A program made the translations under genes and the position numbers. The notes below the pieces were generated by a model. It saw only the letters and a program-made list of their open reading frames with translations. It was not told the DNA's origin and ran no database searches. This document shows, in pieces, positions 1 to 64,000 of a stretch of DNA of 64,000 bases; position 1 is the first letter of the stretch; each line of letters begins with the position of its first letter. Source of the DNA: Clostridia bacterium. GTDB taxonomy: Bacteria; Bacillota_A; Clostridia; Oscillospirales; Acutalibacteraceae. The stretch lies in the NCBI GenBank assembly GCA_017397065.1, contig JAFQKE010000003.1, positions 1-64,000 of the forward strand. Reading direction: 5' to 3'.

Positions 1-3000
1 GTTACCAATGCAGATACCGCATTTACCGATTTTGCAGTAAATGAAACAGCTATTTTCTCCGCAACACCCGCAAACGGCAGTTACTTTGTTGGTTGGTATG
101 ATGAAGAGGGCGCTTTGGTATCCCTTAACGAAACCTACAAAACAGTAGTTACCACCGATACCAAGCTTACCGCCAAATTTGAAAGCGTTGAAAATCTTAT
201 ACAGGTAAGCTTTAATTCTAACGGCGGTACCGATGTGGAAACCATAAGCGGCGGCGCAGATGCTAAAATGAATATGCCTGCTACCCCCACAAAGGACGGA
301 TTCACCTTTGCAGGCTGGTATTTAGATAAGGACTGTACCGTTAAATATCCCTGCAAGGTGTTTCCAAAAGAGGATACCACCCTTTACGCTAAATGGATAA
401 ACGGTGTTTATCAGGATTTTGAAAGCTTTACAGTAAGCACAAATAATCCTACAAAATCAGAAGTAGCAGAAGATTTTGCTAATTCTTATTCAGGTACATA
501 CGCTTACAAGGCAACAGGTGACGCTAAAACAGTTTGCCGTGTGGTTGTTCCTCAAACTGCAAGCGGAAAGCTCTCTGCCTTTGCAAATCCCGGAGATAAA
601 ATAACAATCAGCTTTAAATATAAGCTAGTTTCAGGTAGTATGGCTTTCTACCCACATACAGCAACCACAATGAGTAATGCAAGTGCATTGGCAAGCTATA
701 CTACCGCTTCGGGTAGTACAGGTTATGCTAACGGATATGATTATTATAGCACCAAATTTACCACAGTTTCTGATGAATGGCAAACCTTTACCCATACCTA
801 CACATTAAGAAGTCAAAGCTATTTTGACAGTATAGGTGTTGATGCTGAAAAGGCGTTGGGATATACCTTGCTTTACCTTACTGCACAAAGCACAGGAACC
901 GAATTTTATGTAGATGATGTTATGATTTACAAAACAATAGATATTCCCATTAATTATTCTAATGAGGCTGTTCGCTTAGAACCCGTTAATGCGGCTAAGC
1001 CTTTAACTGCCGCTATTCAGGGCGATACAGTTGAATTTAAAGCCCTTTGTGATGCTTCTGTTACACCCACAATAAAATACGGTGAAAATGTGCTTAACTC
1101 TGTGGACGGCGTATATTCCATAACCGTTACAGCTGATGATGCACTTACCGTTACTACCGAAGGTGTAACCGCCGCTCAAAATCATGCTCCCGGTGTGGGC
1201 CTTAATGGTGAAAATCTTACCAAGTATGATGCAGATGTATTTATGAATAAAATCTGGGAGGGCGATACCGTTTACCACGAGGCTGTAATGTTTGTAAACT
1301 CTGTAGACGGTACCGTTCAAACAACAAAACAACTTCTTTATCCTATTGATGATATTATTTCTATCCGTAACCAAAATCTTAACAAGTGGTATGTAAAGGG
1401 TGTTGACTTTAAGGTTGAAGATGGCAAGCTTGTATGGATTGATGGCGGTAAATGCCCCATTTATACACTTCCGCTTGTTGTACCTACCGATGAAAATGAC
1501 CCCTTCTATGACCCTGCTTTAAACTACGGTGGATTTAATTCGGCTTCCGCCTATTACACCCTTGAAGAGGGCGGTGATTTAGGTCTTAAACTTATGGGTG
1601 ACGCCCACCATGAGGACTATACAGTTTATGTTACCTACAAGCATTCCAAAACATGGGACGACTTGGGTGAAGAGGGTTACACCCCCAAAGCACCCGATAA
1701 TCAGTCCTACGATATGCAAAAATTCTATAATAAGCTTGCAACTAATGAGGATGTTAATGTACTTGTTTACGGTGCATCTACTGCAACAGGTTGCGGCGCT
1801 ACAGGTCGTAATTTAAATTATGAGCTTTTCGGCAAAACTCCTGATGAAAACGGTGATTATGAGGTTACTCTAAGAAACGAAAAGGGAACCGGTATTTCTG
1901 CTCCCACCTTTTTTGAACAGGCAACGGCTGAACTGGTTAAGCAATATGGAAATGGCAATAATATAAATTATTATAATATATCTTGCGGTGGTACGGGCGC
2001 TAAATGGGGTGCAGAAAACCTTCAAAGCCGAGTTGCTTTTATGAATAAGTATTATGGTGAAACTATAGTACCCGATATTATTTATATTAAGTTTGCAGGT
2101 AATGATGTAAGAACTACACCCGAAAGCCTTGTAAGTAGCTACACTAGTATGATAAGCCAGTTTAGAGAGCTTTATCCCGATGCTACCATAGTTATGATAT
2201 CAGGTAAAATCAATAACGAAAGATGCTATATTTTCGGCGATAATCGTCAAAATGTTTTGAATCAGGAAAAGGCTCTTACCGAGCTTGCAGATGCTACACC
2301 TAACTGCATTATTGCAAAAACCACATCTGTATGGGCAGAGATAGTAGAATCTAAGGATTGTGAAGACTATCTATCTAACAACATTAACCACGCAAACGAT
2401 TTCTGGGCAAAGACCACCGCAAGCATAATTGTTGCTTCTGCCGAGAAAAAGGAAAATGTAAGTGCAGTTAAGACTGCATATAATAATTCTGCTGCTCTCC
2501 GCTCAGGCGAGGCGAGCACAACCGGCAAAAACGGTCTTAGAATTTACAACGAAATCAAGAATGAATGGATAACCGCTGCAAATATCGTTGAATATGGCTC
2601 TATAGCCGCCTTTGCCTTAAATGCTGAGGGCGAAATCACCCTCCAAAACGGCAAAAAGGGTATTGCCTTTAGCGATGGCACATTTTCTGCTGAAAAATAT
2701 CTGCCTTGGGAGACTAAGGATGGTAGCGTGGTATTCACTTCCTACCTTACCAATATTTCTGATGCCCGTTACGATGATGATATTTTAGTACGTAGCTATG
2801 CAATAGCCGCAGATGGCACAGTTTATTATGGCGAAACGGTGACAATTAGCGTATTTGCTGTTGCTAATGCTGTGGATAATGGTAATACCGCCGATGGTAG
2901 TGAGTCATCAGAAGCGGATAAAAATGCTTTTTATTGCTTTGTGACAGATACAAATGCGGCCGAGTATAAGAGTTGGTGCACCGAAAAAGCTAAGACAATC

Positions 3001-3033
3001 GGCAGCCTATTTACCACAAAATATGGCGTATAA
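1..3033 (+). CDS. Large surface protein with InlB-type repeat and SGNH hydrolase domain (5' partial)
   Basis: The reading frame is open from base 1, so the gene begins before the window; the first start-like codon inside it (TTG at 115) is not the real start. The visible part has about 1010 residues. It holds an InlB B-repeat / Flg_new module (about bases 205-405, ending TTLYAKW). A long beta-rich middle section follows, and then an SGNH/GDSL-type esterase domain. Block I reads YGAST (Ser replaces the GDS context), followed by a Gly block SCGGTG, the block III FAGND, and a His in NNINH near the end. InlB repeats mark surface proteins of Firmicutes, and SGNH domains usually remove acyl groups from carbohydrates. 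The likely role is a cell-surface carbohydrate esterase, but the substrate is unknown. I see no C-terminal sorting signal. Confidence 0.85.
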   Translation, partial: VTNADTAFTDFAVNETAIFSATPANGSYFVGWYDEEGALVSLNETYKTVVTTDTKLTAKFESVENLIQVSFNSNGGTDVETISGGADAKMNMPATPTKDGFTFAGWYLDKDCTVKYPCKVFPKEDTTLYAKWINGVYQDFESFTVSTNNPTKSEVAEDFANSYSGTYAYKATGDAKTVCRVVVPQTASGKLSAFANPGDKITISFKYKLVSGSMAFYPHTATTMSNASALASYTTASGSTGYANGYDYYSTKFTTVSDEWQTFTHTYTLRSQSYFDSIGVDAEKALGYTLLYLTAQSTGTEFYVDDVMIYKTIDIPINYSNEAVRLEPVNAAKPLTAAIQGDTVEFKALCDASVTPTIKYGENVLNSVDGVYSITVTADDALTVTTEGVTAAQNHAPGVGLNGENLTKYDADVFMNKIWEGDTVYHEAVMFVNSVDGTVQTTKQLLYPIDDIISIRNQNLNKWYVKGVDFKVEDGKLVWIDGGKCPIYTLPLVVPTDENDPFYDPALNYGGFNSASAYYTLEEGGDLGLKLMGDAHHEDYTVYVTYKHSKTWDDLGEEGYTPKAPDNQSYDMQKFYNKLATNEDVNVLVYGASTATGCGATGRNLNYELFGKTPDENGDYEVTLRNEKGTGISAPTFFEQATAELVKQYGNGNNINYYNISCGGTGAKWGAENLQSRVAFMNKYYGETIVPDIIYIKFAGNDVRTTPESLVSSYTSMISQFRELYPDATIVMISGKINNERCYIFGDNRQNVLNQEKALTELADATPNCIIAKTTSVWAEIVESKDCEDYLSNNINHANDFWAKTTASIIVASAEKKENVSAVKTAYNNSAALRSGEASTTGKNGLRIYNEIKNEWITAANIVEYGSIAAFALNAEGEITLQNGKKGIAFSDGTFSAEKYLPWETKDGSVVFTSYLTNISDARYDDDILVRSYAIAADGTVYYGETVTISVFAVANAVDNGNTADGSESSEADKNAFYCFVTDTNAAEYKSWCTEKAKTIGSLFTTKYGV

Positions 3034-3061
3034 GATGATTTTTCATTTGTAATTTCTCCCC

Positions 3062-3106
3062 AAAAACAAGAAACGACTACTCAAAAAGTAGTCGTTTCTT
3101 GTTTTT
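3062..3106. terminator. Bidirectional rho-independent terminator
   Basis: A perfect stem of about 19 bp, whose core AAACGACTAC pairs with GTAGTCGTTT around a TCAAAAA loop, is flanked by A and T runs. It sits between the convergent surface-protein gene and the SDR gene and can serve both; its right edge touches the SDR stop codon. Confidence 0.9.
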
Positions 3107-3990
3107 TAAAGGTCTTTTATTTTTTTGTAAATTTCTTCTGCTCTTTTTGCTATTTCCAAGCTTTCTTTTTCACTACAGGTTTTAAGGGGTTTGTTTTTGG
3201 GTAGCCCCCATATGTTAAAAAGCTTTGGCCCAATCCAGCGGTGGTAATCTGTAGGCTCAAAAACTCCTTTAAGTATACAAAGTGCCGCCTTTTTTGGTTT
3301 CATAAAAATCACCTTCATAGGGTGCTTTATAACCGCAAAAATAAGCTTTGGATAATGTGCTGTTATGCCCGTAAAGGTAATGCCGGGGTGCACCGCCGAG
3401 AGCGTTGCGGATTTTTCGTTTTTAAAAAGCTCAAAAAGTGAAAACATTAAAAATCTTTTGGCGTTACCATAAACAAGACTCGCCTTTTTCCTGGTAGAAA
3501 AATCCAAATCAAGGGGGTCGTATTTTGAATAATTATGTGCTATGCTTCCGGTTGCAACCACTCTACCGCCATTTTTTCTAAGGGTGGGCAACAGCTCTTT
3601 TACAATGTAGTAGGGAGCGACAAAATTTATCATAAAAACGTTATCAAGTCCGGTGTCACATTTATATCTCGGTATGCTATAGGCACCGGCGTTAAGAATA
3701 ATAATATCGGGCGATAGCTCTTTAAGTATTTCGGTTGCATATCTAACAACACCCATATCTGAAAGATCGAGCTTTATTTTTGAAATATTAACCCCACTAA
3801 ACTTTTGTGCTATTTCCTTTTCAAGTGCCAATACCTTACTAGCATTTCTATCCATTAAAATAAGGTCAGCTCCAAGGTAGGCGAGATAGAGGCACAGCTC
3901 CTTACCAAGCCCTCCGGTTGAGCCGCTTATAGCAACCTTTTTACCCTTTAGAGAGGCAGAGTTTTTATCTATCCAATTTAAAATATCCAT
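3106..3990 (-). CDS. Short-chain dehydrogenase/reductase (SDR)
   Basis: A 294-residue classical SDR. The nucleotide-binding motif is SGSTGGLG near residue 22, and an acidic residue at the end of strand 2 (LILMDRN) may favour NAD(H). The structural motif is NAGA near residue 100. The catalytic Ser lies in VATGSIAH, and the catalytic Tyr and Lys lie in YGNAK. The C-terminal extension resembles lipid- or retinol-dehydrogenase-like SDRs. The substrate cannot be read from the sequence. It is a single gene convergent with the upstream surface protein, and nothing nearby points to a pathway. Confidence 0.85.
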   Translation of the reverse strand: MDILNWIDKNSASLKGKKVAISGSTGGLGKELCLYLAYLGADLILMDRNASKVLALEKEIAQKFSGVNISKIKLDLSDMGVVRYATEILKELSPDIIILNAGAYSIPRYKCDTGLDNVFMINFVAPYYIVKELLPTLRKNGGRVVATGSIAHNYSKYDPLDLDFSTRKKASLVYGNAKRFLMFSLFELFKNEKSATLSAVHPGITFTGITAHYPKLIFAVIKHPMKVIFMKPKKAALCILKGVFEPTDYHRWIGPKLFNIWGLPKNKPLKTCSEKESLEIAKRAEEIYKKIKDL

Positions 3991-4051
3991 AGAATAATTT
4001 TATCACCGATTAAATAGAATGTCAATGGTAGGGGTAATTGCCTCATAGTTG

Positions 4052-4545
4052 TTAATTCGTAAAATCAATAAGCTCTGCAAGATTTATTACTTGCTTATTT
4101 TGTTTTAATGCGTATTTCATCGCTTTATAGGCACCGCCTTTATTATTTTGAACATAGCAAATAATTAAATCGGCTCTATTTACCATTTCCCTGTTGCGGA
4201 TTTCTATTGCAGATTTTGGGTGAGAATTAGAGGCTACATAGGAGATTTCTATATCGGAATAGTATTTATGATAATATTCCTTGTTATTCAGATATTCTGC
4301 TGTTAGATAGGGCAATACCAATATAAGTGAACTGTTATCATCTCTTATGGTTTTATGTATACGAACTACCGCAGAGGATACACACCCATCAAACTCACCA
4401 TTGCGACCTACTAAAAAATCGACATATTCTTTTTCACAAATAAGTTTCTTTATATGTTTTTGAAGCAGAATTTCTATAATATGGGGATTATCTATGTATC
4501 TGTGTCCAAAAAAAGCAACGGTATATGTTTAAATAAATTATTCAT
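4052..4545 (-). pseudogene. SLOG-domain hypothetical protein, frameshifted near its start
   Basis: The C-terminal 89 residues are an open frame, but coding continues upstream in the same frame to base 4527. The extra part begins TYTVAFFGHRYIDNP and includes FLVGRNGEFD, motifs I associate with a common family of SLOG-like (nucleotide-binding Rossmann) hypothetical proteins in Firmicutes. Just before it the frame hits TAA and has no start codon. A good ribosome binding site (AAGGTG) and an ATG at 4545 open a different frame that reads MNNLFK and then meets a stop. Adding one A to the short A run at 4528-4530 would join the two parts as MNNLFKTYTVAFFGHR. So this is either a real single-base deletion or an assembly error. 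The gene is divergent from the XRE regulator at 4690. Confidence 0.75.
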
Positions 4546-4591
4546 TTTAACACCTTATTACTGATTATAGTTTGAATTACAGGTTATATTA

Positions 4592-4608
4592 TACCGCTAT
4601 TAGCGGTA
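4592..4608. promoter_or_regulatory. Palindromic operator candidate (TACCGCTA-T-TAGCGGTA)
   Basis: A perfect palindrome with 8-bp arms lies between the divergent SLOG gene and the XRE regulator. Partial copies follow: ATCGGTAA near 4622, TAGCG at 4633 and TTACCGCTTA at 4644. Small XRE regulators often bind such sites in their own promoter, so autoregulation by the adjacent protein is inferred. Confidence 0.6.
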
Positions 4609-4689
4609 ACAATCAACTATAATCGGTAATTTTAGCGTGAATATTACCGCTTAAATTATTATACAATAATCAAAGCGGAGGTGTTGATA

Positions 4690-5001
4690 ATGGATTTAGA
4701 GTTCATTAGAGATAGAATTTCGGTTTTAAGAACTAAAAAGAATGTTTCTGAATATAGAATGAGTACCGATTTGGGTCATAGCAAAAGTTATATGCAAAGC
4801 ATTTCATCTGGCAGATCTATGCCGTCGCTAGGTGAGTTTCTTTATATATGTGAATATCTTGGTGTAACACCCAGAGAGTTTTTTGATGAAGATATAAAAG
4901 AGCCGGAGCTTGTTCAAAAGCTTTATGATTTAACTCGCCGAATGCCTGAAGAAGATATAGAGGTACTTATTAAAACGGCAGAGCGGCTTAATAACAGATA
5001 G
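4690..5001 (+). CDS. XRE-family transcriptional regulator
   Basis: A small protein of 103 residues whose N-terminal half is a Cro/C1-type helix-turn-helix (IRDRISVLRTKKNVSEYRMS..., with GHSKSYMQSISSGRSMPSL as the recognition part). The C-terminal tail of about 35 residues is rich in acidic and leucine residues and probably forms a dimerisation helix. I chose ATG 4690 because GGAGG at 4677-4681 stands at proper spacing; a GTG at 4681 overlaps that site. It is divergent from the broken SLOG gene, with a palindromic operator between them. Confidence 0.85.
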   Translation: MDLEFIRDRISVLRTKKNVSEYRMSTDLGHSKSYMQSISSGRSMPSLGEFLYICEYLGVTPREFFDEDIKEPELVQKLYDLTRRMPEEDIEVLIKTAERLNNR

Positions 5002-5047
5002 TTTTTATACTACAACCCCTGTTTTGTATATTTTGACAATAGCTCAG

Positions 5048-5063
5048 GTTAGCAAAGGCTAAC
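5048..5063. promoter_or_regulatory. feo operator, copy 1 (GTTAGC-AAAG-GCTAAC)
   Basis: Perfect 6-bp inverted repeat with a 4-nt spacer, located about 70 bp upstream of the feoA promoter. The same half-sites recur at 5159 and 5458, so this is a specific operator, probably for an iron-responsive regulator. Confidence 0.7.
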
Positions 5064-5119
5064 TGTTTTGTAAAATCTGCCAAAGATAAATTTTTTGCAA
5101 AAAAATTGCCGAAATTTTC

Positions 5120-5148
5120 TTGACATATTATCGGCATAGTGCTATATT
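5120..5148 (+). promoter_or_regulatory. Sigma-A promoter of feoA
   Basis: TTGACA (5120-5125), a 17-nt spacer and TATATT (5143-5148). The predicted transcription start is near 5155, just before operator copy 2, which is ideal for repression. Confidence 0.8.
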
Positions 5149-5158
5149 ATTTATAGCA

Positions 5159-5174
5159 GTTAGCATATGCTAAT
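5159..5174. promoter_or_regulatory. feo operator, copy 2 (GTTAGC-ATAT-GCTAAT)
   Basis: Second copy of the repeat with one mismatch in the last base. It covers about +5 to +20 of the predicted feoA transcript, so a bound repressor would block initiation. DtxR-family or Fur-type metalloregulators are the usual candidates for feo genes; which one is not visible here. Confidence 0.75.
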
Positions 5175-5200
5175 TGATAGCTTCAAGGAGATGGGTGAAA

Positions 5201-5416
5201 ATGAACTTAACGGCTGCAGAAGAGGGCAAGGAATACACAATTCAGCGCATCGAAACCGATGATGAAGAGCTCAATGCATTTCTTTTTTCTCTAGGTTGTT
5301 ACAGTGGTGAGCCTATAACGGTTGTTACCCGTCGCAAAAAAAGTTGCGTGGTTTCTATTAAAGATAGCCGCTATAATATTGACAGTCAGCTTGCAGAGGC
5401 TATTATTGTTTACTAA
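5201..5416 (+). CDS. feoA: Ferrous iron transport protein A
   Basis: A protein of 71 residues with the SH3-like FeoA fold: NLTAAEEGKEYTIQRIETDD, then a central FSLGCYSGEPITVVTRRK block and an ending that places Ile/Val residues at the last strand. FeoA is a small cytoplasmic partner of the FeoB iron transporter. I prefer ATG 5201; GTG 5195 is also possible after AAGGAG at 5185-5190. It is the first gene of an iron uptake operon with feoB 89 bp downstream, and an operator lies on each side. A short A/T-flanked inverted repeat after the stop (5415-5448) is too weak to call as a terminator. Confidence 0.92.
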   Translation: MNLTAAEEGKEYTIQRIETDDEELNAFLFSLGCYSGEPITVVTRRKKSCVVSIKDSRYNIDSQLAEAIIVY

Positions 5417-5457
5417 AAAAGCTCAGTCTATAACGGCTGCTTTTTTTGAAAGGGTTA

Positions 5458-5473
5458 GTTAGCAACCGCTAAC
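5458..5473. promoter_or_regulatory. feo operator, copy 3 (GTTAGC-AACC-GCTAAC)
   Basis: A third, perfect copy inside the feoA-feoB gap, 32 bp before the feoB start codon. It could give feoB its own control or act as a roadblock to transcription coming from feoA. Confidence 0.7.
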
Positions 5474-5505
5474 CGGCAACATATCCAATATTAGGAGGAA
5501 AACCA

Positions 5506-7503
5506 ATGAGAATTGCTTTAACAGGCAACCCGAATTCCGGTAAAACCACTATGTACAATGCCCTCACCGGAAGTAATGAGAAGGTAGGCAACTGGGCAGG
5601 CGTTACCGTAGACAAAAAAGAACATTCAATTAAAAAGGCATACTGTGATGGTGCAGAGCTTATTGCAGTTGACCTTCCAGGTGCTTATTCAATGTCACCA
5701 TTCACTAGTGAAGAGAGCATTACAAGCGCCTATGTTAAAAAGGAAAATCCCGATGTTATTATAAACATTGTGGATGCTACCAACCTTAGCCGTAGCCTTT
5801 TCTTTACAACTCAGCTTTTAGAGCTTGGAATCCCAATGGTTGTTGCTCTTAATAAGAGTGATATAAATGAGAAAAAGCAAACCGTTATCAATTTAGAGGC
5901 TTTAAGCAAAAAGCTCGGATGCCCCGTAGTTGAAACGATTTCTACTTCGGCTGACGGACTTAAAGAGGTTATAAAAACTGCTGTTTCGGTAGTGGGTAAA
6001 CCCCAGTCAGCACCTTATGTTCAGGGTGACATTGACCTTACCGATAAAAAGGTTGTAGAAGCTGCCGACCGCAAACGCTTTGATTTTGTAAACAAAATCG
6101 TTAAAGAGGTTGAAACCCGCAAGGTTTTAACCAAGGATAAGAACTTTGGCGATAAAATCGATGCCATACTTACAAATAAATGGCTTGGTATTCCGATTTT
6201 TGCCGCCGTAATGTTCCTTGTGTTCCAGATTTCACAGGTGTGGGTTGGTACTCCCTTAGCCGACTTGTTGGTTGGATGGCTTGAAACCTTCCAGGAATGG
6301 GTTAGAGGTCTGCTTGCAGAAGCAAGTCCTATTTTAACCTCAATTCTTGTAGATGGTGTTATCGGTGGCGTTGTAGCCGTTGTTGGTTTTTTACCACTTG
6401 TTATGGTAATGTACTTCCTCATAGCACTTTTAGAGGACTGCGGATATATGTCACGAGCCGCCGCTATACTCGACCCAATCTTTAAAAAGGTTGGTCTTTC
6501 GGGTAAATCGGTAATTCCTTTTGTTATAACCATCGGTTGTGCAGTTCCCGGTATTATGGCTAGCCGTACCATCCGTAATGAGCGTGAGCGCAGAGCCACC
6601 GCAATGCTTGCTCCATTTATGCCATGCGGTGCAAAGATTCCCGTTATCGCCCTTTTTGCCGGTGCCTTTTTTGACGGTGCAGGCTGGGTAAGTGCTACAA
6701 TGTACCTTTCGGGTATTGTGATTATTTTCCTCGGTGCACTTATTATAAATGGTGTTACCGGTCACAGAGCAAAAAAATCTTACTTTATTATCGAGCTTCC
6801 TGAATATAAATTCCCCTCCCTTTGGGGTGCATTCAAATCAATGTGCAGTCGTGGTTGGGCATACATAGTTAAAGCAGCTACCATTATTCTCCTTTGCAAT
6901 ATGGCAGTTCAGATTATGCAGGAATACACATGGAGCTTTACTCCCGCTAACGAAATCGCCAGTGATTCAATTCTGGCATCAATCGCAAGCCCCTTTGCGT
7001 ACATTATTTTCCCCATTGTTGGTGTGCTTTCATGGCAGCTCGCTGCAGCGGCTGTTACAGGCTTTATAGCAAAAGAAAATGTTGTTGGTACCTTGGCGGT
7101 TTGCTTTGCAATAACAAACTTTATTGATGCTGAAGAGTTAGCCCTTACCGGCGGAGCTGCGGAGGTTGCCTCAATTATGCATCTTACCAAGGTTGCCGCA
7201 CTTGCATACCTTATGTTCAATCTCTTCACTCCTCCTTGCTTTGCCGCAATCGGTGCAATGAATGCCGAGATGAAGAGCAAAAAATGGCTCTGGGGCGGTA
7301 TTGGACTTCAGCTTGCAGTAGGTTACACCATTGCATATTTTGTTTACACCATCGGCACGCTGATCATTGAACCCTCTAAGCTTGCAGTAGGCCCTGCTAT
7401 AGCAGGTCTTGCAGCGGTGGTTGTTATGGCCGCATTTATTGGCTATCTTATTGTAAGGGCCAATAAAAAAATCAAGGCTGAATATGCGTTAAAAACTAAA
7501 TAA
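5506..7503 (+). CDS. feoB: Ferrous iron transporter FeoB
   Basis: A 665-residue membrane GTPase importing Fe2+. The N-terminal G domain shows G1 GNPNSGKT (residues 7-14), G3 DLPGAYS and G4 NKSD. A linker leads to the permease with two Gate-type repeats (around GCAVPGIMASRTIRNERERRATA and the matching segment near FIAKENVVGTLAV) and about nine to ten hydrophobic helices. Length is typical for the family. The ribosome binding site is AGGAGG, six bases before the start. It follows feoA and an operator and is followed 13 bp later by the Cys-rich partner, so the three form one iron-controlled operon. Confidence 0.96.
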   Translation: MRIALTGNPNSGKTTMYNALTGSNEKVGNWAGVTVDKKEHSIKKAYCDGAELIAVDLPGAYSMSPFTSEESITSAYVKKENPDVIINIVDATNLSRSLFFTTQLLELGIPMVVALNKSDINEKKQTVINLEALSKKLGCPVVETISTSADGLKEVIKTAVSVVGKPQSAPYVQGDIDLTDKKVVEAADRKRFDFVNKIVKEVETRKVLTKDKNFGDKIDAILTNKWLGIPIFAAVMFLVFQISQVWVGTPLADLLVGWLETFQEWVRGLLAEASPILTSILVDGVIGGVVAVVGFLPLVMVMYFLIALLEDCGYMSRAAAILDPIFKKVGLSGKSVIPFVITIGCAVPGIMASRTIRNERERRATAMLAPFMPCGAKIPVIALFAGAFFDGAGWVSATMYLSGIVIIFLGALIINGVTGHRAKKSYFIIELPEYKFPSLWGAFKSMCSRGWAYIVKAATIILLCNMAVQIMQEYTWSFTPANEIASDSILASIASPFAYIIFPIVGVLSWQLAAAAVTGFIAKENVVGTLAVCFAITNFIDAEELALTGGAAEVASIMHLTKVAALAYLMFNLFTPPCFAAIGAMNAEMKSKKWLWGGIGLQLAVGYTIAYFVYTIGTLIIEPSKLAVGPAIAGLAAVVVMAAFIGYLIVRANKKIKAEYALKTK

Positions 7504-7516
7504 GGAAAGATTTTTT

Positions 7517-7696
7517 ATGGATGATTTTATAATCATTGCGGTTTTGGCGGTTATAGTATCGCTTGCCGCCATATATATAATCCGTGCTAAAAAAAGCGGT
7601 AAAAAATGTATCGGTTGTCCTTCGGGAGGCTGTTCCTCCAAGGAGGGCGGATGTAGCGGAAACTGCTCCGGCTGCTTAGGCAACTGCAGTAAATAA
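7517..7696 (+). CDS. FeoB-associated Cys-rich membrane protein
   Basis: A 59-residue protein directly after feoB. It has one N-terminal membrane helix (residues 2-22, DDFIIIAVLAVIVSLAAIYI), a basic RAKKSGKK stretch and a Cys-rich tail with CIGC, GGCSS, GGCSGNCSGC and GNC. This matches the FeoB_associated family (Virus attachment p12-like) found next to feoB in Firmicutes. Its biochemical role is unknown; the Cys residues may bind iron. Start ATG 7517 has a GGAAAG site upstream. Confidence 0.9.
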   Translation: MDDFIIIAVLAVIVSLAAIYIIRAKKSGKKCIGCPSGGCSSKEGGCSGNCSGCLGNCSK

Positions 7697-7743
7697 TAAA
7701 CTATTACGGAAATTATCCTCCAATGATTTCGTAGTATAATAAA

Positions 7744-7797
7744 AAAGCCTGATACCCTCGTGCAAGGTTGTACGAGCGGTATCGGGCTTTGTTTTTT
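7744..7797 (+). terminator. Terminator of the feo operon
   Basis: Long hairpin: AGCCTGATACC pairs with GGTATCGGGCT (one G-U pair), with an inner CTCGTGCA/TGTACGAG extension, followed by TTTGTTTTTT. Confidence 0.9.
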
Positions 7798-7860
7798 ATT
7801 TAAAAAAATTATCTTTTTTATGATATTTTTTATCTTATATTAAAAACTTTGTTTCATTGC

Positions 7861-7889
7861 TTGACAATAAAATATGCAGGTGTTATTAT
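7861..7889 (+). promoter_or_regulatory. Promoter of the ABC transporter operon
   Basis: TTGACA (7861-7866), 17-nt spacer, TATTAT (7884-7889), 57 bp before the first gene. A second TATAAT at 7894 has no good -35. Confidence 0.6.
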
Positions 7890-7946
7890 AAGATATAATG
7901 TGTAAAAATGTGACAAATATTTACATAAAGAACGGTGGTGAAAACA

Positions 7947-10277
7947 GTGGAAGAGCGTGTATCCGTGGCCGAAATGCCAGAAGAACTGGAAAATCATTTA
8001 AAGGATAAAAATTTAATAACGGGCAAGACGTTGGTGTTTGCTTCGGCCGATATGGATGTAAACTGTGAAATAAGAAATCACGTTTTGATTTTAACCGAAA
8101 AAGAGCTTATTCACGGCTCGGCAGTAAATCCTACAACCGAGCGTCATTTTAGCGGATTCAAAAAGCTCCCCACTGAATATAAGGATTTTGATTTTTGTAG
8201 CTATAATATAAAAAGTCTTTCAAATATCGTGGTTGATACGCTGGTTGTCGGTGGTATTTTTATAGCCGATATTGATGGTATCGAAACACCGTTTTGCTCC
8301 TTTACAAACGCATTTAAGGGTAGAATCAATCGCCTTGCAGAGGTTCTTAGAAAGCTTATAAATAATGAACAGATAGATGAGGATTTGCTTTTTGAGGAGG
8401 AGTATGAACTTTTTTGTCCTAAGTGTGGCACTCCATACCCCGAAAGCGCAAGAAAAATCTGTCCCAAATGTATGGATAAGCGAAAAATTTTTTTCCGTCT
8501 GGCATCATTTTTTAAGTCCCACGCATTTGGCATCTTTATAATATGTCTAATGAGCGTTTTAGGCTCACTTATGGGAGCTATATTGCCCTATTTAAGCGGC
8601 GGTGTTTTGTATGATGAGGTGCTGTCAGGGGTAAAAAATTCGGCAATACTTAAAAATATTCCCATAAATGATTTTTCTGTTCTGCTTTTGATGCTTGTTT
8701 TAACTATGGTATCTATTGTTATTTTGCAACAGCTTTTTGGAATCATAAAGGGTGTTGTGGTGGCAAAAATAGTGCCTAATGTTGTTTGTGGCATAAAGAA
8801 TAAGGTTTTTAAAGCGGTGCAGCAGCTTTCGGTTTCGTTTTTTACGGGCAAGCGCACCGGCGGACTTATGGCGAGAGTAACAGAGGATGCTAATCAGGTT
8901 TCAAATATTTTTATTGACGGTATTCCATTTATACTTCCAAATGTATTTTTAATTATTTTTTCTTTCATTGTAATGTTCAGAGAAAACTGGATGCTTGCAA
9001 TTGTGGCGGTTATTACTTTACCACCTATTATAATCGTTAGCGTTAAATTGGAGCCCAAGCTCTGGCATTTTTACAGCAAGGATTTTCAGGCCTCACGTGA
9101 TATGCGTGCTCGCCTTAATGATAATGTAACAGGTGCACGAGTTGTTAAGGCATTCGGTCGAGAAAAGGGTGAAACAAAGGCGCTTAATACTGCTAACGAT
9201 ATTATTAAATCGGCTGAGTGGAATTCGGTTGATTTTCGAAATAAATTTACGGCAATATTCCAGTTTGCACTGTCTATTTCATCGGTGCTTACTTGGTCGC
9301 TTGGTGCATTTTTTGTGCTTAAAGTTTTTAAACCTGAAATGAGTTACGGTACTTTAGTTACCTTTATTGGTTATGTTTCTCTTCTTACAGGGCCGGTAAA
9401 CTTTTTCTCATATATATTTCAGTGGTGGTCTTCCTCAATGAACTCGGCACAGCGTATTTTTGAAATACTTGATGCCAAGCCTGATGTTGTGGAAAAACCA
9501 AATCCCATAAGGGTAAAAGAACTAAAGGGTGAAATAGTTTTAGATAATGTCACTTTTGGCTATGAAGAAAATCGTGATGTACTTAAACATATAACCCTAA
9601 AGGTTGAAGCCGGAAAAATGTTGGGAATTGTTGGTAAATCGGGGGCGGGCAAATCAACCCTCGCCAATATTATAACAAGGCTTTACGATGCAAAATCGGG
9701 CAAGATTTATATCGACGGTGTAAATATCCGTGATATGGCCTTTGAGGATTTAAGAAAAAATATTGCAATGGTAAGCCAAGAGACCTATATCTTCAAATCA
9801 ACAATTTTTGATAATATTGCATATGCAAACCCTGCGGCCGATAAAAAAACCGTTTTAAAGGCAGCTATTGCGGCAGGGGCACACGACTTCATATGCAAGC
9901 TCCCCGACGGATATGATACCATTGTTGGTACGGGAGGTCGCAGTCTTTCGGGCGGTGAGCGTCAAAGACTTTCTATTGCACGTGCGATTCTGGCTGACCC
10001 CAAAATCCTTATTCTTGATGAGGCTACGGCGGCGGTTGATACCGAAACCGAGCGTAAAATTCAGGAAGCTCTTAGTATGCTTATTAAAAATCGAACAACA
10101 CTTTCAATAGCACACAGACTTTCCACCCTGCGCGATGCCGATGAGCTTATCGTGCTGGAGGATGGGCAGATTGTTGAACAGGGTACTCACGCCGAGCTTA
10201 TAAAGCAAAAAGGCACATACTTTAAACTGTTCCAAATTCAAACAAAGGCCTTGGCTATGAGGGGTATTGGTGATTAA
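7947..10277 (+). CDS. ABC exporter half-transporter with N-terminal zinc ribbon
   Basis: About 776 residues. Residues 1-150 form a domain I do not recognise that resembles the N-terminus of the partner gene at 10876. Then comes a zinc ribbon with two CPKC-type pairs (about C157/C160 and C172/C175). A type I exporter membrane domain of six helices follows (about 190-470), then an ATPase domain with Walker A GKSGAGKST, signature LSGGERQR, Walker B ILILDEAT and H-loop IAHR. Start GTG 7947 is preferred because GGTGGTG lies six bases before it; GTG 7935 is possible. It is followed at once by a DUF1854 gene and a second half-transporter, so the pair is probably a heterodimeric exporter. Substrate unknown. 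Confidence 0.88.
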   Translation: MEERVSVAEMPEELENHLKDKNLITGKTLVFASADMDVNCEIRNHVLILTEKELIHGSAVNPTTERHFSGFKKLPTEYKDFDFCSYNIKSLSNIVVDTLVVGGIFIADIDGIETPFCSFTNAFKGRINRLAEVLRKLINNEQIDEDLLFEEEYELFCPKCGTPYPESARKICPKCMDKRKIFFRLASFFKSHAFGIFIICLMSVLGSLMGAILPYLSGGVLYDEVLSGVKNSAILKNIPINDFSVLLLMLVLTMVSIVILQQLFGIIKGVVVAKIVPNVVCGIKNKVFKAVQQLSVSFFTGKRTGGLMARVTEDANQVSNIFIDGIPFILPNVFLIIFSFIVMFRENWMLAIVAVITLPPIIIVSVKLEPKLWHFYSKDFQASRDMRARLNDNVTGARVVKAFGREKGETKALNTANDIIKSAEWNSVDFRNKFTAIFQFALSISSVLTWSLGAFFVLKVFKPEMSYGTLVTFIGYVSLLTGPVNFFSYIFQWWSSSMNSAQRIFEILDAKPDVVEKPNPIRVKELKGEIVLDNVTFGYEENRDVLKHITLKVEAGKMLGIVGKSGAGKSTLANIITRLYDAKSGKIYIDGVNIRDMAFEDLRKNIAMVSQETYIFKSTIFDNIAYANPAADKKTVLKAAIAAGAHDFICKLPDGYDTIVGTGGRSLSGGERQRLSIARAILADPKILILDEATAAVDTETERKIQEALSMLIKNRTTLSIAHRLSTLRDADELIVLEDGQIVEQGTHAELIKQKGTYFKLFQIQTKALAMRGIGD

Positions 10278-10278
10278 A

Positions 10279-10818
10279 ATGGAAAAAGATATTTTACAAC
10301 TTGAAAATGAAAAGGTAGAATCACAACTTGTTATAAATAATCTTACCCCCGAAAACTGCACCTTTTATGAAACGGCAGGAGGATTCGCTGCAATTAAGGT
10401 GGGGGATAAAGATTATGGGCACATAAATATTTTACGTACATTTCCTTTTTCGGCTTTGTGGGAATTCCTTTCGGTACGTCAGATTGATGGCAAGCAGGAG
10501 GAAATCGGCATAATCGAGGATTTAAATGTGTTTGATAAGGCCACCGTTACACTTATCGCAAAACAGCTTGAAATACGCTATTTTATGCCTAAAATCACAA
10601 AAATCATCTCCATTAAAGAGGAGTATGGCCACGCCTACTGGAAGGTTTTAACCGATAAGGGAGATTGTAGCTTTGCTACTGCCGCAGGCTCCTCGGGGGC
10701 GGTTACTAAAAACGGGAACAGAGTTATTATTAAGGATTCGGACGAAAACCGTTTTGAAATAGAGGATATTACAAAGCTTTCTGTTAAGGAATTTAAAAAG
10801 CTGGATTTATATTTGTAG
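10279..10818 (+). CDS. DUF1854 family protein, ABC transporter partner
   Basis: A 179-residue soluble protein. The visible DUF1854 features are RTFPFSALWEFLSVRQIDGKQEEIGIIEDL, then FMPKITKI, EYGHAYWKV and a C-terminal NRFEIEDI. DUF1854 proteins are known beside ABC exporters of this type, including ones annotated as linked to cyanophycin metabolism. No cyanophycin gene is seen here. The ATG at 10279 lies one base after the stop of the first transporter, so the two are translationally linked; an upstream in-frame TTG (10267) would overlap it. Confidence 0.85.
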   Translation: MEKDILQLENEKVESQLVINNLTPENCTFYETAGGFAAIKVGDKDYGHINILRTFPFSALWEFLSVRQIDGKQEEIGIIEDLNVFDKATVTLIAKQLEIRYFMPKITKIISIKEEYGHAYWKVLTDKGDCSFATAAGSSGAVTKNGNRVIIKDSDENRFEIEDITKLSVKEFKKLDLYL

Positions 10819-10875
10819 CTAAAAACGTATAGTTTGCCGCAAGGTAATTTTGGCTAAACAAAAAGGGGGTGCATT

Positions 10876-13068
10876 ATGGAGCTGAATACCAAGCTTGAAG
10901 CAAAAAAACTTAATATGCTTAAAAAGTTTACCGACGATTCGCCCGTTTATTGCATCCCGGTTGATTTAACCCAAAGCGGAAGATTTATAAACGATGCTTG
11001 TGTTGGTGCTACAAAGAGCGGTATTTTCATCTTTGAAAATAATGATTTAACCTATTATTCCTTTGACAGGGTTGAAACCGCCTTTAACCGAGTTCAGACA
11101 AACGGTAGCTTACTCACCGCCAAAGTAGATGGTGAGGAGATTATAATTGCCAGATGCAGTATGCGATTCGCATCGGGTATAGCCAGTCTTGCAAGGGGCA
11201 TAAACATTCTGCTTAGCGGTAACACCGAAAGACGTGTTATAAATAACGACAGGGAGAAACGTTGCCGTAAGTGTGGCAGGGTGCTTCCGGGCACCGTAGC
11301 CTGCCCAAAATGTGATAAGGGCGGAGGAAATTTAAAACGCTTTTTAGATATTTGCAAGCAAAATAAAAAGATGCTTACTATTATAATAAGCTTCATGCTT
11401 TTAGACGCTGTTATAGGTATTCTTAAAGAATATCTGCTTCGTGATTTTGTAGATGATCATCTGGTTCCCGGTACAGGAACAACGGCTGATATTTTATCCT
11501 TCTTTGCGGTGTATTTTGGTATTATTATAATAGGACTTTTTATATTCTACATAAAGGCATATTTTTGCGGAAAAATGGGTGTACGAGTGGTGCATCAGTT
11601 AAGGGGTAAGCTTAGTAATCATCTGCAAAAGCTTTCGCTTTCAAATCTTAACACAAGAAATACAGGTGAAATTGTAGAGCGAGTAATGGGCGATACAAAC
11701 CGTGTGCGTACATTTTTTAACGGCACCTTCTGTTCTACCTTTAATCAGGCATTTTACATTATAGGCGTTGTTATAATTATGCTTATAATGAACTGGAAGC
11801 TAGCTCTGCTTACCTTCTTGTTTATGCCGCTGGTTATAGTTTTTACCAAAACCTTCTGGCCTAAAATTCATAGGATTTTTTCTAATTTGTGGCGTAAGAT
11901 GGACGGCATACAAAACAAGCTTCAGGATGTGCTTTCCGGTATAAGAATAGTAAAAACCTATGGCAGAGAAAAATCCGAGATAGACGAATTTTGTGAAGCT
12001 AATGAAAAGCACGCTAAAATCAATTATAAAAACGAAAAATTCTTTGCAATTTTTTACCCCATAATCACCCTTATTTTCTCGTTCAGCACATACATTGTAA
12101 TCTATGCCGGAGGTCTTGATGTTTTGGCAGGTGATATGACTCCCGGTGAGCTTATGCAGTTTGTTGCATATACAGGTATGCTTTTAGGCCCCCTACATTC
12201 TATGACCTATTTGCCCAGAGATATTGTTAATATGACCACAAGTTTGGAGCGTATTTATGATGTTTTGGGAGAGGAACCGGGAATAAAATCCAAAGAGAAT
12301 GCCGTTAAAAAGGATATTAAGGGCGACGTTAGCTTTAAGGATATTGTGTTTGGTTATCATACCCATCAGCCTGTTTTGGATGGTGTTACGCTTGATGTAA
12401 AGGCAGGGGAGATGATTGGACTTGTAGGCTCTTCGGGAGCAGGAAAATCTACCCTTATAAACCTTGTAATGCGTCTTTATGATGTTGATGAGGGTGCAAT
12501 TTATATTGACGGTGTTGATATAAGAGATTTTGACACCGAAAATTTTCACAGTCAGATTGGTGTTGTTTTGCAAGAAACATTTTTGTTCGCAGGCTCTGTT
12601 TTAGATAACATACGTTTTGCCAAGCCGGATGCCACTATGAGAGAGATTGTAACTGCGGCAAAGGCGGCAAATGCCCACGATTTTATTTGCAAGCTTCCCG
12701 ATGGCTACAACACATATGTAGGCGAAAAGGGACATAATCTTTCGGGTGGTGAAAAGCAAAGAATCGCCATTGCTCGTGCCATTTTAAATAATCCTAAAAT
12801 TCTTATCTTGGATGAGGCGACCTCCGCTCTTGATACTGAGAGTGAATATCAGGTTCAGCAGGCATTAGAGCGGCTTAGAAAAAATCGCACCACCTTTGCT
12901 ATAGCTCACAGACTTTCCACACTCCGTTGTGCCGATAGAATAGCCGTTATTGATGACCATAAAATAGCCGAGGTGGGCAGCCATAATGAGCTGCTAAAAA
13001 ACAAAGGCATTTATTACGGTCTTGTTATGGCTCAGCTTCAGATGAACAAAACGGCCGATAAGCAATGA
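10876..13068 (+). CDS. Second ABC exporter half-transporter with zinc ribbon
   Basis: A 730-residue paralogue of the 7947 gene with the same order of parts. There is an N-terminal domain (1-125), a zinc ribbon with C130/C133 and C143/C146, a six-helix exporter membrane domain (about 165-440) and an ATPase domain with Walker A GSSGAGKST, signature LSGGEKQR, Walker B ILILDEAT and H-loop IAHR. All catalytic motifs are intact, so unlike many heterodimers neither subunit has an obviously degenerate site. The ribosome binding site is AGGGGGTG. It closes the operon and is followed by a terminator. Confidence 0.9.
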   Translation: MELNTKLEAKKLNMLKKFTDDSPVYCIPVDLTQSGRFINDACVGATKSGIFIFENNDLTYYSFDRVETAFNRVQTNGSLLTAKVDGEEIIIARCSMRFASGIASLARGINILLSGNTERRVINNDREKRCRKCGRVLPGTVACPKCDKGGGNLKRFLDICKQNKKMLTIIISFMLLDAVIGILKEYLLRDFVDDHLVPGTGTTADILSFFAVYFGIIIIGLFIFYIKAYFCGKMGVRVVHQLRGKLSNHLQKLSLSNLNTRNTGEIVERVMGDTNRVRTFFNGTFCSTFNQAFYIIGVVIIMLIMNWKLALLTFLFMPLVIVFTKTFWPKIHRIFSNLWRKMDGIQNKLQDVLSGIRIVKTYGREKSEIDEFCEANEKHAKINYKNEKFFAIFYPIITLIFSFSTYIVIYAGGLDVLAGDMTPGELMQFVAYTGMLLGPLHSMTYLPRDIVNMTTSLERIYDVLGEEPGIKSKENAVKKDIKGDVSFKDIVFGYHTHQPVLDGVTLDVKAGEMIGLVGSSGAGKSTLINLVMRLYDVDEGAIYIDGVDIRDFDTENFHSQIGVVLQETFLFAGSVLDNIRFAKPDATMREIVTAAKAANAHDFICKLPDGYNTYVGEKGHNLSGGEKQRIAIARAILNNPKILILDEATSALDTESEYQVQQALERLRKNRTTFAIAHRLSTLRCADRIAVIDDHKIAEVGSHNELLKNKGIYYGLVMAQLQMNKTADKQ

Positions 13069-13107
13069 GAAATGTAGATATACTTTAAAATACTATAAAA
13101 TAAATTC

Positions 13108-13152
13108 AAACCTGCAATTTAAGGTCTTTTGCCTTTAATTGCAGGTTTTTTG
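13108..13152 (+). terminator. Terminator of the ABC operon
   Basis: AACCTGCAATT pairs with AATTGCAGGTT, with a short inner AAGG/CCTT helix, followed by TTTTTTGT. Confidence 0.85.
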
Positions 13153-13178
13153 TCTATTAGATAAATTGTTGTTTATAT

Positions 13179-13318
13179 GCCTTCCCCTTGATGGGGAAGG
13201 GGGACCAACGCACGTTGGTGGATGAGGTGTAGATTTGCACTAACTTTCCTTTCACCTCATCCGTCATTCGCACGGCTTTTCGCCGCACGAACGCCACCTT
13301 CCCCATCAAGGGGAAGGC
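13179..13318. repeat. MITE-like structured repeat, copy 1 (140 bp)
   Basis: The element begins with GCCTTCCCC-TTGAT-GGGGAAGG and ends with CCTTCCCC-ATCAA-GGGGAAGGC, so each end is itself a hairpin and the ends are inverted copies. Inside are a CCAACG/CGTTGG hairpin and an inner inverted pair GGATGAGGTG / CACCTCATCC. A second copy lies at 29206-29343. There is no open reading frame, so any mobility would need help from elsewhere. It fills most of the gene-free stretch 13069-13493 together with the next repeat. Confidence 0.8.
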
Positions 13319-13350
13319 GAATTTAAACTATAATTTGTGCAAATTCTTTT

Positions 13351-13420
13351 AGGGATGTCGTGGGCGCCATCCCCTACAAGTTTGAAATGCCAAACGGCAT
13401 TTCAAACTACAATTTATATG
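13351..13420. repeat. Composite palindromic repeat, copy 1
   Basis: Two hairpin units in a row: GGGATG...CATCCC(CTACA) and TTTGAAATGCC-AAAC-GGCATTTCAAA, ending CTACAATTTATAT. A closely similar 69-bp copy is at 41260-41328 in the same order. In that copy the second stem has changed on both sides (AAAGGCG/CGCCTTT). It is followed by a degenerate left half (13430-13460) of the AAATCTGCAAC repeat. Confidence 0.75.
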
Positions 13421-13493
13421 CCTAATATATTTATAAAAATAAAAATCTGTAATAAAAGTGTTTTTTACAGCCCCTAAGGTATTTAATTAACTC

Positions 13494-14306
13494 TTATTCT
13501 GACCGCAAAATACCGAATGCTCTATATTCTTTTGGCGTCATACCAATCAAATTTTTAAAGGTTTTGCCAAAATGTGAAATACTGTGAAATCCACATTCGA
13601 GTGATATTTCAAGTATCGAAAGCTCACTGTTTTCCAAAAGACGGCAGGCGTGCTCAATCTTAACCTCGTTCAGCCATTTTTTAAAGGGCTTTCCGGTTTG
13701 AGCGTGAAATATATGTGAAAAATAGGCGGGTGAAATGTGGCATACCTTAGCAATATCCGTAAGGGTGAAATTTTGATCGGGATAACCTAGTACGTACATC
13801 ATAGCCTTGCCAATAACGGGGTGCATATATGGTGCTTTTTTTCCTGCGGTAACACCATTTTTTATAATTTCAATTAGTAAAGCGTTTAAAAGATGGTAGA
13901 TTTCGTTTGTTGAAAGCTCGCCTTTTTCATCATAGAGTTTCTCAATTTGTTTAATCATTTCATTTATAAACTCATTACAGTTTAAAAAGGCCTTTGCTGA
14001 AAGCGTAAAGGAATCACCAATACGAGAATCTATTATGGATTTTGAAAATGAAAGATTTACAGAGTAGGCTGTTTTTATATCTTCGGTTTCAATAAGGTGA
14101 AAATCCTCAGGTGTTAAAAAGAAAACCGAGTTTTCGCAAATAGGATATTCTATACCGTTCAAAAGGCATTTACCGCTACTGCCCGAATAGTAAATAATTT
14201 CAAAATAATCGTGCCTGTGTATGGGATAGCTTAAATCTCCATACTTTTTTTGTATACGAAGAGACTTTCCCTTTAGCATATCTTTTTCAAACTTTTTAAT
14301 ACTCAT
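13494..14306 (-). CDS. AraC-family transcriptional regulator
   Basis: A 270-residue regulator. Residues 1-100 look like a cupin sensor (RHDYFEIIYYSGSSGKCLLNG, VFFLTPEDFHLIE). The C-terminal 100 residues carry the double helix-turn-helix: FTLTDIAKVCHISPAYFSHIFHAQTGKPFKKWLNEVKI and then SILEISLECGFHSISHFGKTFKNLIGMTPKEYR. It is divergent from the GH42-type glycosidase, 140 bp away. It is therefore the likely sugar-responsive regulator of the glycosidase-manA operon, which is an inference from position. Confidence 0.9.
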   Translation of the reverse strand: MSIKKFEKDMLKGKSLRIQKKYGDLSYPIHRHDYFEIIYYSGSSGKCLLNGIEYPICENSVFFLTPEDFHLIETEDIKTAYSVNLSFSKSIIDSRIGDSFTLSAKAFLNCNEFINEMIKQIEKLYDEKGELSTNEIYHLLNALLIEIIKNGVTAGKKAPYMHPVIGKAMMYVLGYPDQNFTLTDIAKVCHISPAYFSHIFHAQTGKPFKKWLNEVKIEHACRLLENSELSILEISLECGFHSISHFGKTFKNLIGMTPKEYRAFGILRSE

Positions 14307-14446
14307 TTTTAAAACTTTCTTTCGATTTTTGTTTTAATATACTCCTAAAATCTAAAAAAAGCAATAGTTTCGTTAAAAAAAGTGAAAGAAAAGCCCCGTT
14401 TTTTGTGTTAAAATAATTTTATAAAAATCAATAGGGGAGATTTTTA

Positions 14447-16435
14447 ATGAATAGCAGATTTAATTACGGTGCAGTTTTTAAAATCACTCGTGAGGATACG
14501 GTGTATTCTATTGAACAAAATTTAACTCAGATGAAACAAAGCGGTTTTAATACCGTTGTTGTTTGGCCTGCTTGTTTCTGGTGGGAGGAAAAGGGACCTG
14601 ATTACCCCTTTGCAACGGGCAAAAAGTTGCTTTCAATAGCCGAAAAGGTTGGCATAAAGGTTGTTATGGAACTTGCAGGTCAGCTCACCGCAATGGAATA
14701 CGCACCTGACTTTTTGATGAAAGACGAGTATTACGCTATTGACGAAAACTCTCACCGTGAATGGGGGCAGGGGAGCTTTGGCTTTTTAAACTACTATCAT
14801 CCCGAGGTGAAAAATCTTGTTGTTTCACATTTCAGAGCGGCCGCCAAGGCTTATAAGGATTTTCCGGCCCTGCTTTGCTATGATATTTTCAACGAAACTA
14901 TGTTCCGTTCCTTTGATGAATACACCCTTAAAGAATTCAGAAAATGGCTAAAAATTAAATACGGCAGCATAGAAAAGCTAAACGTCGTTTGGGAGCGTAC
15001 TTATGGTAGCTTTGAGCAGGTCTCATTCACAAAATGGAAATGGATGAGTGTTATGCCGGTTGCCGATTATAACGCCTTTAGACGAGAATCAATAGCCGCA
15101 ATTTTAAAGGAGTGGTATGCGGAGGTAAAAGCTGTGGACCCCATTCACCCGATTATGGCCGATAATGTTTATGCCCAAAGCTCGCCGCTCGGACTATATT
15201 TCCGTCCTCAAGATGATTATGGTATGAAATCGGCGGTGGATGAAATAGGTATGTCATTTTATCCTAAGCAAAAAAACGGTACCTTTGAACCGGCCCTTAG
15301 GCACAATATTTTTGATGGATTCTATTCAGCCTCAAGGGACGATGGATTTTGGGTGGCAGAGATGCAAACTCACAATCAGTCTGTTTATGCCCCAACCACC
15401 TGTGTTTGCAAAAATGAGCTTAAACAGTGGTGCTTAGAGGGTTACTCAGCAGGTGCAAAATCACTTATTTTTTGGATGTGGCGTCCTTTTAATAAAGGGC
15501 TGCAAACTCTTGGCAGGGGGCTTGTAAACTATAAAAACCAACCTACCGAGCGACTCGAGGTGGCAAGTGAGCTTGCAAAAATCTTCAATGAAAACGGAAT
15601 AATTCGCCCTGTGAGGAGCGAAATAGGCATTCTTTATGACCCTGCCACCGAGGATATTGTGCGCTCAATATCCGGCGCTCCCGACTCGGAGCAGAATCTT
15701 TATAACTTGTCGCTGTTTGGCGCCTATAAAGCTTTTCTCAAAAACAATATCCGTCCCGATATTGTAACCTTTGAAACCTTAAAGGATTATAAAGTCCTTA
15801 TTTTAAGCAATCAGGCGGTTATAAGCGATAAAAACGCAAGGCTATTGGATAATTATGTAAAAAGCGGCGGTATAATTATTGCCGATGGTAGCTTTGGTAT
15901 TGTAAATGAAGAGTCTTTAAGCTTTAATTCATTGCCGGGCGGCCCCCTTAACAAAGTGACAGGTGAGGAGCTTTTGGATTTTGATAACGAATCATCCGTT
16001 TTTGAGTATGATGGTAATGTTATCGATGGCTTTTTTGGCAGAAATCTTTGTAAAATTACAGATGGTGAGATTCTTGCCGAGTTTGAGGATAAAATGCCGG
16101 CCATTGTTCAAAAGCAAAGCGGTAAAGGTAAAGTAATTACCATAAACACATCGGTGTGGTATGGTTATGCAAATGAGGATTTTGAACCGATAACGGCTGA
16201 AATATTGGCAAAAGCTCTTGCAAAGCAGTATTGCAAAAATATCGTTGATACCAATTTAAATCTAACCGTTCGCATAAGTGAAAATGAAGATACTTATTTT
16301 GTGTTTCTGTTTAATTATAGTAGTAAAGCACAGTCGGGCGAGGTGAAATTCAAGGGTAATATAAATAAAACTATAAATGCCTCGGTGGAACCCGAATGTA
16401 CCGACATTATAAAAATTCCAAAGGTGGTGCAGTAG
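14447..16435 (+). CDS. GH42-type glycoside hydrolase (beta-galactosidase-like)
   Basis: A 662-residue cytoplasmic enzyme with no signal peptide. The (beta/alpha)8 barrel contains FNTVVVWPACFWWEEKGPDY and the acid/base DIFNE (N149, E150). A likely nucleophile is E305 in WVAEMQTHNQ, with a Trp-rich WMWRPFNKG strand after it. Residues about 395-590 resemble the GH42 trimerisation domain with its class I amidotransferase-like fold. The family usually cleaves beta-galactosides, and this one may act on another linkage. The manA gene begins one base after its stop, pointing to use of a mannose- or fructose-yielding sugar. The ribosome binding site is GGGGAG. Confidence 0.82.
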   Translation: MNSRFNYGAVFKITREDTVYSIEQNLTQMKQSGFNTVVVWPACFWWEEKGPDYPFATGKKLLSIAEKVGIKVVMELAGQLTAMEYAPDFLMKDEYYAIDENSHREWGQGSFGFLNYYHPEVKNLVVSHFRAAAKAYKDFPALLCYDIFNETMFRSFDEYTLKEFRKWLKIKYGSIEKLNVVWERTYGSFEQVSFTKWKWMSVMPVADYNAFRRESIAAILKEWYAEVKAVDPIHPIMADNVYAQSSPLGLYFRPQDDYGMKSAVDEIGMSFYPKQKNGTFEPALRHNIFDGFYSASRDDGFWVAEMQTHNQSVYAPTTCVCKNELKQWCLEGYSAGAKSLIFWMWRPFNKGLQTLGRGLVNYKNQPTERLEVASELAKIFNENGIIRPVRSEIGILYDPATEDIVRSISGAPDSEQNLYNLSLFGAYKAFLKNNIRPDIVTFETLKDYKVLILSNQAVISDKNARLLDNYVKSGGIIIADGSFGIVNEESLSFNSLPGGPLNKVTGEELLDFDNESSVFEYDGNVIDGFFGRNLCKITDGEILAEFEDKMPAIVQKQSGKGKVITINTSVWYGYANEDFEPITAEILAKALAKQYCKNIVDTNLNLTVRISENEDTYFVFLFNYSSKAQSGEVKFKGNINKTINASVEPECTDIIKIPKVVQ

Positions 16436-16436
16436 C

Positions 16437-17459
16437 TTGAAAAATCCTATAAAACAACTTCCAACCTTTGCTTGGCGTACCTATCGTGGCGGTGGGATGA
16501 TAAAACGGTATTTAAATCTCACTCCTGCTGAAGACACCTTTTATCCCGAAGATTGGATTTCCTCTTTTGTTGAGGCGAAAAATAAAAATTATGTGAAGAA
16601 TGAGGGTATAACTCGTGTGCTTTTTAATGGTGAGGAAAGGCTCATTACAGATGTTGTAACCCCTGACGATTTTGGCGAGGGTCGCACCGACAGCGGAGTT
16701 TTAATAAAATTTTTGGATTCGGCCGAGCGGCTTGGCATTCAGGTGCATCCCACAAAGGCCTATGCAAAGGAGCTTTTTGGCTCGGATTACGGAAAAACCG
16801 AATGTTGGCATATTTTAGGAACCCGAAATATGGGTGAATCGGCCTGCGTTTATTTGGGATTTAAAGAGTATGTTACCAAAGAGCTTTGGAAAGACCTTTT
16901 TGAAAAGCAGGATATAAAGGGTATGCTTGATGCTATGCACCGTTTTGAGGTAAAAGAGGGTGATACAATCTTAGTTACAGGTGGAACCCCTCACGCAATA
17001 GGTGCAGGTTGCTTCCTTTTAGAGATTCAGGAGCCGAGCGACTACACAATGCGTACCGAAAAGATAACAGTTGCCGGTGACAAACTTTCCCCTATGCAGA
17101 TTCATTACGGCGTGGGTGAAGAAAAAATGCTTAGTTGTTTTGATTATACCCCAAAAACTGCAGAGCAGATTAAAAATGATTATTTTTTAAAGCAACGCAA
17201 ATCGGGGGATAACGGCGTTACAAGTTTGGTGACTTATAATGATACCCCTTGCTTTGCCTTGGAGCAGATTGAAACCGATGAAATCACTATCCAAAAGCCA
17301 CATTTCGTAACCATTATCGCTACCAAAAGCGGGGGCGTTATGAGTTGTGGCGGCTATGAGTCCAAAATGAACCGAGGGGATAAATTTTTTGTGCCTGCAA
17401 ACACAAAAATCACACTTAAAAATGCAAAAGCACTCATATGCTACCCTCCCAAAAGGTAG
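16437..17459 (+). CDS. manA: Mannose-6-phosphate isomerase, class I
   Basis: A 340-residue cupin-fold isomerase interconverting mannose-6-P and fructose-6-P. The zinc ligands are visible: Q102 and H104 in IQVHP, E122 in KTECWH, and H186 in GGTPHAIGAG. The start is TTG 16437, with AAGGTGGTG ten bases upstream inside the previous gene; the stop of the glycosidase and this start are one base apart. Coupled expression suggests that the glycosidase releases a hexose which enters glycolysis by this step. Confidence 0.92.
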   Translation: MKNPIKQLPTFAWRTYRGGGMIKRYLNLTPAEDTFYPEDWISSFVEAKNKNYVKNEGITRVLFNGEERLITDVVTPDDFGEGRTDSGVLIKFLDSAERLGIQVHPTKAYAKELFGSDYGKTECWHILGTRNMGESACVYLGFKEYVTKELWKDLFEKQDIKGMLDAMHRFEVKEGDTILVTGGTPHAIGAGCFLLEIQEPSDYTMRTEKITVAGDKLSPMQIHYGVGEEKMLSCFDYTPKTAEQIKNDYFLKQRKSGDNGVTSLVTYNDTPCFALEQIETDEITIQKPHFVTIIATKSGGVMSCGGYESKMNRGDKFFVPANTKITLKNAKALICYPPKR

Positions 17460-17568
17460 GTTATAAATAAGGTGGATTCAAAAGGCTTTTTTCGATACAG
17501 CTTTAAACATTAAAGGTCATCGCATAAAATCAGATGCGGTATGTCGTTAATATATGCATATACAGCAT

Positions 17569-17608
17569 AAAACGGGGCTGTCTCACTTTGGTGAGACAGC
17601 CCCGTTTT
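17569..17608. terminator. Bidirectional terminator between manA and birA
   Basis: Perfect 18-bp stem with core ACGGGGCTGTCTCAC / GTGAGACAGCCCCGT, TTTG loop, with A and T runs outside. Confidence 0.92.
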
Positions 17609-17628
17609 AAATGTTCAGTATATTATTC

Positions 17629-18420
17629 TCAAAGTATATTACCGCTACCAACTGTGACTTCGCCGCTTTCTAAAGCAATCATTTCGCCCAAAGCGTTTTT
17701 AATAACAAGCCTAAATCTTTCATCAATACCCTCAACAGTACCCGAATATTCGTTTTTATTTTGCGTGTAATTAACGGTACTGCCTATAAGCATCATTCGT
17801 TTTTGGTATTCCTCTTTTGCGGCTTCACCCTTTAAATCTTTATAAAGTTCAAAAAATCTGTTTACTATATCGGCAATGAGTGCGTTAGCATCAAAGCTTT
17901 CGTTATCGTCAAAAAGACTTCCTGCAATATTTTTTATTTCCTCGGGGTAGCCGTTTTTAGGGGTGGTAAGGTTTATCCCTATTCCCAGCACAACATAATC
18001 GGCAGTGCCATCGGCGTTAAATGCCGCCTCACTTAAAATCCCGCATATCTTTTTCCCGTTTAAAAAAATATCATTTACCCACTTGATTTTTGGCGATTTT
18101 TTTGTGATTTTTTCAGCTGCAGCAGCAACGGCGACCGCCGCAACAGGGGTTATTAAGGAAATATCCTCTGCCTTTATTTTTGGGCGAAGAATTATACTGA
18201 AATAAATTCCCGATTCTTCAGGGGAATAAAAGCTTCTGCCCATTCTGCCTCTTCCGCCCGTTTGTGAAAGAGCAACAATTAAATCACCCTCGCCAGCTCC
18301 ATTTGTTGCATCGAGCTTGGCCATACTGTTTGTGGAGTCAATCCTACCAAAAACCTTAACCTTGGAACTAAGTTTTAAAAGCGATTTTATAGCTATCGCT
18401 GACACATTATTTTTACCCAT
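17629..18420 (-). CDS. birA: Biotin-[acetyl-CoA-carboxylase] ligase
   Basis: A 263-residue ligase that makes biotinyl-AMP and transfers biotin to a carrier lysine. Visible motifs are RIDSTNSMAK, the biotin/ATP loop GGRGRMGRSF, and KWVNDIFLNGKKICGIL, followed by the small C-terminal SH3-like domain ending in GEVTVGSG. The N-terminal stretch before the catalytic core is only about 20 residues, so the DNA-binding domain of bifunctional BirA is absent. It is thus monofunctional and should not repress biotin genes. mazF lies upstream on the same strand beyond a terminator. Confidence 0.92.
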   Translation of the reverse strand: MGKNNVSAIAIKSLLKLSSKVKVFGRIDSTNSMAKLDATNGAGEGDLIVALSQTGGRGRMGRSFYSPEESGIYFSIILRPKIKAEDISLITPVAAVAVAAAAEKITKKSPKIKWVNDIFLNGKKICGILSEAAFNADGTADYVVLGIGINLTTPKNGYPEEIKNIAGSLFDDNESFDANALIADIVNRFFELYKDLKGEAAKEEYQKRMMLIGSTVNYTQNKNEYSGTVEGIDERFRLVIKNALGEMIALESGEVTVGSGNIL

Positions 18421-18480
18421 TTTCGAATCGCCCCCTTACATATAATATATAATAGCATATTCCGGCACTTAATTCAACAA

Positions 18481-18511
18481 AAAAGACCACCTGTTTAGTG
18501 GGTGGTCTTTA
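18481..18511 (-). terminator. Terminator of mazF
   Basis: On the minus strand AAAGACCACC pairs with GGTGGTCTTT and is followed by TTTTG. It lies directly after the mazF stop and before birA. Confidence 0.85.
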
Positions 18512-18521
18512 CTTATAAAAA

Positions 18522-18878
18522 TCAAATTCCTCTGCCCATAAGGCCGAAGCTCACCGAAAGAGCTTTATCAACCTTATCCATCATAGAAACATCAAGTATA
18601 CCCATTTTTTCTTTTAAGCGACGCTTATCAATTGTGCGTACCTGCTCTAAAAGAACAATAGAGTTTTTTTGAAGTCCCGAGCCCTCGGCCTCAACGCTTA
18701 TGTGGGTTGGAAGTCTAGCCTTGTCCTGCTGACTTGTTATAGCTGCCGCTATAACGGTGGGACTATATTTGTTCCCTACGTCATTCTGGATTATTAAAAC
18801 CGGACGTATGCCGCCCTGCTCCGAGCCGACAACGGGACTCAAATCAGCATAATAAATTTCACCACGCTTAACGGTCAT
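18522..18878 (-). CDS. mazF: MazF/PemK-type endoribonuclease toxin
   Basis: A protein of about 118 residues with the MazF fold: [31 protein letters not shown], then [10 protein letters not shown] and [33 protein letters not shown]. It is closest in form to Bacillus EndoA. I chose the second Met (18878) because GAAAGG lies nine bases before it; the first ATG (18887) touches the site. Normally an antitoxin gene stands directly upstream, but the next 700 bases upstream hold no credible reading frame on this strand. It is a single-gene transcript. Confidence 0.9.
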
Positions 18879-19139
18879 TTTAAGCATCCTTTCAAAAAAT
18901 TAGGGTTCATTTTTAATGTACAAACACCTTAACGGCATCTGTTACTATTTTTACCCAAGATATATATTTTAATCATTAAAAGGAATATTTTTAATTTTAT
19001 TTCCATATTCTATATTATGCAAAAGCTAGTTTTATGTAACCAAGCTGTTTTTGATGTTTTGAGTTTTAATATTGTTAAAAAATCAAAAAAATCCTCACAA
19101 AAAATAGCTTATAAAAAATTGCATAAAAGGTTTCAGTAG

Positions 19140-19235
19140 GTTAAAAAGTGGTATGAGAACTGTCAAAAAAAGCATTTTTCACTCAAAATCCATTAAATTT
19201 TATATAAAAAATGGTGCTTTTTCACCACTTTTAAC
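19140..19235. repeat. Nested inverted repeat in a long non-coding stretch
   Basis: GTTAAAAAGTGGT (19140-19152) pairs with ACCACTTTTAAC (19224-19235), and inside it an AAAAAAGCA / TGCTTTTT pair brings the arms together. The stretch 18888-19448 is very AT-rich, with no credible gene on either strand. This and the next inverted repeat are its only clear structure. Confidence 0.5.
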
Positions 19236-19325
19236 AAAAAACACTCAAATATTACTATTTGTAAAGTAAATAATACAGCCTTTAAGACAATTTTTTTCAC
19301 ATTTGCTAGCAAAATGCACAAAAGG

Positions 19326-19397
19326 AAATCGAAAAGGTTACAAAATGATCCATTTAAATGAAAATGTTACAGGTTTGTAACCTTTGTTTTGCGATTT
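19326..19397. repeat. Strong 72-bp hairpin upstream of the 3D-protein promoter
   Basis: AAAGGTTACAAA (19333-19344) pairs perfectly with TTTGTAACCTTT (19374-19385). An outer AAATCG/CGATTT pair extends it, and a CATTTAAATG palindrome sits in the loop. Downstream is TTTCCCC rather than a U-tract, so it is not a simple terminator. It may be a DNA binding site or part of an untranslated RNA. Confidence 0.5.
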
Positions 19398-19448
19398 TTC
19401 CCCTAAAAAGTTTGTCTATTTTGTATATTAAAAGGCACTTTTTTTGTG

Positions 19449-19477
19449 TTGACTGTCAAAAAGAATTGTTATATACT
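19449..19477 (+). promoter_or_regulatory. Sigma-A promoter of the 3D-domain gene
   Basis: TTGACT (19449-19454), 17-nt spacer, TATACT (19472-19477). Start of transcription is expected near 19484, which leaves a leader of about 128 nt. Confidence 0.75.
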
Positions 19478-19483
19478 GCTTAA

Positions 19484-19611
19484 GGTGCCAAAAAGGGCAT
19501 CAAAAAAACAACCGAAATTTTAATCGGTTTCAGCAGTAGCAGATGCGTTTTTCCGTACATCTGAACACCAAAATAAAAAATAGGTACTGCTGTAATTACG
19601 GAGGTTTATTG
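19484..19611 (+). promoter_or_regulatory. Structured 5' leader of the 3D-domain gene
   Basis: Four helices can be drawn in the leader: GGTGCC/GGCATC (19484-19501), AACCGA/TCGGTT (19510-19529), an outer CAGCAGTA/TACTGCTG (19531-19538 with 19585-19592), and inside it CAGATG/CATCTG (19540-19563). The GGAGG ribosome binding site follows the outer helix. I compared it with the c-di-AMP riboswitch, which often precedes wall hydrolase genes, and did not find that class's conserved core. It could be a cis-regulatory RNA. Confidence 0.5.
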
Positions 19612-20718
19612 ATGAGTACAATTAAGCTTATGATTGTGAAATGTGTAACTGCTATTTTAGTCAGTACAGTTTTAGCTTCCAGTCTGGTTGCTTTTGCTGC
19701 TGCTAATCCTCATAGCACTGTAACAATCATAGATGGTGAAAAAACATTTGATGTAAGTACACACTATACCACAGCCGAGGAGATTCTTCGTGAAGCAGAT
19801 ATAACTCTTCTGGATGGTGAAACAGCTCAGCTTGAAACAAAAAACAACGGTGAAACTGTTTTAAACATCAGTCGTACATTCCCCGTTTACATTACTGTAG
19901 GCAAGCAGACTAAAACTATAAGAGTTTTAGGCGGAACGGTGGCTGATGCGTTAGCTAAAGCAGGAATTACACTTGATGAAAATTCAATCTGCAACTTAAA
20001 ACCCGAAACCGTTATTACCGAAGAAACATACATTGATATTGTAGATGTTAAGTATGTTACCGAATCTTATGAAGAAAGCATTCCTTTTACTGCTAAGGTA
20101 GAGTATTCTGATACTCTTGCAAAGGGCGAGAAAAAGGTTATTGAGGGAGTTAACGGCACCAAAACCGTAACTGTTAAGAAAACCTATAAAAACGGTGAAC
20201 TTACCGAGACCGAAACCCTTTCTTCCGTTGTTACTACACCTGCTGTAGCTCAGGTTACTATCGTTGGAACAAAGTCTAAGGCTCAAAAGCCTTCAGCTCC
20301 CAAGGTTGAAATTAAAAATGATGCCGCCGCTGAGGGTACCGTGCTTTATTCTGCAATCAAAACCATTTCCAGTCTTAAAGCACCTAAATCCTTAACTTTA
20401 AATTCAAAAGGTATTCCTGTAAACTATAAGAAAAAAACTACAGTTCAGGCAACTGCTTATACCGATCATTCCGGCACACGTTGTGCAAGCGGCGTTTTAC
20501 CCCAGACCGGTTATATTGCAGTTAACCCCAAGATTATTCCTTATGGTACAAAGATGTTTATAGTATCTAAAGATGGTAAATATGTTTACGGTTATGCAAT
20601 TGCAGCCGATACAGGCGGATTTGTAAGAAAAAGACCTTACAATGTTGACCTTTTCTTTAATACCGAGAGCGAATGCCGCAATTTTGGTCGCCGTGATGTA
20701 GTAATCTATTTCCTTTAA
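19612..20718 (+). CDS. Secreted DUF348/G5/3D-domain protein (YabE/RpfB-like)
   Basis: A 368-residue exported protein. The signal peptide spans about residues 1-29 (LMIVKCVTAILVSTVLASSLVAFA). Two DUF348-type repeats follow (STVTIIDGEKTFDVSTHYTT..., then FPVYITVGKQTKTIRVLGGTV...), then a G5 domain (PFTAKVEYSDTLAKGEKKVIEGVNGTK) and a C-terminal 3D domain. The three Asp of the name are in AADTGG, NVDLFF and RRDVV. 3D domains are related to MltA-type lytic transglycosylases, so the protein probably cuts peptidoglycan, as YabE/RpfB-type factors do. ATG 19612 has GGAGG before it; an upstream in-frame start (19543) lies within the structured leader. Confidence 0.9.
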   Translation: MSTIKLMIVKCVTAILVSTVLASSLVAFAAANPHSTVTIIDGEKTFDVSTHYTTAEEILREADITLLDGETAQLETKNNGETVLNISRTFPVYITVGKQTKTIRVLGGTVADALAKAGITLDENSICNLKPETVITEETYIDIVDVKYVTESYEESIPFTAKVEYSDTLAKGEKKVIEGVNGTKTVTVKKTYKNGELTETETLSSVVTTPAVAQVTIVGTKSKAQKPSAPKVEIKNDAAAEGTVLYSAIKTISSLKAPKSLTLNSKGIPVNYKKKTTVQATAYTDHSGTRCASGVLPQTGYIAVNPKIIPYGTKMFIVSKDGKYVYGYAIAADTGGFVRKRPYNVDLFFNTESECRNFGRRDVVIYFL

Positions 20719-20735
20719 AATTAAATGATTCAGTT

Positions 20736-20774
20736 AAGCCGATGGTGATTTTTCGCCGTCGGCTGTTTTTTTGT
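20736..20774 (+). terminator. Terminator of the 3D-domain gene
   Basis: AGCCGATGGTG pairs with CGCCGTCGGCT (with G-U pairs), followed by GTTTTTTTG. Confidence 0.85.
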
Positions 20775-20828
20775 TGTGCCACAGATGTTAAAATATTATA
20801 TTTTACAGAAAAAAAGTCAATAAAAGTA

Positions 20829-20857
20829 TTGCATTAGAACCTGTTTTGTGGGATAAT
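20829..20857 (+). promoter_or_regulatory. Promoter of the HD-luxS-DUF436 cluster
   Basis: TTGCAT (20829-20834), 17-nt spacer, GATAAT (20852-20857). The expected start near 20864 lies past the first in-frame ATG of the next gene and supports the later start at 20900. Confidence 0.6.
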
Positions 20858-20899
20858 AAAATGAATAAATATTTTTTAGATGAGAGGAAAACACGCAAA

Positions 20900-21559
20900 A
20901 TGCTCACTTTTAAGGATGTTAAAAATAATCCTGCAATTTCTGTTTATATTACAAAAGCCGATGAGGCTTTAAAGTCATTAGGGTACACAGAGCATAGCTT
21001 TGCTCACGTTACAAAGGTTTCTACCGTTGCGGCTCAGATTCTTACCAAGCTAGGATATAGTGCCCGTGAAATTGAGCTTGCCAAAATATCCGGATATCTG
21101 CACGATATTGGCAATCTTGTAAATAGGGTAGAGCATTCCCAAAGCGGTGCGGTAATGGCTTTTCGTATTTTGGATAATATGGGTATGGAAGCTGAGGATA
21201 TTGCCGCTGTGGTATCGGCAATCGGTAATCACGATGAGGGCGTGGGCGTTCCCGTAAATGCGGTTGCCGCCGCACTTATTCTGGCAGATAAATCTGATGT
21301 TCGCCGCAGCAGAGTGCGTAATAATGATGAAACTACATTTGATTTGCATGACAGAGTGAATTATTCCGTAATCAATTCCGAGCTTATAATAGAAAAAGAA
21401 CAAAAAATAATCAAACTTAAGCTCCGCATAGATACTGCCTACGGCTCTGTTATGGATTATTTTGAGATTTTCCTCGACAGAATGATTCTGTGTAGAAAGG
21501 CGGCCGAGCTTTTAGGCCTTAGCTTTAAGCTTGATATTAACGGACAACAGTTGATTTAA
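20900..21559 (+). CDS. HD-domain phosphohydrolase-like protein
   Basis: A 219-residue protein with an HD domain: H36 in EHSFAHVTKV, the H68-D69 pair in ISGYLHDIGNL, and a later His in SAIGNHDEG followed by Asp in LILADKSDV. HD proteins hydrolyse nucleotides or phosphoesters; the substrate here is unknown. The start at 20900 (MLTFKDV) follows GAGAGG and fits the promoter position. The luxS gene begins 21 bp after its stop. Confidence 0.82.
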   Translation: MLTFKDVKNNPAISVYITKADEALKSLGYTEHSFAHVTKVSTVAAQILTKLGYSAREIELAKISGYLHDIGNLVNRVEHSQSGAVMAFRILDNMGMEAEDIAAVVSAIGNHDEGVGVPVNAVAAALILADKSDVRRSRVRNNDETTFDLHDRVNYSVINSELIIEKEQKIIKLKLRIDTAYGSVMDYFEIFLDRMILCRKAAELLGLSFKLDINGQQLI

Positions 21560-21580
21560 TGTATTGCGAGGAGAGGTAAT

Positions 21581-22048
21581 ATGAAAAGAATCGCCAGCTT
21601 TGAAGTGGATCATCGCTACATTACCCCGGGAATTTATATTTCCAGAATCGATGATGATATTACAACCTATGATCTTAGAACTCGCCGCCCGAATTGCGGT
21701 GATTTTATGAGTGATAGTATTATGCATACCTTTGAGCACCTTTTTGCTACCTATGTGCGTAATAGCGATATAGGAAACAAGGTTATTTATTTTGGCCCTA
21801 TGGGTTGTGCAACGGGATTTTATCTCCTTTTAAGAGATGCAAATCACAAGGAAACTTTGAATATTGTTATCAGCGTGTTGGAACAAATAGTAAATCATAA
21901 GGGCGATGTTTTTGGCAATAGTGAAATTGAGTGTGGAAACTATAAATCCTTGAGGCTTGAAGCCGCAGTAGGTGAGGCCAAGAGCTATTTAGCTGTTCTT
22001 AAAGCTAAAGAGGATACAGATTTTAAATATCCCACCGAGAGAGGTTAG
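21581..22048 (+). CDS. luxS: S-ribosylhomocysteine lyase
   Basis: A 155-residue LuxS enzyme that splits S-ribosylhomocysteine into homocysteine and the autoinducer-2 precursor. Metal ligands are H49 and H53 in HTFEH plus C118 in ECGNY. The catalytic Cys is C76 in GPMGCATGFY and the catalytic Glu is E52. Length is typical. It is part of a small cluster with the HD protein and DUF436, each preceded by a good ribosome binding site. The pfs nucleosidase gene is not nearby. Confidence 0.97.
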   Translation: MKRIASFEVDHRYITPGIYISRIDDDITTYDLRTRRPNCGDFMSDSIMHTFEHLFATYVRNSDIGNKVIYFGPMGCATGFYLLLRDANHKETLNIVISVLEQIVNHKGDVFGNSEIECGNYKSLRLEAAVGEAKSYLAVLKAKEDTDFKYPTERG

Positions 22049-22052
22049 TTAT

Positions 22053-22589
22053 ATGAATTTAAAAGAAATTAAAAATGCGGTTTTTTCGGCTGCAAATGAA
22101 CTTTGCGAAAAGGCAAAACTTAAATCAGGTTCCATTGTTGTTGTGGGCTGCTCCACCAGCGAGGTAGGTGGCGGCATAATAGGGAAAAGTGGAAGCTTGG
22201 ATGTTGCAGAGGCTATTTTCGATGGACTGAACGATGCTTTTTTGGGGAAAGGAATTTTTATTGCCGCACAGTGTTGTGAGCATCTGAATCGTGCAATTGT
22301 TATTGAAAGAAAGGCAGCAAATGGTCTTGAAGAGGTTTCAGCCGTTCCCAAAATGCACGCAGGCGGTTCCTTTGCAACCACCGCATATTTAAAAATGTCA
22401 CAACCTGTACTGGTTGAAGAAATTAAAGCCGATGCAGGTCTTGACATTGGTGCAACTCTTATTGGTATGCACCTTAAAAGAGTTGCTGTTCCCCTTAGAT
22501 TAGAGGTTAAACAAATTGGTGCTGCACCCCTTTTTGCGGCTTACACAAGGCCAAAGTATATCGGCGGCATTCGTGCTGAATACGAATAG
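22053..22589 (+). CDS. DUF436 (TIGR01440, YwlG-like) family protein
   Basis: A 178-residue protein of the UPF0340 family. Recognisable parts are IVVVGCSTSEVGGGIIGKSGS near the N-terminus, the central GIFIAAQCCEHLNRAIVIE, AVPKMHAGGSFATTAY and the C-terminal RPKYIGGIRAEYE. The function is not established. It starts five bases after the luxS stop, with GAGAGGTTAG as ribosome binding site, so it is cotranscribed with luxS. Confidence 0.9.
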   Translation: MNLKEIKNAVFSAANELCEKAKLKSGSIVVVGCSTSEVGGGIIGKSGSLDVAEAIFDGLNDAFLGKGIFIAAQCCEHLNRAIVIERKAANGLEEVSAVPKMHAGGSFATTAYLKMSQPVLVEEIKADAGLDIGATLIGMHLKRVAVPLRLEVKQIGAAPLFAAYTRPKYIGGIRAEYE

Positions 22590-22693
22590 CTTTGGATAAA
22601 TTTGCGCCTTCCATCTTTTTTGGTTTCGCAGCGGTGCAGATAGCACAGCACGCTCACCAAAAAAGTGTTATGCACAAATTTCTCTCAAAGCTA
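22588..22693. repeat. Large imperfect hairpin after DUF436
   Basis: TAGCTTTG..AAATTTG at the left pairs with CAAATTT..CAAAGCTA at the right, and inside TTTTTTGG pairs with CCAAAAAA, giving a stem of about 105 bp with bulges. It includes the DUF436 stop codon. A perfect palindrome CGATGTAAATTTACATCG follows at 22697-22714. A degenerate relative may lie at 44042-44160. The rest of the gap up to 22871 holds only the repeat and promoter listed next. Confidence 0.5.
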
Positions 22694-22736
22694 CGGGCGA
22701 TGTAAATTTACATCGTTTATCTTATTTAGACTAATA

Positions 22737-22765
22737 TGTAGGGCAGGGGCTTGCTCCTGCCGAAA
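22737..22765. repeat. Small palindromic repeat, TGTAGGG family, copy 1
   Basis: TGTAGGG followed by a GGCAGGGG-CTTG-CTCCTGCC hairpin and GAAAA. Copies with altered but still paired stems are at 29371-29399 (inverted) and 57834-57862. Confidence 0.7.
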
Positions 22766-22805
22766 AAAGTATTTTTAATAAATTATAAACAATCAACATA
22801 TTTTA

Positions 22806-22835
22806 TTGACGGTGCATAGCATTTAAGTGTATAAT
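22806..22835 (+). promoter_or_regulatory. Promoter of the membrane protein pair
   Basis: TTGACG (22806-22811), 18-nt spacer, TATAAT (22830-22835). Confidence 0.65.
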
Positions 22836-22871
22836 AATATTTCATTAGTTCATTTTAAAGGAGAAACACAA

Positions 22872-23648
22872 ATGGCATATAATACATACAGTAAAAGAAC
22901 GGGCGAGGCGAATATGTCTTTTGCAAAACTTGTTAGACAATGCTTACTCAGAACCATAATAACGACATTTATAGGTCTTGTTATCTATATGTCTATAGTT
23001 TTTGTTGTAAACGGAATGAACTATAAAATCATCGGTTATGAGATTTTTCATAGTGTAGATGGTGAGAGCTTCGAAAAAGTTTATGAATACAGATATACCG
23101 GCAAAGAGGATGAAAATTGGGTTGATGAAAATTTAGCGCAATATCTTGATGAAGACGGCTATTATAAAGAGGGTTATTATAAGCAGGATATTCCAAGCAG
23201 TCTTCCGGATTCCACAATGAAATTCCTTTCGTGGATAGCTCAGATACCGACCCTTATCATTTGGGGAGCACTTATATATACTCTAACATGGAATGTTGGT
23301 AACGGTGCGGCCGATAAAAAGGAATTTGGCGGTACTGCTTTTGATAAACTGTGTGGACTTAAAGCCGGCCTTATTGCGGTTATACCATACGCTATAACAT
23401 ATTTAATTCTTGTTGCAGCTAAGATTTTTGGAAGCTCAACCTGGCCTATAAGTCTGTTTAAAATTGTGAACTATAATTGTTTTGCATTTAATGATATGAT
23501 AATAACGGGCGGACTTAATACAATTTCCGTAACAGAGCTTATATGTCTTGCTCTTGTGCTTGTGCCCTTGCCATTATTTGCGGCATTTGGCTATGCAATG
23601 GGAGTTCGCCATACAAACATAAAAGAAAAAATAGTTTATAAAGATTAG
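22872..23648 (+). CDS. Membrane protein of unknown function
   Basis: A 258-residue protein with about four membrane helices: near residues 20-46, one around the IAQIPTLIIWGALIYTL segment, one at GLIAVIPYAITYLILVA, and a last one near LICLALVLVPLPLFAAF. A polar, acidic and Tyr-rich loop of roughly 70 residues separates the first two. I do not recognise the family. The start at 22872 has AAAGGAG before it, and the predicted transcription start excludes the earlier ATG. It precedes the DUF624-like membrane protein by 20 bp and probably works with it. Confidence 0.75.
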   Translation: MAYNTYSKRTGEANMSFAKLVRQCLLRTIITTFIGLVIYMSIVFVVNGMNYKIIGYEIFHSVDGESFEKVYEYRYTGKEDENWVDENLAQYLDEDGYYKEGYYKQDIPSSLPDSTMKFLSWIAQIPTLIIWGALIYTLTWNVGNGAADKKEFGGTAFDKLCGLKAGLIAVIPYAITYLILVAAKIFGSSTWPISLFKIVNYNCFAFNDMIITGGLNTISVTELICLALVLVPLPLFAAFGYAMGVRHTNIKEKIVYKD

Positions 23649-23668
23649 TAAAAAGCAGGTGGATTAAA

Positions 23669-24532
23669 ATGGGTTTATTTTCAAGTAGTTATTATAAAGA
23701 GGGCCCGGGCGTAGAAAAAAATGAGCGTAAAAAGAAAGGCTTTTTTGCCTTTTTTGAAATATTTTTCCGCAACTTCTGGGGACTTTTTGTTGTAAGCTTT
23801 GTCTATAGTGCAATTTCGGTTCTCAGTCTTGGCTTTGCAAACGGACTCGCCAAAGCGGGTATGACCCACGTTGCCCGTAGTATAGGACGTGAAAAGCATT
23901 CGTTTCTGCTTTCTGATTTTAAAGAAACAATAAAAAAGAACTGGAAGCAATGCTTGGCTATAGGCATCATCAATGTTTTCTTTATGGCAATCGTGCTTGT
24001 TGATATACATTATTTCAGAGGCTATCTGAACAGAGAGGACCTTAAAGATACGCCTATATTCCAAATAATCGGACTTGGTATAATTCTTGGTATTTTTATA
24101 ATATCAACCTTTATTAAGTATTATCTCTGGACAATGGCAATAACATTTAAGCTTTCAATAAAGCAGATGATAAAAAATGGCTTTCAGTTTTCATTCTTGA
24201 ATTTTGGACGCAATATACTTGTAGCTATACTCTTAGCTGTAATTTATTTTGGACTTTATGTTTTATCGGCCTTAAATCCCGGATTTATGGTGCTTGCAAT
24301 TATTCTGTTGGTATGTGTAGTCCCCGGCTTCAAAGCATTGCTTGTTCATTTTATATCGTTCCCACAGATTAAAAAGTATATGATAGACCCTTATTACGCC
24401 GAGCACAAGGGCGAGGATATTGAAAAGCGTCGTGCTTTGGGACTTGATATTCCGGAAGACGAGCTTGAAGACGAAGAAAAAGAAGAAAGTATATTTACCG
24501 ATACACTTCCTGCCGCTGATGCGGAAGACTAA
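23669..24532 (+). CDS. YesL/DUF624-like membrane protein
   Basis: A 287-residue protein. The N-terminus SSYYKEGPGVEKNERKKKGFFAFFEIFFRNFW resembles the YesL family (DUF624), followed by about five to six hydrophobic helices. The C-terminal 40 residues are strongly acidic (ELEDEEKEESIF). YesL-type proteins often stand near sugar transporters, but none is seen here. It forms a pair with the preceding membrane protein; lon follows after 27 bp. Confidence 0.78.
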   Translation: MGLFSSSYYKEGPGVEKNERKKKGFFAFFEIFFRNFWGLFVVSFVYSAISVLSLGFANGLAKAGMTHVARSIGREKHSFLLSDFKETIKKNWKQCLAIGIINVFFMAIVLVDIHYFRGYLNREDLKDTPIFQIIGLGIILGIFIISTFIKYYLWTMAITFKLSIKQMIKNGFQFSFLNFGRNILVAILLAVIYFGLYVLSALNPGFMVLAIILLVCVVPGFKALLVHFISFPQIKKYMIDPYYAEHKGEDIEKRRALGLDIPEDELEDEEKEESIFTDTLPAADAED

Positions 24533-24559
24533 TATAAACAGATTTTTTCGGAGGAAAAA

Positions 24560-26992
24560 ATGTCAACTAAAGAAAAGAAGATAGATATTTTAGAAGAGAG
24601 TTTGGAAAAAAGCATGCATATCCCTGCGGTTGCTCTAAGGGGACTTGTTGTGTTTCCTCACGATGTAATACATTTTGATGTAGGCAGAACAATCTCTATA
24701 AAAGCCATCGAAGCCGCAATGAGGGGTAACAGATTTGTGTTTTTAGTACCACAAACCGACCCATCGGTGGACGAGCCCACCCGCAAAGATGTGTATGATA
24801 TGGGCGTCCTTGCACGTGTCAGGCAGGTGCTTAAAATAGCTGAGGACGGCGTAAGAGTTTTGGTAGAGGGCGTTTGCAGGGCAAAGTTGGAGCTTTTTGA
24901 AACTCGTTCAGATGCAACCTTCGCTACCATAAAAACCGTTAATGAAAAAGTATCCCGCACCAAGGCCGCATATCGTGAGGCCTTGATTCGTCGTATTCAT
25001 GAGGCATTTGCAAAATACACCGTATATGTTCCCAAAATGCCTAAGGATATAAAAAACACCGTAATGACCTCTCAAAACCCCTCCTTTTTGGGTGATTACA
25101 TAACAGCAGCTCTTCCTATTCCCGTAGATGATAAGCAGTATGTTTTAGAGCAGCTTAATCCCATAAAAAGGCTGGAAGTAGTGCTTGACATACTTAAAAG
25201 AGAGCTTGAAATATGCGAAATTGATGCCACTATAAGCGAAAAAACTCACAAAAATATTGAAGAAAATCAGCGTGAATATTATCTTCGTGAGCAGTTAAAG
25301 GTTATAAGCGGAGAGCTTTATGGCGATGATGACCCCGATACCGAGCTTCGGGATTATTACGATAAGGTTGAAAATCTTTGTGCTGATGATAAGGTTAAAG
25401 ACCTTTTGAAAAATGAGATAAGTAAGCTTTCAAAAATGCCTCCCGGCTCGCATGAGGCAACCGTTATCAGGGTTTATCTTGATACCTGCCTTGCCCTGCC
25501 TTTTGGCATAACCACCAAAATTAACACCGATATTAAAAAGGCCGAAAAGATACTCGAAAAGGATCATTATGGTCTTAAAAAGGTTAAGGAGCAGATTTTG
25601 GAAACCATTAGCGTTTTCAGTCTTAAGCCCGATACTAAAGGCAATATTCTTTGCCTTGCAGGCCCTCCCGGAGTGGGTAAAACATCCATCGCAAAATCTT
25701 TGGCTAAAAGTATGGGTCGCAATTTTGAGCGTATTTCTTTAGGCGGAATCCACGATGAGGCCGAAATTAGAGGTCACAGAAAAACCTACATAGGTGCAAT
25801 GGCAGGTAAAATCATCAAAGCAATCACAACTGCAGGCAGTACAAACGCACTTATTTTGCTTGATGAAATCGATAAACTTGCCGCCGATTATAAAGGCGAT
25901 CCCGCATCGGCACTTTTAGAGGTGCTTGATGCCGAGCAGAACAACACCTTTGTAGACCATTATATTGATTTCCCCTTTGATTTAAGCAACATCTTCTTTG
26001 TAACCACCGCCAATAATATTGAGAATATCCCTGCCCCGCTTTTGGACAGAATGGATGTTATTGAGCTTCCCGGTTATTTAAGGGAGGATAAATTCCATAT
26101 AGCTAAGCGCCATCTTGTTAAAAAGCAGATGGAAAAGCACGGTCTTAATTCCTCTAACTTTAAAATGGATGATTCGGTTATAAATGACCTTATTGATTTT
26201 TATACCCGTGAGGCTGGCGTGCGTCGTTTAGAGCGTAGAATAGCCGCCCTTTGCCGTAAAGCGGCACGCAAAATTGCCGAGGGCGAAGCAAAGGTTAAAA
26301 TAACCTCCAAAAATTTAAGTGAATTTTTGGGCAAGCACAAGTATTCTGCCGAGAGCATATTGCCGGAGTCTGAGGTTGGCATTATAAACGGACTTGCCTG
26401 GACGGCTGTCGGCGGCGAAATAATGCAAATGGAGGTTCTGGCGGTTGAGGGTACCGGCAAGGTGGAACTCACAGGCTCGCTCGGTGATGTTATGAAAGAG
26501 TCGGCAGGAGCTGCTGTCACTTGGGTACGTGCCAACGCCGCCGCTTACGGAATAGATAGCGATTTTTATAAAAATAAAGACATTCACATTCACGCAACCG
26601 AGGCCGCAGTTCCAAAGGACGGCCCCTCAGCAGGCGTTACAATGGTAACAGCTTTGGTTTCTGCCCTTAGTGGTATTCCCATAAAAAACACCGTCGCTAT
26701 GACGGGTGAGGTTACAATTCGTGGACGTGTGCTTCCTATAGGCGGACTGAACGAAAAAACTATGGCGGCATATCGTGCAGGCGTTAAAACGGTTATTATT
26801 CCTAAAAAGAATGAGCCCGATTTAGAGGAAATCGAACCCAAGGTGCGTGAGGCTTTAGAGTTTGTTACCGTAGATAGGGTAGAACAGGTTTTAGAGGTTG
26901 CCCTTGAAAAGGTTAAAAAAGCCGAGACAAAAACAAGCATTACCCCCACATTTGGCAGAAAAACCGCAACTCCCGCAAAAGCAAGACCTTAA
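24560..26992 (+). CDS. lon: ATP-dependent Lon protease
   Basis: An 810-residue LonA protease that degrades damaged and regulatory proteins. The N-terminal substrate domain (HIPAVALRGLVVFPHDVIHFDVGR) covers about 1-215. The AAA+ domain has Walker A GPPGVGKT and Walker B ALILLDEIDK. The protease domain carries the Ser-Lys dyad S690 in KDGPSAGVT and K733 in GGLNEKTMAA. A Lys/Thr/Pro-rich tail of about 20 residues ends the protein. engB starts 37 bp later, a common arrangement. Confidence 0.97.
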   Translation: MSTKEKKIDILEESLEKSMHIPAVALRGLVVFPHDVIHFDVGRTISIKAIEAAMRGNRFVFLVPQTDPSVDEPTRKDVYDMGVLARVRQVLKIAEDGVRVLVEGVCRAKLELFETRSDATFATIKTVNEKVSRTKAAYREALIRRIHEAFAKYTVYVPKMPKDIKNTVMTSQNPSFLGDYITAALPIPVDDKQYVLEQLNPIKRLEVVLDILKRELEICEIDATISEKTHKNIEENQREYYLREQLKVISGELYGDDDPDTELRDYYDKVENLCADDKVKDLLKNEISKLSKMPPGSHEATVIRVYLDTCLALPFGITTKINTDIKKAEKILEKDHYGLKKVKEQILETISVFSLKPDTKGNILCLAGPPGVGKTSIAKSLAKSMGRNFERISLGGIHDEAEIRGHRKTYIGAMAGKIIKAITTAGSTNALILLDEIDKLAADYKGDPASALLEVLDAEQNNTFVDHYIDFPFDLSNIFFVTTANNIENIPAPLLDRMDVIELPGYLREDKFHIAKRHLVKKQMEKHGLNSSNFKMDDSVINDLIDFYTREAGVRRLERRIAALCRKAARKIAEGEAKVKITSKNLSEFLGKHKYSAESILPESEVGIINGLAWTAVGGEIMQMEVLAVEGTGKVELTGSLGDVMKESAGAAVTWVRANAAAYGIDSDFYKNKDIHIHATEAAVPKDGPSAGVTMVTALVSALSGIPIKNTVAMTGEVTIRGRVLPIGGLNEKTMAAYRAGVKTVIIPKKNEPDLEEIEPKVREALEFVTVDRVEQVLEVALEKVKKAETKTSITPTFGRKTATPAKARP

Positions 26993-27029
26993 AAAATACG
27001 GGGATTCCCGTTACATTTCAGGAGTTTTT

Positions 27030-27614
27030 ATGAATTATAATAATGTTAGTTTTGAAGCCGCTTTTGGCGATCCAAAGCAGTTTTTGGAATCAAATGTTCC
27101 CGAACTCTGCTTTGCAGGACGTTCAAACGTTGGCAAATCAAGTCTTATAAATAAGGTGTTGGGACGAAAATCCTTTGCCAGAGTCAGCACCAAACCGGGC
27201 AAGACCATCACCATAAACTTTTATAAATTAGACGGTGTAAGGCTTGTGGATTTACCGGGCTATGGATATGCTAAAATATCAGGTAATGAGAAAATGCGTT
27301 TTGCCCGTTTAATGGAGGGCTATTTCAACGAGGGACGCAATATAAAAAATGTTTTCTCCCTTATTGATATGCGCCACAGTCCCACCGCTGATGATATTGA
27401 TATGCTCGATTTTCTGCTTGAAACAGGGCTTCCCTTTACTGTTGTGCTTACCAAGAGCGATAAGTTAAACAAAACCGAGCGTGAAAAACGTCTTGCCGCC
27501 TTTAAAGAGGAGCTATCCTTTTTGCCGGAGGATGTAGAGGTTATACCTTTTTCGGCCGAAAAAGGCGAGGGCGTTGAGAAAATCAGAGCAATTATTGAAC
27601 AGAAAGCAGAGTAG
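27030..27614 (+). CDS. engB: Ribosome biogenesis GTPase EngB/YsxC
   Basis: A 194-residue GTPase needed for large ribosomal subunit assembly. G1 is GRSNVGKSS, G2 lies around KPGKTITINFY, G3 is DLPGYG, and G4 is TKSDK followed by FSAEKGEG. ATG 27030 is preceded by AGGAG, while an upstream in-frame start would overlap lon by about 95 bp. It stands between lon and lysA in one operon. Confidence 0.95.
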   Translation: MNYNNVSFEAAFGDPKQFLESNVPELCFAGRSNVGKSSLINKVLGRKSFARVSTKPGKTITINFYKLDGVRLVDLPGYGYAKISGNEKMRFARLMEGYFNEGRNIKNVFSLIDMRHSPTADDIDMLDFLLETGLPFTVVLTKSDKLNKTEREKRLAAFKEELSFLPEDVEVIPFSAEKGEGVEKIRAIIEQKAE

Positions 27615-27619
27615 TTTAT

Positions 27620-28909
27620 ATGGAATACGGATTAGGTATAAAAAACAATCATTTGTATTTCGGCGGTGCCGATACAGTAGAACTTGCAAAACAGTACGGC
27701 ACACCGCTTTACGTTTTTGATGAGCAGCTCATAAGAGAGGCTTGTCGTGATTTTAAAAATTCAATAGAAGACTATTATAACGGCAACGGAATGGTGCTTT
27801 ACGCAAGTAAGGCATTTTCCTGCAAGGAGATGTACCGCATTGCAAATGAGGAGGGTATTGGTGTTGATACCGTATCGGCAGGCGAAATCTACACAGCTCT
27901 TTCGGCAGGCTTTCCGGCTGAAAAAATCTTCTTTCACGGTAATAATAAAACCGACTCCGAGCTTTTTTATGCGGTAGAAAATGGCGTTGGCCACATTGTT
28001 ATAGATGATTTTGGCGAGATTCAGCGTTTAAATAAAATCGCAGGAGATATGGGCAAAACCGTTACAGTGATGCTCAGAATCAAGCCCGGTATTGATGCCC
28101 ATACACACGAGTTCATTAAAACGGGTCAGAATGACTGCAAGTTTGGCTTCACCCTTGAAACGGGCGAGGCTATGGAGGCCGCAAAAAAGACAATAGAGGC
28201 TAAAAATTTAAATCTTTCGGGCTTTCATTGTCACATAGGTTCACAGATTTTCTCCACCGACCCGTTCTGCCTTGCCGCAGAGGTTATGGTAAAATTTATA
28301 AAGCAGGTTGCAGATGAAACAGGTTGCACCGTAAGCGAACTTAATCTTGGCGGTGGATTTGGTATTCGTTATACCGATGAGGATGAACCCCTGCCTTATG
28401 CCGAATTTATGAACAAGGTATCAAACGAGCTTAAGAACTGCTGCAATAAATTATCACTGCCAATTCCCAAGGTTTTCATTGAGCCGGGAAGAAGCATTGT
28501 AGGTCACGCAGGAATAACCCTTTACACCGTCGGAAGTATAAAAACAATTCCCAATATTCGCACCTATGTTTCGGTGGATGGCGGTATGAGCGATAATCCA
28601 CGTTATGCACTTTACGGTGCAAAGTATGATGCGGTTGTTGCCAATAAGGCAGAAGAGCCTAGTGATTTTGTAGCTACTATCGCCGGTAAATGCTGCGAAA
28701 GCGGAGATTTAATTGGCGAAAACATTAAAATTGCAACCCCAAAAACGGGAGATATTCTTGCAGTTTTAGCAACCGGTGCATATAACTATTCTATGGCAAG
28801 TAATTATAACAGATTGCCAAGACCTGCCGCTATAATGGTAAAGGGCGGAGAGTCTAGAGTGATAATAAATCGTGAAACCTTTGAGGATTTAATTTCAAAG
28901 GATGTATAA
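27620..28909 (+). CDS. lysA: Diaminopimelate decarboxylase
   Basis: A 429-residue PLP enzyme of the alanine racemase fold that makes lysine from meso-diaminopimelate. The PLP lysine lies in VLYASKAFSCKEM, the HIGSQI motif follows, the GGGFGIRYTDED phosphate loop comes next, and EPGRSIVG and the late Cys motif CCESGD contribute the active site across the dimer. It begins five bases after the engB stop and is the last gene of the lon-engB-lysA run. Confidence 0.95.
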   Translation: MEYGLGIKNNHLYFGGADTVELAKQYGTPLYVFDEQLIREACRDFKNSIEDYYNGNGMVLYASKAFSCKEMYRIANEEGIGVDTVSAGEIYTALSAGFPAEKIFFHGNNKTDSELFYAVENGVGHIVIDDFGEIQRLNKIAGDMGKTVTVMLRIKPGIDAHTHEFIKTGQNDCKFGFTLETGEAMEAAKKTIEAKNLNLSGFHCHIGSQIFSTDPFCLAAEVMVKFIKQVADETGCTVSELNLGGGFGIRYTDEDEPLPYAEFMNKVSNELKNCCNKLSLPIPKVFIEPGRSIVGHAGITLYTVGSIKTIPNIRTYVSVDGGMSDNPRYALYGAKYDAVVANKAEEPSDFVATIAGKCCESGDLIGENIKIATPKTGDILAVLATGAYNYSMASNYNRLPRPAAIMVKGGESRVIINRETFEDLISKDV

Positions 28910-28968
28910 GTAATAAAAAAGTGGATGTAGAAATTTTATTATATCCCTTTAAATATGAATAAAATAAA

Positions 28969-29020
28969 AAAATCTGCAACAAAAGTGCGAAAAAATCACT
29001 TTAGTTGCAGATTTTATTTT
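28969..29020. terminator. Terminator after lysA, made by an AAATCTGCAAC repeat
   Basis: AAAATCTGCAACAAAAGTG pairs with CACTTTAGTTGCAGATTTT and is followed by A/T-rich DNA. The same sequence recurs at 63814-63860 and, as a degenerate left half, at 13440-13460, each beside TATATTTATAA. It is thus both a terminator and a dispersed repeat. Downstream (29038-29075) stands a GTTTGAAACGT/ACGTTTCA unit of the composite repeat; 29076-29205 shows nothing I recognise. Confidence 0.75.
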
Positions 29021-29205
29021 TATAAATATATTAGGCAGATAAATTGTAGTTTGAAACGTGTGACGTTTCATTCAATTCCGAACAGGTTTTATGCGACAGG
29101 CTGAATCTCGTTCCGCGGCCACATAGATTTATATTTTAAGGCGGTTTTGGTTTTTGCTAACCTCGTTCCGTGGCTGGAAAGTGAGCGGTAAAATACAGTT
29201 TATAA

Positions 29206-29343
29206 GCCTTCCCCTTGATGGGGAAGGGGGACCACGATAGTGGTGGATGAGGTGTAGATTTGCACTAGCTTTCTTTTCACCTCATCTGTCATTCGCACGG
29301 CTTTTCGCCGCACGAACGCCACCTTCCCCATCAAGGGGAAGAC
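29206..29343. repeat. MITE-like structured repeat, copy 2 (138 bp)
   Basis: Near-identical to 13179-13318 in the same orientation, except for the second hairpin. There the stem CCAACG/CGTTGG of copy 1 is replaced by ACCAC-GATA-GTGGT, so pairing is kept although bases differ. The GGATGAGGTG and CACCTCAT arms are retained. No coding capacity. It lies in the gene-free stretch 28910-29436 between lysA and the convergent lipoprotein gene. Confidence 0.8.
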
Positions 29344-29370
29344 GAAAAAGAAAGCCGTTTGTTTATATTT

Positions 29371-29399
29371 TTTCGGAAGGAGCAAGCCCCTTCCCTACA
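29371..29399. repeat. Small palindromic repeat, TGTAGGG family, copy 2 (inverted)
   Basis: Reads TGTAGGG, GGAAGGGG-CTTG-CTCCTTCC, GAAA on the minus strand; compared with copy 1 a G-C pair of the stem is changed to A-T on both sides. Confidence 0.7.
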
Positions 29400-29436
29400 A
29401 GTTATCGTGCATCTGTTTTTTTGCATTCTCTTTTTA

Positions 29437-30228
29437 TTACTTCTTCAATTTTTCAACATCTGCTTTGTAATCATCCAATGTTTTTTGTGTCTTTTCAATA
29501 TCATCGCCCCACAATTCGCCCCTCATATCATAATAGAAACTATACACGTCAGAGCGGGTATCATACCAAACCTCATACACATCAGAGCGAGTGTCGTACC
29601 AATTTTCATATTCATCAGAATGAACATCGTACCAGTCTGAGTACGAAGGGGCATCATCAGAATCATCTAATACACCTTCATAAAGTGCATCCTGCATATC
29701 TTTTAGAAGACCGTCGTAAATGCCATCGTTCAAATCATCCGCTGCATCGTCGTAAATGCAATCATTTAACTCATCAAAGGCATCATATTTGTCATCGTTA
29801 GACATATCTGATGTCATAATCATTTCAGCATACTTAACTGCATACTCTTGCAATCTAATACAAGCCTGCTCGGTTTGAGTATTGATTTTTTCATAGAACT
29901 GTTCTACTTTTTCTGCATTCTTAACATAAGCATCGTATGTTGTTATCGTCGCTGATAATGTTTCCCATTCTGAATTCAAAGCATTAACTGTATCTTCTAT
30001 ATCTTTTGTAATAATGCCTTCAAGTTCTTCAATGGTGTTTGCAGATGTATTAGTAGATGGAGTTGTGTCAACATTTGTCTTTCCGTTATCGGTGCTGATG
30101 TCGTCATTGTTATTTGTTGACTGTGTTTGATTGTTTCCTGTGTTTTGTTCGGTCTGTTGATTTTCGCCACAAGCAGATAATGATAGCACCATCATTACCA
30201 CAAGTAGCAATGCAAGCAATTTTTTCAT
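29437..30228 (-). CDS. Lipoprotein with WYDTRSDVYE repeats
   Basis: A 263-residue lipoprotein. The signal peptide ends in the lipobox LSAC with C20. A low-complexity Asn/Gln/Thr/Asp linker (about 21-65) follows, then a mostly helical, acidic region. The C-terminal part has tandem 11-residue units of the form WYDxRSDVYEx (about residues 198-240: WYDVHSDEYEN, WYDTRSDVYEV, WYDTRSDVYSF, then YYDMRGELWGD). I do not recognise a family. The RBS AGGAGG lies directly after the terminator of a structured RNA, so expression probably depends on that leader. Confidence 0.85.
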   Translation of the reverse strand: MKKLLALLLVVMMVLSLSACGENQQTEQNTGNNQTQSTNNNDDISTDNGKTNVDTTPSTNTSANTIEELEGIITKDIEDTVNALNSEWETLSATITTYDAYVKNAEKVEQFYEKINTQTEQACIRLQEYAVKYAEMIMTSDMSNDDKYDAFDELNDCIYDDAADDLNDGIYDGLLKDMQDALYEGVLDDSDDAPSYSDWYDVHSDEYENWYDTRSDVYEVWYDTRSDVYSFYYDMRGELWGDDIEKTQKTLDDYKADVEKLKK

Positions 30229-30245
30229 TTGATTGTCCTCCTAAT

Positions 30246-30409
30246 AAAAAAGTGTGCGCAACCGAAGTTACACACACCGAAAAATGCATAGCTCCAGTTT
30301 GCTACCACACAAAACTTAACGCTTACAACAAGTACGCGAAAAGAGCATGCATTTTTACCAAAATAAAAATACATACTTGTCGAAAGCGTAATATTAAGTT
30401 TTGTGTGGT
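30246..30409 (-). ncRNA. Structured RNA with pseudoknot and terminator, copy A
   Basis: Read on the minus strand, the element opens with a perfect 16-bp helix P1 (ACCACACAAAACTTAA, 30409-30394, with 30319-30304). Inside are P2 ACGCTT/AAGCGT, P3 ACAAGTATG/CGTACTTGT and a hairpin ATTTT-GGTA-AAAAT. The strand after that hairpin, GCATGCTC, can pair with GAGCTATGC (30294-30284) beyond P1, forming a pseudoknot. A terminator GTGTGTGTAAC-TTCG-GTTGCGCACAC with T6 ends it. The same plan with different but paired bases is found at 51787-51999. The gene start lies 17 nt after the U-tract, which suggests an attenuator or riboswitch. I do not recognise the class. Confidence 0.75.
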
Positions 30410-30415
30410 AAAGCC

Positions 30416-30444
30416 ATTATAGCATAATTTTTTGAAAATGTAAA
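30416..30444 (-). promoter_or_regulatory. Promoter of structured RNA copy A
   Basis: On the minus strand TTTACA (30444-30439), 17-nt spacer, TATAAT (30421-30416). Transcription would begin at about 30409, exactly at the first base of P1. Confidence 0.75.
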
Positions 30445-30547
30445 GAGGTCTATCTTTTTTGAGATTGGTAAAGGTTTTCAGGTTCTGCTGAAAAATGCAA
30501 AATTAGATATGCATTTTCCTTGTTTGTTACCGTATTAGACAAAATTA

Positions 30548-30590
30548 AAAGGAAACACGAAATTTTCAAAATCCTCGTGTTTCCTTTTTT
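30548..30590. terminator. Bidirectional terminator
   Basis: AAAGGAAACACGA pairs with TCGTGTTTCCTTT around an A/T loop, flanked by A and T runs. It serves the minus-strand gene at 30645 and insulates the RNA promoter. Confidence 0.85.
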
Positions 30591-30644
30591 GCTGTCATTT
30601 AGAGTGTGACGCTTAAGCCTCATTGCTTTTTTGACTTATAAATA

Positions 30645-30911
30645 TTATTTATCCTCGGGAACTTCTTTGTAAAGATTAAATCTGAAAAGCAGAGTTTCGT
30701 CATCGGGATTGGTGCAACGTATTTTAGCCTCAGAAATCTCAGCACCCTTTAAAATGTTAGCAATACCAATAATTTGGCAGAGCTTGGATTTTAAGTTAAG
30801 CACGTCACCATCGGCAGTTTCTAAAAATACATCGCCCTTGCAGTGGTCAAGCGTTTTAATAAAATCGCCAAAATCTGCATTGTGTAAAGCAATATCGTTA
30901 CCATTAATCAT
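30645..30911 (-). CDS. Conserved small protein of unknown function
   Basis: An 88-residue soluble protein: INGNDIALHNADFGDFIKTLDHCKGDVFLETADGDVLNLKSKLCQIIGIANI, then a second half with RCTNPDDETLLFRFNLY. The pattern of a regulated-looking N-terminal DFI..L..CKGDV.L.T..GD.LNLKSKL motif suggests an HPr-like fold, but this is inference. ATG 30911 has AAAGGAG eight bases before it; the GTG at 30920 overlaps that site. Single gene with its own terminator. Confidence 0.75.
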   Translation of the reverse strand: MINGNDIALHNADFGDFIKTLDHCKGDVFLETADGDVLNLKSKLCQIIGIANILKGAEISEAKIRCTNPDDETLLFRFNLYKEVPEDK

Positions 30912-30956
30912 TATAAACACTCCTTTAAATTATTATATGTAAAAATAAAAATTAAA

Positions 30957-31622
30957 TTAAAATTTGTGATTGTAATCAAAATCACAGTGACTTAAAATTT
31001 CTTTAGCCATCATAACTGCGCCCATTCTGTTAGGGTGAACTCTATCCCATGAGATTGAGGCCGAGTGACGGTAGCCAAGATATTTTTCATACATTGCCTG
31101 AAAATCAACAAAAATCAAATCGTATTTTTCGGCAAGCTCCTTGCAAATGGCGGTATATTCATCCATTTTTGCACGCATCCAGTCGGATTTGTTCGGCTCC
31201 ATATAGTAGGGGGAACAAAGGAAAACGCCTTTAACATTGAGCTCATTTTTTATTCTTAAAATCATTGTTTCAACATTTTGCTTGTATTCCTCAGGTGTAA
31301 CCGCCGATTCGGGTATTGCAGGCACATCAAATTGACGCCAAACATCGTTAATACCAATGCAGATTGAAACCCAGTCGGGATTAAGGTTTATAACAGCATC
31401 GTCAAAACGTTTTAAGAGATCCCGGCTGGTGTTTCCACTTACTCCGGTGTTGGTAATGCGAAGTTTTAAATCGGGGTAGCAAGCCACAAGCAGATTTTCA
31501 ATTTCACGAACATACCCGTTACCAAGACTGTCAAAAAGGCCTTCGCCAACCGGCTTTTGGCATCCTGCATCTGTAACCGAATCGCCCGTAAAAACGATTC
31601 TTTCCATATTTTTGAAAATCAT
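30957..31622 (-). CDS. SGNH/GDSL-family esterase
   Basis: A 221-residue intracellular hydrolase with all four SGNH blocks: Ser in VFTGDSVTD (S15), Gly in NTGVSGNTS, Asn in CIGINDVW, and Asp/His in WDRVHPN. Such enzymes remove acetyl or other acyl groups from carbohydrates or lipids. It lacks a signal peptide. It lies 21 bp downstream of ychF on the same strand and may be cotranscribed with it. RBS AGAGGTG. Confidence 0.9.
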   Translation of the reverse strand: MIFKNMERIVFTGDSVTDAGCQKPVGEGLFDSLGNGYVREIENLLVACYPDLKLRITNTGVSGNTSRDLLKRFDDAVINLNPDWVSICIGINDVWRQFDVPAIPESAVTPEEYKQNVETMILRIKNELNVKGVFLCSPYYMEPNKSDWMRAKMDEYTAICKELAEKYDLIFVDFQAMYEKYLGYRHSASISWDRVHPNRMGAVMMAKEILSHCDFDYNHKF

Positions 31623-31643
31623 TTTAAATCACCTCTTAAACTA

Positions 31644-32738
31644 TTATACATTAAAGCGGAAGAGTACAACGTCGCCGTCCTGCATAATATATTCCTTACC
31701 CTCACTTCTTACAAGACCTTTTTCTTTAGCGGCGGTCATACTGCCGCACTCCATAAGGTCTTTAAAGGCAACAACCTCTGCACGGATAAATCCACGCTCA
31801 AAATCGGTGTGGATTTTGCCTGCGGCACCGGGGGCCTTTGTGCCTTTTGTAATGGTCCAGGCACGAACCTCGGGCTTGCCGGCGGTGAGATAGGAGATAA
31901 GGCCGAGCAGATCATAACAGGTTTTAATAAGGCGGTCAAGACCCGATTTATCAAGACCCAAATCTGCAAGGAAAAGCTCCTTTTCCTCCATAGAAAGGGA
32001 TGCAATCTGCGATTCCATTTCGGCACAGATAGGCAGAGTTTCGGCACCCTCTGCAGCGGCAATTTCTTTTACTGCCTTAAAGCGCTCATTACCATCAATG
32101 CCTTTTGCAAAATCGTCCTCGCTCATATTGCAGGCGTAAATTACCGGCTTTGCAGAAAGAAGTGGCATTTCAGCCAAAATCTCGGCTTCGGCATCATTTG
32201 TTTCAACCGCACGTGCAGAAACACCGTTTTCAAGCTCCTTTAAAAGACGCTGTAGGAATTCAACCTCAGGTGCTAAGGATTTATCTCCCTTCATTGCCTT
32301 TGCAGATTTATCAAGGCGTCGGGAAACCATCTCCATATCAGATAAAATAAGCTCAATATTTATGGTTTCAATATCACGTGATGGGTCAACAGAGCCCTCA
32401 ACATGAATAATATCATCACTTTCAAAGCAACGAACAACGTGAACAATTGCATCAACCTCACGAATGTGAGAAAGAAATTTGTTGCCAAGACCCTCGCCCT
32501 TGGATGCACCCTTAACAAGACCTGCAATATCAACAAATTCAATAACTGCGGGGGTGTATTTTTCGGGGTCGTACATTTTTGCCAGAGCATCTAAACGCTC
32601 ATCGGGAACGGCAACCATACCAACATTGGGCTCAATTGTGCAAAACGGAAAGTTTGCCGACTGTGCACCTGCATTGGTGATTGCGTTAAAAAGAGTGGAT
32701 TTACCAACGTTTGGTAAACCAACAATACCTAGTTTCAT
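31644..32738 (-). CDS. ychF: Redox-regulated ATPase YchF
   Basis: A 364-residue Obg-type P-loop protein. G1 is GLPNVGKST, G3 is VDIAGLVKGASKGEGLGNKF, and the G4 position reads NMSE instead of NKxD, which is the known reason YchF prefers ATP. The C-terminal TGS domain ends in KGLVRSEGKEYIMQDGDVVLFRFNV. Ribosome-associated role in translation and stress response. It probably leads a two-gene unit with the SGNH esterase. Confidence 0.96.
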   Translation of the reverse strand: MKLGIVGLPNVGKSTLFNAITNAGAQSANFPFCTIEPNVGMVAVPDERLDALAKMYDPEKYTPAVIEFVDIAGLVKGASKGEGLGNKFLSHIREVDAIVHVVRCFESDDIIHVEGSVDPSRDIETINIELILSDMEMVSRRLDKSAKAMKGDKSLAPEVEFLQRLLKELENGVSARAVETNDAEAEILAEMPLLSAKPVIYACNMSEDDFAKGIDGNERFKAVKEIAAAEGAETLPICAEMESQIASLSMEEKELFLADLGLDKSGLDRLIKTCYDLLGLISYLTAGKPEVRAWTITKGTKAPGAAGKIHTDFERGFIRAEVVAFKDLMECGSMTAAKEKGLVRSEGKEYIMQDGDVVLFRFNV

Positions 32739-32854
32739 TTTGTTTGCCTCACTTAATAATTTTATACCTTTTAATTATGCCATATTTTGTATTTAAAATC
32801 AATAGTAAAATCCTTTGTGTTTAAAATAATTTTTAAAAAATTGCAAATTTCCTA

Positions 32855-32883
32855 TTGATTATAACTTTAAGTAATGTTAAAAT
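32855..32883 (+). promoter_or_regulatory. Promoter of cdaA-cdaR
   Basis: TTGATT (32855-32860), 17-nt spacer, TAAAAT (32878-32883). Predicted start near 32890, which supports translation from ATG 32921. Confidence 0.65.
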
Positions 32884-32920
32884 AATAATGTGTATATTTT
32901 TTAGAAAGGTGTGCGGAGAA

Positions 32921-33835
32921 ATGCAGGTTATATGGGATGCAATAAAATCCTTTTGGGAGCTTATTGTTTATATCGTTACAAATATCCGTATAGTAGATAT
33001 TTTGGATATTTTGGTCATTGCCTTTCTTATTTATAAATGTATAGATTTTTTCAGCAAAACTCGTGGTGGTACACTTGTAAAGGGACTTTTGCTGTTGCTT
33101 GCTATGGCCCTTATTGCCGATTGGCTGGATATGGTTACGGTGAACTTTTTAATGGTGCGAGTAATGGATTCGTTGCTTATTGCGGCAGTTATTATCTTTC
33201 ATCCCGAAATTCGTCGTGCCCTTGAAAGGGTGGGTACCAGTAAGTTGGGATTTTTAGGCAAGCAGAGTACACTTAGCGATGAAGATGAGCAAATTGCAAA
33301 ATGCATCGATGCTGCTTGCAAATCGGCCGGCTCAATGCAGGAGCAAAAATGTGGTGCACTTATGGTTTTTGAAAGAACAACACAGCTCGGTGAAATTGTT
33401 GCTACAGGAACTTTAATTGATGCTGAGGCAACCTCGCCGCTTATAAGTAATGTGTTTTATCCTAAGTCTCCCTTGCATGATGGCGGTATGATTTTAAGAC
33501 AGGGAAGAATTTATGCCGCCGGTTGTATATTACCGTTAACTCAGAACAGCGGTCTTAACAAAGAACTAGGCACTCGCCACAGAGCGGCTATTGGTATGAG
33601 CGAAAATTCTGATGCGGTTGTTGTGGTTGTTTCAGAAGAAACCGGTATTATTTCTCTTGCGGTTAATGGCGAGCTCCGCAGAGGATTTGACGCCATCACG
33701 CTGCACAATGAGTTAACCGAGCTTTTGGTTGATTCAAATAACACAAATTCCGGATTTTTTAGTCGCATTATGGGTGCGTTTGGCAAAAAGAATGTTAATG
33801 AGGAAAAATCATCTGAAGATGAAAATAACAAGTAA
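32921..33835 (+). CDS. cdaA: Diadenylate cyclase CdaA
   Basis: A 304-residue membrane enzyme that makes c-di-AMP from two ATP. Three membrane helices fill residues 10-95. The catalytic DAC domain has the DGG motif (187-189, in SPLHDGGMIL, equivalent to DGA) and RHR (219-221, in LGTRHRAAIG). The tail is polar. ATG 32921 follows AAAGGTG and GGAG; an earlier in-frame start has no ribosome binding site and precedes the predicted transcript. It is followed by cdaR, its usual regulator. Confidence 0.96.
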   Translation: MQVIWDAIKSFWELIVYIVTNIRIVDILDILVIAFLIYKCIDFFSKTRGGTLVKGLLLLLAMALIADWLDMVTVNFLMVRVMDSLLIAAVIIFHPEIRRALERVGTSKLGFLGKQSTLSDEDEQIAKCIDAACKSAGSMQEQKCGALMVFERTTQLGEIVATGTLIDAEATSPLISNVFYPKSPLHDGGMILRQGRIYAAGCILPLTQNSGLNKELGTRHRAAIGMSENSDAVVVVVSEETGIISLAVNGELRRGFDAITLHNELTELLVDSNNTNSGFFSRIMGAFGKKNVNEEKSSEDENNK

Positions 33836-33860
33836 TACTTATTAAAAGGGGGGAAGCATT

Positions 33861-35150
33861 GTGGCCGCCAAAAGGCAAATAAATCTTAGAAGAATTTTTG
33901 AAAACAAAAAAATATCTATGATTATTTCAATCATAGCCGCTATTGCGTTATGGTTTGTGATAACCATTACAGAATCACCCGATTCTGAAAACACAATATC
34001 AGGGCTCAGTGTTTCTATCCCAATAGAGAACACTGTTGTCAGCGAAATGGGAATGGATATTGTCGGTGATGCCTCGGTTTATACAGCAAGTGTAACGGTA
34101 ATGGGGCCGGCTTATGTGGTAAGCGACCTTACAGCCGAGGATATTTCGGTTTCTGCATCAATCTCAAACGTAACAAGTGCTGGCACCTATTCTTTAGAGC
34201 TTAAAGCAACAAAGCAGGCGGGGGCAGATGATAATTTTGATATAACCTCGCTAACACCTAAAACCATAAACGTTAAGTTTGATTATATCGATACAAAGCA
34301 GTTTGAGGTATCAGCTCAGGCGGTTGGTCACAAAGCTGCAAGCGGTCTTGTGGCAGAGCTTCCGTTTATAAGTGATAGTCAAAACGCCGTTTTAAATATT
34401 AAGGGGCCCAGAACCGAAATGGAAAAAATTTCCAAGGTTGTGGCTATTGCCGATGTTAATAAAACACTTAGCGGAACCGAAACCTTTGAGGGCGATTTAA
34501 AAATATTAGACGCAAGCGGCAAAGAAATAAAAACAGATAATTTTACAATTACTGCGTTGGATGGTGTTTCAGCACCCGATATTAAAGTAACTGTACCGAT
34601 TTATAAAGAAAAAATAGTGCCCATTGTTGCACAGTTTATAAATCAGCCATATGTATTTTTAAATCAAAGATTACCCCATACGTTGGAATACGTATCCTTG
34701 CTTATCAGCGGACCGCCCGAGGCCATTGATAAAATCAAAGAGGTTAAGCTAAGTGAGATTGATTTCCGTCAGATAACGGGTAATAATCAAGAGTTCGAAA
34801 CCACTCTAATCATTCCCGAGGGTGTAAAAAATAAGGATAATATTGAAACTGTAAAGGTGAAAATTACAGGCCTGAAAGATTACACAATTAAAACCTTTAG
34901 TGTTACAAAAATTTCAATTTCAGATGCAGTAACCTCTACAAAGGCAAAGCTTACAAGAGAAATCAGAAATGTTAAAATTATGGGTCCTAAGGATGTTTTA
35001 AGCAAGATTTCTTCATCAGATTTAGTTGCTGAAGTAGACCTTCAGGGTCTTGAGTCGGGCGAGCATACCGTTTCGGCAAATATTGTATGCAAAGGTACTG
35101 AAAATGTATGGCAGATTGGCGAATATACGGCATCTGTAAATATTTTTTAG
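33861..35150 (+). CDS. cdaR: CdaA regulatory protein CdaR (YbbR domains)
   Basis: A 429-residue protein with one N-terminal membrane helix (about residues 19-38, MIISIIAAIALWFVITIT) and an extracytoplasmic part made of about four YbbR repeats, seen as recurring units such as VMGPAYVVSDL, IKGPRTEMEKISKV, ISGPPEAIDKIKEV and IMGPKDVLSKI. CdaR binds CdaA and tunes c-di-AMP synthesis. Start GTG 33861 stands behind AAGGGGGG. glmM, the usual third gene, is not here. Confidence 0.93.
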   Translation: MAAKRQINLRRIFENKKISMIISIIAAIALWFVITITESPDSENTISGLSVSIPIENTVVSEMGMDIVGDASVYTASVTVMGPAYVVSDLTAEDISVSASISNVTSAGTYSLELKATKQAGADDNFDITSLTPKTINVKFDYIDTKQFEVSAQAVGHKAASGLVAELPFISDSQNAVLNIKGPRTEMEKISKVVAIADVNKTLSGTETFEGDLKILDASGKEIKTDNFTITALDGVSAPDIKVTVPIYKEKIVPIVAQFINQPYVFLNQRLPHTLEYVSLLISGPPEAIDKIKEVKLSEIDFRQITGNNQEFETTLIIPEGVKNKDNIETVKVKITGLKDYTIKTFSVTKISISDAVTSTKAKLTREIRNVKIMGPKDVLSKISSSDLVAEVDLQGLESGEHTVSANIVCKGTENVWQIGEYTASVNIF

Positions 35151-35217
35151 TGTGTATAATGCTTTTTGAAAAATAAGCGTAGTTGTCAGATGTAATATGT
35201 AACCAAACTTAAAAAAT

Positions 35218-35260
35218 GCCCATCCTTCAAATGGCGCCAGCCTACAAGGGTGGGCTTTTA
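35218..35260 (+). terminator. Terminator of cdaA-cdaR
   Basis: GCCCATCCTT pairs with AAGGGTGGGC (G-U pairs allowed), followed by TTTTA. Confidence 0.7.
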
Positions 35261-35307
35261 AATCACATAAAAAACTTTAATGACATAATATGGCTTGAGG
35301 TGATTTT

Positions 35308-35616
35308 ATGTGGATGATTATATCGGTTTGTTTTGTTACAGTTACAGCTATTTTGGGCATAACTGAAATACTCCGCAGATTTTGGCTTTTTATTATGCGT
35401 CCTAAGGATTCACCGTCGGCGATTATGGTGGTGTATCTTAAGGAGGATATTGCCATTCAGCAGCTCAGGTATGCAATTGAATTTATCTCGTGGGAAAAGC
35501 AGGGCGATTTTTCTTTACTTGCAGTTGTTACAAATAGGTTAAGCGAAGAAACTTTTTTAAAGGTTAAAAAAATAATAGACAGTCGAAATGACGTGATTCT
35601 TTTTACGGATTTATAA
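35308..35616 (+). CDS. Small membrane-anchored protein of unknown function
   Basis: A 102-residue protein with an N-terminal membrane helix (MWMIISVCFVTVTAILGITEILRRFW) and a cytoplasmic domain of about 70 residues with alternating beta and alpha segments (SAIMVVYLKEDIAIQQLRYAIEFI, SLLAVVTNRLSEETFLKVKKIID, DVILFTDL). I do not recognise the family; it looks like a small Rossmann-like domain tethered to the membrane. It stands 18 bp before recD2 and may be cotranscribed. Confidence 0.72.
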   Translation: MWMIISVCFVTVTAILGITEILRRFWLFIMRPKDSPSAIMVVYLKEDIAIQQLRYAIEFISWEKQGDFSLLAVVTNRLSEETFLKVKKIIDSRNDVILFTDL

Positions 35617-35634
35617 AAACAAAGGAGGGGTAAT

Positions 35635-37857
35635 ATGTCGGCTGAGAATATATCGCAGAACATCGAAAAACTAAACGGCTCGGTTGAGCATATTACATAT
35701 ACCAATAATTCAAACGGCTATACCGTTGCTGTTTTAAAAACCAATGACGATTTTATAACAATTGTTGGCATAATGCCATTTTTGGCGGTTGGCGACTGTA
35801 TTGAGGTTACCGGAAAAATGGATTTTCACCCCACCTATGGTGAGCAGTTTAAGGTTTCCTCTTTTGAAAAAGCCGCCCCATCAGATACCGCTTCAATCCT
35901 GCGATATCTTTCATCGGGTGCAATTCGTGGTGTGGGTCCCTCCACCGCCCGCAATATTGTAGAGAGGTTTGGCGACAGTGCACTCCAGATAATTGAGAAT
36001 GAGCCCGAACGCCTTTCGGAAATCCGTGGAATTTCTTTAGATAAAGCGCTTAAAATAGCCGAGGAATATCACAAGCAGTTTGGTGTTCGTGATGTAATGC
36101 TTTTTTTAAATCCCTTTCGCATTTCTCCCGAGGGGGCACTTAAGGTTTTTAATTCTCTTGGGTCTAACGCAACCGAAATAATAAGAAATAATCCTTATGT
36201 TTTGTGCTGTGAGGGTATAGGCTTTTCCTTTGAAAAAGCCGAGGAAATATCATCATATTTTGCCGTTCCAAAGAATAGCGATTTTCGGATTTCTGCAGGC
36301 CTTGAATATGTGTTAAAGCACAATCTCTCAAACGGTCACACCTGCCTTCCCAGAAGCAAATTGGTTTCTACCGCCGCACGGCTTTTAGAGTGTGAGATTT
36401 CAGAGGTGGATGCTATTTGTGATGAAATGTTAAAGGCGTTGCAGTTGCGCCTTTTTGTGAATGAGGAGCAGGAATTTATTGCTCTGCCTCAGTATTTTAT
36501 GGCAGAGGATTTTGTTGCGAGCAGACTCTCTGTAATGCTGAGATACGCACCACCTGCTGAGCTTTTGGCTGATTTGGAGATTCAGATTATTGAGCAAAGC
36601 GAGCATATTGAGTATGAGGAGCTTCAAAAAACTGCCATAAAAACCGCAGTTACAAAGGGTGTAACAATTTTAACCGGCGGGCCGGGTACAGGAAAAACCA
36701 CCACCCTTAATGCTATAATTAAAATACTGAAAACAAAAGATTTAAGCATTGCTCTTGCGGCTCCAACCGGGCGTGCTGCCAAAAGAATGAGCGAGCTTAC
36801 GGGCTGTGAGGCAAAAACAATCCACCGCCTTTTGGAGGTTGAGTGGAACGAATCTGATACCCATGTTTTTGCACGCAACGAAAAAAATCCACTTCCGTAC
36901 GACGTTGTTATTATTGACGAGATGTCAATGGTGGACATCATTCTTTTTGAGGCACTTTTAAGGGCAATAAGGCTGGGCACCAGAATCATTATGGTAGGTG
37001 ATTCCGATCAGCTTCCAAGTGTTGGGGCGGGTAATGTTTTGGCGGATATTATTGCGTCTAAAACGGTGCCGGTTGTGGCTCTCACAAAGGTTTTCAGGCA
37101 GGCTATGGAAAGTCTTATCGTTGCCAACGCTCACAGAATAATTGCGGGCGAGGAGCCGGAGCTTTCATCAAAAACATCCGACTTTTTTATGCTTCAGAAT
37201 TATAAAGCTGCCTCAGCGGCCGAACTTGTTGTGGATTTAGTCGCAAAACGATTGCCAAATGCATATAATTTTGAACCCTTTACAGATATTCAGGTGCTAT
37301 GCCCCTCCAAAATGATGGAGCTAGGTAGCATAAATCTTAATAATTTGCTTCAGGATAGACTTAATCCTACAAAGAAAAAGCAGAATAAAATCACCTTCAA
37401 GAATTTTGAGCTTCGTGAGGGCGATAAGGTTATGCAAATTAAAAATAATTATGATATTATGTGGACGAGCGATAGCGGCGAAGAGGGCAGCGGTGTTTTC
37501 AATGGTGATATTGGCATTTTAGAAACTGTGGACACCAAAAACTCTCTTTTGAAAATCAGATTTGATGATAAAGTGGCTATATATTACAGCGAAAATGTAA
37601 ACGAACTTGAGCTTGCCTATGCTATGACAATACATAAAAGTCAGGGTAGCGAGTTCGATTGTGCTATTATTCCGGTGCTCGATGCACCATCAAAGCTTTT
37701 GTACCGTAATCTTTTATATACGGCTGTTACCCGTGCAAAAAAGCTCCTTATTATTGTAGGCAGTAAAGAGGTTTTGCTCTCAATGGTGGAAAATAATCGC
37801 AAAAGCCTTAGATATACATTATTAAACAAACGGTTAAAAGATGCATTCGCTGATTGA
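35635..37857 (+). CDS. recD2: RecD2-type DNA helicase
   Basis: A 740-residue superfamily 1B 5'-3' helicase. The N-terminal region holds an OB-like part and helix-hairpin-helix repeats (IRGVGPSTARNIVERFG, EIRGISLDKALKIAEEY). The motor has Walker A GGPGTGKTT (about residue 345), motif II VIIDEMSMVD, GDSDQLPSVG and a late AYAMTIHKSQGSEF with TAVTRAKK. RecD2 works without RecBC in Firmicutes, in mismatch or replication-fork repair. RBS AAAGGAGG. It overlaps comF by 17 bp. Confidence 0.95.
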   Translation: MSAENISQNIEKLNGSVEHITYTNNSNGYTVAVLKTNDDFITIVGIMPFLAVGDCIEVTGKMDFHPTYGEQFKVSSFEKAAPSDTASILRYLSSGAIRGVGPSTARNIVERFGDSALQIIENEPERLSEIRGISLDKALKIAEEYHKQFGVRDVMLFLNPFRISPEGALKVFNSLGSNATEIIRNNPYVLCCEGIGFSFEKAEEISSYFAVPKNSDFRISAGLEYVLKHNLSNGHTCLPRSKLVSTAARLLECEISEVDAICDEMLKALQLRLFVNEEQEFIALPQYFMAEDFVASRLSVMLRYAPPAELLADLEIQIIEQSEHIEYEELQKTAIKTAVTKGVTILTGGPGTGKTTTLNAIIKILKTKDLSIALAAPTGRAAKRMSELTGCEAKTIHRLLEVEWNESDTHVFARNEKNPLPYDVVIIDEMSMVDIILFEALLRAIRLGTRIIMVGDSDQLPSVGAGNVLADIIASKTVPVVALTKVFRQAMESLIVANAHRIIAGEEPELSSKTSDFFMLQNYKAASAAELVVDLVAKRLPNAYNFEPFTDIQVLCPSKMMELGSINLNNLLQDRLNPTKKKQNKITFKNFELREGDKVMQIKNNYDIMWTSDSGEEGSGVFNGDIGILETVDTKNSLLKIRFDDKVAIYYSENVNELELAYAMTIHKSQGSEFDCAIIPVLDAPSKLLYRNLLYTAVTRAKKLLIIVGSKEVLLSMVENNRKSLRYTLLNKRLKDAFAD

Positions 37858-38587
37858 TTTTTTTGAAAAAGCTGTAAATATAATATATCCACCGCATTGC
37901 TTGGGCTGTAACAAGCTCATAACGCAAAAATACTTTTGTGATGACTGCAAGGAGCTCATTAACCATATAACTGTAAAAACCTGTCCCAAATGTGGCTTGC
38001 CTAACAAGCAATGTGTCTGCAGGTGGAATTTTTATTATTTTGATGAGAATATAGCTTGTCTTGAATCCGATGAAGCCACCAAAACATCTTTTTACTCATT
38101 TAAATTCAGGGGAAATTATGTCGGGGGACGATACTTTGCATCAGAGATGGCAGAAAGAATCAAAAATCATCCTTTTTATTATGATATAGATTTAGTTACT
38201 TCGGTTCCATCTCATAAATCTGCACTTCGCAAACGTGGTTATGATCAGGTTAAGGTATTGGCAAAGAATATTTCTAAAATAATTCAAAGGGAGTATGTAT
38301 CACTGCTCTGCCAGCCTAAAAAATCTCCAAAACAGCACGAAACCACCGAAATTTCAGAGCGATTTGAAAATGTTGTAAATAAATATACAGCAAGGAAAAA
38401 TGAATACATAAAGAATAAAACAATTTTGTTAGTGGATGATATAAAAACAACCGGTGCAACCCTCAGTCAGTGTGCAAGGGAACTTAAACTTGCAGGTGCT
38501 AAAAGAGTTATAGCAATCTCCGCACTTACGGTGTATCCAAAAAAGAAGAACAACGAATCGAAAAATTTTGATTATATGGAGTTTTAG
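37841..38587 (+). CDS. comF: ComF-family phosphoribosyltransferase
   Basis: A 248-residue protein. An N-terminal zinc finger has CLGC, CDDC and CPKCGLPNKQCVC. The C-terminal phosphoribosyltransferase-like domain has the PRPP loop ILLVDDIKTTGATL. ComF acts in natural competence during DNA uptake or processing. The start lies inside the end of recD2, a link between two DNA-processing genes. Confidence 0.93.
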   Translation: MHSLIDFFEKAVNIIYPPHCLGCNKLITQKYFCDDCKELINHITVKTCPKCGLPNKQCVCRWNFYYFDENIACLESDEATKTSFYSFKFRGNYVGGRYFASEMAERIKNHPFYYDIDLVTSVPSHKSALRKRGYDQVKVLAKNISKIIQREYVSLLCQPKKSPKQHETTEISERFENVVNKYTARKNEYIKNKTILLVDDIKTTGATLSQCARELKLAGAKRVIAISALTVYPKKKNNESKNFDYMEF

Positions 38588-38614
38588 GCTGTTTTTGTTA
38601 TAAATAAAAATCGG

Positions 38615-38643
38615 TTGAAAAATAAATCTTTTTGTTGTAAAAT
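38615..38643 (+). promoter_or_regulatory. Promoter of the mreB/mbl gene
   Basis: TTGAAA (38615-38620), 17-nt spacer, TAAAAT (38638-38643). Confidence 0.6.
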
Positions 38644-38679
38644 AAAAATAATAGCAGTTAGTGAAAGTAGGGAATTAGT

Positions 38680-39705
38680 ATGGCTACCAATATTGCAATA
38701 GATATAGGTACGAGTAAAATCGTTTTATTATCGGGCAATAAAATAGTTTTGGAGCTACCTAGCGTGGTTACTGTGGATACAGATACAAGGGAGCCTATTT
38801 ATTTTGGTGAAAAGGCCTTTGAAACCATCGGTCGCACGCCGGATAGTCTCACCTGTGTTTTCCCCATTCAGCGAAGCGTTATTGCCGATTATGATGTGGC
38901 AGAAAGTATGCTGAAAGAATATATGACAACTGCTTTTGGCAATAGAATTATAAAGCCAAGGGTTATGGTTGTTATGCCGAGCGGTGTTACGGCAATGCAG
39001 CACCACTCGGTTGCTGATGTTGTTGAGGCATCCGGCGGAAGAAATGCCCAGACTATTGAGGCACCGCTTGCGGTAGCAGTAGGTCTTGGACTGGATCTTA
39101 ACACACCAAAGGGTAGTATGATTATTGATATGGGTGCCGGCACAACCGATGCCGCAACCCTCTCTATGGGCGGTATTGCCGCCTGCGATTCCATACCCGT
39201 TGCTTCAAGAGATTTTGATGAGGAAATAATTAAGTACGTTAAAAGAAATTATAATATTCTAATAGGTCTTGCAACCGCCGAGCAGATAAAAAAGAAAATC
39301 GGCACCGCAATAGAGCATACCTTGGAGATTGCTGTTACCGTTAAAGGTCGACATCTTCAAACAGGTCTTCCAACCTCTTTTGAAATTACTTCAAGCGAGG
39401 TCTATGAGGCTATAAGTGAAAAATGCTATGCAATAATCAGCGGAATACGCCGTGTTATTGAAAAAACTCCACCCGATTTGGTGGCAGATATTATGAATGA
39501 CGGCATTTATCTTACGGGTGGCGGTTCTTTGCTTGGTGGATTTAATAAGCTTTTAGAAAACTGCATCGGAACAAAGGTGCACGTAACGCCCGATCCGTTG
39601 CACACCGCTGTAAAAGGGGCTGCTGCAGCTCTTAAAATGCCTGATTTGCTTAAAAATGTTGATTATCAATACCGTTCTATTCAGGAACTTAAAATAGAGG
39701 GATAA
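38680..39705 (+). CDS. MreB/Mbl-family rod shape-determining protein
   Basis: A 341-residue actin homologue. The phosphate 1 motif is AIDIGTSKIVLL, phosphate 2 is MIIDMGAGTTDAATLS, and the adenosine motif is GIYLTGGGSLLGG. It directs cell wall synthesis along the side wall. It stands alone, without mreCD, as mbl or mreBH paralogues do, so it may not be the primary MreB. Confidence 0.92.
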   Translation: MATNIAIDIGTSKIVLLSGNKIVLELPSVVTVDTDTREPIYFGEKAFETIGRTPDSLTCVFPIQRSVIADYDVAESMLKEYMTTAFGNRIIKPRVMVVMPSGVTAMQHHSVADVVEASGGRNAQTIEAPLAVAVGLGLDLNTPKGSMIIDMGAGTTDAATLSMGGIAACDSIPVASRDFDEEIIKYVKRNYNILIGLATAEQIKKKIGTAIEHTLEIAVTVKGRHLQTGLPTSFEITSSEVYEAISEKCYAIISGIRRVIEKTPPDLVADIMNDGIYLTGGGSLLGGFNKLLENCIGTKVHVTPDPLHTAVKGAAAALKMPDLLKNVDYQYRSIQELKIEG

Positions 39706-39708
39706 TTT

Positions 39709-40406
39709 ATGAAAATTCATTTTTTAGGCACAGGTGCCGCCGATTGGAATATTGAAAAGGATAAGTCAAATCCCGAATATCGTCGCAACAGTAGTATTTT
39801 AATAAATGATACTCTGCTTGTTGATCCCGGTTCTTGCATTTTTGAGTTTGAGCAGACCTTTGGTTATAAAGAACTTTATAAAGATGTAAAAAACATTGTC
39901 TGCACTCATAAGCACTCCGACCATTATAATCCCGATACTGTGAGCCGTTTGGGGCTGGAGGTTACTGAGCTTGCCCTTTTTGAGCCAACCGAGGTAGGGG
40001 ATTTTATAATAACCGCCCTGCCTGCAAATCATAAAACGGCCGATGACCCACGCCATTTAATAATTGAAGAAAAATCAAGCGGCAAACGCTTTTTTATGGA
40101 TTAGACGGTGCTTGGCTTACCTATGAAACAGCAAAATATATGCGTAAGTTCAGTTATGATTTAATGCTTTTTGATGCAACCCTTGGCAGTAAAGAGGACT
40201 TGGGCGGCGTTTTGGATTATCGCATTTTTGAACATAACAGCTTAGAGATGGTTGAGCTTCTTTGTAACACCTTTAAAAATAACTGTAGCTTTTTCTATAT
40301 TTCACATATGGCAAAAACCTTACACAGAAATCACAAAGAACTCAGCGATTATATGCAAACAAAAGGAATAAATGTGGCATATGATAACCACATTGTGGAA
40401 ATATAA
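39709..40406 (+). pseudogene. Metallo-beta-lactamase-fold hydrolase, single-base frameshift
   Basis: The first frame (39709-40104) has the N-terminus MKIHFLGTGAADW and the metal motif THKHSDHYNPDT, and stops at RFFMD. In the next frame the protein continues without a gap as FYGLDGAWLTYETAKYMRKFSYDLMLFDATLG, then ISHMAKTLHRNHKELSDYM, to 40406. The switch falls in the T run at 40090-40095; seven T instead of six would restore a normal 233-residue PhnP-like protein. It starts three bases after the mreB/mbl stop. Either a recent mutation, a phase-variable tract or a sequencing error. Confidence 0.85.
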
Positions 40407-40409
40407 ATT

Positions 40410-40607
40410 ATGAATAACAAAAGCAAAAAACAACCAACAAATTGTGAGCAATGCGCCTACTTTATGTATGATGATGAGTACGATTGTGATGTCTGCTCAA
40501 TAAATCTGGATGAGGACGAGCTTATCCGTTTTATGAGCGGCTCAGATTATAACTGTCCGTATTTCAAGTTTTACGATGAGTATAAAATGGTCAGAAAACA
40601 GAATTAG
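40410..40607 (+). CDS. DUF6472 family protein
   Basis: A 65-residue Cys-rich protein: NCEQCAYFMYDDEYDCDVCSINLDEDELIRFM, then NCPYFKFYDEYKMVRKQ. The four or five Cys in CxxC and CxxC spacing suggest a small zinc-binding unit. It matches the DUF6472 family common in gut Clostridia. Function unknown. It follows the metallo-beta-lactamase gene by three bases. Confidence 0.85.
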   Translation: MNNKSKKQPTNCEQCAYFMYDDEYDCDVCSINLDEDELIRFMSGSDYNCPYFKFYDEYKMVRKQN

Positions 40608-40615
40608 AGGTATAT

Positions 40616-41053
40616 ATGACAAAAATCTTATTTTTATGCCACGGCAATATTTGTCGCAGTCCTATGGCGGAATACGTAATGAAGTATCTTGCGAAAGATA
40701 GAGATGATATTCACATCGAATCGAAAGCTGTATCGACCGAGGAAATAGGCAATTCTATTTATCCGCCGGCCGCAAGAACTCTTAAAAAGCATAACATTCC
40801 TTTTGGCAGTCACAGTGCCCGCCAAATTAAAAAAGAGGATTATAATAATTTTGATTACATTGTTGTAATGGAGGATTATAATCTTCCCCGTCTTTTTAGG
40901 ATTTTGGGGGACGACCCACAAAATAAGGTTAGTAAATTGCTTGACTTCACAACTACCCCCGGTGATATTGAGGACCCTTGGTACACCGGTAATTTTGAAA
41001 AGGTTTTTGAGCAGATAACGCTGGGATGTAAAGGTCTTTTAGAAAGAATATAG
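40616..41053 (+). CDS. Low molecular weight protein-tyrosine phosphatase
   Basis: A 145-residue phosphatase. The P-loop CHGNICRS holds the Cys nucleophile and Arg near the N-terminus, and the general acid Asp is in EDPWYTG. Ile between Asn and Cys in the loop is the tyrosine-phosphatase form, unlike the Thr in the arginine phosphatase at 44212. Last gene of the mreB/mbl-led cluster. Confidence 0.93.
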   Translation: MTKILFLCHGNICRSPMAEYVMKYLAKDRDDIHIESKAVSTEEIGNSIYPPAARTLKKHNIPFGSHSARQIKKEDYNNFDYIVVMEDYNLPRLFRILGDDPQNKVSKLLDFTTTPGDIEDPWYTGNFEKVFEQITLGCKGLLERI

Positions 41054-41055
41054 TT

Positions 41056-41087
41056 AAACGGCTACCTCATTTGAGGTAGCCGTTTTT
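41056..41087 (+). terminator. Terminator after the tyrosine phosphatase gene
   Basis: AAACGGCTACCTCA pairs perfectly with TGAGGTAGCCGTTT around TT, followed by TTG. Confidence 0.9.
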
Positions 41088-41100
41088 GTTATGTATTTTG

Positions 41101-41164
41101 ATAAATTGTTGTTTGACGTGCGGATTTCGGGTTTTACCGTAGGGGTCGGCGCCTCGACGACCCG
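41101..41164. repeat. Composite palindromic repeat, divergent copy
   Basis: ATAAATTGTTGTTTGA as in the other copies, then GTAGGGGTCGGCGCC...CGACGACCC. The stem GGGTCG/CGACCC replaces GGGATG/CATCCC of the other copies. It lies in the gene-free stretch 41054-41465 with the next copy and the polA promoter; the rest of that stretch shows nothing I recognise. Confidence 0.6.
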
Positions 41165-41259
41165 TTGATTTTCGCAAAAAAGGAAATTCACTTTTATTAA
41201 AAAATATGGTGTCAATACAAAAAATCAATGTTTAAAATTCAAAGATTGCGTTAATTTTT

Positions 41260-41328
41260 AGGGATGTCGTGGGCGCCATCCCCTACACGTTTGAAAGGCG
41301 TTCCGCCTTTCAAACAACAATTTATATG
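41260..41328. repeat. Composite palindromic repeat, copy 2
   Basis: Same two-hairpin plan as 13351-13420: AGGGATGTCGTGGGCGCC and CATCCCCTACA are identical, while the second stem is GTTTGAAAGGCG-TTC-CGCCTTTCAAAC, with paired changes on both sides. Confidence 0.75.
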
Positions 41329-41403
41329 GACGCAGGGGAGGAGTTACGCCAGGTTAAAAAACCTGTTCGTAATAAAAAATACGAAAATTTTTCGCAAAAG
41401 GTA

Positions 41404-41432
41404 GTGACAAATTAGTTTATTTTTGGTATAAT
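41404..41432 (+). promoter_or_regulatory. Promoter of polA
   Basis: GTGACA (41404-41409), 17-nt spacer, TATAAT (41427-41432), 33 bp before the start codon. Confidence 0.65.
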
Positions 41433-41465
41433 AATTAGGTATTTAAATTATGGAGTGTATTTTCT

Positions 41466-44033
41466 ATGAAATTACTTGCAGTTGACGGAAATAGTATTGT
41501 AAATCGTGCCTTCTACGGCGTAAAACCGCTTACCACCAAGGACGGTCAGTTTACTAATGCCATTTACGGATTTATGAATATTTTAAACAGTCTTATCCAA
41601 CGTGAAAATCCCGATGGCGTTGCTGTTGCGTTTGACCTTAAAGCACCAACCTTCCGTCATAAAATATATGATGAATATAAAGCAGGCAGAAAACCAATGC
41701 CAAGTGAGCTTGCTGAGCAAATCCCCGTTTTAAAGGAGCTTTTAAAGCTTTTCGGCTATAGCACTATTGAGCTTGAGGGCTATGAGGCCGATGATATTTT
41801 AGGAACTCTGAGCTACGCCGCCGAGCAGAATGATGATGTCTGTGTTATTTCTACGGGCGACCGTGATAGTCTTCAGCTTGTATCAGAACATACAACTGTT
41901 TTGCTTGCAGCAACAAAAATGGGTAGACCCGAGATTATTCCCTGTACCCCCGAATATTTAATGGAAAAGTACGGACTTACTCCACCACAGATGATTGAGC
42001 TTAAAGCCCTTATGGGAGATTCAAGCGATAATATTCCCGGTGTTGCTGGTGTAGGCGAAAAAACTGCCACCGACCTTATTCAAAGATTTAAAAGTATAGA
42101 TTATATTTATGAAAATCTTGCAGATTTAGAGATTAAAGAGGGGGTAAGAAATAAACTTGCCGCCGATAAATCAAACGCTTTTTTGAGCAAGGAGCTAGGT
42201 ACAATCTGTCGCAACGTTCCCATTTCTACAAATTTTTCAGATTATGCTTTTAAAGAGCAGAATAAATTAGAGTTAGCCGCAATGCTTAGAAAATTGGAAT
42301 TTTTCAAAATGCTTGGTCAGTTGGGACTCAATGATATTTCAGGTGCGGAGGAAAAAACAATTGCTATTTCACCTGCTAAAGCTTTTGAAATCGTGCCTTT
42401 GAATGAGCTTGAAAAGTCTATAAAAAATGACTCGGTGCTCACAGTAGCACTAAAAGAAAATACCCTCTATTTTGCGGTTGAAAATCTTTTATCTTGTGCT
42501 GATTTAAGCGAAAATAAAAACGCTATAATAAATATTTTCGCTACAGAAAACCTCAAAATAAACGCAGTTGATAGTAAACTGCTTTATAAAAAACTTGCCG
42601 GTGTGTGTGAAATGCCACTTGTTCATTTTGATGTTACCTTAGCCGGCTACCTTTGTTCTCCGTCATCAAATTCTTATGATGTCACACGTCTTGCAAATGA
42701 ATATTTAAGTGATAGCTTTACCATAGAAGATAATGAGGACGATAATTTCACACAGCTTGCAAATGCGGCTATGCTCTATAAGCCACTCTATAACAAAATC
42801 GAGCAAACCGAAATGTCAATGCTTTTAAATGAAATTGAAATTCCTTTGGCACGTGTTCTGGCCGAGATGGAGCAGGTAGGTTTTAAGCTTGATACCGATG
42901 GAATCACCGCAATGCGTGATAAATTAAACAGCCGTACCGCCGAGCTGGAAAAAGAAATCTATGAACTCGCAGGCGAAGAATTTAATGTAAAATCTCCTGC
43001 TCAGCTTGGAGTAATCCTTTTTGAAAAATTGGGTCTCAAATCAGGCAAAAAAACTAAAAGCGGATATTCAACTACCGCCGAAATTTTAGAAAAACTTAAA
43101 AACGACCATCCTATTATAAATCTTGTTTTGGAGTACAGAACCATAACAAAGCTCAACTCCACCTATTGCGAGGGGCTTTTGAAAGCTGTTGAACCGGACG
43201 GCAGAGTCCGTTCTACCTTTAATCAGACCGAAACCCGAACGGGCAGAATTTCATCCTTAGAGCCTAATTTGCAAAATATCCCGGTGCGCAGGGCTGAGGG
43301 CAGGGAGCTTAGAAAATTCTTTGTAGCAAAAGAAGGTTACCTTTTGGTAGATGCCGACTATTCTCAAATCGAGCTTCGTGTTTTAGCTCATCTCGCCGGC
43401 GATAAAACTATGATAAATGCATTTAAAAACGGTGAGGATATTCACACCAAAACGGCAGGCGAGGTATTTAATATGCCGCCACTTCTGGTTACACCAAAAA
43501 TGCGTAGCAGTGCAAAGGCGGTTAATTTTGGAATTGTTTACGGCATTGGTGCTTTTTCGCTCGCACAGGATATTGGCGTTTCCCGTGTTGAGGCACAAAA
43601 ATATATTGATGGATATTTTGCAACCTATCCCGAAATTGCAAATTATATGAAAAAATCCGTAGAAACTGCAAAAGAAAAAGGATTTTCTGCTACTATGTTT
43701 GGTCGTAGACGTTATCTGCCGGAGCTTCAAAGCTCTAATCATAATTTGCGTGCTTTCGGTGAAAGGGTAGCCAGAAATATGCCAATTCAGGGTACTGCCG
43801 CCGATATTATTAAGCTGGCAATGATAAAAACTCGTGATAAGCTGTTAGAAAGTGGACTTGATGCAAGAGTTATTTTGCAGGTGCACGATGAACTCATTGT
43901 AGAGGCAGAGGAGAGTATTGCTAAAGAAGCGGGTAAGATTTTAGAGCAAGAGATGGAAAATGCAGTAGAGCTTTTAGTTCCACTTCTTGTGGATATACAC
44001 CGTGGCAATGATTGGTACACCGCAAAAGGCTAA
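41466..44033 (+). CDS. polA: DNA polymerase I
   Basis: An 855-residue repair and Okazaki-fragment polymerase. The N-terminal 5' nuclease (1 to about 290) has LEGYEADDILGTL and MGDSSDNIPGVAGVG. The middle domain (about 300-460) keeps the fold, but the acidic proofreading residues of E. coli Pol I (the DTET strand) are replaced, reading VLTVALKENT, so 3'-5' exonuclease activity is probably lost, as in Bacillus and Thermus enzymes. The polymerase domain has DADYSQIELRVLAHLAGD, the O-helix RSSAKAVNFGIVYGIG and the motif C VHDE. Single gene; the usual mutM/coaE neighbours are absent. Confidence 0.96.
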   Translation: MKLLAVDGNSIVNRAFYGVKPLTTKDGQFTNAIYGFMNILNSLIQRENPDGVAVAFDLKAPTFRHKIYDEYKAGRKPMPSELAEQIPVLKELLKLFGYSTIELEGYEADDILGTLSYAAEQNDDVCVISTGDRDSLQLVSEHTTVLLAATKMGRPEIIPCTPEYLMEKYGLTPPQMIELKALMGDSSDNIPGVAGVGEKTATDLIQRFKSIDYIYENLADLEIKEGVRNKLAADKSNAFLSKELGTICRNVPISTNFSDYAFKEQNKLELAAMLRKLEFFKMLGQLGLNDISGAEEKTIAISPAKAFEIVPLNELEKSIKNDSVLTVALKENTLYFAVENLLSCADLSENKNAIINIFATENLKINAVDSKLLYKKLAGVCEMPLVHFDVTLAGYLCSPSSNSYDVTRLANEYLSDSFTIEDNEDDNFTQLANAAMLYKPLYNKIEQTEMSMLLNEIEIPLARVLAEMEQVGFKLDTDGITAMRDKLNSRTAELEKEIYELAGEEFNVKSPAQLGVILFEKLGLKSGKKTKSGYSTTAEILEKLKNDHPIINLVLEYRTITKLNSTYCEGLLKAVEPDGRVRSTFNQTETRTGRISSLEPNLQNIPVRRAEGRELRKFFVAKEGYLLVDADYSQIELRVLAHLAGDKTMINAFKNGEDIHTKTAGEVFNMPPLLVTPKMRSSAKAVNFGIVYGIGAFSLAQDIGVSRVEAQKYIDGYFATYPEIANYMKKSVETAKEKGFSATMFGRRRYLPELQSSNHNLRAFGERVARNMPIQGTAADIIKLAMIKTRDKLLESGLDARVILQVHDELIVEAEESIAKEAGKILEQEMENAVELLVPLLVDIHRGNDWYTAKG

Positions 44034-44041
44034 AAATTTGT

Positions 44042-44160
44042 CCACAGCACATTTCTAAGGCTCGGGGCGGTATAACAAATACAGCACCACTCGCCAAAAA
44101 TGCACTGTGAACAGTTGTTGCAAATTGCCACAACATATTTCTAAAGCTCGGAGTAGTATA
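44042..44160. repeat. Imperfect 33-bp direct repeat after polA
   Basis: CCACAGCACATTTCTAAGG..GGCGGTATA (44042-44074) recurs as CCACAACATATTTCTAAAG..GTAGTATA (44128-44160). Parts such as CAGCACCACTCGCCAAAAA resemble the hairpin at 22588-22693, so both may be remains of one element. No gene. Confidence 0.45.
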
Positions 44161-44211
44161 TTCCTTAATTTCTGCTATGTTTTGCAGATTCCAGTTTAGG
44201 AGAAAATTCAA

Positions 44212-44637
44212 ATGAGAAAGATTATTTTTGTTTGTACCGGTAATACCTGTCGTAGCCCTATGGCTATGTTTTTGTTTAATAAAATAGCTAAGGAAAAAAA
44301 TCTTGATTGGGTTGCAGATAGTGCAGGACTTGTTTCTTTAGGCGACCCTATAAATCCAAATTCGGTAAAGGCTTTAGCGAAAATCGGTATAGAAAATATC
44401 AATTATACATCAAAAAGGCTTAATTTTTATATGGTTGATGAGGCTGATTATATTGCGGTAATGACCCCAGAGCATAAAAATACTTTGCTCGGTGTAGGTG
44501 TCAATCAAGATAAAATATTGTTGCTCGGAGAGGGAATTTCCGATCCGTACGGCGGCGATGAAGAAGTTTATGAAGCCTGTTTGGAAAGTATTAAGAATGG
44601 AATTGAAAAACTGTTAGAGGGAGATGCATTTAATTGA
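44212..44637 (+). CDS. Low molecular weight protein arginine phosphatase (YwlE-like)
   Basis: A 141-residue phosphatase with P-loop CTGNTCRSPMA. The Thr in this loop is the residue known to make Bacillus YwlE specific for phospho-arginine rather than phospho-tyrosine. The general acid is in GISDPYGG. It would reverse McsB-type arginine phosphorylation; mcsB is not in the window. RBS TAGGAG. Its stop overlaps the TTG start of rimI. Confidence 0.88.
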   Translation: MRKIIFVCTGNTCRSPMAMFLFNKIAKEKNLDWVADSAGLVSLGDPINPNSVKALAKIGIENINYTSKRLNFYMVDEADYIAVMTPEHKNTLLGVGVNQDKILLLGEGISDPYGGDEEVYEACLESIKNGIEKLLEGDAFN

Positions 44638-45074
44638 TTGAAAGGTCAACCAATCTTGAAAAAGATGCTGAGCTTATTGCCGAGATTGAGCGTCATTGCT
44701 TTTCTACTCCTTGGACAGCTGAGCAGGTAAAAAGTTCGGATGACTCTACAGTTTTCTTTTTGGCAAAGGTTAATGAAAGGGTAGTTGGCTATGGCGGTAT
44801 GTACACAGTTTTAGATGAAGGCTACGTTACCAATATAGGTGTTATGCCCGAATTCCGCCGACAGGGAATTGGGGCGAAAATAGTTAATAAACTTATTGAT
44901 TTTTCTAAAGAAAAGGCTTTATCTTTCCTTAGTTTAGAGGTCAGAGTTTCTAACATAGCGGCTGTTGAGCTTTACAAAAGCTTTGATTTTAAAGAAGTCG
45001 GGAAAAGAAAAAATTTTTATACTTCTCCCAAAGAAGACGCCCTTATTATGACGAGGTATTTTACTTATGAATGA
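44634..45074 (+). CDS. rimI: Ribosomal protein S18 alanine N-acetyltransferase
   Basis: A 146-residue GNAT acetyltransferase. The acetyl-CoA loop is RRQGIGAKIV, with VTNIGVMPEFR before it and EVRVSNIAAVELYKSFDFKEVGKRKNFY after. The order phosphatase, rimI, tsaD is typical for the rimI-tsaD pair. The start TTG 44634 overlaps the previous stop by four bases, and GAGGGAG stands upstream. It overlaps tsaD by eight bases. Confidence 0.9.
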   Translation: MIERSTNLEKDAELIAEIERHCFSTPWTAEQVKSSDDSTVFFLAKVNERVVGYGGMYTVLDEGYVTNIGVMPEFRRQGIGAKIVNKLIDFSKEKALSFLSLEVRVSNIAAVELYKSFDFKEVGKRKNFYTSPKEDALIMTRYFTYE

Positions 45075-46077
45075 AAGAATTATTTTAGCAATTGAAAGCT
45101 CGTGTGACGAAACTGCCGTTGCCGTAACCTGCGGTCGAAAGGTGCTTTCAAGCGTTATTGCATCTCAGGTAGAGGAGCACAAGCTTTACGGTGGTGTGGT
45201 TCCTGAAATCGCATCACGCCGTCACGCCGAGGCAATTTATGGTCTTACCGAGCAGGCCCTTACCGATGCCGGACTTACAAGAAAGGATATTGATGCAGTA
45301 GCGGTAACCGCCGCACCCGGTCTTATCGGTGCACTTTTGGTGGGTGTTAATTTCGCAAAGGGACTGGCAATGTCGCTCGGCGTTCCTCTTATTCCTGTGC
45401 ATCATTTAAGGGGGCATATCGCCGCCAACTACATAACCGCTCCCGATTTAAAGCCTCCGTTTTTGTGCCTTTTGGTGTCGGGCGGTAATTCGGTTGTGGC
45501 AAAGGTGCGTGACTATACCGATTTTGAGATTCTTGCACGCACACGTGATGATGCCGCCGGAGAATGCTTTGATAAGGCGGCAAGAGCTATGGGACTTTCT
45601 TATCCGGGAGGCGTCACTTTGGATAAAATCGCAACAACTCCCGATTTCAAAAAATACCCATTACCTTTTCCGCACGTGGAGGATAGTGAGTATGATTTTA
45701 GCTTCTCGGGTCTTAAAACGGCTGTAATAAATACCCTTCATAATGCCGAGCAAAAGGGGGATGAGGTTGACATTCCCGTAATGGCCGCCACACTTCGCAG
45801 TAGAGTGTGTGATATGTTGGTCAATTCCACCTTTGCATTGGCTGAAAAGGAGAACATAAAAACCGTTGTTGTTGCAGGCGGTGTTTCAGCTAATAGTGAG
45901 CTGAGGAAAAGAATGAAGCAAACGGCCGACGAAAGAGGCATGAGCCTTTATTATCCTGAGCTTTGTTATTGTGGTGATAATGCCGCTATGATAGGTGTTC
46001 AGGCCGCCTTTGAGACAGTCACAGCAGATATGACCTTAAACGCCCGAGCAACTATGGGCATACATGAGAAATTTTAA
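45067..46077 (+). CDS. tsaD: tRNA threonylcarbamoyladenosine synthase subunit TsaD
   Basis: A 336-residue protein of the Kae1/Qri7 family that completes t6A37 in ANN-decoding tRNAs. The iron ligands are H113 and H117 in HHLRGH, and the nucleotide motifs are AIESSCDETAVAV and VVAGGVSANSELR. Full family length. It overlaps rimI; tsaB and tsaE, its partners, are not in the window. tcdA, two genes downstream, acts on the same tRNA modification, so this run is a t6A module. Confidence 0.96.
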   Translation: MNERIILAIESSCDETAVAVTCGRKVLSSVIASQVEEHKLYGGVVPEIASRRHAEAIYGLTEQALTDAGLTRKDIDAVAVTAAPGLIGALLVGVNFAKGLAMSLGVPLIPVHHLRGHIAANYITAPDLKPPFLCLLVSGGNSVVAKVRDYTDFEILARTRDDAAGECFDKAARAMGLSYPGGVTLDKIATTPDFKKYPLPFPHVEDSEYDFSFSGLKTAVINTLHNAEQKGDEVDIPVMAATLRSRVCDMLVNSTFALAEKENIKTVVVAGGVSANSELRKRMKQTADERGMSLYYPELCYCGDNAAMIGVQAAFETVTADMTLNARATMGIHEKF

Positions 46078-46105
46078 AAACTGCGTTTGGAGGATTTTGA
46101 TTTAA

Positions 46106-46951
46106 ATGCGACAAAAAAGAGTTGCCGCCATTCACGATATTTCAGGTATTGGTAAATGCTCGCTAACGGTAGCACTACCTATAATTTCGGTTGCCGGAAT
46201 TGAGTGTGCAGCTATGCCAACCGCCCTGCTTTCTACCCATACCGGCGGATTTAAAAACATATATATAAAAGATTTAACAGAGTGCATTTTTTCAATCGCA
46301 AAGCATTGGAGCGAAGAGGGCTTTGAGTTCGATGCAATATATTCGGGTTATCTTGGCTCTATGCAGCAGGTTGATCTTGTTAAAAACAGCATTTCCGTTT
46401 TAAAGGGCGAAAACACATTGGTTGTAGTTGATCCCGTTATGGGCGATAATGGAAAGCTTTATCAAACATTTTCGTCTGATTTTGCTTTTAAAATGAGGGA
46501 ATTATGTGCAGTTGCAGATGTAATTACTCCCAATGTAACTGAGGCATGCTTAATGCTTTCAGAGGAATATAAAGCCCCGCCATACACAAAAGAGTATTTA
46601 GAAAACTTGCTTTTAAAGCTCTCTAAAATATGTAGCGGAACGGTGGTGCTCACAGGTGCAGCCTTAAGCGAAAATGAGCAGGGAGCCGCCGCCTATAATT
46701 CAAAGGATAAAAGCTTCAGCTTTGTTTCCTGCCCTAAAATTGCCGGACTTTATCACGGTACCGGAGATGTTTTTGCAAGTGTTTTTGTGGCTTCGATGTT
46801 GCGTGGACGAGGTATGGAAAAATCATTAAAAACGGCAGTAGAGTTCACCTGCCTCGCAATTGAAAACACCGCACAAAATATGCCGGAGCTATGGTACGGT
46901 GTGAATTTTGAAGGGGTTTTACCAAAGCTTATTAAGCTTTTGGAGGAGTAG
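46106..46951 (+). CDS. Pyridoxal/pyridoxamine kinase (PdxY-like)
   Basis: A 281-residue ribokinase-fold kinase that phosphorylates vitamin B6 forms. Visible are HDISGIGKCSLTVALPI, the ALLSTHTGGF segment, DPVMGDNGKLY and the C-terminal anion-hole YHGTGDVFASVF with the catalytic Asp. RBS TTGGAGG. tcdA begins three bases after the stop. Confidence 0.88.
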   Translation: MRQKRVAAIHDISGIGKCSLTVALPIISVAGIECAAMPTALLSTHTGGFKNIYIKDLTECIFSIAKHWSEEGFEFDAIYSGYLGSMQQVDLVKNSISVLKGENTLVVVDPVMGDNGKLYQTFSSDFAFKMRELCAVADVITPNVTEACLMLSEEYKAPPYTKEYLENLLLKLSKICSGTVVLTGAALSENEQGAAAYNSKDKSFSFVSCPKIAGLYHGTGDVFASVFVASMLRGRGMEKSLKTAVEFTCLAIENTAQNMPELWYGVNFEGVLPKLIKLLEE

Positions 46952-46953
46952 GA

Positions 46954-47652
46954 ATGGATCAAAGATTCAAAAGAACAGCGGCTTTGATTGGCCAAGATGC
47001 CGTTGGTATTCTGAACCGATGTAAGGTGGCCTTGTTTGGCCTTGGTGGCGTTGGTTCGTTTGTCGCAGAGGCGTTGGCACGTAGCGGCGTAGGTGAAATA
47101 GATATTTTTGATAATGATACGGTTGATATTACAAATCTTAATCGTCAGCTAATCGCCTTAGAATCAACAATCGGTCGCCTTAAAACTGAGGTTACGGCCG
47201 AACGGCTTAAACAAATCAATCCCAATATTAAGGTAAGGGAGTATCCGATTTTTATAACTCCTGCCGAAACAGAAAAAATAGATTTTGAAAAATACGATTA
47301 TGTTATAGATGCTATAGATAATGTTACCGCAAAGATTTCTATTTGCCAAAGGGCAAGAGAAAAAGGTATTCCGGTAATTTCAGCAATGGGAGCAGGTAAT
47401 AAGCTCGATCCCACACAGTTTAAGGTTGTTCCCATTGAAAAAACCGAGGGCTGTCCGCTTGCACGGGTAATGCGTTTGGAGCTGAGAAAAAGAAACATTA
47501 AGGGCGTCAAGGCAGCCTTTTCAAAGGAACCACCCATAAAAGGTAATGAATCAGAAAAATCCCCCGCAAGCATAGCCTTTGTTCCGTCTGTAATGGGGCT
47601 CATAATAGCGGGCGAAGTAATAAAAGATATTATAGGAAAAAAGGGGTTATAA
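46954..47652 (+). CDS. tcdA: tRNA threonylcarbamoyladenosine dehydratase
   Basis: A 232-residue E1-like enzyme converting t6A to cyclic t6A. The nucleotide loop is ALFGLGGVGSFVAEALARSGVG, with DNDTVDITNLNRQ and YVIDAIDNVTAKI. The C-terminal GCPLARVMRLELRKRNI and PSVMGLIIAGEVI segments fit TcdA rather than MoeB or ThiF. It belongs to the same operon as tsaD, in line with a shared tRNA modification route. Confidence 0.92.
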   Translation: MDQRFKRTAALIGQDAVGILNRCKVALFGLGGVGSFVAEALARSGVGEIDIFDNDTVDITNLNRQLIALESTIGRLKTEVTAERLKQINPNIKVREYPIFITPAETEKIDFEKYDYVIDAIDNVTAKISICQRAREKGIPVISAMGAGNKLDPTQFKVVPIEKTEGCPLARVMRLELRKRNIKGVKAAFSKEPPIKGNESEKSPASIAFVPSVMGLIIAGEVIKDIIGKKGL

Positions 47653-47654
47653 AA

Positions 47655-48251
47655 ATGACACTTAAAGACGTAGCATTAAAGGCAGAATGTTCGGTATCCA
47701 CCGTATCAAAGGCACTTAAAAACAGTAGCGAAATAAGTGAAGATGCTAAACAAAGAATCCTTGCTGTTGCAAAGGAGTGCGGCTATTTTAAAAAGGCAAG
47801 CACCAGAGCATCGGTTCTGGGCGGATTTAAAACGGTGATTTTTAATGATGTTAAGGGTGATTCAATCACTCTTTTTGCCGATTTCCAGAAGCTTGCAAAG
47901 AAAAGCGGCCTTACCGCCATATATGTATCTATTAGTGAAAAGGATTCGTTAGAGCTTTTAAATCAGTTGGGAGCTTTTGGACTTGTTTTAAAGGGTGGAA
48001 GTCAGAAATCCGCAGGGGAAAAGGTCTTTGCTTTAAAAGGTTCGTTCGATGAGGCTAATGAATTTTTAAAGGAAATAAGCCTTTATATGCCCGAAAGGCC
48101 CTCAAGAGCAGTGACATCTAAAGAGGGACAAAAGGCTGCCACTAAAAACAAAGCAAAAAAGGTCACGAATGCCGATGAGAAAAAGGCACCCGAAAGAGCT
48201 AAAAAGGAAAAACCGGCACCTCAGAAAAAAGAAGAAATTTGGTTGCTGTAG
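47655..48251 (+). CDS. Short LacI-type HTH protein with basic tail
   Basis: A 198-residue protein. Residues 1-46 are a textbook LacI DNA-binding headpiece (TLKDVALKAECSVSTVSKALK, then ISEDAKQRILAVAKECGY). Instead of a 270-residue sugar-binding domain there are only about 95 residues with one alpha/beta half (TVIFNDVKGDSITLFADFQKLAKK, FGLVLKGG). A Lys/Ala/Pro-rich tail of about 45 residues follows and ends in EEIWLL. The gene starts two bases after tcdA. It is not obviously truncated by a frameshift, since the tail is coding-like. It may be a specialised DNA-binding or nucleoid protein. Confidence 0.8.
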   Translation: MTLKDVALKAECSVSTVSKALKNSSEISEDAKQRILAVAKECGYFKKASTRASVLGGFKTVIFNDVKGDSITLFADFQKLAKKSGLTAIYVSISEKDSLELLNQLGAFGLVLKGGSQKSAGEKVFALKGSFDEANEFLKEISLYMPERPSRAVTSKEGQKAATKNKAKKVTNADEKKAPERAKKEKPAPQKKEEIWLL

Positions 48252-48355
48252 AATGTAATTTTACACAAAACAAACTTCCGTTTCGGCATATAGTAAATTA
48301 TATTTATTGTTTTTTGTGTAGATTGCACAGAAAATAAAATTTGCAATATTTATTC

Positions 48356-48384
48356 TTGACAAATTAAAGGCAAACATTTATAAT
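48356..48384 (+). promoter_or_regulatory. Consensus promoter of the dockerin gene
   Basis: TTGACA (48356-48361), 17-nt spacer, TATAAT (48379-48384): a perfect sigma-A promoter, expected to be strong, with a leader of about 70 nt. Upstream, TACACAAAACAA (near 48262) and TTGTTTTTTGTGTA (near 48308) form a weak inverted repeat after the LacI-HTH gene. Confidence 0.85.
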
Positions 48385-48462
48385 GTATGTATAAGATACG
48401 GCGAAATGTATTTGTGTTGTATCTAATTGCTTTCGTAATTTTTAGAAAAGAGGTATATCATT

Positions 48463-48801
48463 ATGAAAAAATTATTTGGATTCCTTCTTGCAGTTTGTTT
48501 AGTGGCTATGTTAGTTGTTACTCCTATCGGTGTTGCAGCTGAAGGTAACGATGTTGACATCGATATGGGCGAAGGCGTTGTTTTCACCCCTGGTGACATC
48601 AATAACGATGGTAACGTTAACCTTAAAGACCTTGTTATGATTGCTCAGTACCAAGTTGGTTGGGAAGTTGAACCCGTAATCGCAGCTCTTGATACTAATG
48701 CCGATGACGTATTCGATTTGGAAGATGTTACTTACTTAGCAAAACATCTCGCAGGTTGGCCAGAAGCTGAAGATCTTAACGCAGACGCTTACGTAGCTTA
48801 A
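48463..48801 (+). CDS. Small secreted dockerin protein
   Basis: A 112-residue exported protein that is little more than a type I dockerin. The signal peptide is residues 1-25 (KKLFGFLLAVCLVAMLVVTPIGVAA). A 17-residue acidic linker follows, then two calcium-loop repeats: D45-NNDGNVNLKDL and D77-TNADDVFDLEDV, each followed by a helix ending in GW. Dockerins normally attach enzymes to cohesins; here no enzyme is attached. No cohesin gene is in the window. It has its own perfect promoter and terminator, so high expression is likely. Confidence 0.88.
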   Translation: MKKLFGFLLAVCLVAMLVVTPIGVAAEGNDVDIDMGEGVVFTPGDINNDGNVNLKDLVMIAQYQVGWEVEPVIAALDTNADDVFDLEDVTYLAKHLAGWPEAEDLNADAYVA

Positions 48802-48821
48802 TTTAATTGATTATTTTAGTG

Positions 48822-48849
48822 GGAGTGGTTTTAATACCACTCCTTTTTT
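48822..48849 (+). terminator. Terminator of the dockerin gene
   Basis: GGAGTGGT pairs with ACCACTCC around TTTAAT, followed by TTTTTTG. Confidence 0.88.
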
Positions 48850-48983
48850 GTTGTATTTTTGTTATCTAAAATATTATATAATCACCTATTTATTAACTAA
48901 TATTTGGTGATATTTAATCTTGAATTTAAAAAACTTTGTGATATAATTTTATCTAGATTTTTTAAAAAAGAGGTTGATATATC

Positions 48984-50285
48984 TTGAGTATTTTACTTTC
49001 AGTTTCTGTGGCTTTGCTTGCAGGACTCTTAATGACTCGTTTATTTAAGCGAATAAAGCTCCCGTCGGTTACTGCATATCTTGTTGCAGGTGTACTTATT
49101 GGCCCTTACTGCTTAGGTAATTTAGGTATTGATGGTTTGGGTTTTAAAACACACAATTCGGTTGAAGCTCTTTCTCTTATTTCGGAGGTTGCCCTTGCAT
49201 TTATAGCCTTTTCAATAGGCAATGAATTCCGTTTAGGTGACCTTAAAAAGACCGGTAAACAGGCCTTTATTATTGGTGTTTTGCAGGCATTAGGAGCACT
49301 TTTCATAGTAGATATAGCCCTTATTGGTATGCATTTTATTATGCCCGATAAAATTTCAATATCACAGGCTATAACCCTTGGTGCAATAGCCACCGCTACC
49401 GCCCCTGCCGCCACTCTTATGGTTGTTCGTCAGTATAAGGCAAAAGGCCCTTTAACCAAATTGCTTTTACCTATTGTTGCGCTCGATGATGCTGTTGGTC
49501 TTATAGCTTTTGCGGTTTCTTTTGGTGTTGCAAAAACCCTTGTCAGCGGTGAGGTTGATATAATTTCTATTATAGTTAATCCAATTGTAGAGATTGTGTG
49601 CTCTCTTTTACTTGGTGCTATAATGGGTGCCGTGCTTACCTATTTAGAAAAGCTTTTCAATTCTAACACAAATCGTCTTAATTTAACCATAGCATTTGTA
49701 TTTTTAACGGCATCAATTTCTATGATAGATAATATACACATTGGCCCGGTTCACATTCAGTTTTCCTCCCTTTTGGTATGTATGATGCTCGGTACAGTAT
49801 TCTGTAATATGTGCCCGCTTTCACACGATTTAATGGGAGCCTCAGATAAATGGACCTCCCCCTTGTTTGCAATTTTCTTTGTAATAAGCGGTGCCGAGCT
49901 TGAACTTTCTGTATTTACTGATATTGCAATAGTTATTATCGGTGTTGTTTACATTGCATTCCGCTGTGTAGGTAAGTATTACGGTGCCTACTTTAGTGCA
50001 AAACTTGTTAAATGTAGCCCTGAAATATCTAAATATTTGGGTGTTACTCTCTTCCCGCAAGCCGGTGTAGCTCTTGGTATGTGTGCTACCGCTATGCAAC
50101 TAGGTACAGCGGGCGAGCTCATACGCAACATAACCCTTTTCGCAGTTTTAATTTATGAGCTTTTTGGTCCGGTATTCACTAGAATAGCACTTACTGCTGC
50201 AGGTGAAATTAAGCCAATTTCGGATGAAGTTAAAATGCGTCGTCAAACAAAATTGGCAGATGCTAAAAATCGTAGTGCTGAATAA
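48984..50285 (+). CDS. Cation:proton antiporter (CPA2 family)
   Basis: A 433-residue membrane protein with about 12-13 helices of the Na+/H+ exchanger fold. Family signatures are LPSVTAYLVAGVLIGPY near the N-terminus, AFIAFSIGNEF, the GAIATATAPAATLMVVRQYKAKGPLT unwound helix and ALDDAVGLIAFAVSFG with the ion-binding Asp pair. No RCK/TrkA-N domain is attached, unlike KefB/KefC. Start TTG 48984 stands behind AGAGGTTGA. Ion specificity (Na+ or K+) cannot be told. Confidence 0.88.
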   Translation: MSILLSVSVALLAGLLMTRLFKRIKLPSVTAYLVAGVLIGPYCLGNLGIDGLGFKTHNSVEALSLISEVALAFIAFSIGNEFRLGDLKKTGKQAFIIGVLQALGALFIVDIALIGMHFIMPDKISISQAITLGAIATATAPAATLMVVRQYKAKGPLTKLLLPIVALDDAVGLIAFAVSFGVAKTLVSGEVDIISIIVNPIVEIVCSLLLGAIMGAVLTYLEKLFNSNTNRLNLTIAFVFLTASISMIDNIHIGPVHIQFSSLLVCMMLGTVFCNMCPLSHDLMGASDKWTSPLFAIFFVISGAELELSVFTDIAIVIIGVVYIAFRCVGKYYGAYFSAKLVKCSPEISKYLGVTLFPQAGVALGMCATAMQLGTAGELIRNITLFAVLIYELFGPVFTRIALTAAGEIKPISDEVKMRRQTKLADAKNRSAE

Positions 50286-50297
50286 TTGGAGTTTAAT

Positions 50298-50963
50298 ATG
50301 AATATTAAAGGTGCAATTTTTGATTTTGATGGCACATTGGGCGATTCGTTGGGTTATTGGGAATGGCAGTATAATGAAATTTCCCGAATTTATTGCGGTG
50401 GTAAAAAGCTGATTCTTACTCCCGAGGATGATAAAAAATTCCGTACCTCGCTCATAACCGACAGTATGAAGCTTTTGCACAAAAACTATAATATAGCTAA
50501 AAGTGCCGAAGAGCTTATAAATTATGTAAACGACAGCATAAAGCGGTTTTATTTAACCGAGGTGAAGACTAAACCCGGTGTGGTGGAATATCTTGAGTAT
50601 CTAAAAAACAAAAATGTGAAGATGTGCATTGCCTCAGCAACGGCCGAAGCAGAGCTTGAGATAGCGGTTAAGTGCTGTGGATTAGAGAGATATTTCGATA
50701 AGCTTTTTTCCTGCTCTACTCTTGGATTCGGTAAAGAAAAACCCGACATATTTTTAATGGCTTTAGATTATCTCGGCACCGATATAAATGAAACCTTAGT
50801 TATTGAGGATTCACTTTTAGCTCTTGAAACAGCCAAGAAAGCCGGTTTTAAAACGGTGGGGATTTTTGATAAAAATAACCCCTATACCGAAAACCAACTT
50901 GCAGAATATTCAGATATATTAGTTGGCGAAAATCAAACCCTCGCAGATTTAATAGAGGAATAA
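50298..50963 (+). CDS. HAD-family phosphatase (phosphoglucomutase/phosphatase-like)
   Basis: A 221-residue HAD hydrolase: motif I DFDGT with D9 and D11, a helical cap (about 20-85), motif II CIASATAEAEL, and motif III/IV GKEKPDIF with VIEDSLLALETAKKAGFKTVGI. The substrate is probably a sugar phosphate. ATG 50298 follows TTGGAG; 12 bp after the antiporter stop, so likely cotranscribed. Confidence 0.88.
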   Translation: MNIKGAIFDFDGTLGDSLGYWEWQYNEISRIYCGGKKLILTPEDDKKFRTSLITDSMKLLHKNYNIAKSAEELINYVNDSIKRFYLTEVKTKPGVVEYLEYLKNKNVKMCIASATAEAELEIAVKCCGLERYFDKLFSCSTLGFGKEKPDIFLMALDYLGTDINETLVIEDSLLALETAKKAGFKTVGIFDKNNPYTENQLAEYSDILVGENQTLADLIEE

Positions 50964-51004
50964 AAAGTGCAATAGAGTCTGAGAAGATTCTATTGCACTT
51001 TTTG
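50962..51004. terminator. Bidirectional terminator
   Basis: AAAAAGTGCAATAGA pairs with TCTATTGCACTTTTT around a short loop. It overlaps the HAD gene's stop and faces the convergent lipoprotein gene. Confidence 0.88.
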
Positions 51005-51045
51005 GTTATATATACTGAGATTGCGTTTGGTTTTGTGAAATTGGT

Positions 51046-51342
51046 TTAATAAAAAGGAGTTTCCCCTGAAAAACCTGCATCAGGTTTAATTTCTGCTACC
51101 GGGCCAAGGCAGTAATCACAAATGGGCGCCGAGTAAATAGATGATGTAATTTGTGTACACTCACTAATAGAGATACCATTTTTTTCTATTATATCGGCGG
51201 GGCCTGTTAAAGTTGTAGTTGCTGTACCACCGCATTTAACGCATAAACTTTCTGTGTTGACACCATCATCGGTTGTACACCCGACACATAGTAGTGTGGA
51301 AAAGAAAAGCAAACAAGCGGTAAGTGTTAATCTGAAATTCAT
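51046..51342 (-). CDS. Small Cys-rich lipoprotein
   Basis: A 98-residue lipoprotein with signal peptide and lipobox CVGC (C22). The mature part has two Cys pairs, CVKCGG and CDYCLG, spaced about 40 residues apart, as in a zinc ribbon. No family recognised. Its start overlaps the stop of the DUF2500 gene by one base, so the two are made together, downstream of structured RNA copy B. Confidence 0.78.
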   Translation of the reverse strand: MNFRLTLTACLLFFSTLLCVGCTTDDGVNTESLCVKCGGTATTTLTGPADIIEKNGISISECTQITSSIYSAPICDYCLGPVAEIKPDAGFSGETPFY

Positions 51343-51710
51343 TATTGCTCACTCCTATCAAAACTAATAAATCGTTTTCCTTGATATTTAAGTGTGCCAC
51401 AATCACCTTCAACCATAAGTCCAAATGCGTTTTGATTCTTTATAGCCAGTTCAACACGACTGCCGCTTTTTAATTCAAATACAACTGTATTAACCATTAC
51501 AGTTGGGCTTATGGGATTAGGAGAACTTCGTCTTGCAAGGATTTTTACATCCTTCTCTATACTGATTGAACTTGTATCGTTGTCACCATAAATACTGTTT
51601 TTATTGGCTTTACCGACGGCTATTCCTATTGGAAGAGCAACAATAAAAATTATTGCGATAATTAGAAATACAGGCATTAAATTTGCATCTAACATATCAT
51701 TTATTGACAT
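51342..51710 (-). CDS. DUF2500 family membrane protein
   Basis: A 122-residue protein with one membrane helix (about residues 12-33, MPVFLIIAIIFIVALPIGIAVG) and an outer beta-rich domain: VFELKSGSRVELAIKNQNAFGLMVEGDCGTLKYQGKRFISFDR, the DUF2500 signature. Function unknown. GGAGG stands before the start. The structured RNA at 51787-51999 ends 77 nt upstream and probably controls this two-gene unit. Confidence 0.85.
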   Translation of the reverse strand: MSINDMLDANLMPVFLIIAIIFIVALPIGIAVGKANKNSIYGDNDTSSISIEKDVKILARRSSPNPISPTVMVNTVVFELKSGSRVELAIKNQNAFGLMVEGDCGTLKYQGKRFISFDRSEQ

Positions 51711-51786
51711 AATTTTAAACCTCCATTTTTCGGGAAATATAAAATTTTAACCTCCTTTTTAAAATTCTTTTTTATTCTCCCGTAAA

Positions 51787-51999
51787 ATAAAAAGTGCGAC
51801 AACCGAAGTTATCGCACCGAAAAACGCAAACCCCGATTGTCGCTACACAAACTGAAATAGAATTAGGGTATAACTACCATAATCACTTCGTGGGATTTGC
51901 GATTTTACCAAATCTCTAAAAGTGATTATGACAGAAAAAAGGTAGATTATTCCCTAAAATAAAAATACCTCTAATTCTATTTTATTCAGTTTGTGTAGC
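51787..51999 (-). ncRNA. Structured RNA with pseudoknot and terminator, copy B
   Basis: On the minus strand P1 pairs 51998-51971 with 51866-51843 (24 bp with a 4-nt bulge; outer part CTACACAAACTGAA). P2 joins 51955-51941 with 51878-51864. P3 is CATAATCACTT/AAGTGATTATG (perfect 11 bp, 51930-51920 with 51888-51878). The small hairpin GATTT-GGTA-AAATC sits at 51914-51901. The strand CGCAAATCCC (51901-51892) can pair over 10 bp with GGGGTTTGCG (51834-51825). The terminator is GTGCGATAAC-TTCG-GTTGTCGCAC plus T5. It matches copy A (30246-30409) in layout and in the strings TTTTTCGGTG and AACTTCGGTT, while the stems differ by paired changes. Confidence 0.75.
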
Positions 52000-52005
52000 A
52001 TAATT

Positions 52006-52034
52006 ACTATAGCATAAAACAGAATAAAAATCAA
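52006..52034 (-). promoter_or_regulatory. Promoter of structured RNA copy B
   Basis: On the minus strand TTGATT (52034-52029), 17-nt spacer, TATAGT (52011-52006). The start would fall at about 51999, the first base of P1. TTATGCTATA is shared with the promoter of copy A. Confidence 0.75.
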
Positions 52035-52096
52035 GGTGTGAAAGATATAGAAATAGGGACGTAAATTATTCAATGTAAATTATAAAGATTTATACA

Positions 52097-52138
52097 AAAA
52101 ATGTGCAATAAAACCCAAGTGGCTTTATTGCACATTTT
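52097..52138. terminator. Terminator of hisS
   Basis: AAAATGTGCAATAAA pairs with TTTATTGCACATTTT. It lies just after the hisS stop on the minus strand. Confidence 0.85.
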
Positions 52139-52159
52139 GACTAGTATTTAATACGATTT

Positions 52160-53398
52160 TTAAAAAACATCCTTAATATCGGTATAGCCTTCAGACTCTA
52201 AAAGCTCCTTTTGGCGTTTGGCATTTTTATTTCTCTTTGCAATCAGAACTCTGGCACCATCGGCTCTCAGCTTAGCTGCGGTTTCAAAAACCTCTTTAGT
52301 AGCTTCGGCAGATGCCTTTTTGTCCACCAAAAATGCAATGCTTTCGCCATCCATAGGCACCTTGAAGCCTCTGTCCTTTAAAATTGTGATTATGCGTTCA
52401 AATCCTATGGAAAATCCGCAGGCAGGAGTAGGGTTGGCACCGAATTTGCCAATCATTTCATCATATCGACCGCCACCTGCAACCGAGGAGTTAAGCTCAA
52501 CCATCTCTACCTCAAAAATTGTGCCGGTGTAGTAACCCATACCACGAACCAAGGTGGGGTCAAACTCAAGCTTGAATTTATCTCCAAGCGAGGATGAAAC
52601 ATTTGAAATTAGGTTATCAATACCCTCAGCTACCGAAATATCTAGGTGATCGGTAAGGCCGGCACAAAGCTCGCTACAGCTTTTGCCATCACGGTTTAAG
52701 AACATTGCAAGGTAATTATCAACATCCTTTTCATCAAAGCCGTTACTAATAAGCTCGGCTTTAACACCGTCTGCACCAATTTTATCTAATTTATCAAGCG
52801 AAATGTAAACAGAGGAGAGTCGGTCGTCAGGCATATTGCAGCTGCTTGCCATTGCCTTTAAAATTCGGCGGTCATTAACCCTTACCCTGAAGCCCTCAAA
52901 GCCAAGCTTCAAAAGCAAAGTAGAGGTTGCTGAAATAAGCTCGGTTTCTGCAAGCATGGAGTCATCGCCTAAAATATCAATATCGCACTGTGTAAACTGG
53001 CGAAAACGTCCCTTTTGAGGACGGTCGGCACGGAACACATTACCTATCTGAAGTGCCTTAAAGGGTGTAAAAAGCTGTTCGGCATTGTTGGCATAATAAC
53101 GGGCGAGCGGTAGGGTTAAATCATATCGAAGACCACTATCAACCAAATCCAAATCAGTTTTTGCCGATTCAATATTAAGCTTGTCGCCTCTTTTTAAAAT
53201 CTTAAAAATAAGTTTCTCATTTTCACCGCCCTGCTTGCTTTGCAGATTTTCAATATGCTCAACAAGGGGAGTTTCGATTTGTGAAAAACCAAATTTAGAG
53301 TAGGTTTCTTTAATAACCGAAATAACGTATTCTCTCAGCCTCATATCAGAGGGCAAAAAGTCATTCATTCCTTTAACAGGTGTTTTAATAAAAGCCAA
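52160..53398 (-). CDS. hisS: Histidyl-tRNA synthetase
   Basis: A class II synthetase of about 412 residues. Motif 1 lies at the N-terminus (VKGMNDFLPSD..), motif 2 is VFRADRPQKGRFRQFTQCDIDILG, and the histidine-specific loop is LVRGMGYYTGTIFEV. Motif 3 is ACGFSIGFERI, followed by a C-terminal anticodon-binding domain (VDKKASAEATKEVFETAAKLR). The presence of both His-specific motif and anticodon domain favours HisS over HisZ. I chose TTG 53398 behind AAAGGAG; ATG 53419 has no site. No T-box leader is seen upstream. Confidence 0.93.
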   Translation of the reverse strand: MAFIKTPVKGMNDFLPSDMRLREYVISVIKETYSKFGFSQIETPLVEHIENLQSKQGGENEKLIFKILKRGDKLNIESAKTDLDLVDSGLRYDLTLPLARYYANNAEQLFTPFKALQIGNVFRADRPQKGRFRQFTQCDIDILGDDSMLAETELISATSTLLLKLGFEGFRVRVNDRRILKAMASSCNMPDDRLSSVYISLDKLDKIGADGVKAELISNGFDEKDVDNYLAMFLNRDGKSCSELCAGLTDHLDISVAEGIDNLISNVSSSLGDKFKLEFDPTLVRGMGYYTGTIFEVEMVELNSSVAGGGRYDEMIGKFGANPTPACGFSIGFERIITILKDRGFKVPMDGESIAFLVDKKASAEATKEVFETAAKLRADGARVLIAKRNKNAKRQKELLESEGYTDIKDVF

Positions 53399-53566
53399 AA
53401 TGGTATTCTCCTTTAACATCGTTTATCAAATAAATATTATATTATACAAAATCAAAAAAAGCAAGCAAAAGCGGCAATAAAACTCCAAATTATTCTTTTT
53501 TTGGCTGATTTTATAAAAAATACCGAAATATAATATGTAAAGCTCGGCTTTTATAATCAAAAATAC

Positions 53567-53595
53567 TTGCTTTTTTATTAAATAAGCGGTATAAT
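53567..53595 (+). promoter_or_regulatory. Promoter of ricT
   Basis: TTGCTT (53567-53572), 17-nt spacer, TATAAT (53590-53595). Confidence 0.65.
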
Positions 53596-53641
53596 ATCTA
53601 AGATAAATACATAAATAATACTATCTTGTCCGGAGGTTTCT

Positions 53642-54514
53642 ATGACAGAGATAATTGCTATAAAATTTAAAAAAGATGGTCGAGTTTATTATTTTGACCC
53701 CGATGGAAAAAGTTTTCACGATGGGGACAGAGTAATTGTTGAAACGGCTAAGGGCGTAGAGTGTGGTATCGCCACCGGTGAAAACCGCAATGTTCCTGAT
53801 AATCAGATTGTTTCACCGCTTAAAAAGGTCATCCGTGCCGCCACTAAGGAGGATTTAAAGCGTGTGGAGGATAACCAGAAAAAAGCCCTGCTTGCTTTTG
53901 ATTACTGCGAAGAGCAGGTTAAAAAGCTCGGACTTGATATGAAGCTTATCGATACCGAAATATCCTTTGATTCGGGTAAAATGCTTTTCTATTTTACCTC
54001 TGATGGCAGGGTGGATTTTCGTGAACTTGTAAAAATTCTTGCAGCTAATTATAAAACACGAATTGAGCTGAGGCAAATAGGCGTTCGAGATGAAGCAAAG
54101 CTTTTAGGCGGCCTTGGCATTTGCGGTCAGCCCTTCTGTTGCAGCAGATTTTTAGATAGCTTTCAACCCGTTTCCATAAAAATGGCTAAGGAGCAGGGGC
54201 TTTCACTTAATCCCGTTAAAATTTCGGGTAGCTGCGGCAGACTTATGTGTTGCCTTAAATATGAGCAGGATGCATATGAGTATCTTAATTCCATTACACC
54301 TCAACCCGGTTCAATTGTAAAAACTCCTGATGGCGAGGGCATTGTTCATGATGTTAACCTGCTTTCAGGTATGTTGCTTGTAAAAATGGGCGAGGATAAC
54401 GCTGTTATTCAAAAAATACATAAGGATAACGTAAAGGTTATTCGTGCCTATCGTCCAAAGGGAAAAAAGGCCCATAATGACGATGAAGAAGCTTCTCAAA
54501 TTGCCGAGGATTAA
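53642..54514 (+). CDS. ricT: PSP1-domain protein RicT (YaaT)
   Basis: A 290-residue protein whose PSP1 domain holds the Cys clusters GICGQPFCCSRF and GSCGRLMCCLKYE that bind iron-sulfur clusters in the RicAFT complex. In Bacillus this complex aids RNase Y processing and the sporulation phosphorelay. The C-terminal tail is polar. RBS CCGGAGG. Usually next to holB; that gene is not seen here. A ferredoxin follows 87 bp later. Confidence 0.93.
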   Translation: MTEIIAIKFKKDGRVYYFDPDGKSFHDGDRVIVETAKGVECGIATGENRNVPDNQIVSPLKKVIRAATKEDLKRVEDNQKKALLAFDYCEEQVKKLGLDMKLIDTEISFDSGKMLFYFTSDGRVDFRELVKILAANYKTRIELRQIGVRDEAKLLGGLGICGQPFCCSRFLDSFQPVSIKMAKEQGLSLNPVKISGSCGRLMCCLKYEQDAYEYLNSITPQPGSIVKTPDGEGIVHDVNLLSGMLLVKMGEDNAVIQKIHKDNVKVIRAYRPKGKKAHNDDEEASQIAED

Positions 54515-54601
54515 AAATTTAGCATATTTTGTAAAAATTACTTGAAAAATCTGATTTATGTGATAAAATATATATATTGAAACATTGGAGGTGTTTTTGA
54601 A

Positions 54602-54772
54602 ATGGCATATGTAATTTCTGATGAATGCATCAGCTGTGGCGCTTGCGCAGCAGGTTGTCCTTGTGAGGCTATCGCTGAGGGTGCAGAGCATTACGAGATC
54701 GACGCTGACAAATGCGTAGATTGCGGTGCTTGTGCTTCACAGTGTCCCGTTGAGGCTATTAAAGAGGGTTAA
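54602..54772 (+). CDS. 2[4Fe-4S] ferredoxin
   Basis: A 56-residue clostridial ferredoxin with two cluster motifs: CISCGACAAGCP and CVDCGACASQCP. It carries electrons at low potential for hydrogenase or pyruvate:ferredoxin oxidoreductase. RBS TTGGAGGTG. Ends with its own terminator. Confidence 0.96.
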   Translation: MAYVISDECISCGACAAGCPCEAIAEGAEHYEIDADKCVDCGACASQCPVEAIKEG

Positions 54773-54784
54773 TTCCCATAAGCT

Positions 54785-54811
54785 AAGAGCCGCTTTTTGC
54801 GGCTCTTTTCA
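54785..54811 (+). terminator. Terminator of the ferredoxin gene
   Basis: AAGAGCCGC pairs with GCGGCTCTT around TTTTT, followed by TTCA. Confidence 0.85.
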
Positions 54812-54855
54812 TGAAATTAAAAGTTAAATTTTTAACATAAAAGGAGTACATAAAA

Positions 54856-55434
54856 ATGGATAAAAAAGTTATGGTAGAGGTTTCGGCTCGTCACATTCAT
54901 TTAAGTCAGGAGCATTTAGAGGTTCTTTTTGGTAAGGGCTATGAGCTCACCCCTAAAAAGGATCTTTCTCAGCCCGGACAATTTGCTTGTGAGGAAAGAG
55001 TTAAGGTTGTAGGTGCTAAAAAGGAGCTTGCAGGCGTTTCAATTCTTGGCCCCGTTCGTCCCGATACTCAGGTTGAGCTTTCGCTCACCGATGCTCGCTC
55101 TATTGGTGTTGCCGCTCCCGTTCGTGAGTCCGGCGATGTTAAAGGCAGCGGTAGCTGTAAGCTTGTTGGCCCCTGTGGTGAGGTAGAGCTTGAGTATGGT
55201 GTTATCTCTGCAAAGCGTCATATCCATTTTACTCCTGAGGATGGCGAGAAGTTCGGCGTTTCTGATAACCAGAATGTTAAGGTTAAGATAGAAACCGAAG
55301 GCAGAAGCCTTATTTTTGATGATGTTGTTGTACGTATCAGCCCCAAATACGCCGCAGCAATGCATATTGATACCGATGAATCCAACGCCGCAGGTATTGC
55401 CGGTGCTGTGGATGGCATCATTATCACCGACTAA
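54856..55434 (+). CDS. pduL: PduL-type phosphate acyltransferase
   Basis: A 192-residue phosphotransacylase unrelated to Pta. Zinc-binding His are in SARHIHLS (H13, H15) and in SAKRHIHFTPED near residue 115, with the DTQVELSLTDARSIGV repeat half and its partner in the second half. There is no N-terminal microcompartment targeting extension and no shell gene nearby. Free cytoplasmic PduL probably makes acetyl-phosphate for ATP formation. RBS AAAGGAG. It overlaps hemW by one base (TAATG). Confidence 0.92.
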   Translation: MDKKVMVEVSARHIHLSQEHLEVLFGKGYELTPKKDLSQPGQFACEERVKVVGAKKELAGVSILGPVRPDTQVELSLTDARSIGVAAPVRESGDVKGSGSCKLVGPCGEVELEYGVISAKRHIHFTPEDGEKFGVSDNQNVKVKIETEGRSLIFDDVVVRISPKYAAAMHIDTDESNAAGIAGAVDGIIITD

Positions 55435-56558
55435 TGCCAAAAAACTTAGGGCTATATATACATATTCCGTTTTGCGTTCGCAAGTGTGCCTATTGCGATT
55501 TTTATTCATTGCCAATAGATTATAGCCTTGCAGATGCATATACAAATAAAATACTAAGTGAACTTCATCGGTGGGGCGGCATTTTAAAATGCCCCCCCGC
55601 CGATACTTTATATTTTGGCGGCGGTACTCCAACATTGCTCAATTCAAGCCAAATTAAAGCGATAATAGATAAATCAAAAGAATTATTTTCGCTTAAAAAT
55701 GCCGAAATTACCCTTGAAGCTAACCCGGCGGAAAATCTTTTAGATTACTTTTCTGCCGTTGCAAAGGCAGGGGTAAACCGCCTTTCTATAGGGCTTCAGT
55801 CGGCAAATGAAAACGAGCTTTCCTTGCTCTCACGAAGGCATACGGCGGGTGATGTAAGCAGATGTGTGTCACACGCAAGGTTGGCGGGTATAAAAAACAT
55901 TTCGCTTGATATAATGCTTGGTATTCCGGGGCAGACTAAAGAGAGCCTAAAAAAAACTGTTGATTTTGCGGTAAATCAGAATCCACAGCATATTTCGGCG
56001 TATCTTTTAAGTCTTGAGGAGGGCACACCTCTTTATAAAAACAAAAACTCACTTAATATTCCAAACGACGATGAAGCAGGGGAGCTTTATCTTTACACAT
56101 CGGAGCTTTTAAGGTCGGCCGGGTTTGAAAGATATGAAATCTCTAATTTTGCAAGGGATGGAAAAATCTCAAAGCACAATACAAAATATTGGCAAGGAGA
56201 TAATTATTTAGGGTTAGGCCCTGCTGCTCATTCTTTTATAAACGGCAGACGTTTTTATTATAACAGGGATATTCATAGCTACTTATCTGACCCTACCGAA
56301 ATACCTGATGGCGAGGGTGGCTCGGCCGAAGAAACACTTATGTTAAGGTTAAGGCTCAGCAGAGGACTTGATTTAAAGGAATTTATCTATGAGTTTCCGG
56401 ATGATATAACAGAGAATAAAATAAACCGCATCTTAAAAAAGGCAGAGCTTTTTAAAAAAGGCGGTTTTGTTACAATAAATAATAATGTAATTGCCCTTAC
56501 AGATGAGGGGGCGCTGGTTTCGAACTCTATTATAGCAGAGCTTGCTGAACTTTTATAG
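55434..56558 (+). CDS. hemW: Radical SAM heme chaperone HemW
   Basis: A 374-residue radical SAM protein with the cluster motif C14-xxx-C18-xx-C21 in CVRKCAYCDF, GGGTPTLL, the SAM-binding EANPAENL and SIGLQSANENEL. The Cys of coproporphyrinogen oxidase HemN is replaced by Phe after the cluster, as in HemW. Hence a heme-handling role is more likely than an oxidase. The start codon overlaps the pduL stop. Confidence 0.92.
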   Translation: MPKNLGLYIHIPFCVRKCAYCDFYSLPIDYSLADAYTNKILSELHRWGGILKCPPADTLYFGGGTPTLLNSSQIKAIIDKSKELFSLKNAEITLEANPAENLLDYFSAVAKAGVNRLSIGLQSANENELSLLSRRHTAGDVSRCVSHARLAGIKNISLDIMLGIPGQTKESLKKTVDFAVNQNPQHISAYLLSLEEGTPLYKNKNSLNIPNDDEAGELYLYTSELLRSAGFERYEISNFARDGKISKHNTKYWQGDNYLGLGPAAHSFINGRRFYYNRDIHSYLSDPTEIPDGEGGSAEETLMLRLRLSRGLDLKEFIYEFPDDITENKINRILKKAELFKKGGFVTINNNVIALTDEGALVSNSIIAELAELL

Positions 56559-56564
56559 AATAAA

Positions 56565-56600
56565 AAAATCAGTTATACTTTTTACAGCATAACTGATTTT
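56565..56600. terminator. Bidirectional terminator between hemW and an XRE gene
   Basis: AAAATCAGTTAT pairs with ATAACTGATTTT, with A and T runs outside; the right edge touches the XRE stop codon. Confidence 0.85.
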
Positions 56601-56892
56601 ACTGTGATTGACTGTTAAGAACTTTTTCGGCTTCTTTTGCTATTTTTTTAAGACTGCTTAAAACATCTTTAGGAATTGTACCTGATTCACGGCTTACGCC
56701 AAGCAGCTCATCGCAGGTAACTTCATAATAATCTGCAAGTTTAATTAAAAAGTCTAAACCGCATTCACGAATACCTTTCTCGTAGTGCGATAATAAAGCT
56801 TGTGAAATTCCAAGATCTATTGCGGCTTGTTTTTGCGAAATACCTTTAGATTTTCTTAAATCAGAAATAATTTTAGGAAAATCACAGTTCAT
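56599..56892 (-). CDS. XRE-family transcriptional regulator
   Basis: A 97-residue regulator with an N-terminal Cro/C1 helix-turn-helix (IISDLRKSKGISQKQAAIDLGISQALLSHYEKGIRECGLDFLIKLADYYEVTCDELLG) and a polar tail. I prefer ATG 56892 (MNCDFPKI) because of the GGTAGGTGG before it; an in-frame ATG at 56922 would add 10 residues. It is convergent with hemW and divergent from the histidine phosphatase. Confidence 0.85.
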   Translation of the reverse strand: MNCDFPKIISDLRKSKGISQKQAAIDLGISQALLSHYEKGIRECGLDFLIKLADYYEVTCDELLGVSRESGTIPKDVLSSLKKIAKEAEKVLNSQSQ

Positions 56893-57010
56893 CAGTCCAC
56901 CTACCTTCTTATAAATTCGCAAGTAATGACATTATAATACATTTTTTTGCTTTTGTAAATAGCAAAAATATACAAATTGTAAACCCTATTTTTGGCAAGG
57001 AGGATATAAA

Positions 57011-57664
57011 ATGCGAACCTATAAACTGCATTTAATAAGGCACGGAATGACCGAAGGCAATGAAAATGGTCAATATATTGGGCATACCGATTTAAAAATT
57101 ACTACTAATGGTATAATTGAGCTTGAAAAGCTAAGAGATGAGGGGATTTACCCAAAATGTGACCTTGTTTTTTCCAGTCCGCTTTCAAGGGCGGTCGATA
57201 CTGCTAAAATTATTTATCCCGAAAAGGAAGTTTTAATAAATCATAATTTTAAGGAAATTAACTTTGGTGAGTTTGAGGGCAAAACCCCTGAAGATTTAAA
57301 AGACAGAAAAGATTATGCCGATTGGCTTGCAGGCAAACTCCCCGCCGCACCCGGTGGTGAATCGGCTGTGGATTTTGCAACCAGACTTTGCACGGGCGTT
57401 GGCGAGGTTGTGCGTTATATGATGAATAACGATGTGTTCTCAGCCTCAATTGTTATGCACGGCGGTGCAATTATGACATTGCTTTCGGTAGCCGCACTTC
57501 CAAGAATGAAAATGGCTGAGTGGGCGTGTGGCAACGGCAGAGGATATACCATAAGCATAACACCCTCACTTTATCAGCGTAGCGGTATTTTAGAGGTTGT
57601 GGGCGAAATCCCTAAAGAGGGCGCCCGTGTAATAAATGGCAAGCAAAAGGATATTATGAAATAG
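57011..57664 (+). CDS. Histidine phosphatase family protein
   Basis: A 217-residue protein of the phosphoglycerate mutase-like superfamily: the catalytic LIRHGMTEGNE (R10, H11, G12), FSSPLSRAVDTA and the second His in VMHGGAIMTLL. The length and the GQYIGHTD segment fit CobC-like broad phosphatases rather than true glycolytic mutase, which is present as gpmI. RBS AAGGAGG. Own terminator follows. Confidence 0.88.
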   Translation: MRTYKLHLIRHGMTEGNENGQYIGHTDLKITTNGIIELEKLRDEGIYPKCDLVFSSPLSRAVDTAKIIYPEKEVLINHNFKEINFGEFEGKTPEDLKDRKDYADWLAGKLPAAPGGESAVDFATRLCTGVGEVVRYMMNNDVFSASIVMHGGAIMTLLSVAALPRMKMAEWACGNGRGYTISITPSLYQRSGILEVVGEIPKEGARVINGKQKDIMK

Positions 57665-57730
57665 AAAAAATTTAAATATTTCAAACAACAAATTATCCTT
57701 TTTGATTCTTTTGAATAAAACTAGCAATAT

Positions 57731-57769
57731 AAAAAGCCTTTCTGATTTTTTCTTTCAGAAAGGCTTTTT
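57731..57769 (+). terminator. Terminator of the histidine phosphatase gene
   Basis: AAAAAGCCTTTCTGA pairs with TCAGAAAGGCTTTTT. Confidence 0.9.
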
Positions 57770-57833
57770 AGTTCTTTTTTAGTACTTGGGTTTATTATGT
57801 GAAATTAGTGAAAAAAAGTGAATGCCGGTCGAA

Positions 57834-57862
57834 TGTAGGGAAGGGTCTTGACCCTTCCGAAA
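57834..57862. repeat. Small palindromic repeat, TGTAGGG family, copy 3
   Basis: TGTAGGG, then GGAAGGGT-CTTG-ACCCTTCC and GAAA. One more stem pair differs from copy 2 (G-C to T-A), again on both sides. Confidence 0.7.
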
Positions 57863-57927
57863 GGTTAGCACATGCTTAATGGCGAGGAGTGTTTACCAAG
57901 GCGTGTTATTTCGTAACATTTCAAAAA

Positions 57928-58263
57928 TCATTTATTTCTTAAAACCGATTTCGTTGTTTTTAATACCTCGGCAATGGATTTTAATTCATCTGCGGTGCAG
58001 TCATCAAGAATGTCATTGATTATTTTTATACTAATATGGGAGCTTTTGTTTAAACTTCCATACGCCAATTCATCAAGACTAACATCTAAAGCATTTGCAA
58101 TGCTTATCATTGTTGGAAGACTTAGCTTAGTGGCGGCACGCTCAATGTGCGAAATATTAGATGGCTCAATTTCAGATTTTTCTGCTAGCTTAGCTTGTGT
58201 CCAGCCTTTCGATTTTCTAATATCTTTTATTCTATTTCCAATTGAAACATAATCTATACTCAT
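57928..58263 (-). CDS. XRE-family transcriptional regulator
   Basis: A 111-residue regulator. The helix-turn-helix covers IGNRIKDIRKSKGWTQAKLAEKSEIEPSNISHIERAATKLSLPTMISIANALDVSLDELAYG, and the C-terminal part is a helical tail. ATG 58263 has GGAG nine bases before it. Two identical palindromes stand in the divergent promoter region to a Cys-rich small gene, so it probably regulates both itself and that gene. Confidence 0.87.
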   Translation of the reverse strand: MSIDYVSIGNRIKDIRKSKGWTQAKLAEKSEIEPSNISHIERAATKLSLPTMISIANALDVSLDELAYGSLNKSSHISIKIINDILDDCTADELKSIAEVLKTTKSVLRNK

Positions 58264-58299
58264 AATAATCACTCCATAAAATGTATAAAGTTATTGTAT

Positions 58300-58344
58300 A
58301 TCCTAATAGGATGTGATAAAATAACATAAATATCCTAATAGGAT
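58300..58344. promoter_or_regulatory. Twin operators ATCCTAATAGGAT in the divergent promoter
   Basis: The 13-bp palindrome ATCCTA-A-TAGGAT occurs at 58300-58312 and again at 58332-58344. The centres are 32 bp apart, about three helical turns, so two bound dimers would lie on the same face. The likely binder is the adjacent XRE protein. Confidence 0.75.
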
Positions 58345-58384
58345 ACAAGATAATATTTTTTGAATTTTATGAGGAGTGATATTA

Positions 58385-58585
58385 GTGTTTGTTAAAAATC
58401 ATTATTCCTGTCCATGCGGATATTGTGGGCATTTTAAGCTCATTGAGTATTATAAAGGTAATTGCGTAATTCAAAAGGGAGTTTGCCTGAAGCACAACTT
58501 GTTACGAGAGATTTGTGATGAGATTTGCGAAGATTTTGTTTTAGCTTCAGGCGTTCACACTGAAAAGACGTATCCTAAAAAGTAA
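58385..58585 (+). CDS. Small Cys-rich protein
   Basis: A 66-residue protein from GTG 58385, chosen because GAGGAG lies eight bases before it. It has seven Cys: CPCGYCGHFK near the N-terminus, then CVIQKGVC and EICDEICED. The CPCGYC group with the later pairs suggests a metal-binding fold. No family recognised. It is divergent from the XRE regulator and shares its operators. Confidence 0.7.
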   Translation: MFVKNHYSCPCGYCGHFKLIEYYKGNCVIQKGVCLKHNLLREICDEICEDFVLASGVHTEKTYPKK

Positions 58586-58690
58586 AAAAGAAATACATTA
58601 TTGTGCTACAAAATTGCATCAATCCCCCTTTTATCGTCATATATCCCACAAAAAATATGTGTAAAAAATATTTATTTGGTAATAATTCTA

Positions 58691-58719
58691 TTGCAATTTA
58701 TAAAACTTTTTGGTAAAAT
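58691..58719 (+). promoter_or_regulatory. Promoter of the glycolytic cluster
   Basis: TTGCAA (58691-58696), 17-nt spacer, TAAAAT (58714-58719), with a leader of about 58 nt to pgk. Confidence 0.6.
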
Positions 58720-58783
58720 ATTCTTTGTAGATGTTTTAACAATCTAATGTTAAATAACAATATGTTTTGAAAGGATGTTTTTT

Positions 58784-59974
58784 ATGGCAGCACTTAACAA
58801 AAAAACTATTGAGGATATTGAAGTAAAGGGCAAAAAAGTTCTTGTTCGTTGCGACTTCAATGTTCCGCTTAAAGATGGCGTTATAACTAATGATAAGAGA
58901 ATCGTAGCATCTCTTCCCACCATCAAATATCTTTTGGATAATGGTGCAAAGGTTATTCTTTGCTCACACCTTGGTCGTCCCAAGGGTGAAGTTGTTCCCG
59001 AGTTTTCTTTAAAACCTGTTGCAGCACGTCTTTCTGAGCTTCTTGGTTTAGAAGTAAAAATGGCTTGTGATGTTGTTGGCGATTGTGCTAACAAATTGGC
59101 AGAAGAGCTCAAAGAGGGCGAGGTTCTGTTACTTGAGAACGTTCGTTATGAAAAGGGCGAAACCAAAAACGATCCTGAGCTTTCCAAAAAGTTTGCAGAC
59201 CTTGCAGATATTTTTGTTAATGATGCTTTCGGTTCTGCTCACCGTGCACATTCCTCAACCACCGGTGTTGCAGATTATATCCCCGCAGTTGGCGGCTACC
59301 TTATAAATAAAGAGATTGAGTTTATCGGCGGTGCTTTAGAGGCTCCTAAGCGTCCTTTGGTTGCAATCCTCGGCGGTGCAAAGGTTGCAGATAAAATCGG
59401 CGTTATCACTAACCTTATTGATAAGGTTGATACCCTCATCATCGGCGGCGGTATGGCTTACACCTTTATGAAGTGCTTGGGCTACAGCATTGGTACATCA
59501 CTTTTAGATGAAGAGAATGTTGAAACAGCAAAAGAGATGATGGCTAAAGCAGAGGCTAAGGGCGTTAAGTTCCTTATCCCCGTTGATAATAGAGTAGGTA
59601 AAGAGTACGACGAGAACACCGAGCATATGCTTGTTGATTCTGATGATATTCCCGATGGTTGGATGGGTCTTGATATTGGTCCTAAGACCGAAAAGCTCTT
59701 TGCAGACGCTTTGGTAGATGCCGGTACCGTTATCTGGAACGGACCTATGGGTGTTTCCGAGTGGGAGAACTTTGCAAGCGGTACCATTGCAGTTGCTACC
59801 GCAGTTGCTAACTCCGGTGCTATCTCCGTAATCGGCGGCGGTGACTCTGTTGCAGCAGTTACCAAGCTCGGTTTTGCAGATAAAATGAGCCACATTTCTA
59901 CCGGTGGCGGTGCTTCTTTAGAGTTCTTAGAGGGTAAAGAGCTTCCCGGTATTGCCGCTCTTAACGATAAATAA
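58784..59974 (+). CDS. pgk: Phosphoglycerate kinase
   Basis: A 396-residue glycolytic kinase making ATP from 1,3-bisphosphoglycerate. N-terminal [12 protein letters not shown] and SHLGRPKG bind the substrate, and the C-terminal lobe has [25 protein letters not shown] and [12 protein letters not shown] 58784 stands nine bases after AAAGGATG; the ATG at 58775 is part of that site. First gene of pgk-tpiA-gpmI; gapA is not in the window. Confidence 0.97.
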
Positions 59975-59988
59975 TTAAATAATCTTTT

Positions 59989-60018
59989 CTTTAGCCGTCG
60001 TGAAAGCGACGGCTAAAG
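59989..60018 (+). other. Hairpin between pgk and tpiA without a U-tract
   Basis: CTTTAGCCGTCG pairs perfectly with CGACGGCTAAAG around TGAAAG. With no T run it is unlikely to stop transcription. It may protect the pgk 3' end and set the relative mRNA level of pgk. Confidence 0.7.
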
Positions 60019-60065
60019 GTCTATTATAAAATAAATGTATTTTTATACTTTTGGAGGAAAAAATA

Positions 60066-60833
60066 ATGAATAAAGCAAAACGTTCTGCTGTTATTGCAGG
60101 TAACTGGAAAATGAATAAAACCCCCGATGAAACCACCGCTCTTATAAATGAAATGAAACCCCTTGTTGCAGATGCAGATTGCGACGTAGTTCTTTGCGTT
60201 CCTTTTATTGATATTGCTGCCGCAACCGAGGCCGCAAAGGGTTCCAACATTAAAATCGGTGCTGAGAATGTTCACTTTAAGGCATCCGGTGCTTACACCG
60301 GCGAAATCTCTGCAGAGATGCTTACTGCCGCAGGCGTTGAGTATGTTGTTATCGGTCATAGTGAGAGAAGACAGTATTTTGGTGAAACCGATCAGACAGT
60401 TAATCTCCGCACCCTTGCTGCTTTAAACGCAGGTCTTAAAGCTATCGTTTGTGTTGGCGAAACCTTAGAGCAGAGAGAGCTCGGTTATACCGAAACTCTC
60501 CTTAAATATCAAACAAAGATGGCTCTTACCAACGTTACTGAGGAGCAGCTTAAAAACGTTATCATTGCTTATGAGCCTGTTTGGGCTATCGGTACCGGAG
60601 TTACCGCTACTGCTGACCAGGCAGACGAGGGCAACGGCTTTGTTCGTGCCGCTATTGCTGAGGCTTATGGTGCTGATGTTGCTGAAACCGTTACCATTCA
60701 GTACGGCGGTTCTATGAATGCTAAGAACGCAGATGAGCTTGTTGCTAAGGTTAATGTTGACGGTGGTCTTATCGGCGGCGCTTCCCTTAAAGCAGAAGAT
60801 TTCAGCGTAATTGTTAAAGCCGCAAGCAAATAG
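60066..60833 (+). CDS. tpiA: Triosephosphate isomerase
   Basis: A 255-residue TIM barrel enzyme. N-terminal AGNWKMNK contains the Lys, VIGHSERR the catalytic His, and AYEPVWAIGTG the catalytic Glu; QYGGSMNAKN and GGLIGGASL close the phosphate site. ATG 60066 follows TTGGAGG. Second gene of the glycolytic cluster. Confidence 0.97.
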   Translation: MNKAKRSAVIAGNWKMNKTPDETTALINEMKPLVADADCDVVLCVPFIDIAAATEAAKGSNIKIGAENVHFKASGAYTGEISAEMLTAAGVEYVVIGHSERRQYFGETDQTVNLRTLAALNAGLKAIVCVGETLEQRELGYTETLLKYQTKMALTNVTEEQLKNVIIAYEPVWAIGTGVTATADQADEGNGFVRAAIAEAYGADVAETVTIQYGGSMNAKNADELVAKVNVDGGLIGGASLKAEDFSVIVKAASK

Positions 60834-60902
60834 TAATTTAAAGCTTAATGTTGGCTGATGGAACCGTATCTATCAGCCAATAATTTTGAAAGGATATTAC
60901 AA

Positions 60903-62417
60903 ATGAAAAAACCTGTTGTCTTATGTATTATGGATGGTTTTGGTATTCGTGAAAGTAAAGACGGCAACGCAATTCTTTCCGCAAATACCCCAAACCTTAC
61001 CAAACTTTTTAAAGAAAATCCTTTTACCACTATTGGAGCTTCGGGTCTTGATGTAGGTCTTCCCGATGGTCAGATGGGTAACAGCGAGGTAGGTCATACA
61101 AACATCGGTGCAGGCCGTGTTGTTTATCAGATGCTTGTTAAAATCTCAAAATCTATTGAGGATGGAGATTTCTTTAATATTGAATGTTTAAAAGCCGCAG
61201 TAGAAAATTGCAAGAAAAATGATTCTGCACTTCACTTCATTGGCCTTTTGTCTGATGGCGGTGTGCATAGTCATATTGAGCATCTTTACGGTCTTTTAGA
61301 GCTTGCTAAGAAAAACGGTCTTACCAAGGTTTACGTTCATTGCCTTATGGATGGCCGTGATGTTTCCACCACCTCCGGCGTCGGCTTTATTAAGGATTTG
61401 CAGGACAAAATGGCCGAGCTTGGTGTAGGTAAAATCGCTTCTGTTATGGGTCGTTACTATGCAATGGACCGTGACTTTGCTTGGGACCGTGTTGAAAAGG
61501 CTTATGCCGCTATGGTTTACGGCGAGGGTATAGAGGCATCCGACCCTGTAAAGGCTATGGAGGAATCCTACGCTAAGGACGTTACCGATGAATTTATCGT
61601 TCCTACTGTTGTTGATAAGGAGGGTATGATAAAGGCAAACGATAGCGTTGTTTCCTTTAACTTCCGTCCCGACCGTGCAAGACAGTTTACTCGCACCTTT
61701 GTTGATGAGGCTTTTGACGGTTTCGAGCGTAAAAAGGGCTTCTTCCCACTTAATTACGTTTGTATGACTCAGTATGATGAAACTATGCCAAATGTAACCG
61801 TTGCATTCCCTCCCGAGGAGCTTAAAATGACCCTTGGTGAGTACCTTGCAGCCAATAATATGACTCAGCTTAGAATTGCCGAAACTCAAAAGTATGCTCA
61901 CGTAACATTCTTCTTTAACGGCGGTGAGGAAAAAACCGTTGATGGTGAGGATAGAATCCTTATTCAGTCTCCCGACGTTCCCACTTTTGATCTTCAGCCC
62001 GAAATGAGTGCATATCCTGTTTGTGATTCGGTTTGTGAGCAGATTTCATCCGGCAAGTATGATGCAGTTATTTTAAACTTTGCAAACTGTGATATGGTAG
62101 GTCATACCGGCATTTTTGATGCCGCAGTTAAGGCTGTTGAGGCTGTTGATGCCTGTGTTGGCAAGGTTGTTAAGGCTGCTACCGAAATGGGCGGTGCTGT
62201 AATCATTACCGCCGACCACGGTAACGCCGACTATATGTATGATGAAAAGGGCGAGCCCTTTACTCCTCATACCACCAACCCTGTTCCTTTCTGTGTAGTA
62301 GGTTATCCCTGCGAGCTTAGAGAGGGCGGCAGACTTGCCGATATTGCACCCTCTATGCTTAAAATTATGGGTCTTGATAAGCCTGCTGAAATGAATGGTG
62401 AAAGCATTATTAAATAA
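60903..62417 (+). CDS. gpmI: 2,3-bisphosphoglycerate-independent phosphoglycerate mutase
   Basis: A 504-residue manganese enzyme converting 3- to 2-phosphoglycerate. The phosphoserine lies in MGNSEVGHTNIGAG, metal sites in IMDGFG and ITADHGNADYM, and substrate residues in GRDVSTTSG and NFRPDRARQ. ATG 60903 stands behind AAAGGAT; an upstream in-frame start lacks a site. Third gene of the cluster; eno is absent from the window. Confidence 0.97.
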   Translation: MKKPVVLCIMDGFGIRESKDGNAILSANTPNLTKLFKENPFTTIGASGLDVGLPDGQMGNSEVGHTNIGAGRVVYQMLVKISKSIEDGDFFNIECLKAAVENCKKNDSALHFIGLLSDGGVHSHIEHLYGLLELAKKNGLTKVYVHCLMDGRDVSTTSGVGFIKDLQDKMAELGVGKIASVMGRYYAMDRDFAWDRVEKAYAAMVYGEGIEASDPVKAMEESYAKDVTDEFIVPTVVDKEGMIKANDSVVSFNFRPDRARQFTRTFVDEAFDGFERKKGFFPLNYVCMTQYDETMPNVTVAFPPEELKMTLGEYLAANNMTQLRIAETQKYAHVTFFFNGGEEKTVDGEDRILIQSPDVPTFDLQPEMSAYPVCDSVCEQISSGKYDAVILNFANCDMVGHTGIFDAAVKAVEAVDACVGKVVKAATEMGGAVIITADHGNADYMYDEKGEPFTPHTTNPVPFCVVGYPCELREGGRLADIAPSMLKIMGLDKPAEMNGESIIK

Positions 62418-62444
62418 TAACTTATAGTTTTAAGGAGAATAAAA

Positions 62445-62645
62445 ATGGAAGTAACAAGAGATTCAATAATTGGTGATATTTTAGATTATGACCGTGATAC
62501 CGCAGAGTATTTTTTTGAAATCGGTATGCACTGCCTTGGTTGCCCCGCTTCACGTGGAGAAACAATCGCTCAGGCCTGTGCAGTTCACGGTACCGATGCA
62601 GATGAGCTTGTTGAAAAATTGAACGCTCACTTTGCAGGAAAATAA
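62445..62645 (+). CDS. DUF1858 domain protein
   Basis: A 66-residue protein: EVTRDSIIGDILDYDRDTAEYFFEIGMHCLGCPASRGETIAQACAVHG. The CxxC in HCLGCPAS and the helical pattern match DUF1858, a small disulfide-type domain often found near hybrid-cluster or redox proteins. Function unknown. RBS AAGGAG. It lies between gpmI and trmK. Confidence 0.9.
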   Translation: MEVTRDSIIGDILDYDRDTAEYFFEIGMHCLGCPASRGETIAQACAVHGTDADELVEKLNAHFAGK

Positions 62646-62647
62646 AA

Positions 62648-63361
62648 ATGGCTATTCTTAACAAACGGCTTAATTTAGCCGCCGAAATGTTAGGGCAAAC
62701 AAACAGCGTGGCGGACATTGGTACCGACCACGCTTTTTTGCCTATATATTTAATTAAAAAAGGTCTTGCCAAAAAAGTTATCGCTTGCGATATTGCTGAT
62801 GGACCTTTGTCGGTTGCAAAGGCTAATATTACAAAATATGGGCTTTCAGATAAAATTGAGCTTCGTCTTGCTAACGGAATTTTGGGACTAAAGCCTATGG
62901 AAGTAGATGCCATAACCATACTGGGTATGGGGGGGGAGACCATTGCCGATATTTTAACCGACTCTCCTTGGGTGAAAAATCCTGAGCTCACCCTTATTTT
63001 GCAACCAATGTCCTGTGATGACAGACTTCGTGAATATCTTTTGAGTGAGGGCTTTGAAGTTTTAACAGAGGTAGGGGTAGAGTCCCAAAAACGTTTTTAC
63101 ACTGTTATGAAGGTGCAGTATTCGGGGAATTTAAAAAAGGTAGGCCCGGAATATAAATACATAGGAAAACTGCTTGATACCCCTAACGCTGCTGCAATTA
63201 CCTTTGTAAAAAACCGCCTTAAAAGTTTAAAAAAATGTATGGCGGATATTGAGAGTGTTGAGCGAAAAAGAGAGCTTTATAATGAGCTAAAAGTCGCTGT
63301 GGAGGTAATTGAAAAATGTTTAAAATCTGCAAATGCGATGAAGAAAAATTCAATAAAATAA
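62648..63361 (+). CDS. trmK: tRNA (adenine-N1)-methyltransferase TrmK
   Basis: A 237-residue Rossmann methyltransferase that modifies A22 of bacterial tRNAs. The SAM site is SVADIGTDHAFLPIYLI, followed by VIACDIADGPLSVAKANI and the catalytic-region ITILGMGGETIADIL, with LILQPMSCDDRLREYL. The C-terminal coiled-coil is typical. It starts two bases after the DUF1858 stop. Confidence 0.94.
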   Translation: MAILNKRLNLAAEMLGQTNSVADIGTDHAFLPIYLIKKGLAKKVIACDIADGPLSVAKANITKYGLSDKIELRLANGILGLKPMEVDAITILGMGGETIADILTDSPWVKNPELTLILQPMSCDDRLREYLLSEGFEVLTEVGVESQKRFYTVMKVQYSGNLKKVGPEYKYIGKLLDTPNAAAITFVKNRLKSLKKCMADIESVERKRELYNELKVAVEVIEKCLKSANAMKKNSIK

Positions 63362-63762
63362 AAGACCAAGCCATTACTTGCGTTAATATGGATTTTTCAG
63401 GGTTTTCAAAAGGTTTTAGAATACATAGGGGCAATAGTTGGTTTAAGGTTGTATATTATGAAAATTATTCTGATGATTTAGAATCAGTGCGTTTTCCTTT
63501 GCATTTGTTGCTTTTTGGTGCTCTTTTTAAATTCAAAAAGAAATCATATTTTTGGCTAACTGTAACTTATCCGCTTAAATTCTGGATTTGTTCATTAGCT
63601 TTTTTGGTATTTTCTATCATCCCGGTGCATGACTTTCAATTACAAGGCGTTTTTGTTTGGTTAGCCTTTAATTTATTGATAGCTTTTTTAGCTCGCAAAG
63701 AATATAAGCGACTTACTAGCTTTGCAGAAGAGTTATTACAAGAAGAAAATCAACAAAGGTAA
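63316..63762 (+). CDS. Membrane protein of unknown function
   Basis: A 148-residue protein that overlaps trmK by 46 bp. GGAGG lies a proper distance before ATG 63316 inside trmK, which supports this start. The N-terminal 65 residues are soluble, followed by two membrane helices (about WICSLAFLVFSIIPVH and VFVWLAFNLLIAFLA) and a charged tail. No family recognised. Confidence 0.65.
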   Translation: MFKICKCDEEKFNKIKDQAITCVNMDFSGFSKGFRIHRGNSWFKVVYYENYSDDLESVRFPLHLLLFGALFKFKKKSYFWLTVTYPLKFWICSLAFLVFSIIPVHDFQLQGVFVWLAFNLLIAFLARKEYKRLTSFAEELLQEENQQR

Positions 63763-63813
63763 AAGACTGAAAAAGGGGCTTAAAAAACAATCGTGCGATA
63801 TATTTATAAATGT

Positions 63814-63860
63814 AAAATCTGCAACGAAAGTGCTTTTTCATCACTTTTATTGCAGATTTT
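63814..63860. terminator. Terminator formed by an AAATCTGCAAC repeat
   Basis: AAAATCTGCAACGAAAGTG pairs with CACTTTTATTGCAGATTTT. It is the same element as at 28969-29020, here with TATATTTATAA on its left. The stretch 63861-64000 shows no gene. Confidence 0.75.
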
Positions 63861-64000
63861 CTGTTTCTTGTTATTCTTGATTTATAGGGATCTAATAAAT
63901 TTAGTTTTTTATAGCCCCTTTGCATATCTAATGGTTTTTTGTTAATTTGTATTTCCACTTAACGGGGGGCACATCAAAGTATATTTTTTTGCGTTTCTAT

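Follow-up and report, generated by a model that had tools for sequence, protein, structure and literature searches.

What do two structured RNAs of common design do in front of genes for small exported proteins? In the 64,000-nt stretch of Clostridia DNA analysed here (the window), the original prediction placed two related RNAs, copies A and B, before such genes and argued from paired base changes that selection acts on their structure. Our reading, drawn from folding models, is that they are probably 5'-leader transcription attenuators, in which a long-range pseudoknot would mark the off state and an antiterminator the on state.

Copies A and B in the window

Both copies were found on the minus strand where they had been claimed, each with a -10 element, P1, P2/P3, an apical hairpin, both pseudoknot strands and a terminator. 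Against dinucleotide shuffles the fold of copy B gave z -10.8 and that of copy A z -9.0, and none of 200 shuffles matched in either case. The pseudoknot strands are as earlier quoted, with duplex energies of -18.1 (B) and -17.2 (A) kcal/mol. Copy B does repeat the plan of copy A: the two have a common architecture and are members of a large family, for which we used covariance models R1, built from three copies (A, B and one from the relative RGIG8698), and R2, rebuilt from 83 copies (79 of 91 sources used). The match of copy B to R1 had an E value of 1.7e-24, copy B being among R1's own source sequences. The features are listed below.

52006..52034, minus: copy B promoter, -35 TTGATT (52034-52029) and extended -10 TGcTATAGT (52014-52006); sequence, same spacing over 154 copies
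51787..52000, minus: copy B leader RNA (long variant), start to U-tract; R1/R2 match 51782-52000, fold
51985..51999, minus: copy B P1 5' strand GCTACACAAACTGAA; fold, covariation
51842..51856, minus: copy B P1 3' strand TTCAGTTTGTGTAGC; fold, covariation
51892..51906, minus: copy B pseudoknot 5' strand AAAATCGCAAATCCC, partly in local hairpin GATTTG/CAAATC too; duplex energies, MFE
51820..51834, minus: copy B pseudoknot 3' strand GGGGTTTGCGTTTTT, its first part also in the predicted antiterminator arm; duplex energies
51831..51843, minus: copy B predicted antiterminator 5' arm GCGACAATCGGGG, partner 51808-51796; MFE, duplex energies
51793..51818, minus: copy B intrinsic terminator GGTGCGATAAC-TTCG-GTTGTCGCACT, U-tract to 51789
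51342..51710, minus: gene after copy B, DUF2500 protein, 122 aa; Pfam PF10694, E 3.4e-13
51046..51342, minus: second gene after copy B, 98 aa, lipoprotein-like start (by eye); no Pfam family at cut-off
30416..30444, minus: copy A promoter, -35 TTTACA and extended -10 TGcTATAAT; sequence
30245..30410, minus: copy A leader RNA, start to U-tract; fold, model match (30240-30410)
30343..30356, minus: copy A pseudoknot 5' strand AAAAATGCATGCTC, first 8 nt also in local hairpin 30372-30364/30357-30349
30280..30295, minus: copy A pseudoknot 3' strand GGAGCTATGCATTTTT, largely predicted antiterminator arm as well; duplex energies
30251..30278, minus: copy A terminator GGTGTGTGTAAC-TTCG-GTTGCGCACACT
29437..30228, minus: gene after copy A, 263 aa, lipoprotein-like start (by eye); no Pfam family at cut-off

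The start codon lies 11 nt past the model match in copy A and 71 nt past it in copy B. Near copy B, the window also encodes a small dockerin-domain protein (48463-48801, Pfam PF00404), which suggests that the host is a fibre-degrading gut bacterium.

Two strings kept in both copies had been taken as single-stranded, and neither is simply that. Within TTTTTCGGTG, the U5 run can pair with a conserved A5 run, lengthening the pseudoknot helix, and the terminator stem has GGTG at its base. GTAGC spans the 3' end of P1 and the linker, which pairs in the predicted antiterminator. The window holds a third exact TTTTTCGGTG at 2979-2988 on the minus strand, inside a large ORF on the opposite strand (115-3033, 972 aa) at the start of the window, and R1 has no match at that site. 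A hairpin had also been named after a GGTA motif. It exists in copy A, but the minimum-energy fold draws it as GTATTTTTAT/GTAAAAATGC with a TTTG loop; copy B has a local hairpin too, formed by GATTTG/CAAATC instead of being the same hairpin as in A. The local hairpins of both copies involve the pseudoknot 5' strand.

Family size, promoter and start codons

Absence of homologues had been set beforehand as grounds for abandoning the structured RNA; homologues proved abundant, and 204 distinct copies were gathered. Relatives were located via the window's HisS, the closest being a water-deer colon MAG, RGIG8698 (93% HisS identity), in which a pattern search found a third copy with the shared plan and a different pseudoknot sequence. 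R1 matched 55 of 150 genomes of RGIG8698's family at E<=1, with a best E below 0.001 in 52. At E<=0.001, and with nine candidates per genome scored, R2 matched at least 81 of 291 genomes sampled from RGIG8698's class. With up to 150 candidates scored in each of five genomes, R2 found 30, 28, 14, 23 and 7 places, one of the 28 being an antisense echo. Among named relatives (33 of 80 HisS loci taken), four of 33 were positive: RGIG8698, Ruminococcaceae RUG14213, Oscillospiraceae SIG653 and Clostridiales ABMPRH_136_1. Covariance-model searches found the leader RNA in 5 of 200 genomes of the family of Lachnospiraceae TWA4 and in none of 198 genomes of the class of a Bacilli MAG. One query gave no match in plasmids, and one exact pattern gave none in viral contigs. 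Copies L218, L219 and L220 lie on human faecal scaffolds MT835845.1, MT837627.1 and MT835503.1, deposited as unverified, unannotated 'Bacteriophage sp.', which may be bacterial contigs.

The 204-copy collection leaves out antisense echoes L100:1563, L120:1170, L205:1560, L288:87 and L256:1904, as does the leader-pair set used below. The first three are left out of the 154-copy promoter set and the first two of the terminator and start-codon-distance tables, the terminator table leaving out L183:2879 too.

Computed over 154 copies, the promoter stands at a fixed place, with TTG at -34 to -32 (98%, 87% and 79%), TG at -14/-13 (88% and 91%) and a TATAAT-like box at -11 to -6; upstream of the -35 element, A/T richness alone is visible. 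Within 40 nt past the U-tract, 94 of these copies have a start codon with an SD and an ORF, compared with 230 of 3983 random places. The other 60 lack a qualifying start codon over that distance, and some of them are upstream tandem members with only a promoter behind them. Where a start codon was found it often lies about 20 nt on (79 of 123 sit 15-24 nt past the U-tract). In such copies promoter, leader and terminator immediately precede a gene read in the same sense, the arrangement expected of an attenuator.

Neighbouring copies lie no more than 400 nt apart in 17 pairs. In eight tandem pairs from three genomes (L227-L234; G406, G427, G207), the upstream copy is followed by a gap of 42-48 nt that holds a promoter only, and several of these gaps are similar to one another. 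Elsewhere, four tandem copies with a period of about 265 nt occupy L129:969-1942, each gap carrying a promoter and a short similar stretch. A self-contained unit with its own promoter, together with the eight promoter-only gaps, is what one would expect of a discrete trans-acting sRNA of about 165-215 nt, made up of promoter, RNA and terminator, with the gene behind it coincidental or expressed by leakage. We consider this unlikely: the start-codon spacing is tight, and the predicted antiterminator described below, balanced against the terminator, would have no role in a plain sRNA.

Competing helices

The claim of selection on RNA structure held in alignment A7, in which 104 copies from 100 sources are aligned to R2. 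Across P1, P2/P3, pseudoknot and terminator, 95.4% of cells hold a standard pair, compared with 36.5-54.6% after sliding by one to three columns and 75.6% after shuffling; in 38 of 46 pairs both partners vary. A7 is fitted to R2 for all these helices except the pseudoknot, which is absent from R2, and its counts describe mainly the short variant because most long-variant copies, like B, are left out.

The pseudoknot is longer than earlier drawn: A5-TGCA pairs with TGC-R-U5 (97.3% of cells) and CTC with GAG (86.6%). As a duplex it averages -15.8 kcal/mol between strands of the same copy and -11.6 kcal/mol when strands are swapped between copies, the best of 2000 permutations reaching -12.83; 75 of 81 copies beat their own swapped mean (81 of the 83 copies were used, two being omitted where the A-run was not located). 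All energies given here are nearest-neighbour estimates, with the pseudoknot scored as a plain duplex that takes no account of the reach past a hairpin of about 30 bp, and the swap and shuffle controls leave the relatedness between copies in place.

Cis pairs being better than swapped ones, each leader appears matched to itself. This bears on trans cross-talk, in which a terminated leader RNA would lend its pseudoknot strands to other nascent leaders. Conserved A5..GCA and TGC..U5 strands, up to 30 places per genome and gene-less tandem copies would all suit such an exchange; set against the advantage of cis pairs, it is the explanation to which we attach least credence.

The 5' strand of the pseudoknot also pairs locally, as GTATTTTTA/TAAAAATGC, in 94.9% of cells, and this hairpin covaries too. 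Columns 96, 177 and 276 read T-G-C in 37 copies, T-A-T in 29 and C-G-C in 24 of the 104, and 96 of the copies satisfy both pairings (75.6 on average after shuffling, 83 at most). In the long variant, to which B belongs, the same pseudoknot strand takes part in a different local hairpin. Support is weak for a small hairpin of the P1 3' strand with the linker: a single column is paired well beyond its shuffles (79 of 83, against a shuffled maximum of 70), unlike the rest.

A new element is predicted from folding: the 3' strand of the pseudoknot would also be an antiterminator arm, pairing with the 5' arm and loop of the terminator. When the terminator was penalised in folding, both its 5' arm (82 of 83 copies) and its 3' arm (77 of 83) paired with the stretch following P1. 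The alternative fold cost a median of 0.6 kcal/mol (range 0.0-8.8) and retained P1 in 82 of 83, and in the example folds inspected U5 lies in the antiterminator loop. Duplexes between the post-P1 stretch and the whole terminator hairpin gave -17.1 kcal/mol in cis, -13.8 when swapped and -9.5 with composition-shuffled arms. An earlier and simpler candidate, the P1 3' strand with the terminator 3' arm (cis -9.66 vs -9.02, permutation p 0.001), was replaced by this fuller one.

By computation, the two states are closely balanced. For the 3' module alone, the difference of antiterminator minus terminator has a median of 0.0 kcal/mol (IQR -2.4 to 1.5); for 57 of 83 copies it does not exceed 3 kcal/mol either way, and for 26 it does. 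With a shuffled arm the median rises to 9.0 kcal/mol and 4 of 83 stay within 3, while another copy's arm gives a median of 3.2 and still falls within 3 in 93 of 245 trials. Copy A has values of -19.0 (terminator) and -17.2 (antiterminator) kcal/mol, and copy B of -16.2 and -22.2. Two diverged copies from Lachnospiraceae, whose terminator loop is different, give -22.3/-22.9 and -14.1/-14.9, so that their states lie within 0.8 kcal/mol.

On the alignment, the predicted antiterminator is paired in 83.2% of cells, compared with 24-59% when slid and 80.2% when shuffled within columns (0 of 500 shuffles reach 83.2%); because so much still pairs after within-column shuffling, alignment support for this helix alone is modest. 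Double-change pairs number 13 against 10.1 in shuffles, and 26 of 500 shuffles reach 13. The tested pairs were themselves taken from these sequences. When the three helices are followed together through columns 176-277-288-327 (pseudoknot, antiterminator, terminator), all three pairings hold in 85 of 104 copies, the shuffled maximum being 69. Taken singly, antiterminator link 277/288 holds in 87 of 104 (81.1 in shuffles, of which 14 of 1000 reach 87) and link 270/296 in 88 (79.5 in shuffles, of which none reach 88), and columns 263/318 fail to pair in 55 of 101. Because the antiterminator arm shares bases with the pseudoknot 3' strand, the two helices would exclude each other; antiterminator and terminator, by computation, are likewise mutually exclusive.

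We propose the following course of events. Transcription would start at about the first base of P1, and the leader would form a long P1-P2-P3 hairpin whose tip carries the A5-TGCA..CTC strand. The stretch after P1, RCAAUCGGAG..UGC-R-UUUUU, would then have two alternative partners. In the off state it would join the tip strand in the long-range pseudoknot (about 14-16 bp as a duplex), and the terminator would fold. In the on state it would instead take the 5' arm and UUCG loop of the terminator into the antiterminator, and RNA polymerase would read into the gene. Holding the tip strand in its local hairpin would favour the antiterminator. From the balance and covariation computed above we infer that these helices govern termination in vivo and that a signal of some kind (a ligand, protein or RNA) chooses the state.

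Were that signal a small molecule sensed directly, the RNA would be an orphan riboswitch, a special case of the attenuator and not an addition to it. The computed architecture agrees: a conserved structured 5' domain is joined, through the pseudoknot strand, to a terminator/antiterminator expression platform. One class before many unrelated genes would also be in keeping, as second-messenger riboswitches show. Against this, only the loop G at column 119 (99%) is near-invariant outside P1 and the switching strands (columns up to 80 being judged from the consensus line), which would leave little for a ligand pocket, and the diverse downstream genes name no metabolite. On these models we put direct sensing appreciably short of an even chance.

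Downstream genes and known systems

The link to exported proteins, first drawn from the two copies in the window, holds more widely: by a crude rule, 74 of 127 proteins encoded downstream appear to be signal- or membrane-anchored, compared with 76 of 350 other ORFs, a background that may include spurious ones. A Pfam scan of 81 of 82 downstream proteins returned 65 families in all, including LRR_5 (11), List_Bact_rpt (4) and dockerin (3). In genomes G427, G391 and G207, 43 of 45 proteins (L297 and L299 left out) gave 20 BspA-type LRR_5 and 10 MazE_antitoxin (AbrB-like) matches at E<=0.001; three MazE-like proteins examined singly fell just below the Pfam cut-off. DUF2500, encoded after copy B, was not found in four relatives by a search that had no positive control, and in the 1.6 kb read behind HisS in RGIG8698 we saw by eye neither the leader RNA nor a DUF2500 ORF. 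A long-variant copy of RGIG8698 (L221:2608-2826) precedes an ORF that by eye resembles type I signal peptidase.

Leader and gene are evolutionarily uncoupled. Among leader pairs with at least 90% identity over at least 130 nt and a CDS behind both, 6 of 9 precede proteins without blastp similarity (1e-3), and at 85% identity or more 23 of 29 do; these pairs share members, locus ends truncate some of the proteins, and at least one ORF (L297) looks spurious. In nine such pairs that were examined, identity downstream of the leader is 0.23-0.42. In the 40 nt upstream of the promoter it is 0.20-0.45 for the eight cross-genome pairs and 0.75 for L291/L294, which come from one genome. For the promoter region itself the values are 0.20-0.71 (seven pairs) and 0.94 (L291/L294 and L232/L297). 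Identity falls off outside the RNA, and the shared block is therefore approximately the transcribed RNA itself in seven of nine pairs. Since leaders that are almost the same stand before genes that are not related, the leader behaves as a portable cassette would; the shared block could be explained by gene conversion, by transfer or by selection on the RNA.

The same dissimilar genes, similarity that stops short of the promoter spacer and gene in seven of nine pairs, and the existence of tandem duplicates would also fit a terminator-bearing mobile or repeat element that sits before genes only as a by-product, as in the 'mobile attenuators' of Naville and Gautheret. The strong constraint on the competing helices and the spacing of promoter and start codon argue against such an element, though they do not strongly exclude it, and we think it very improbable.

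Beyond the attenuator itself, which remains our preferred reading, we tentatively suggest, as something not quite evenly balanced, that gut Clostridia harbour an undescribed type of RNA switch in very large numbers. Promoter and switch would travel together as a portable cassette, spreading without regard to the genes under it, and would place surface-protein and other accessory genes under shared control; the switch might be a riboswitch that answers to a global signal. If the switch works as proposed, gut Clostridia would run a large regulon of BspA-type LRR surface, exported and MazE/AbrB-like genes through one RNA switch, and the signal, once identified, would reveal the cue on which these bacteria remodel their surface. 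By swapping leaders between genes, bacteria could bring new genes under existing control, and the competing helices offer clean mutations for a test.

How does this RNA compare with known systems? Rfam 15 gave no family at cut-off within the window and no match at cut-off on any copy at 20 loci with copies; at E<=10 the matches were weak, the best on a copy being mir-559 on copy A (E 0.01, 25.8 of the 95 bits needed). A 2017 survey reportedly described 224 bacterial motifs. In the portions consulted of open-access papers, including PMC11109978, PMC8632094 and PMC8040213, we recognised none that describes the leader RNA, and an earlier listing is possible.

Skipping-rope RNA (RF02924) also has a pseudoknot, according to the part of PMC7779021 consulted, and occurs in some of the same genomes. 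We rejected membership in that family: the window copies were unlisted even at E 10, and there was no match at cut-off at the 20 loci. Unlike the leader RNA in its location, the RF02924 model scored over cut-off at 12 places in G427, G391 and G207, and none of them overlaps a leader RNA place. Five of these 12 lie about 0.5-0.8 kb from a leader RNA (L241, L242, L243, L244 and L245). At L241, a PBECR2-type nuclease gene stands between the two RNAs and a gene for a MazE/AbrB-like zinc-ribbon protein follows the leader; L242 has similar ORFs and L243 other ones.

Type III toxin-antitoxin systems (ToxI-ToxN) share the layout of promoter, pseudoknotted RNA, terminator and ORF. Unlike in those systems, the genes downstream of the leader are not one toxin family, and no ToxN-like protein is present among the 23 families of the 43 proteins or the 25 listed of the 65 families from the 81. 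The alignment has one hairpin-pseudoknot unit per leader RNA copy.

The 'mobile attenuators' of Enterobacteria and Bacillus are likewise similar 5' terminators before unrelated genes, and in the sections of PMC2965389 consulted their clusters are largely tied to transposable elements, BIMEs and known riboswitches. The leader RNA differs from what is described there in keeping three competing helices, and in Clostridia.

Also close are terminator-type riboswitches and attenuators, which share the 5' leader with its own promoter, the exclusive antiterminator and terminator predicted here, the close gene and the several genes per class. In contrast to these, the leader RNA matches no Rfam family at cut-off, its predicted antiterminator arm is at the same time a strand of a long-range pseudoknot, and it occupies up to 30 places in a genome, with leader and gene evolving apart.
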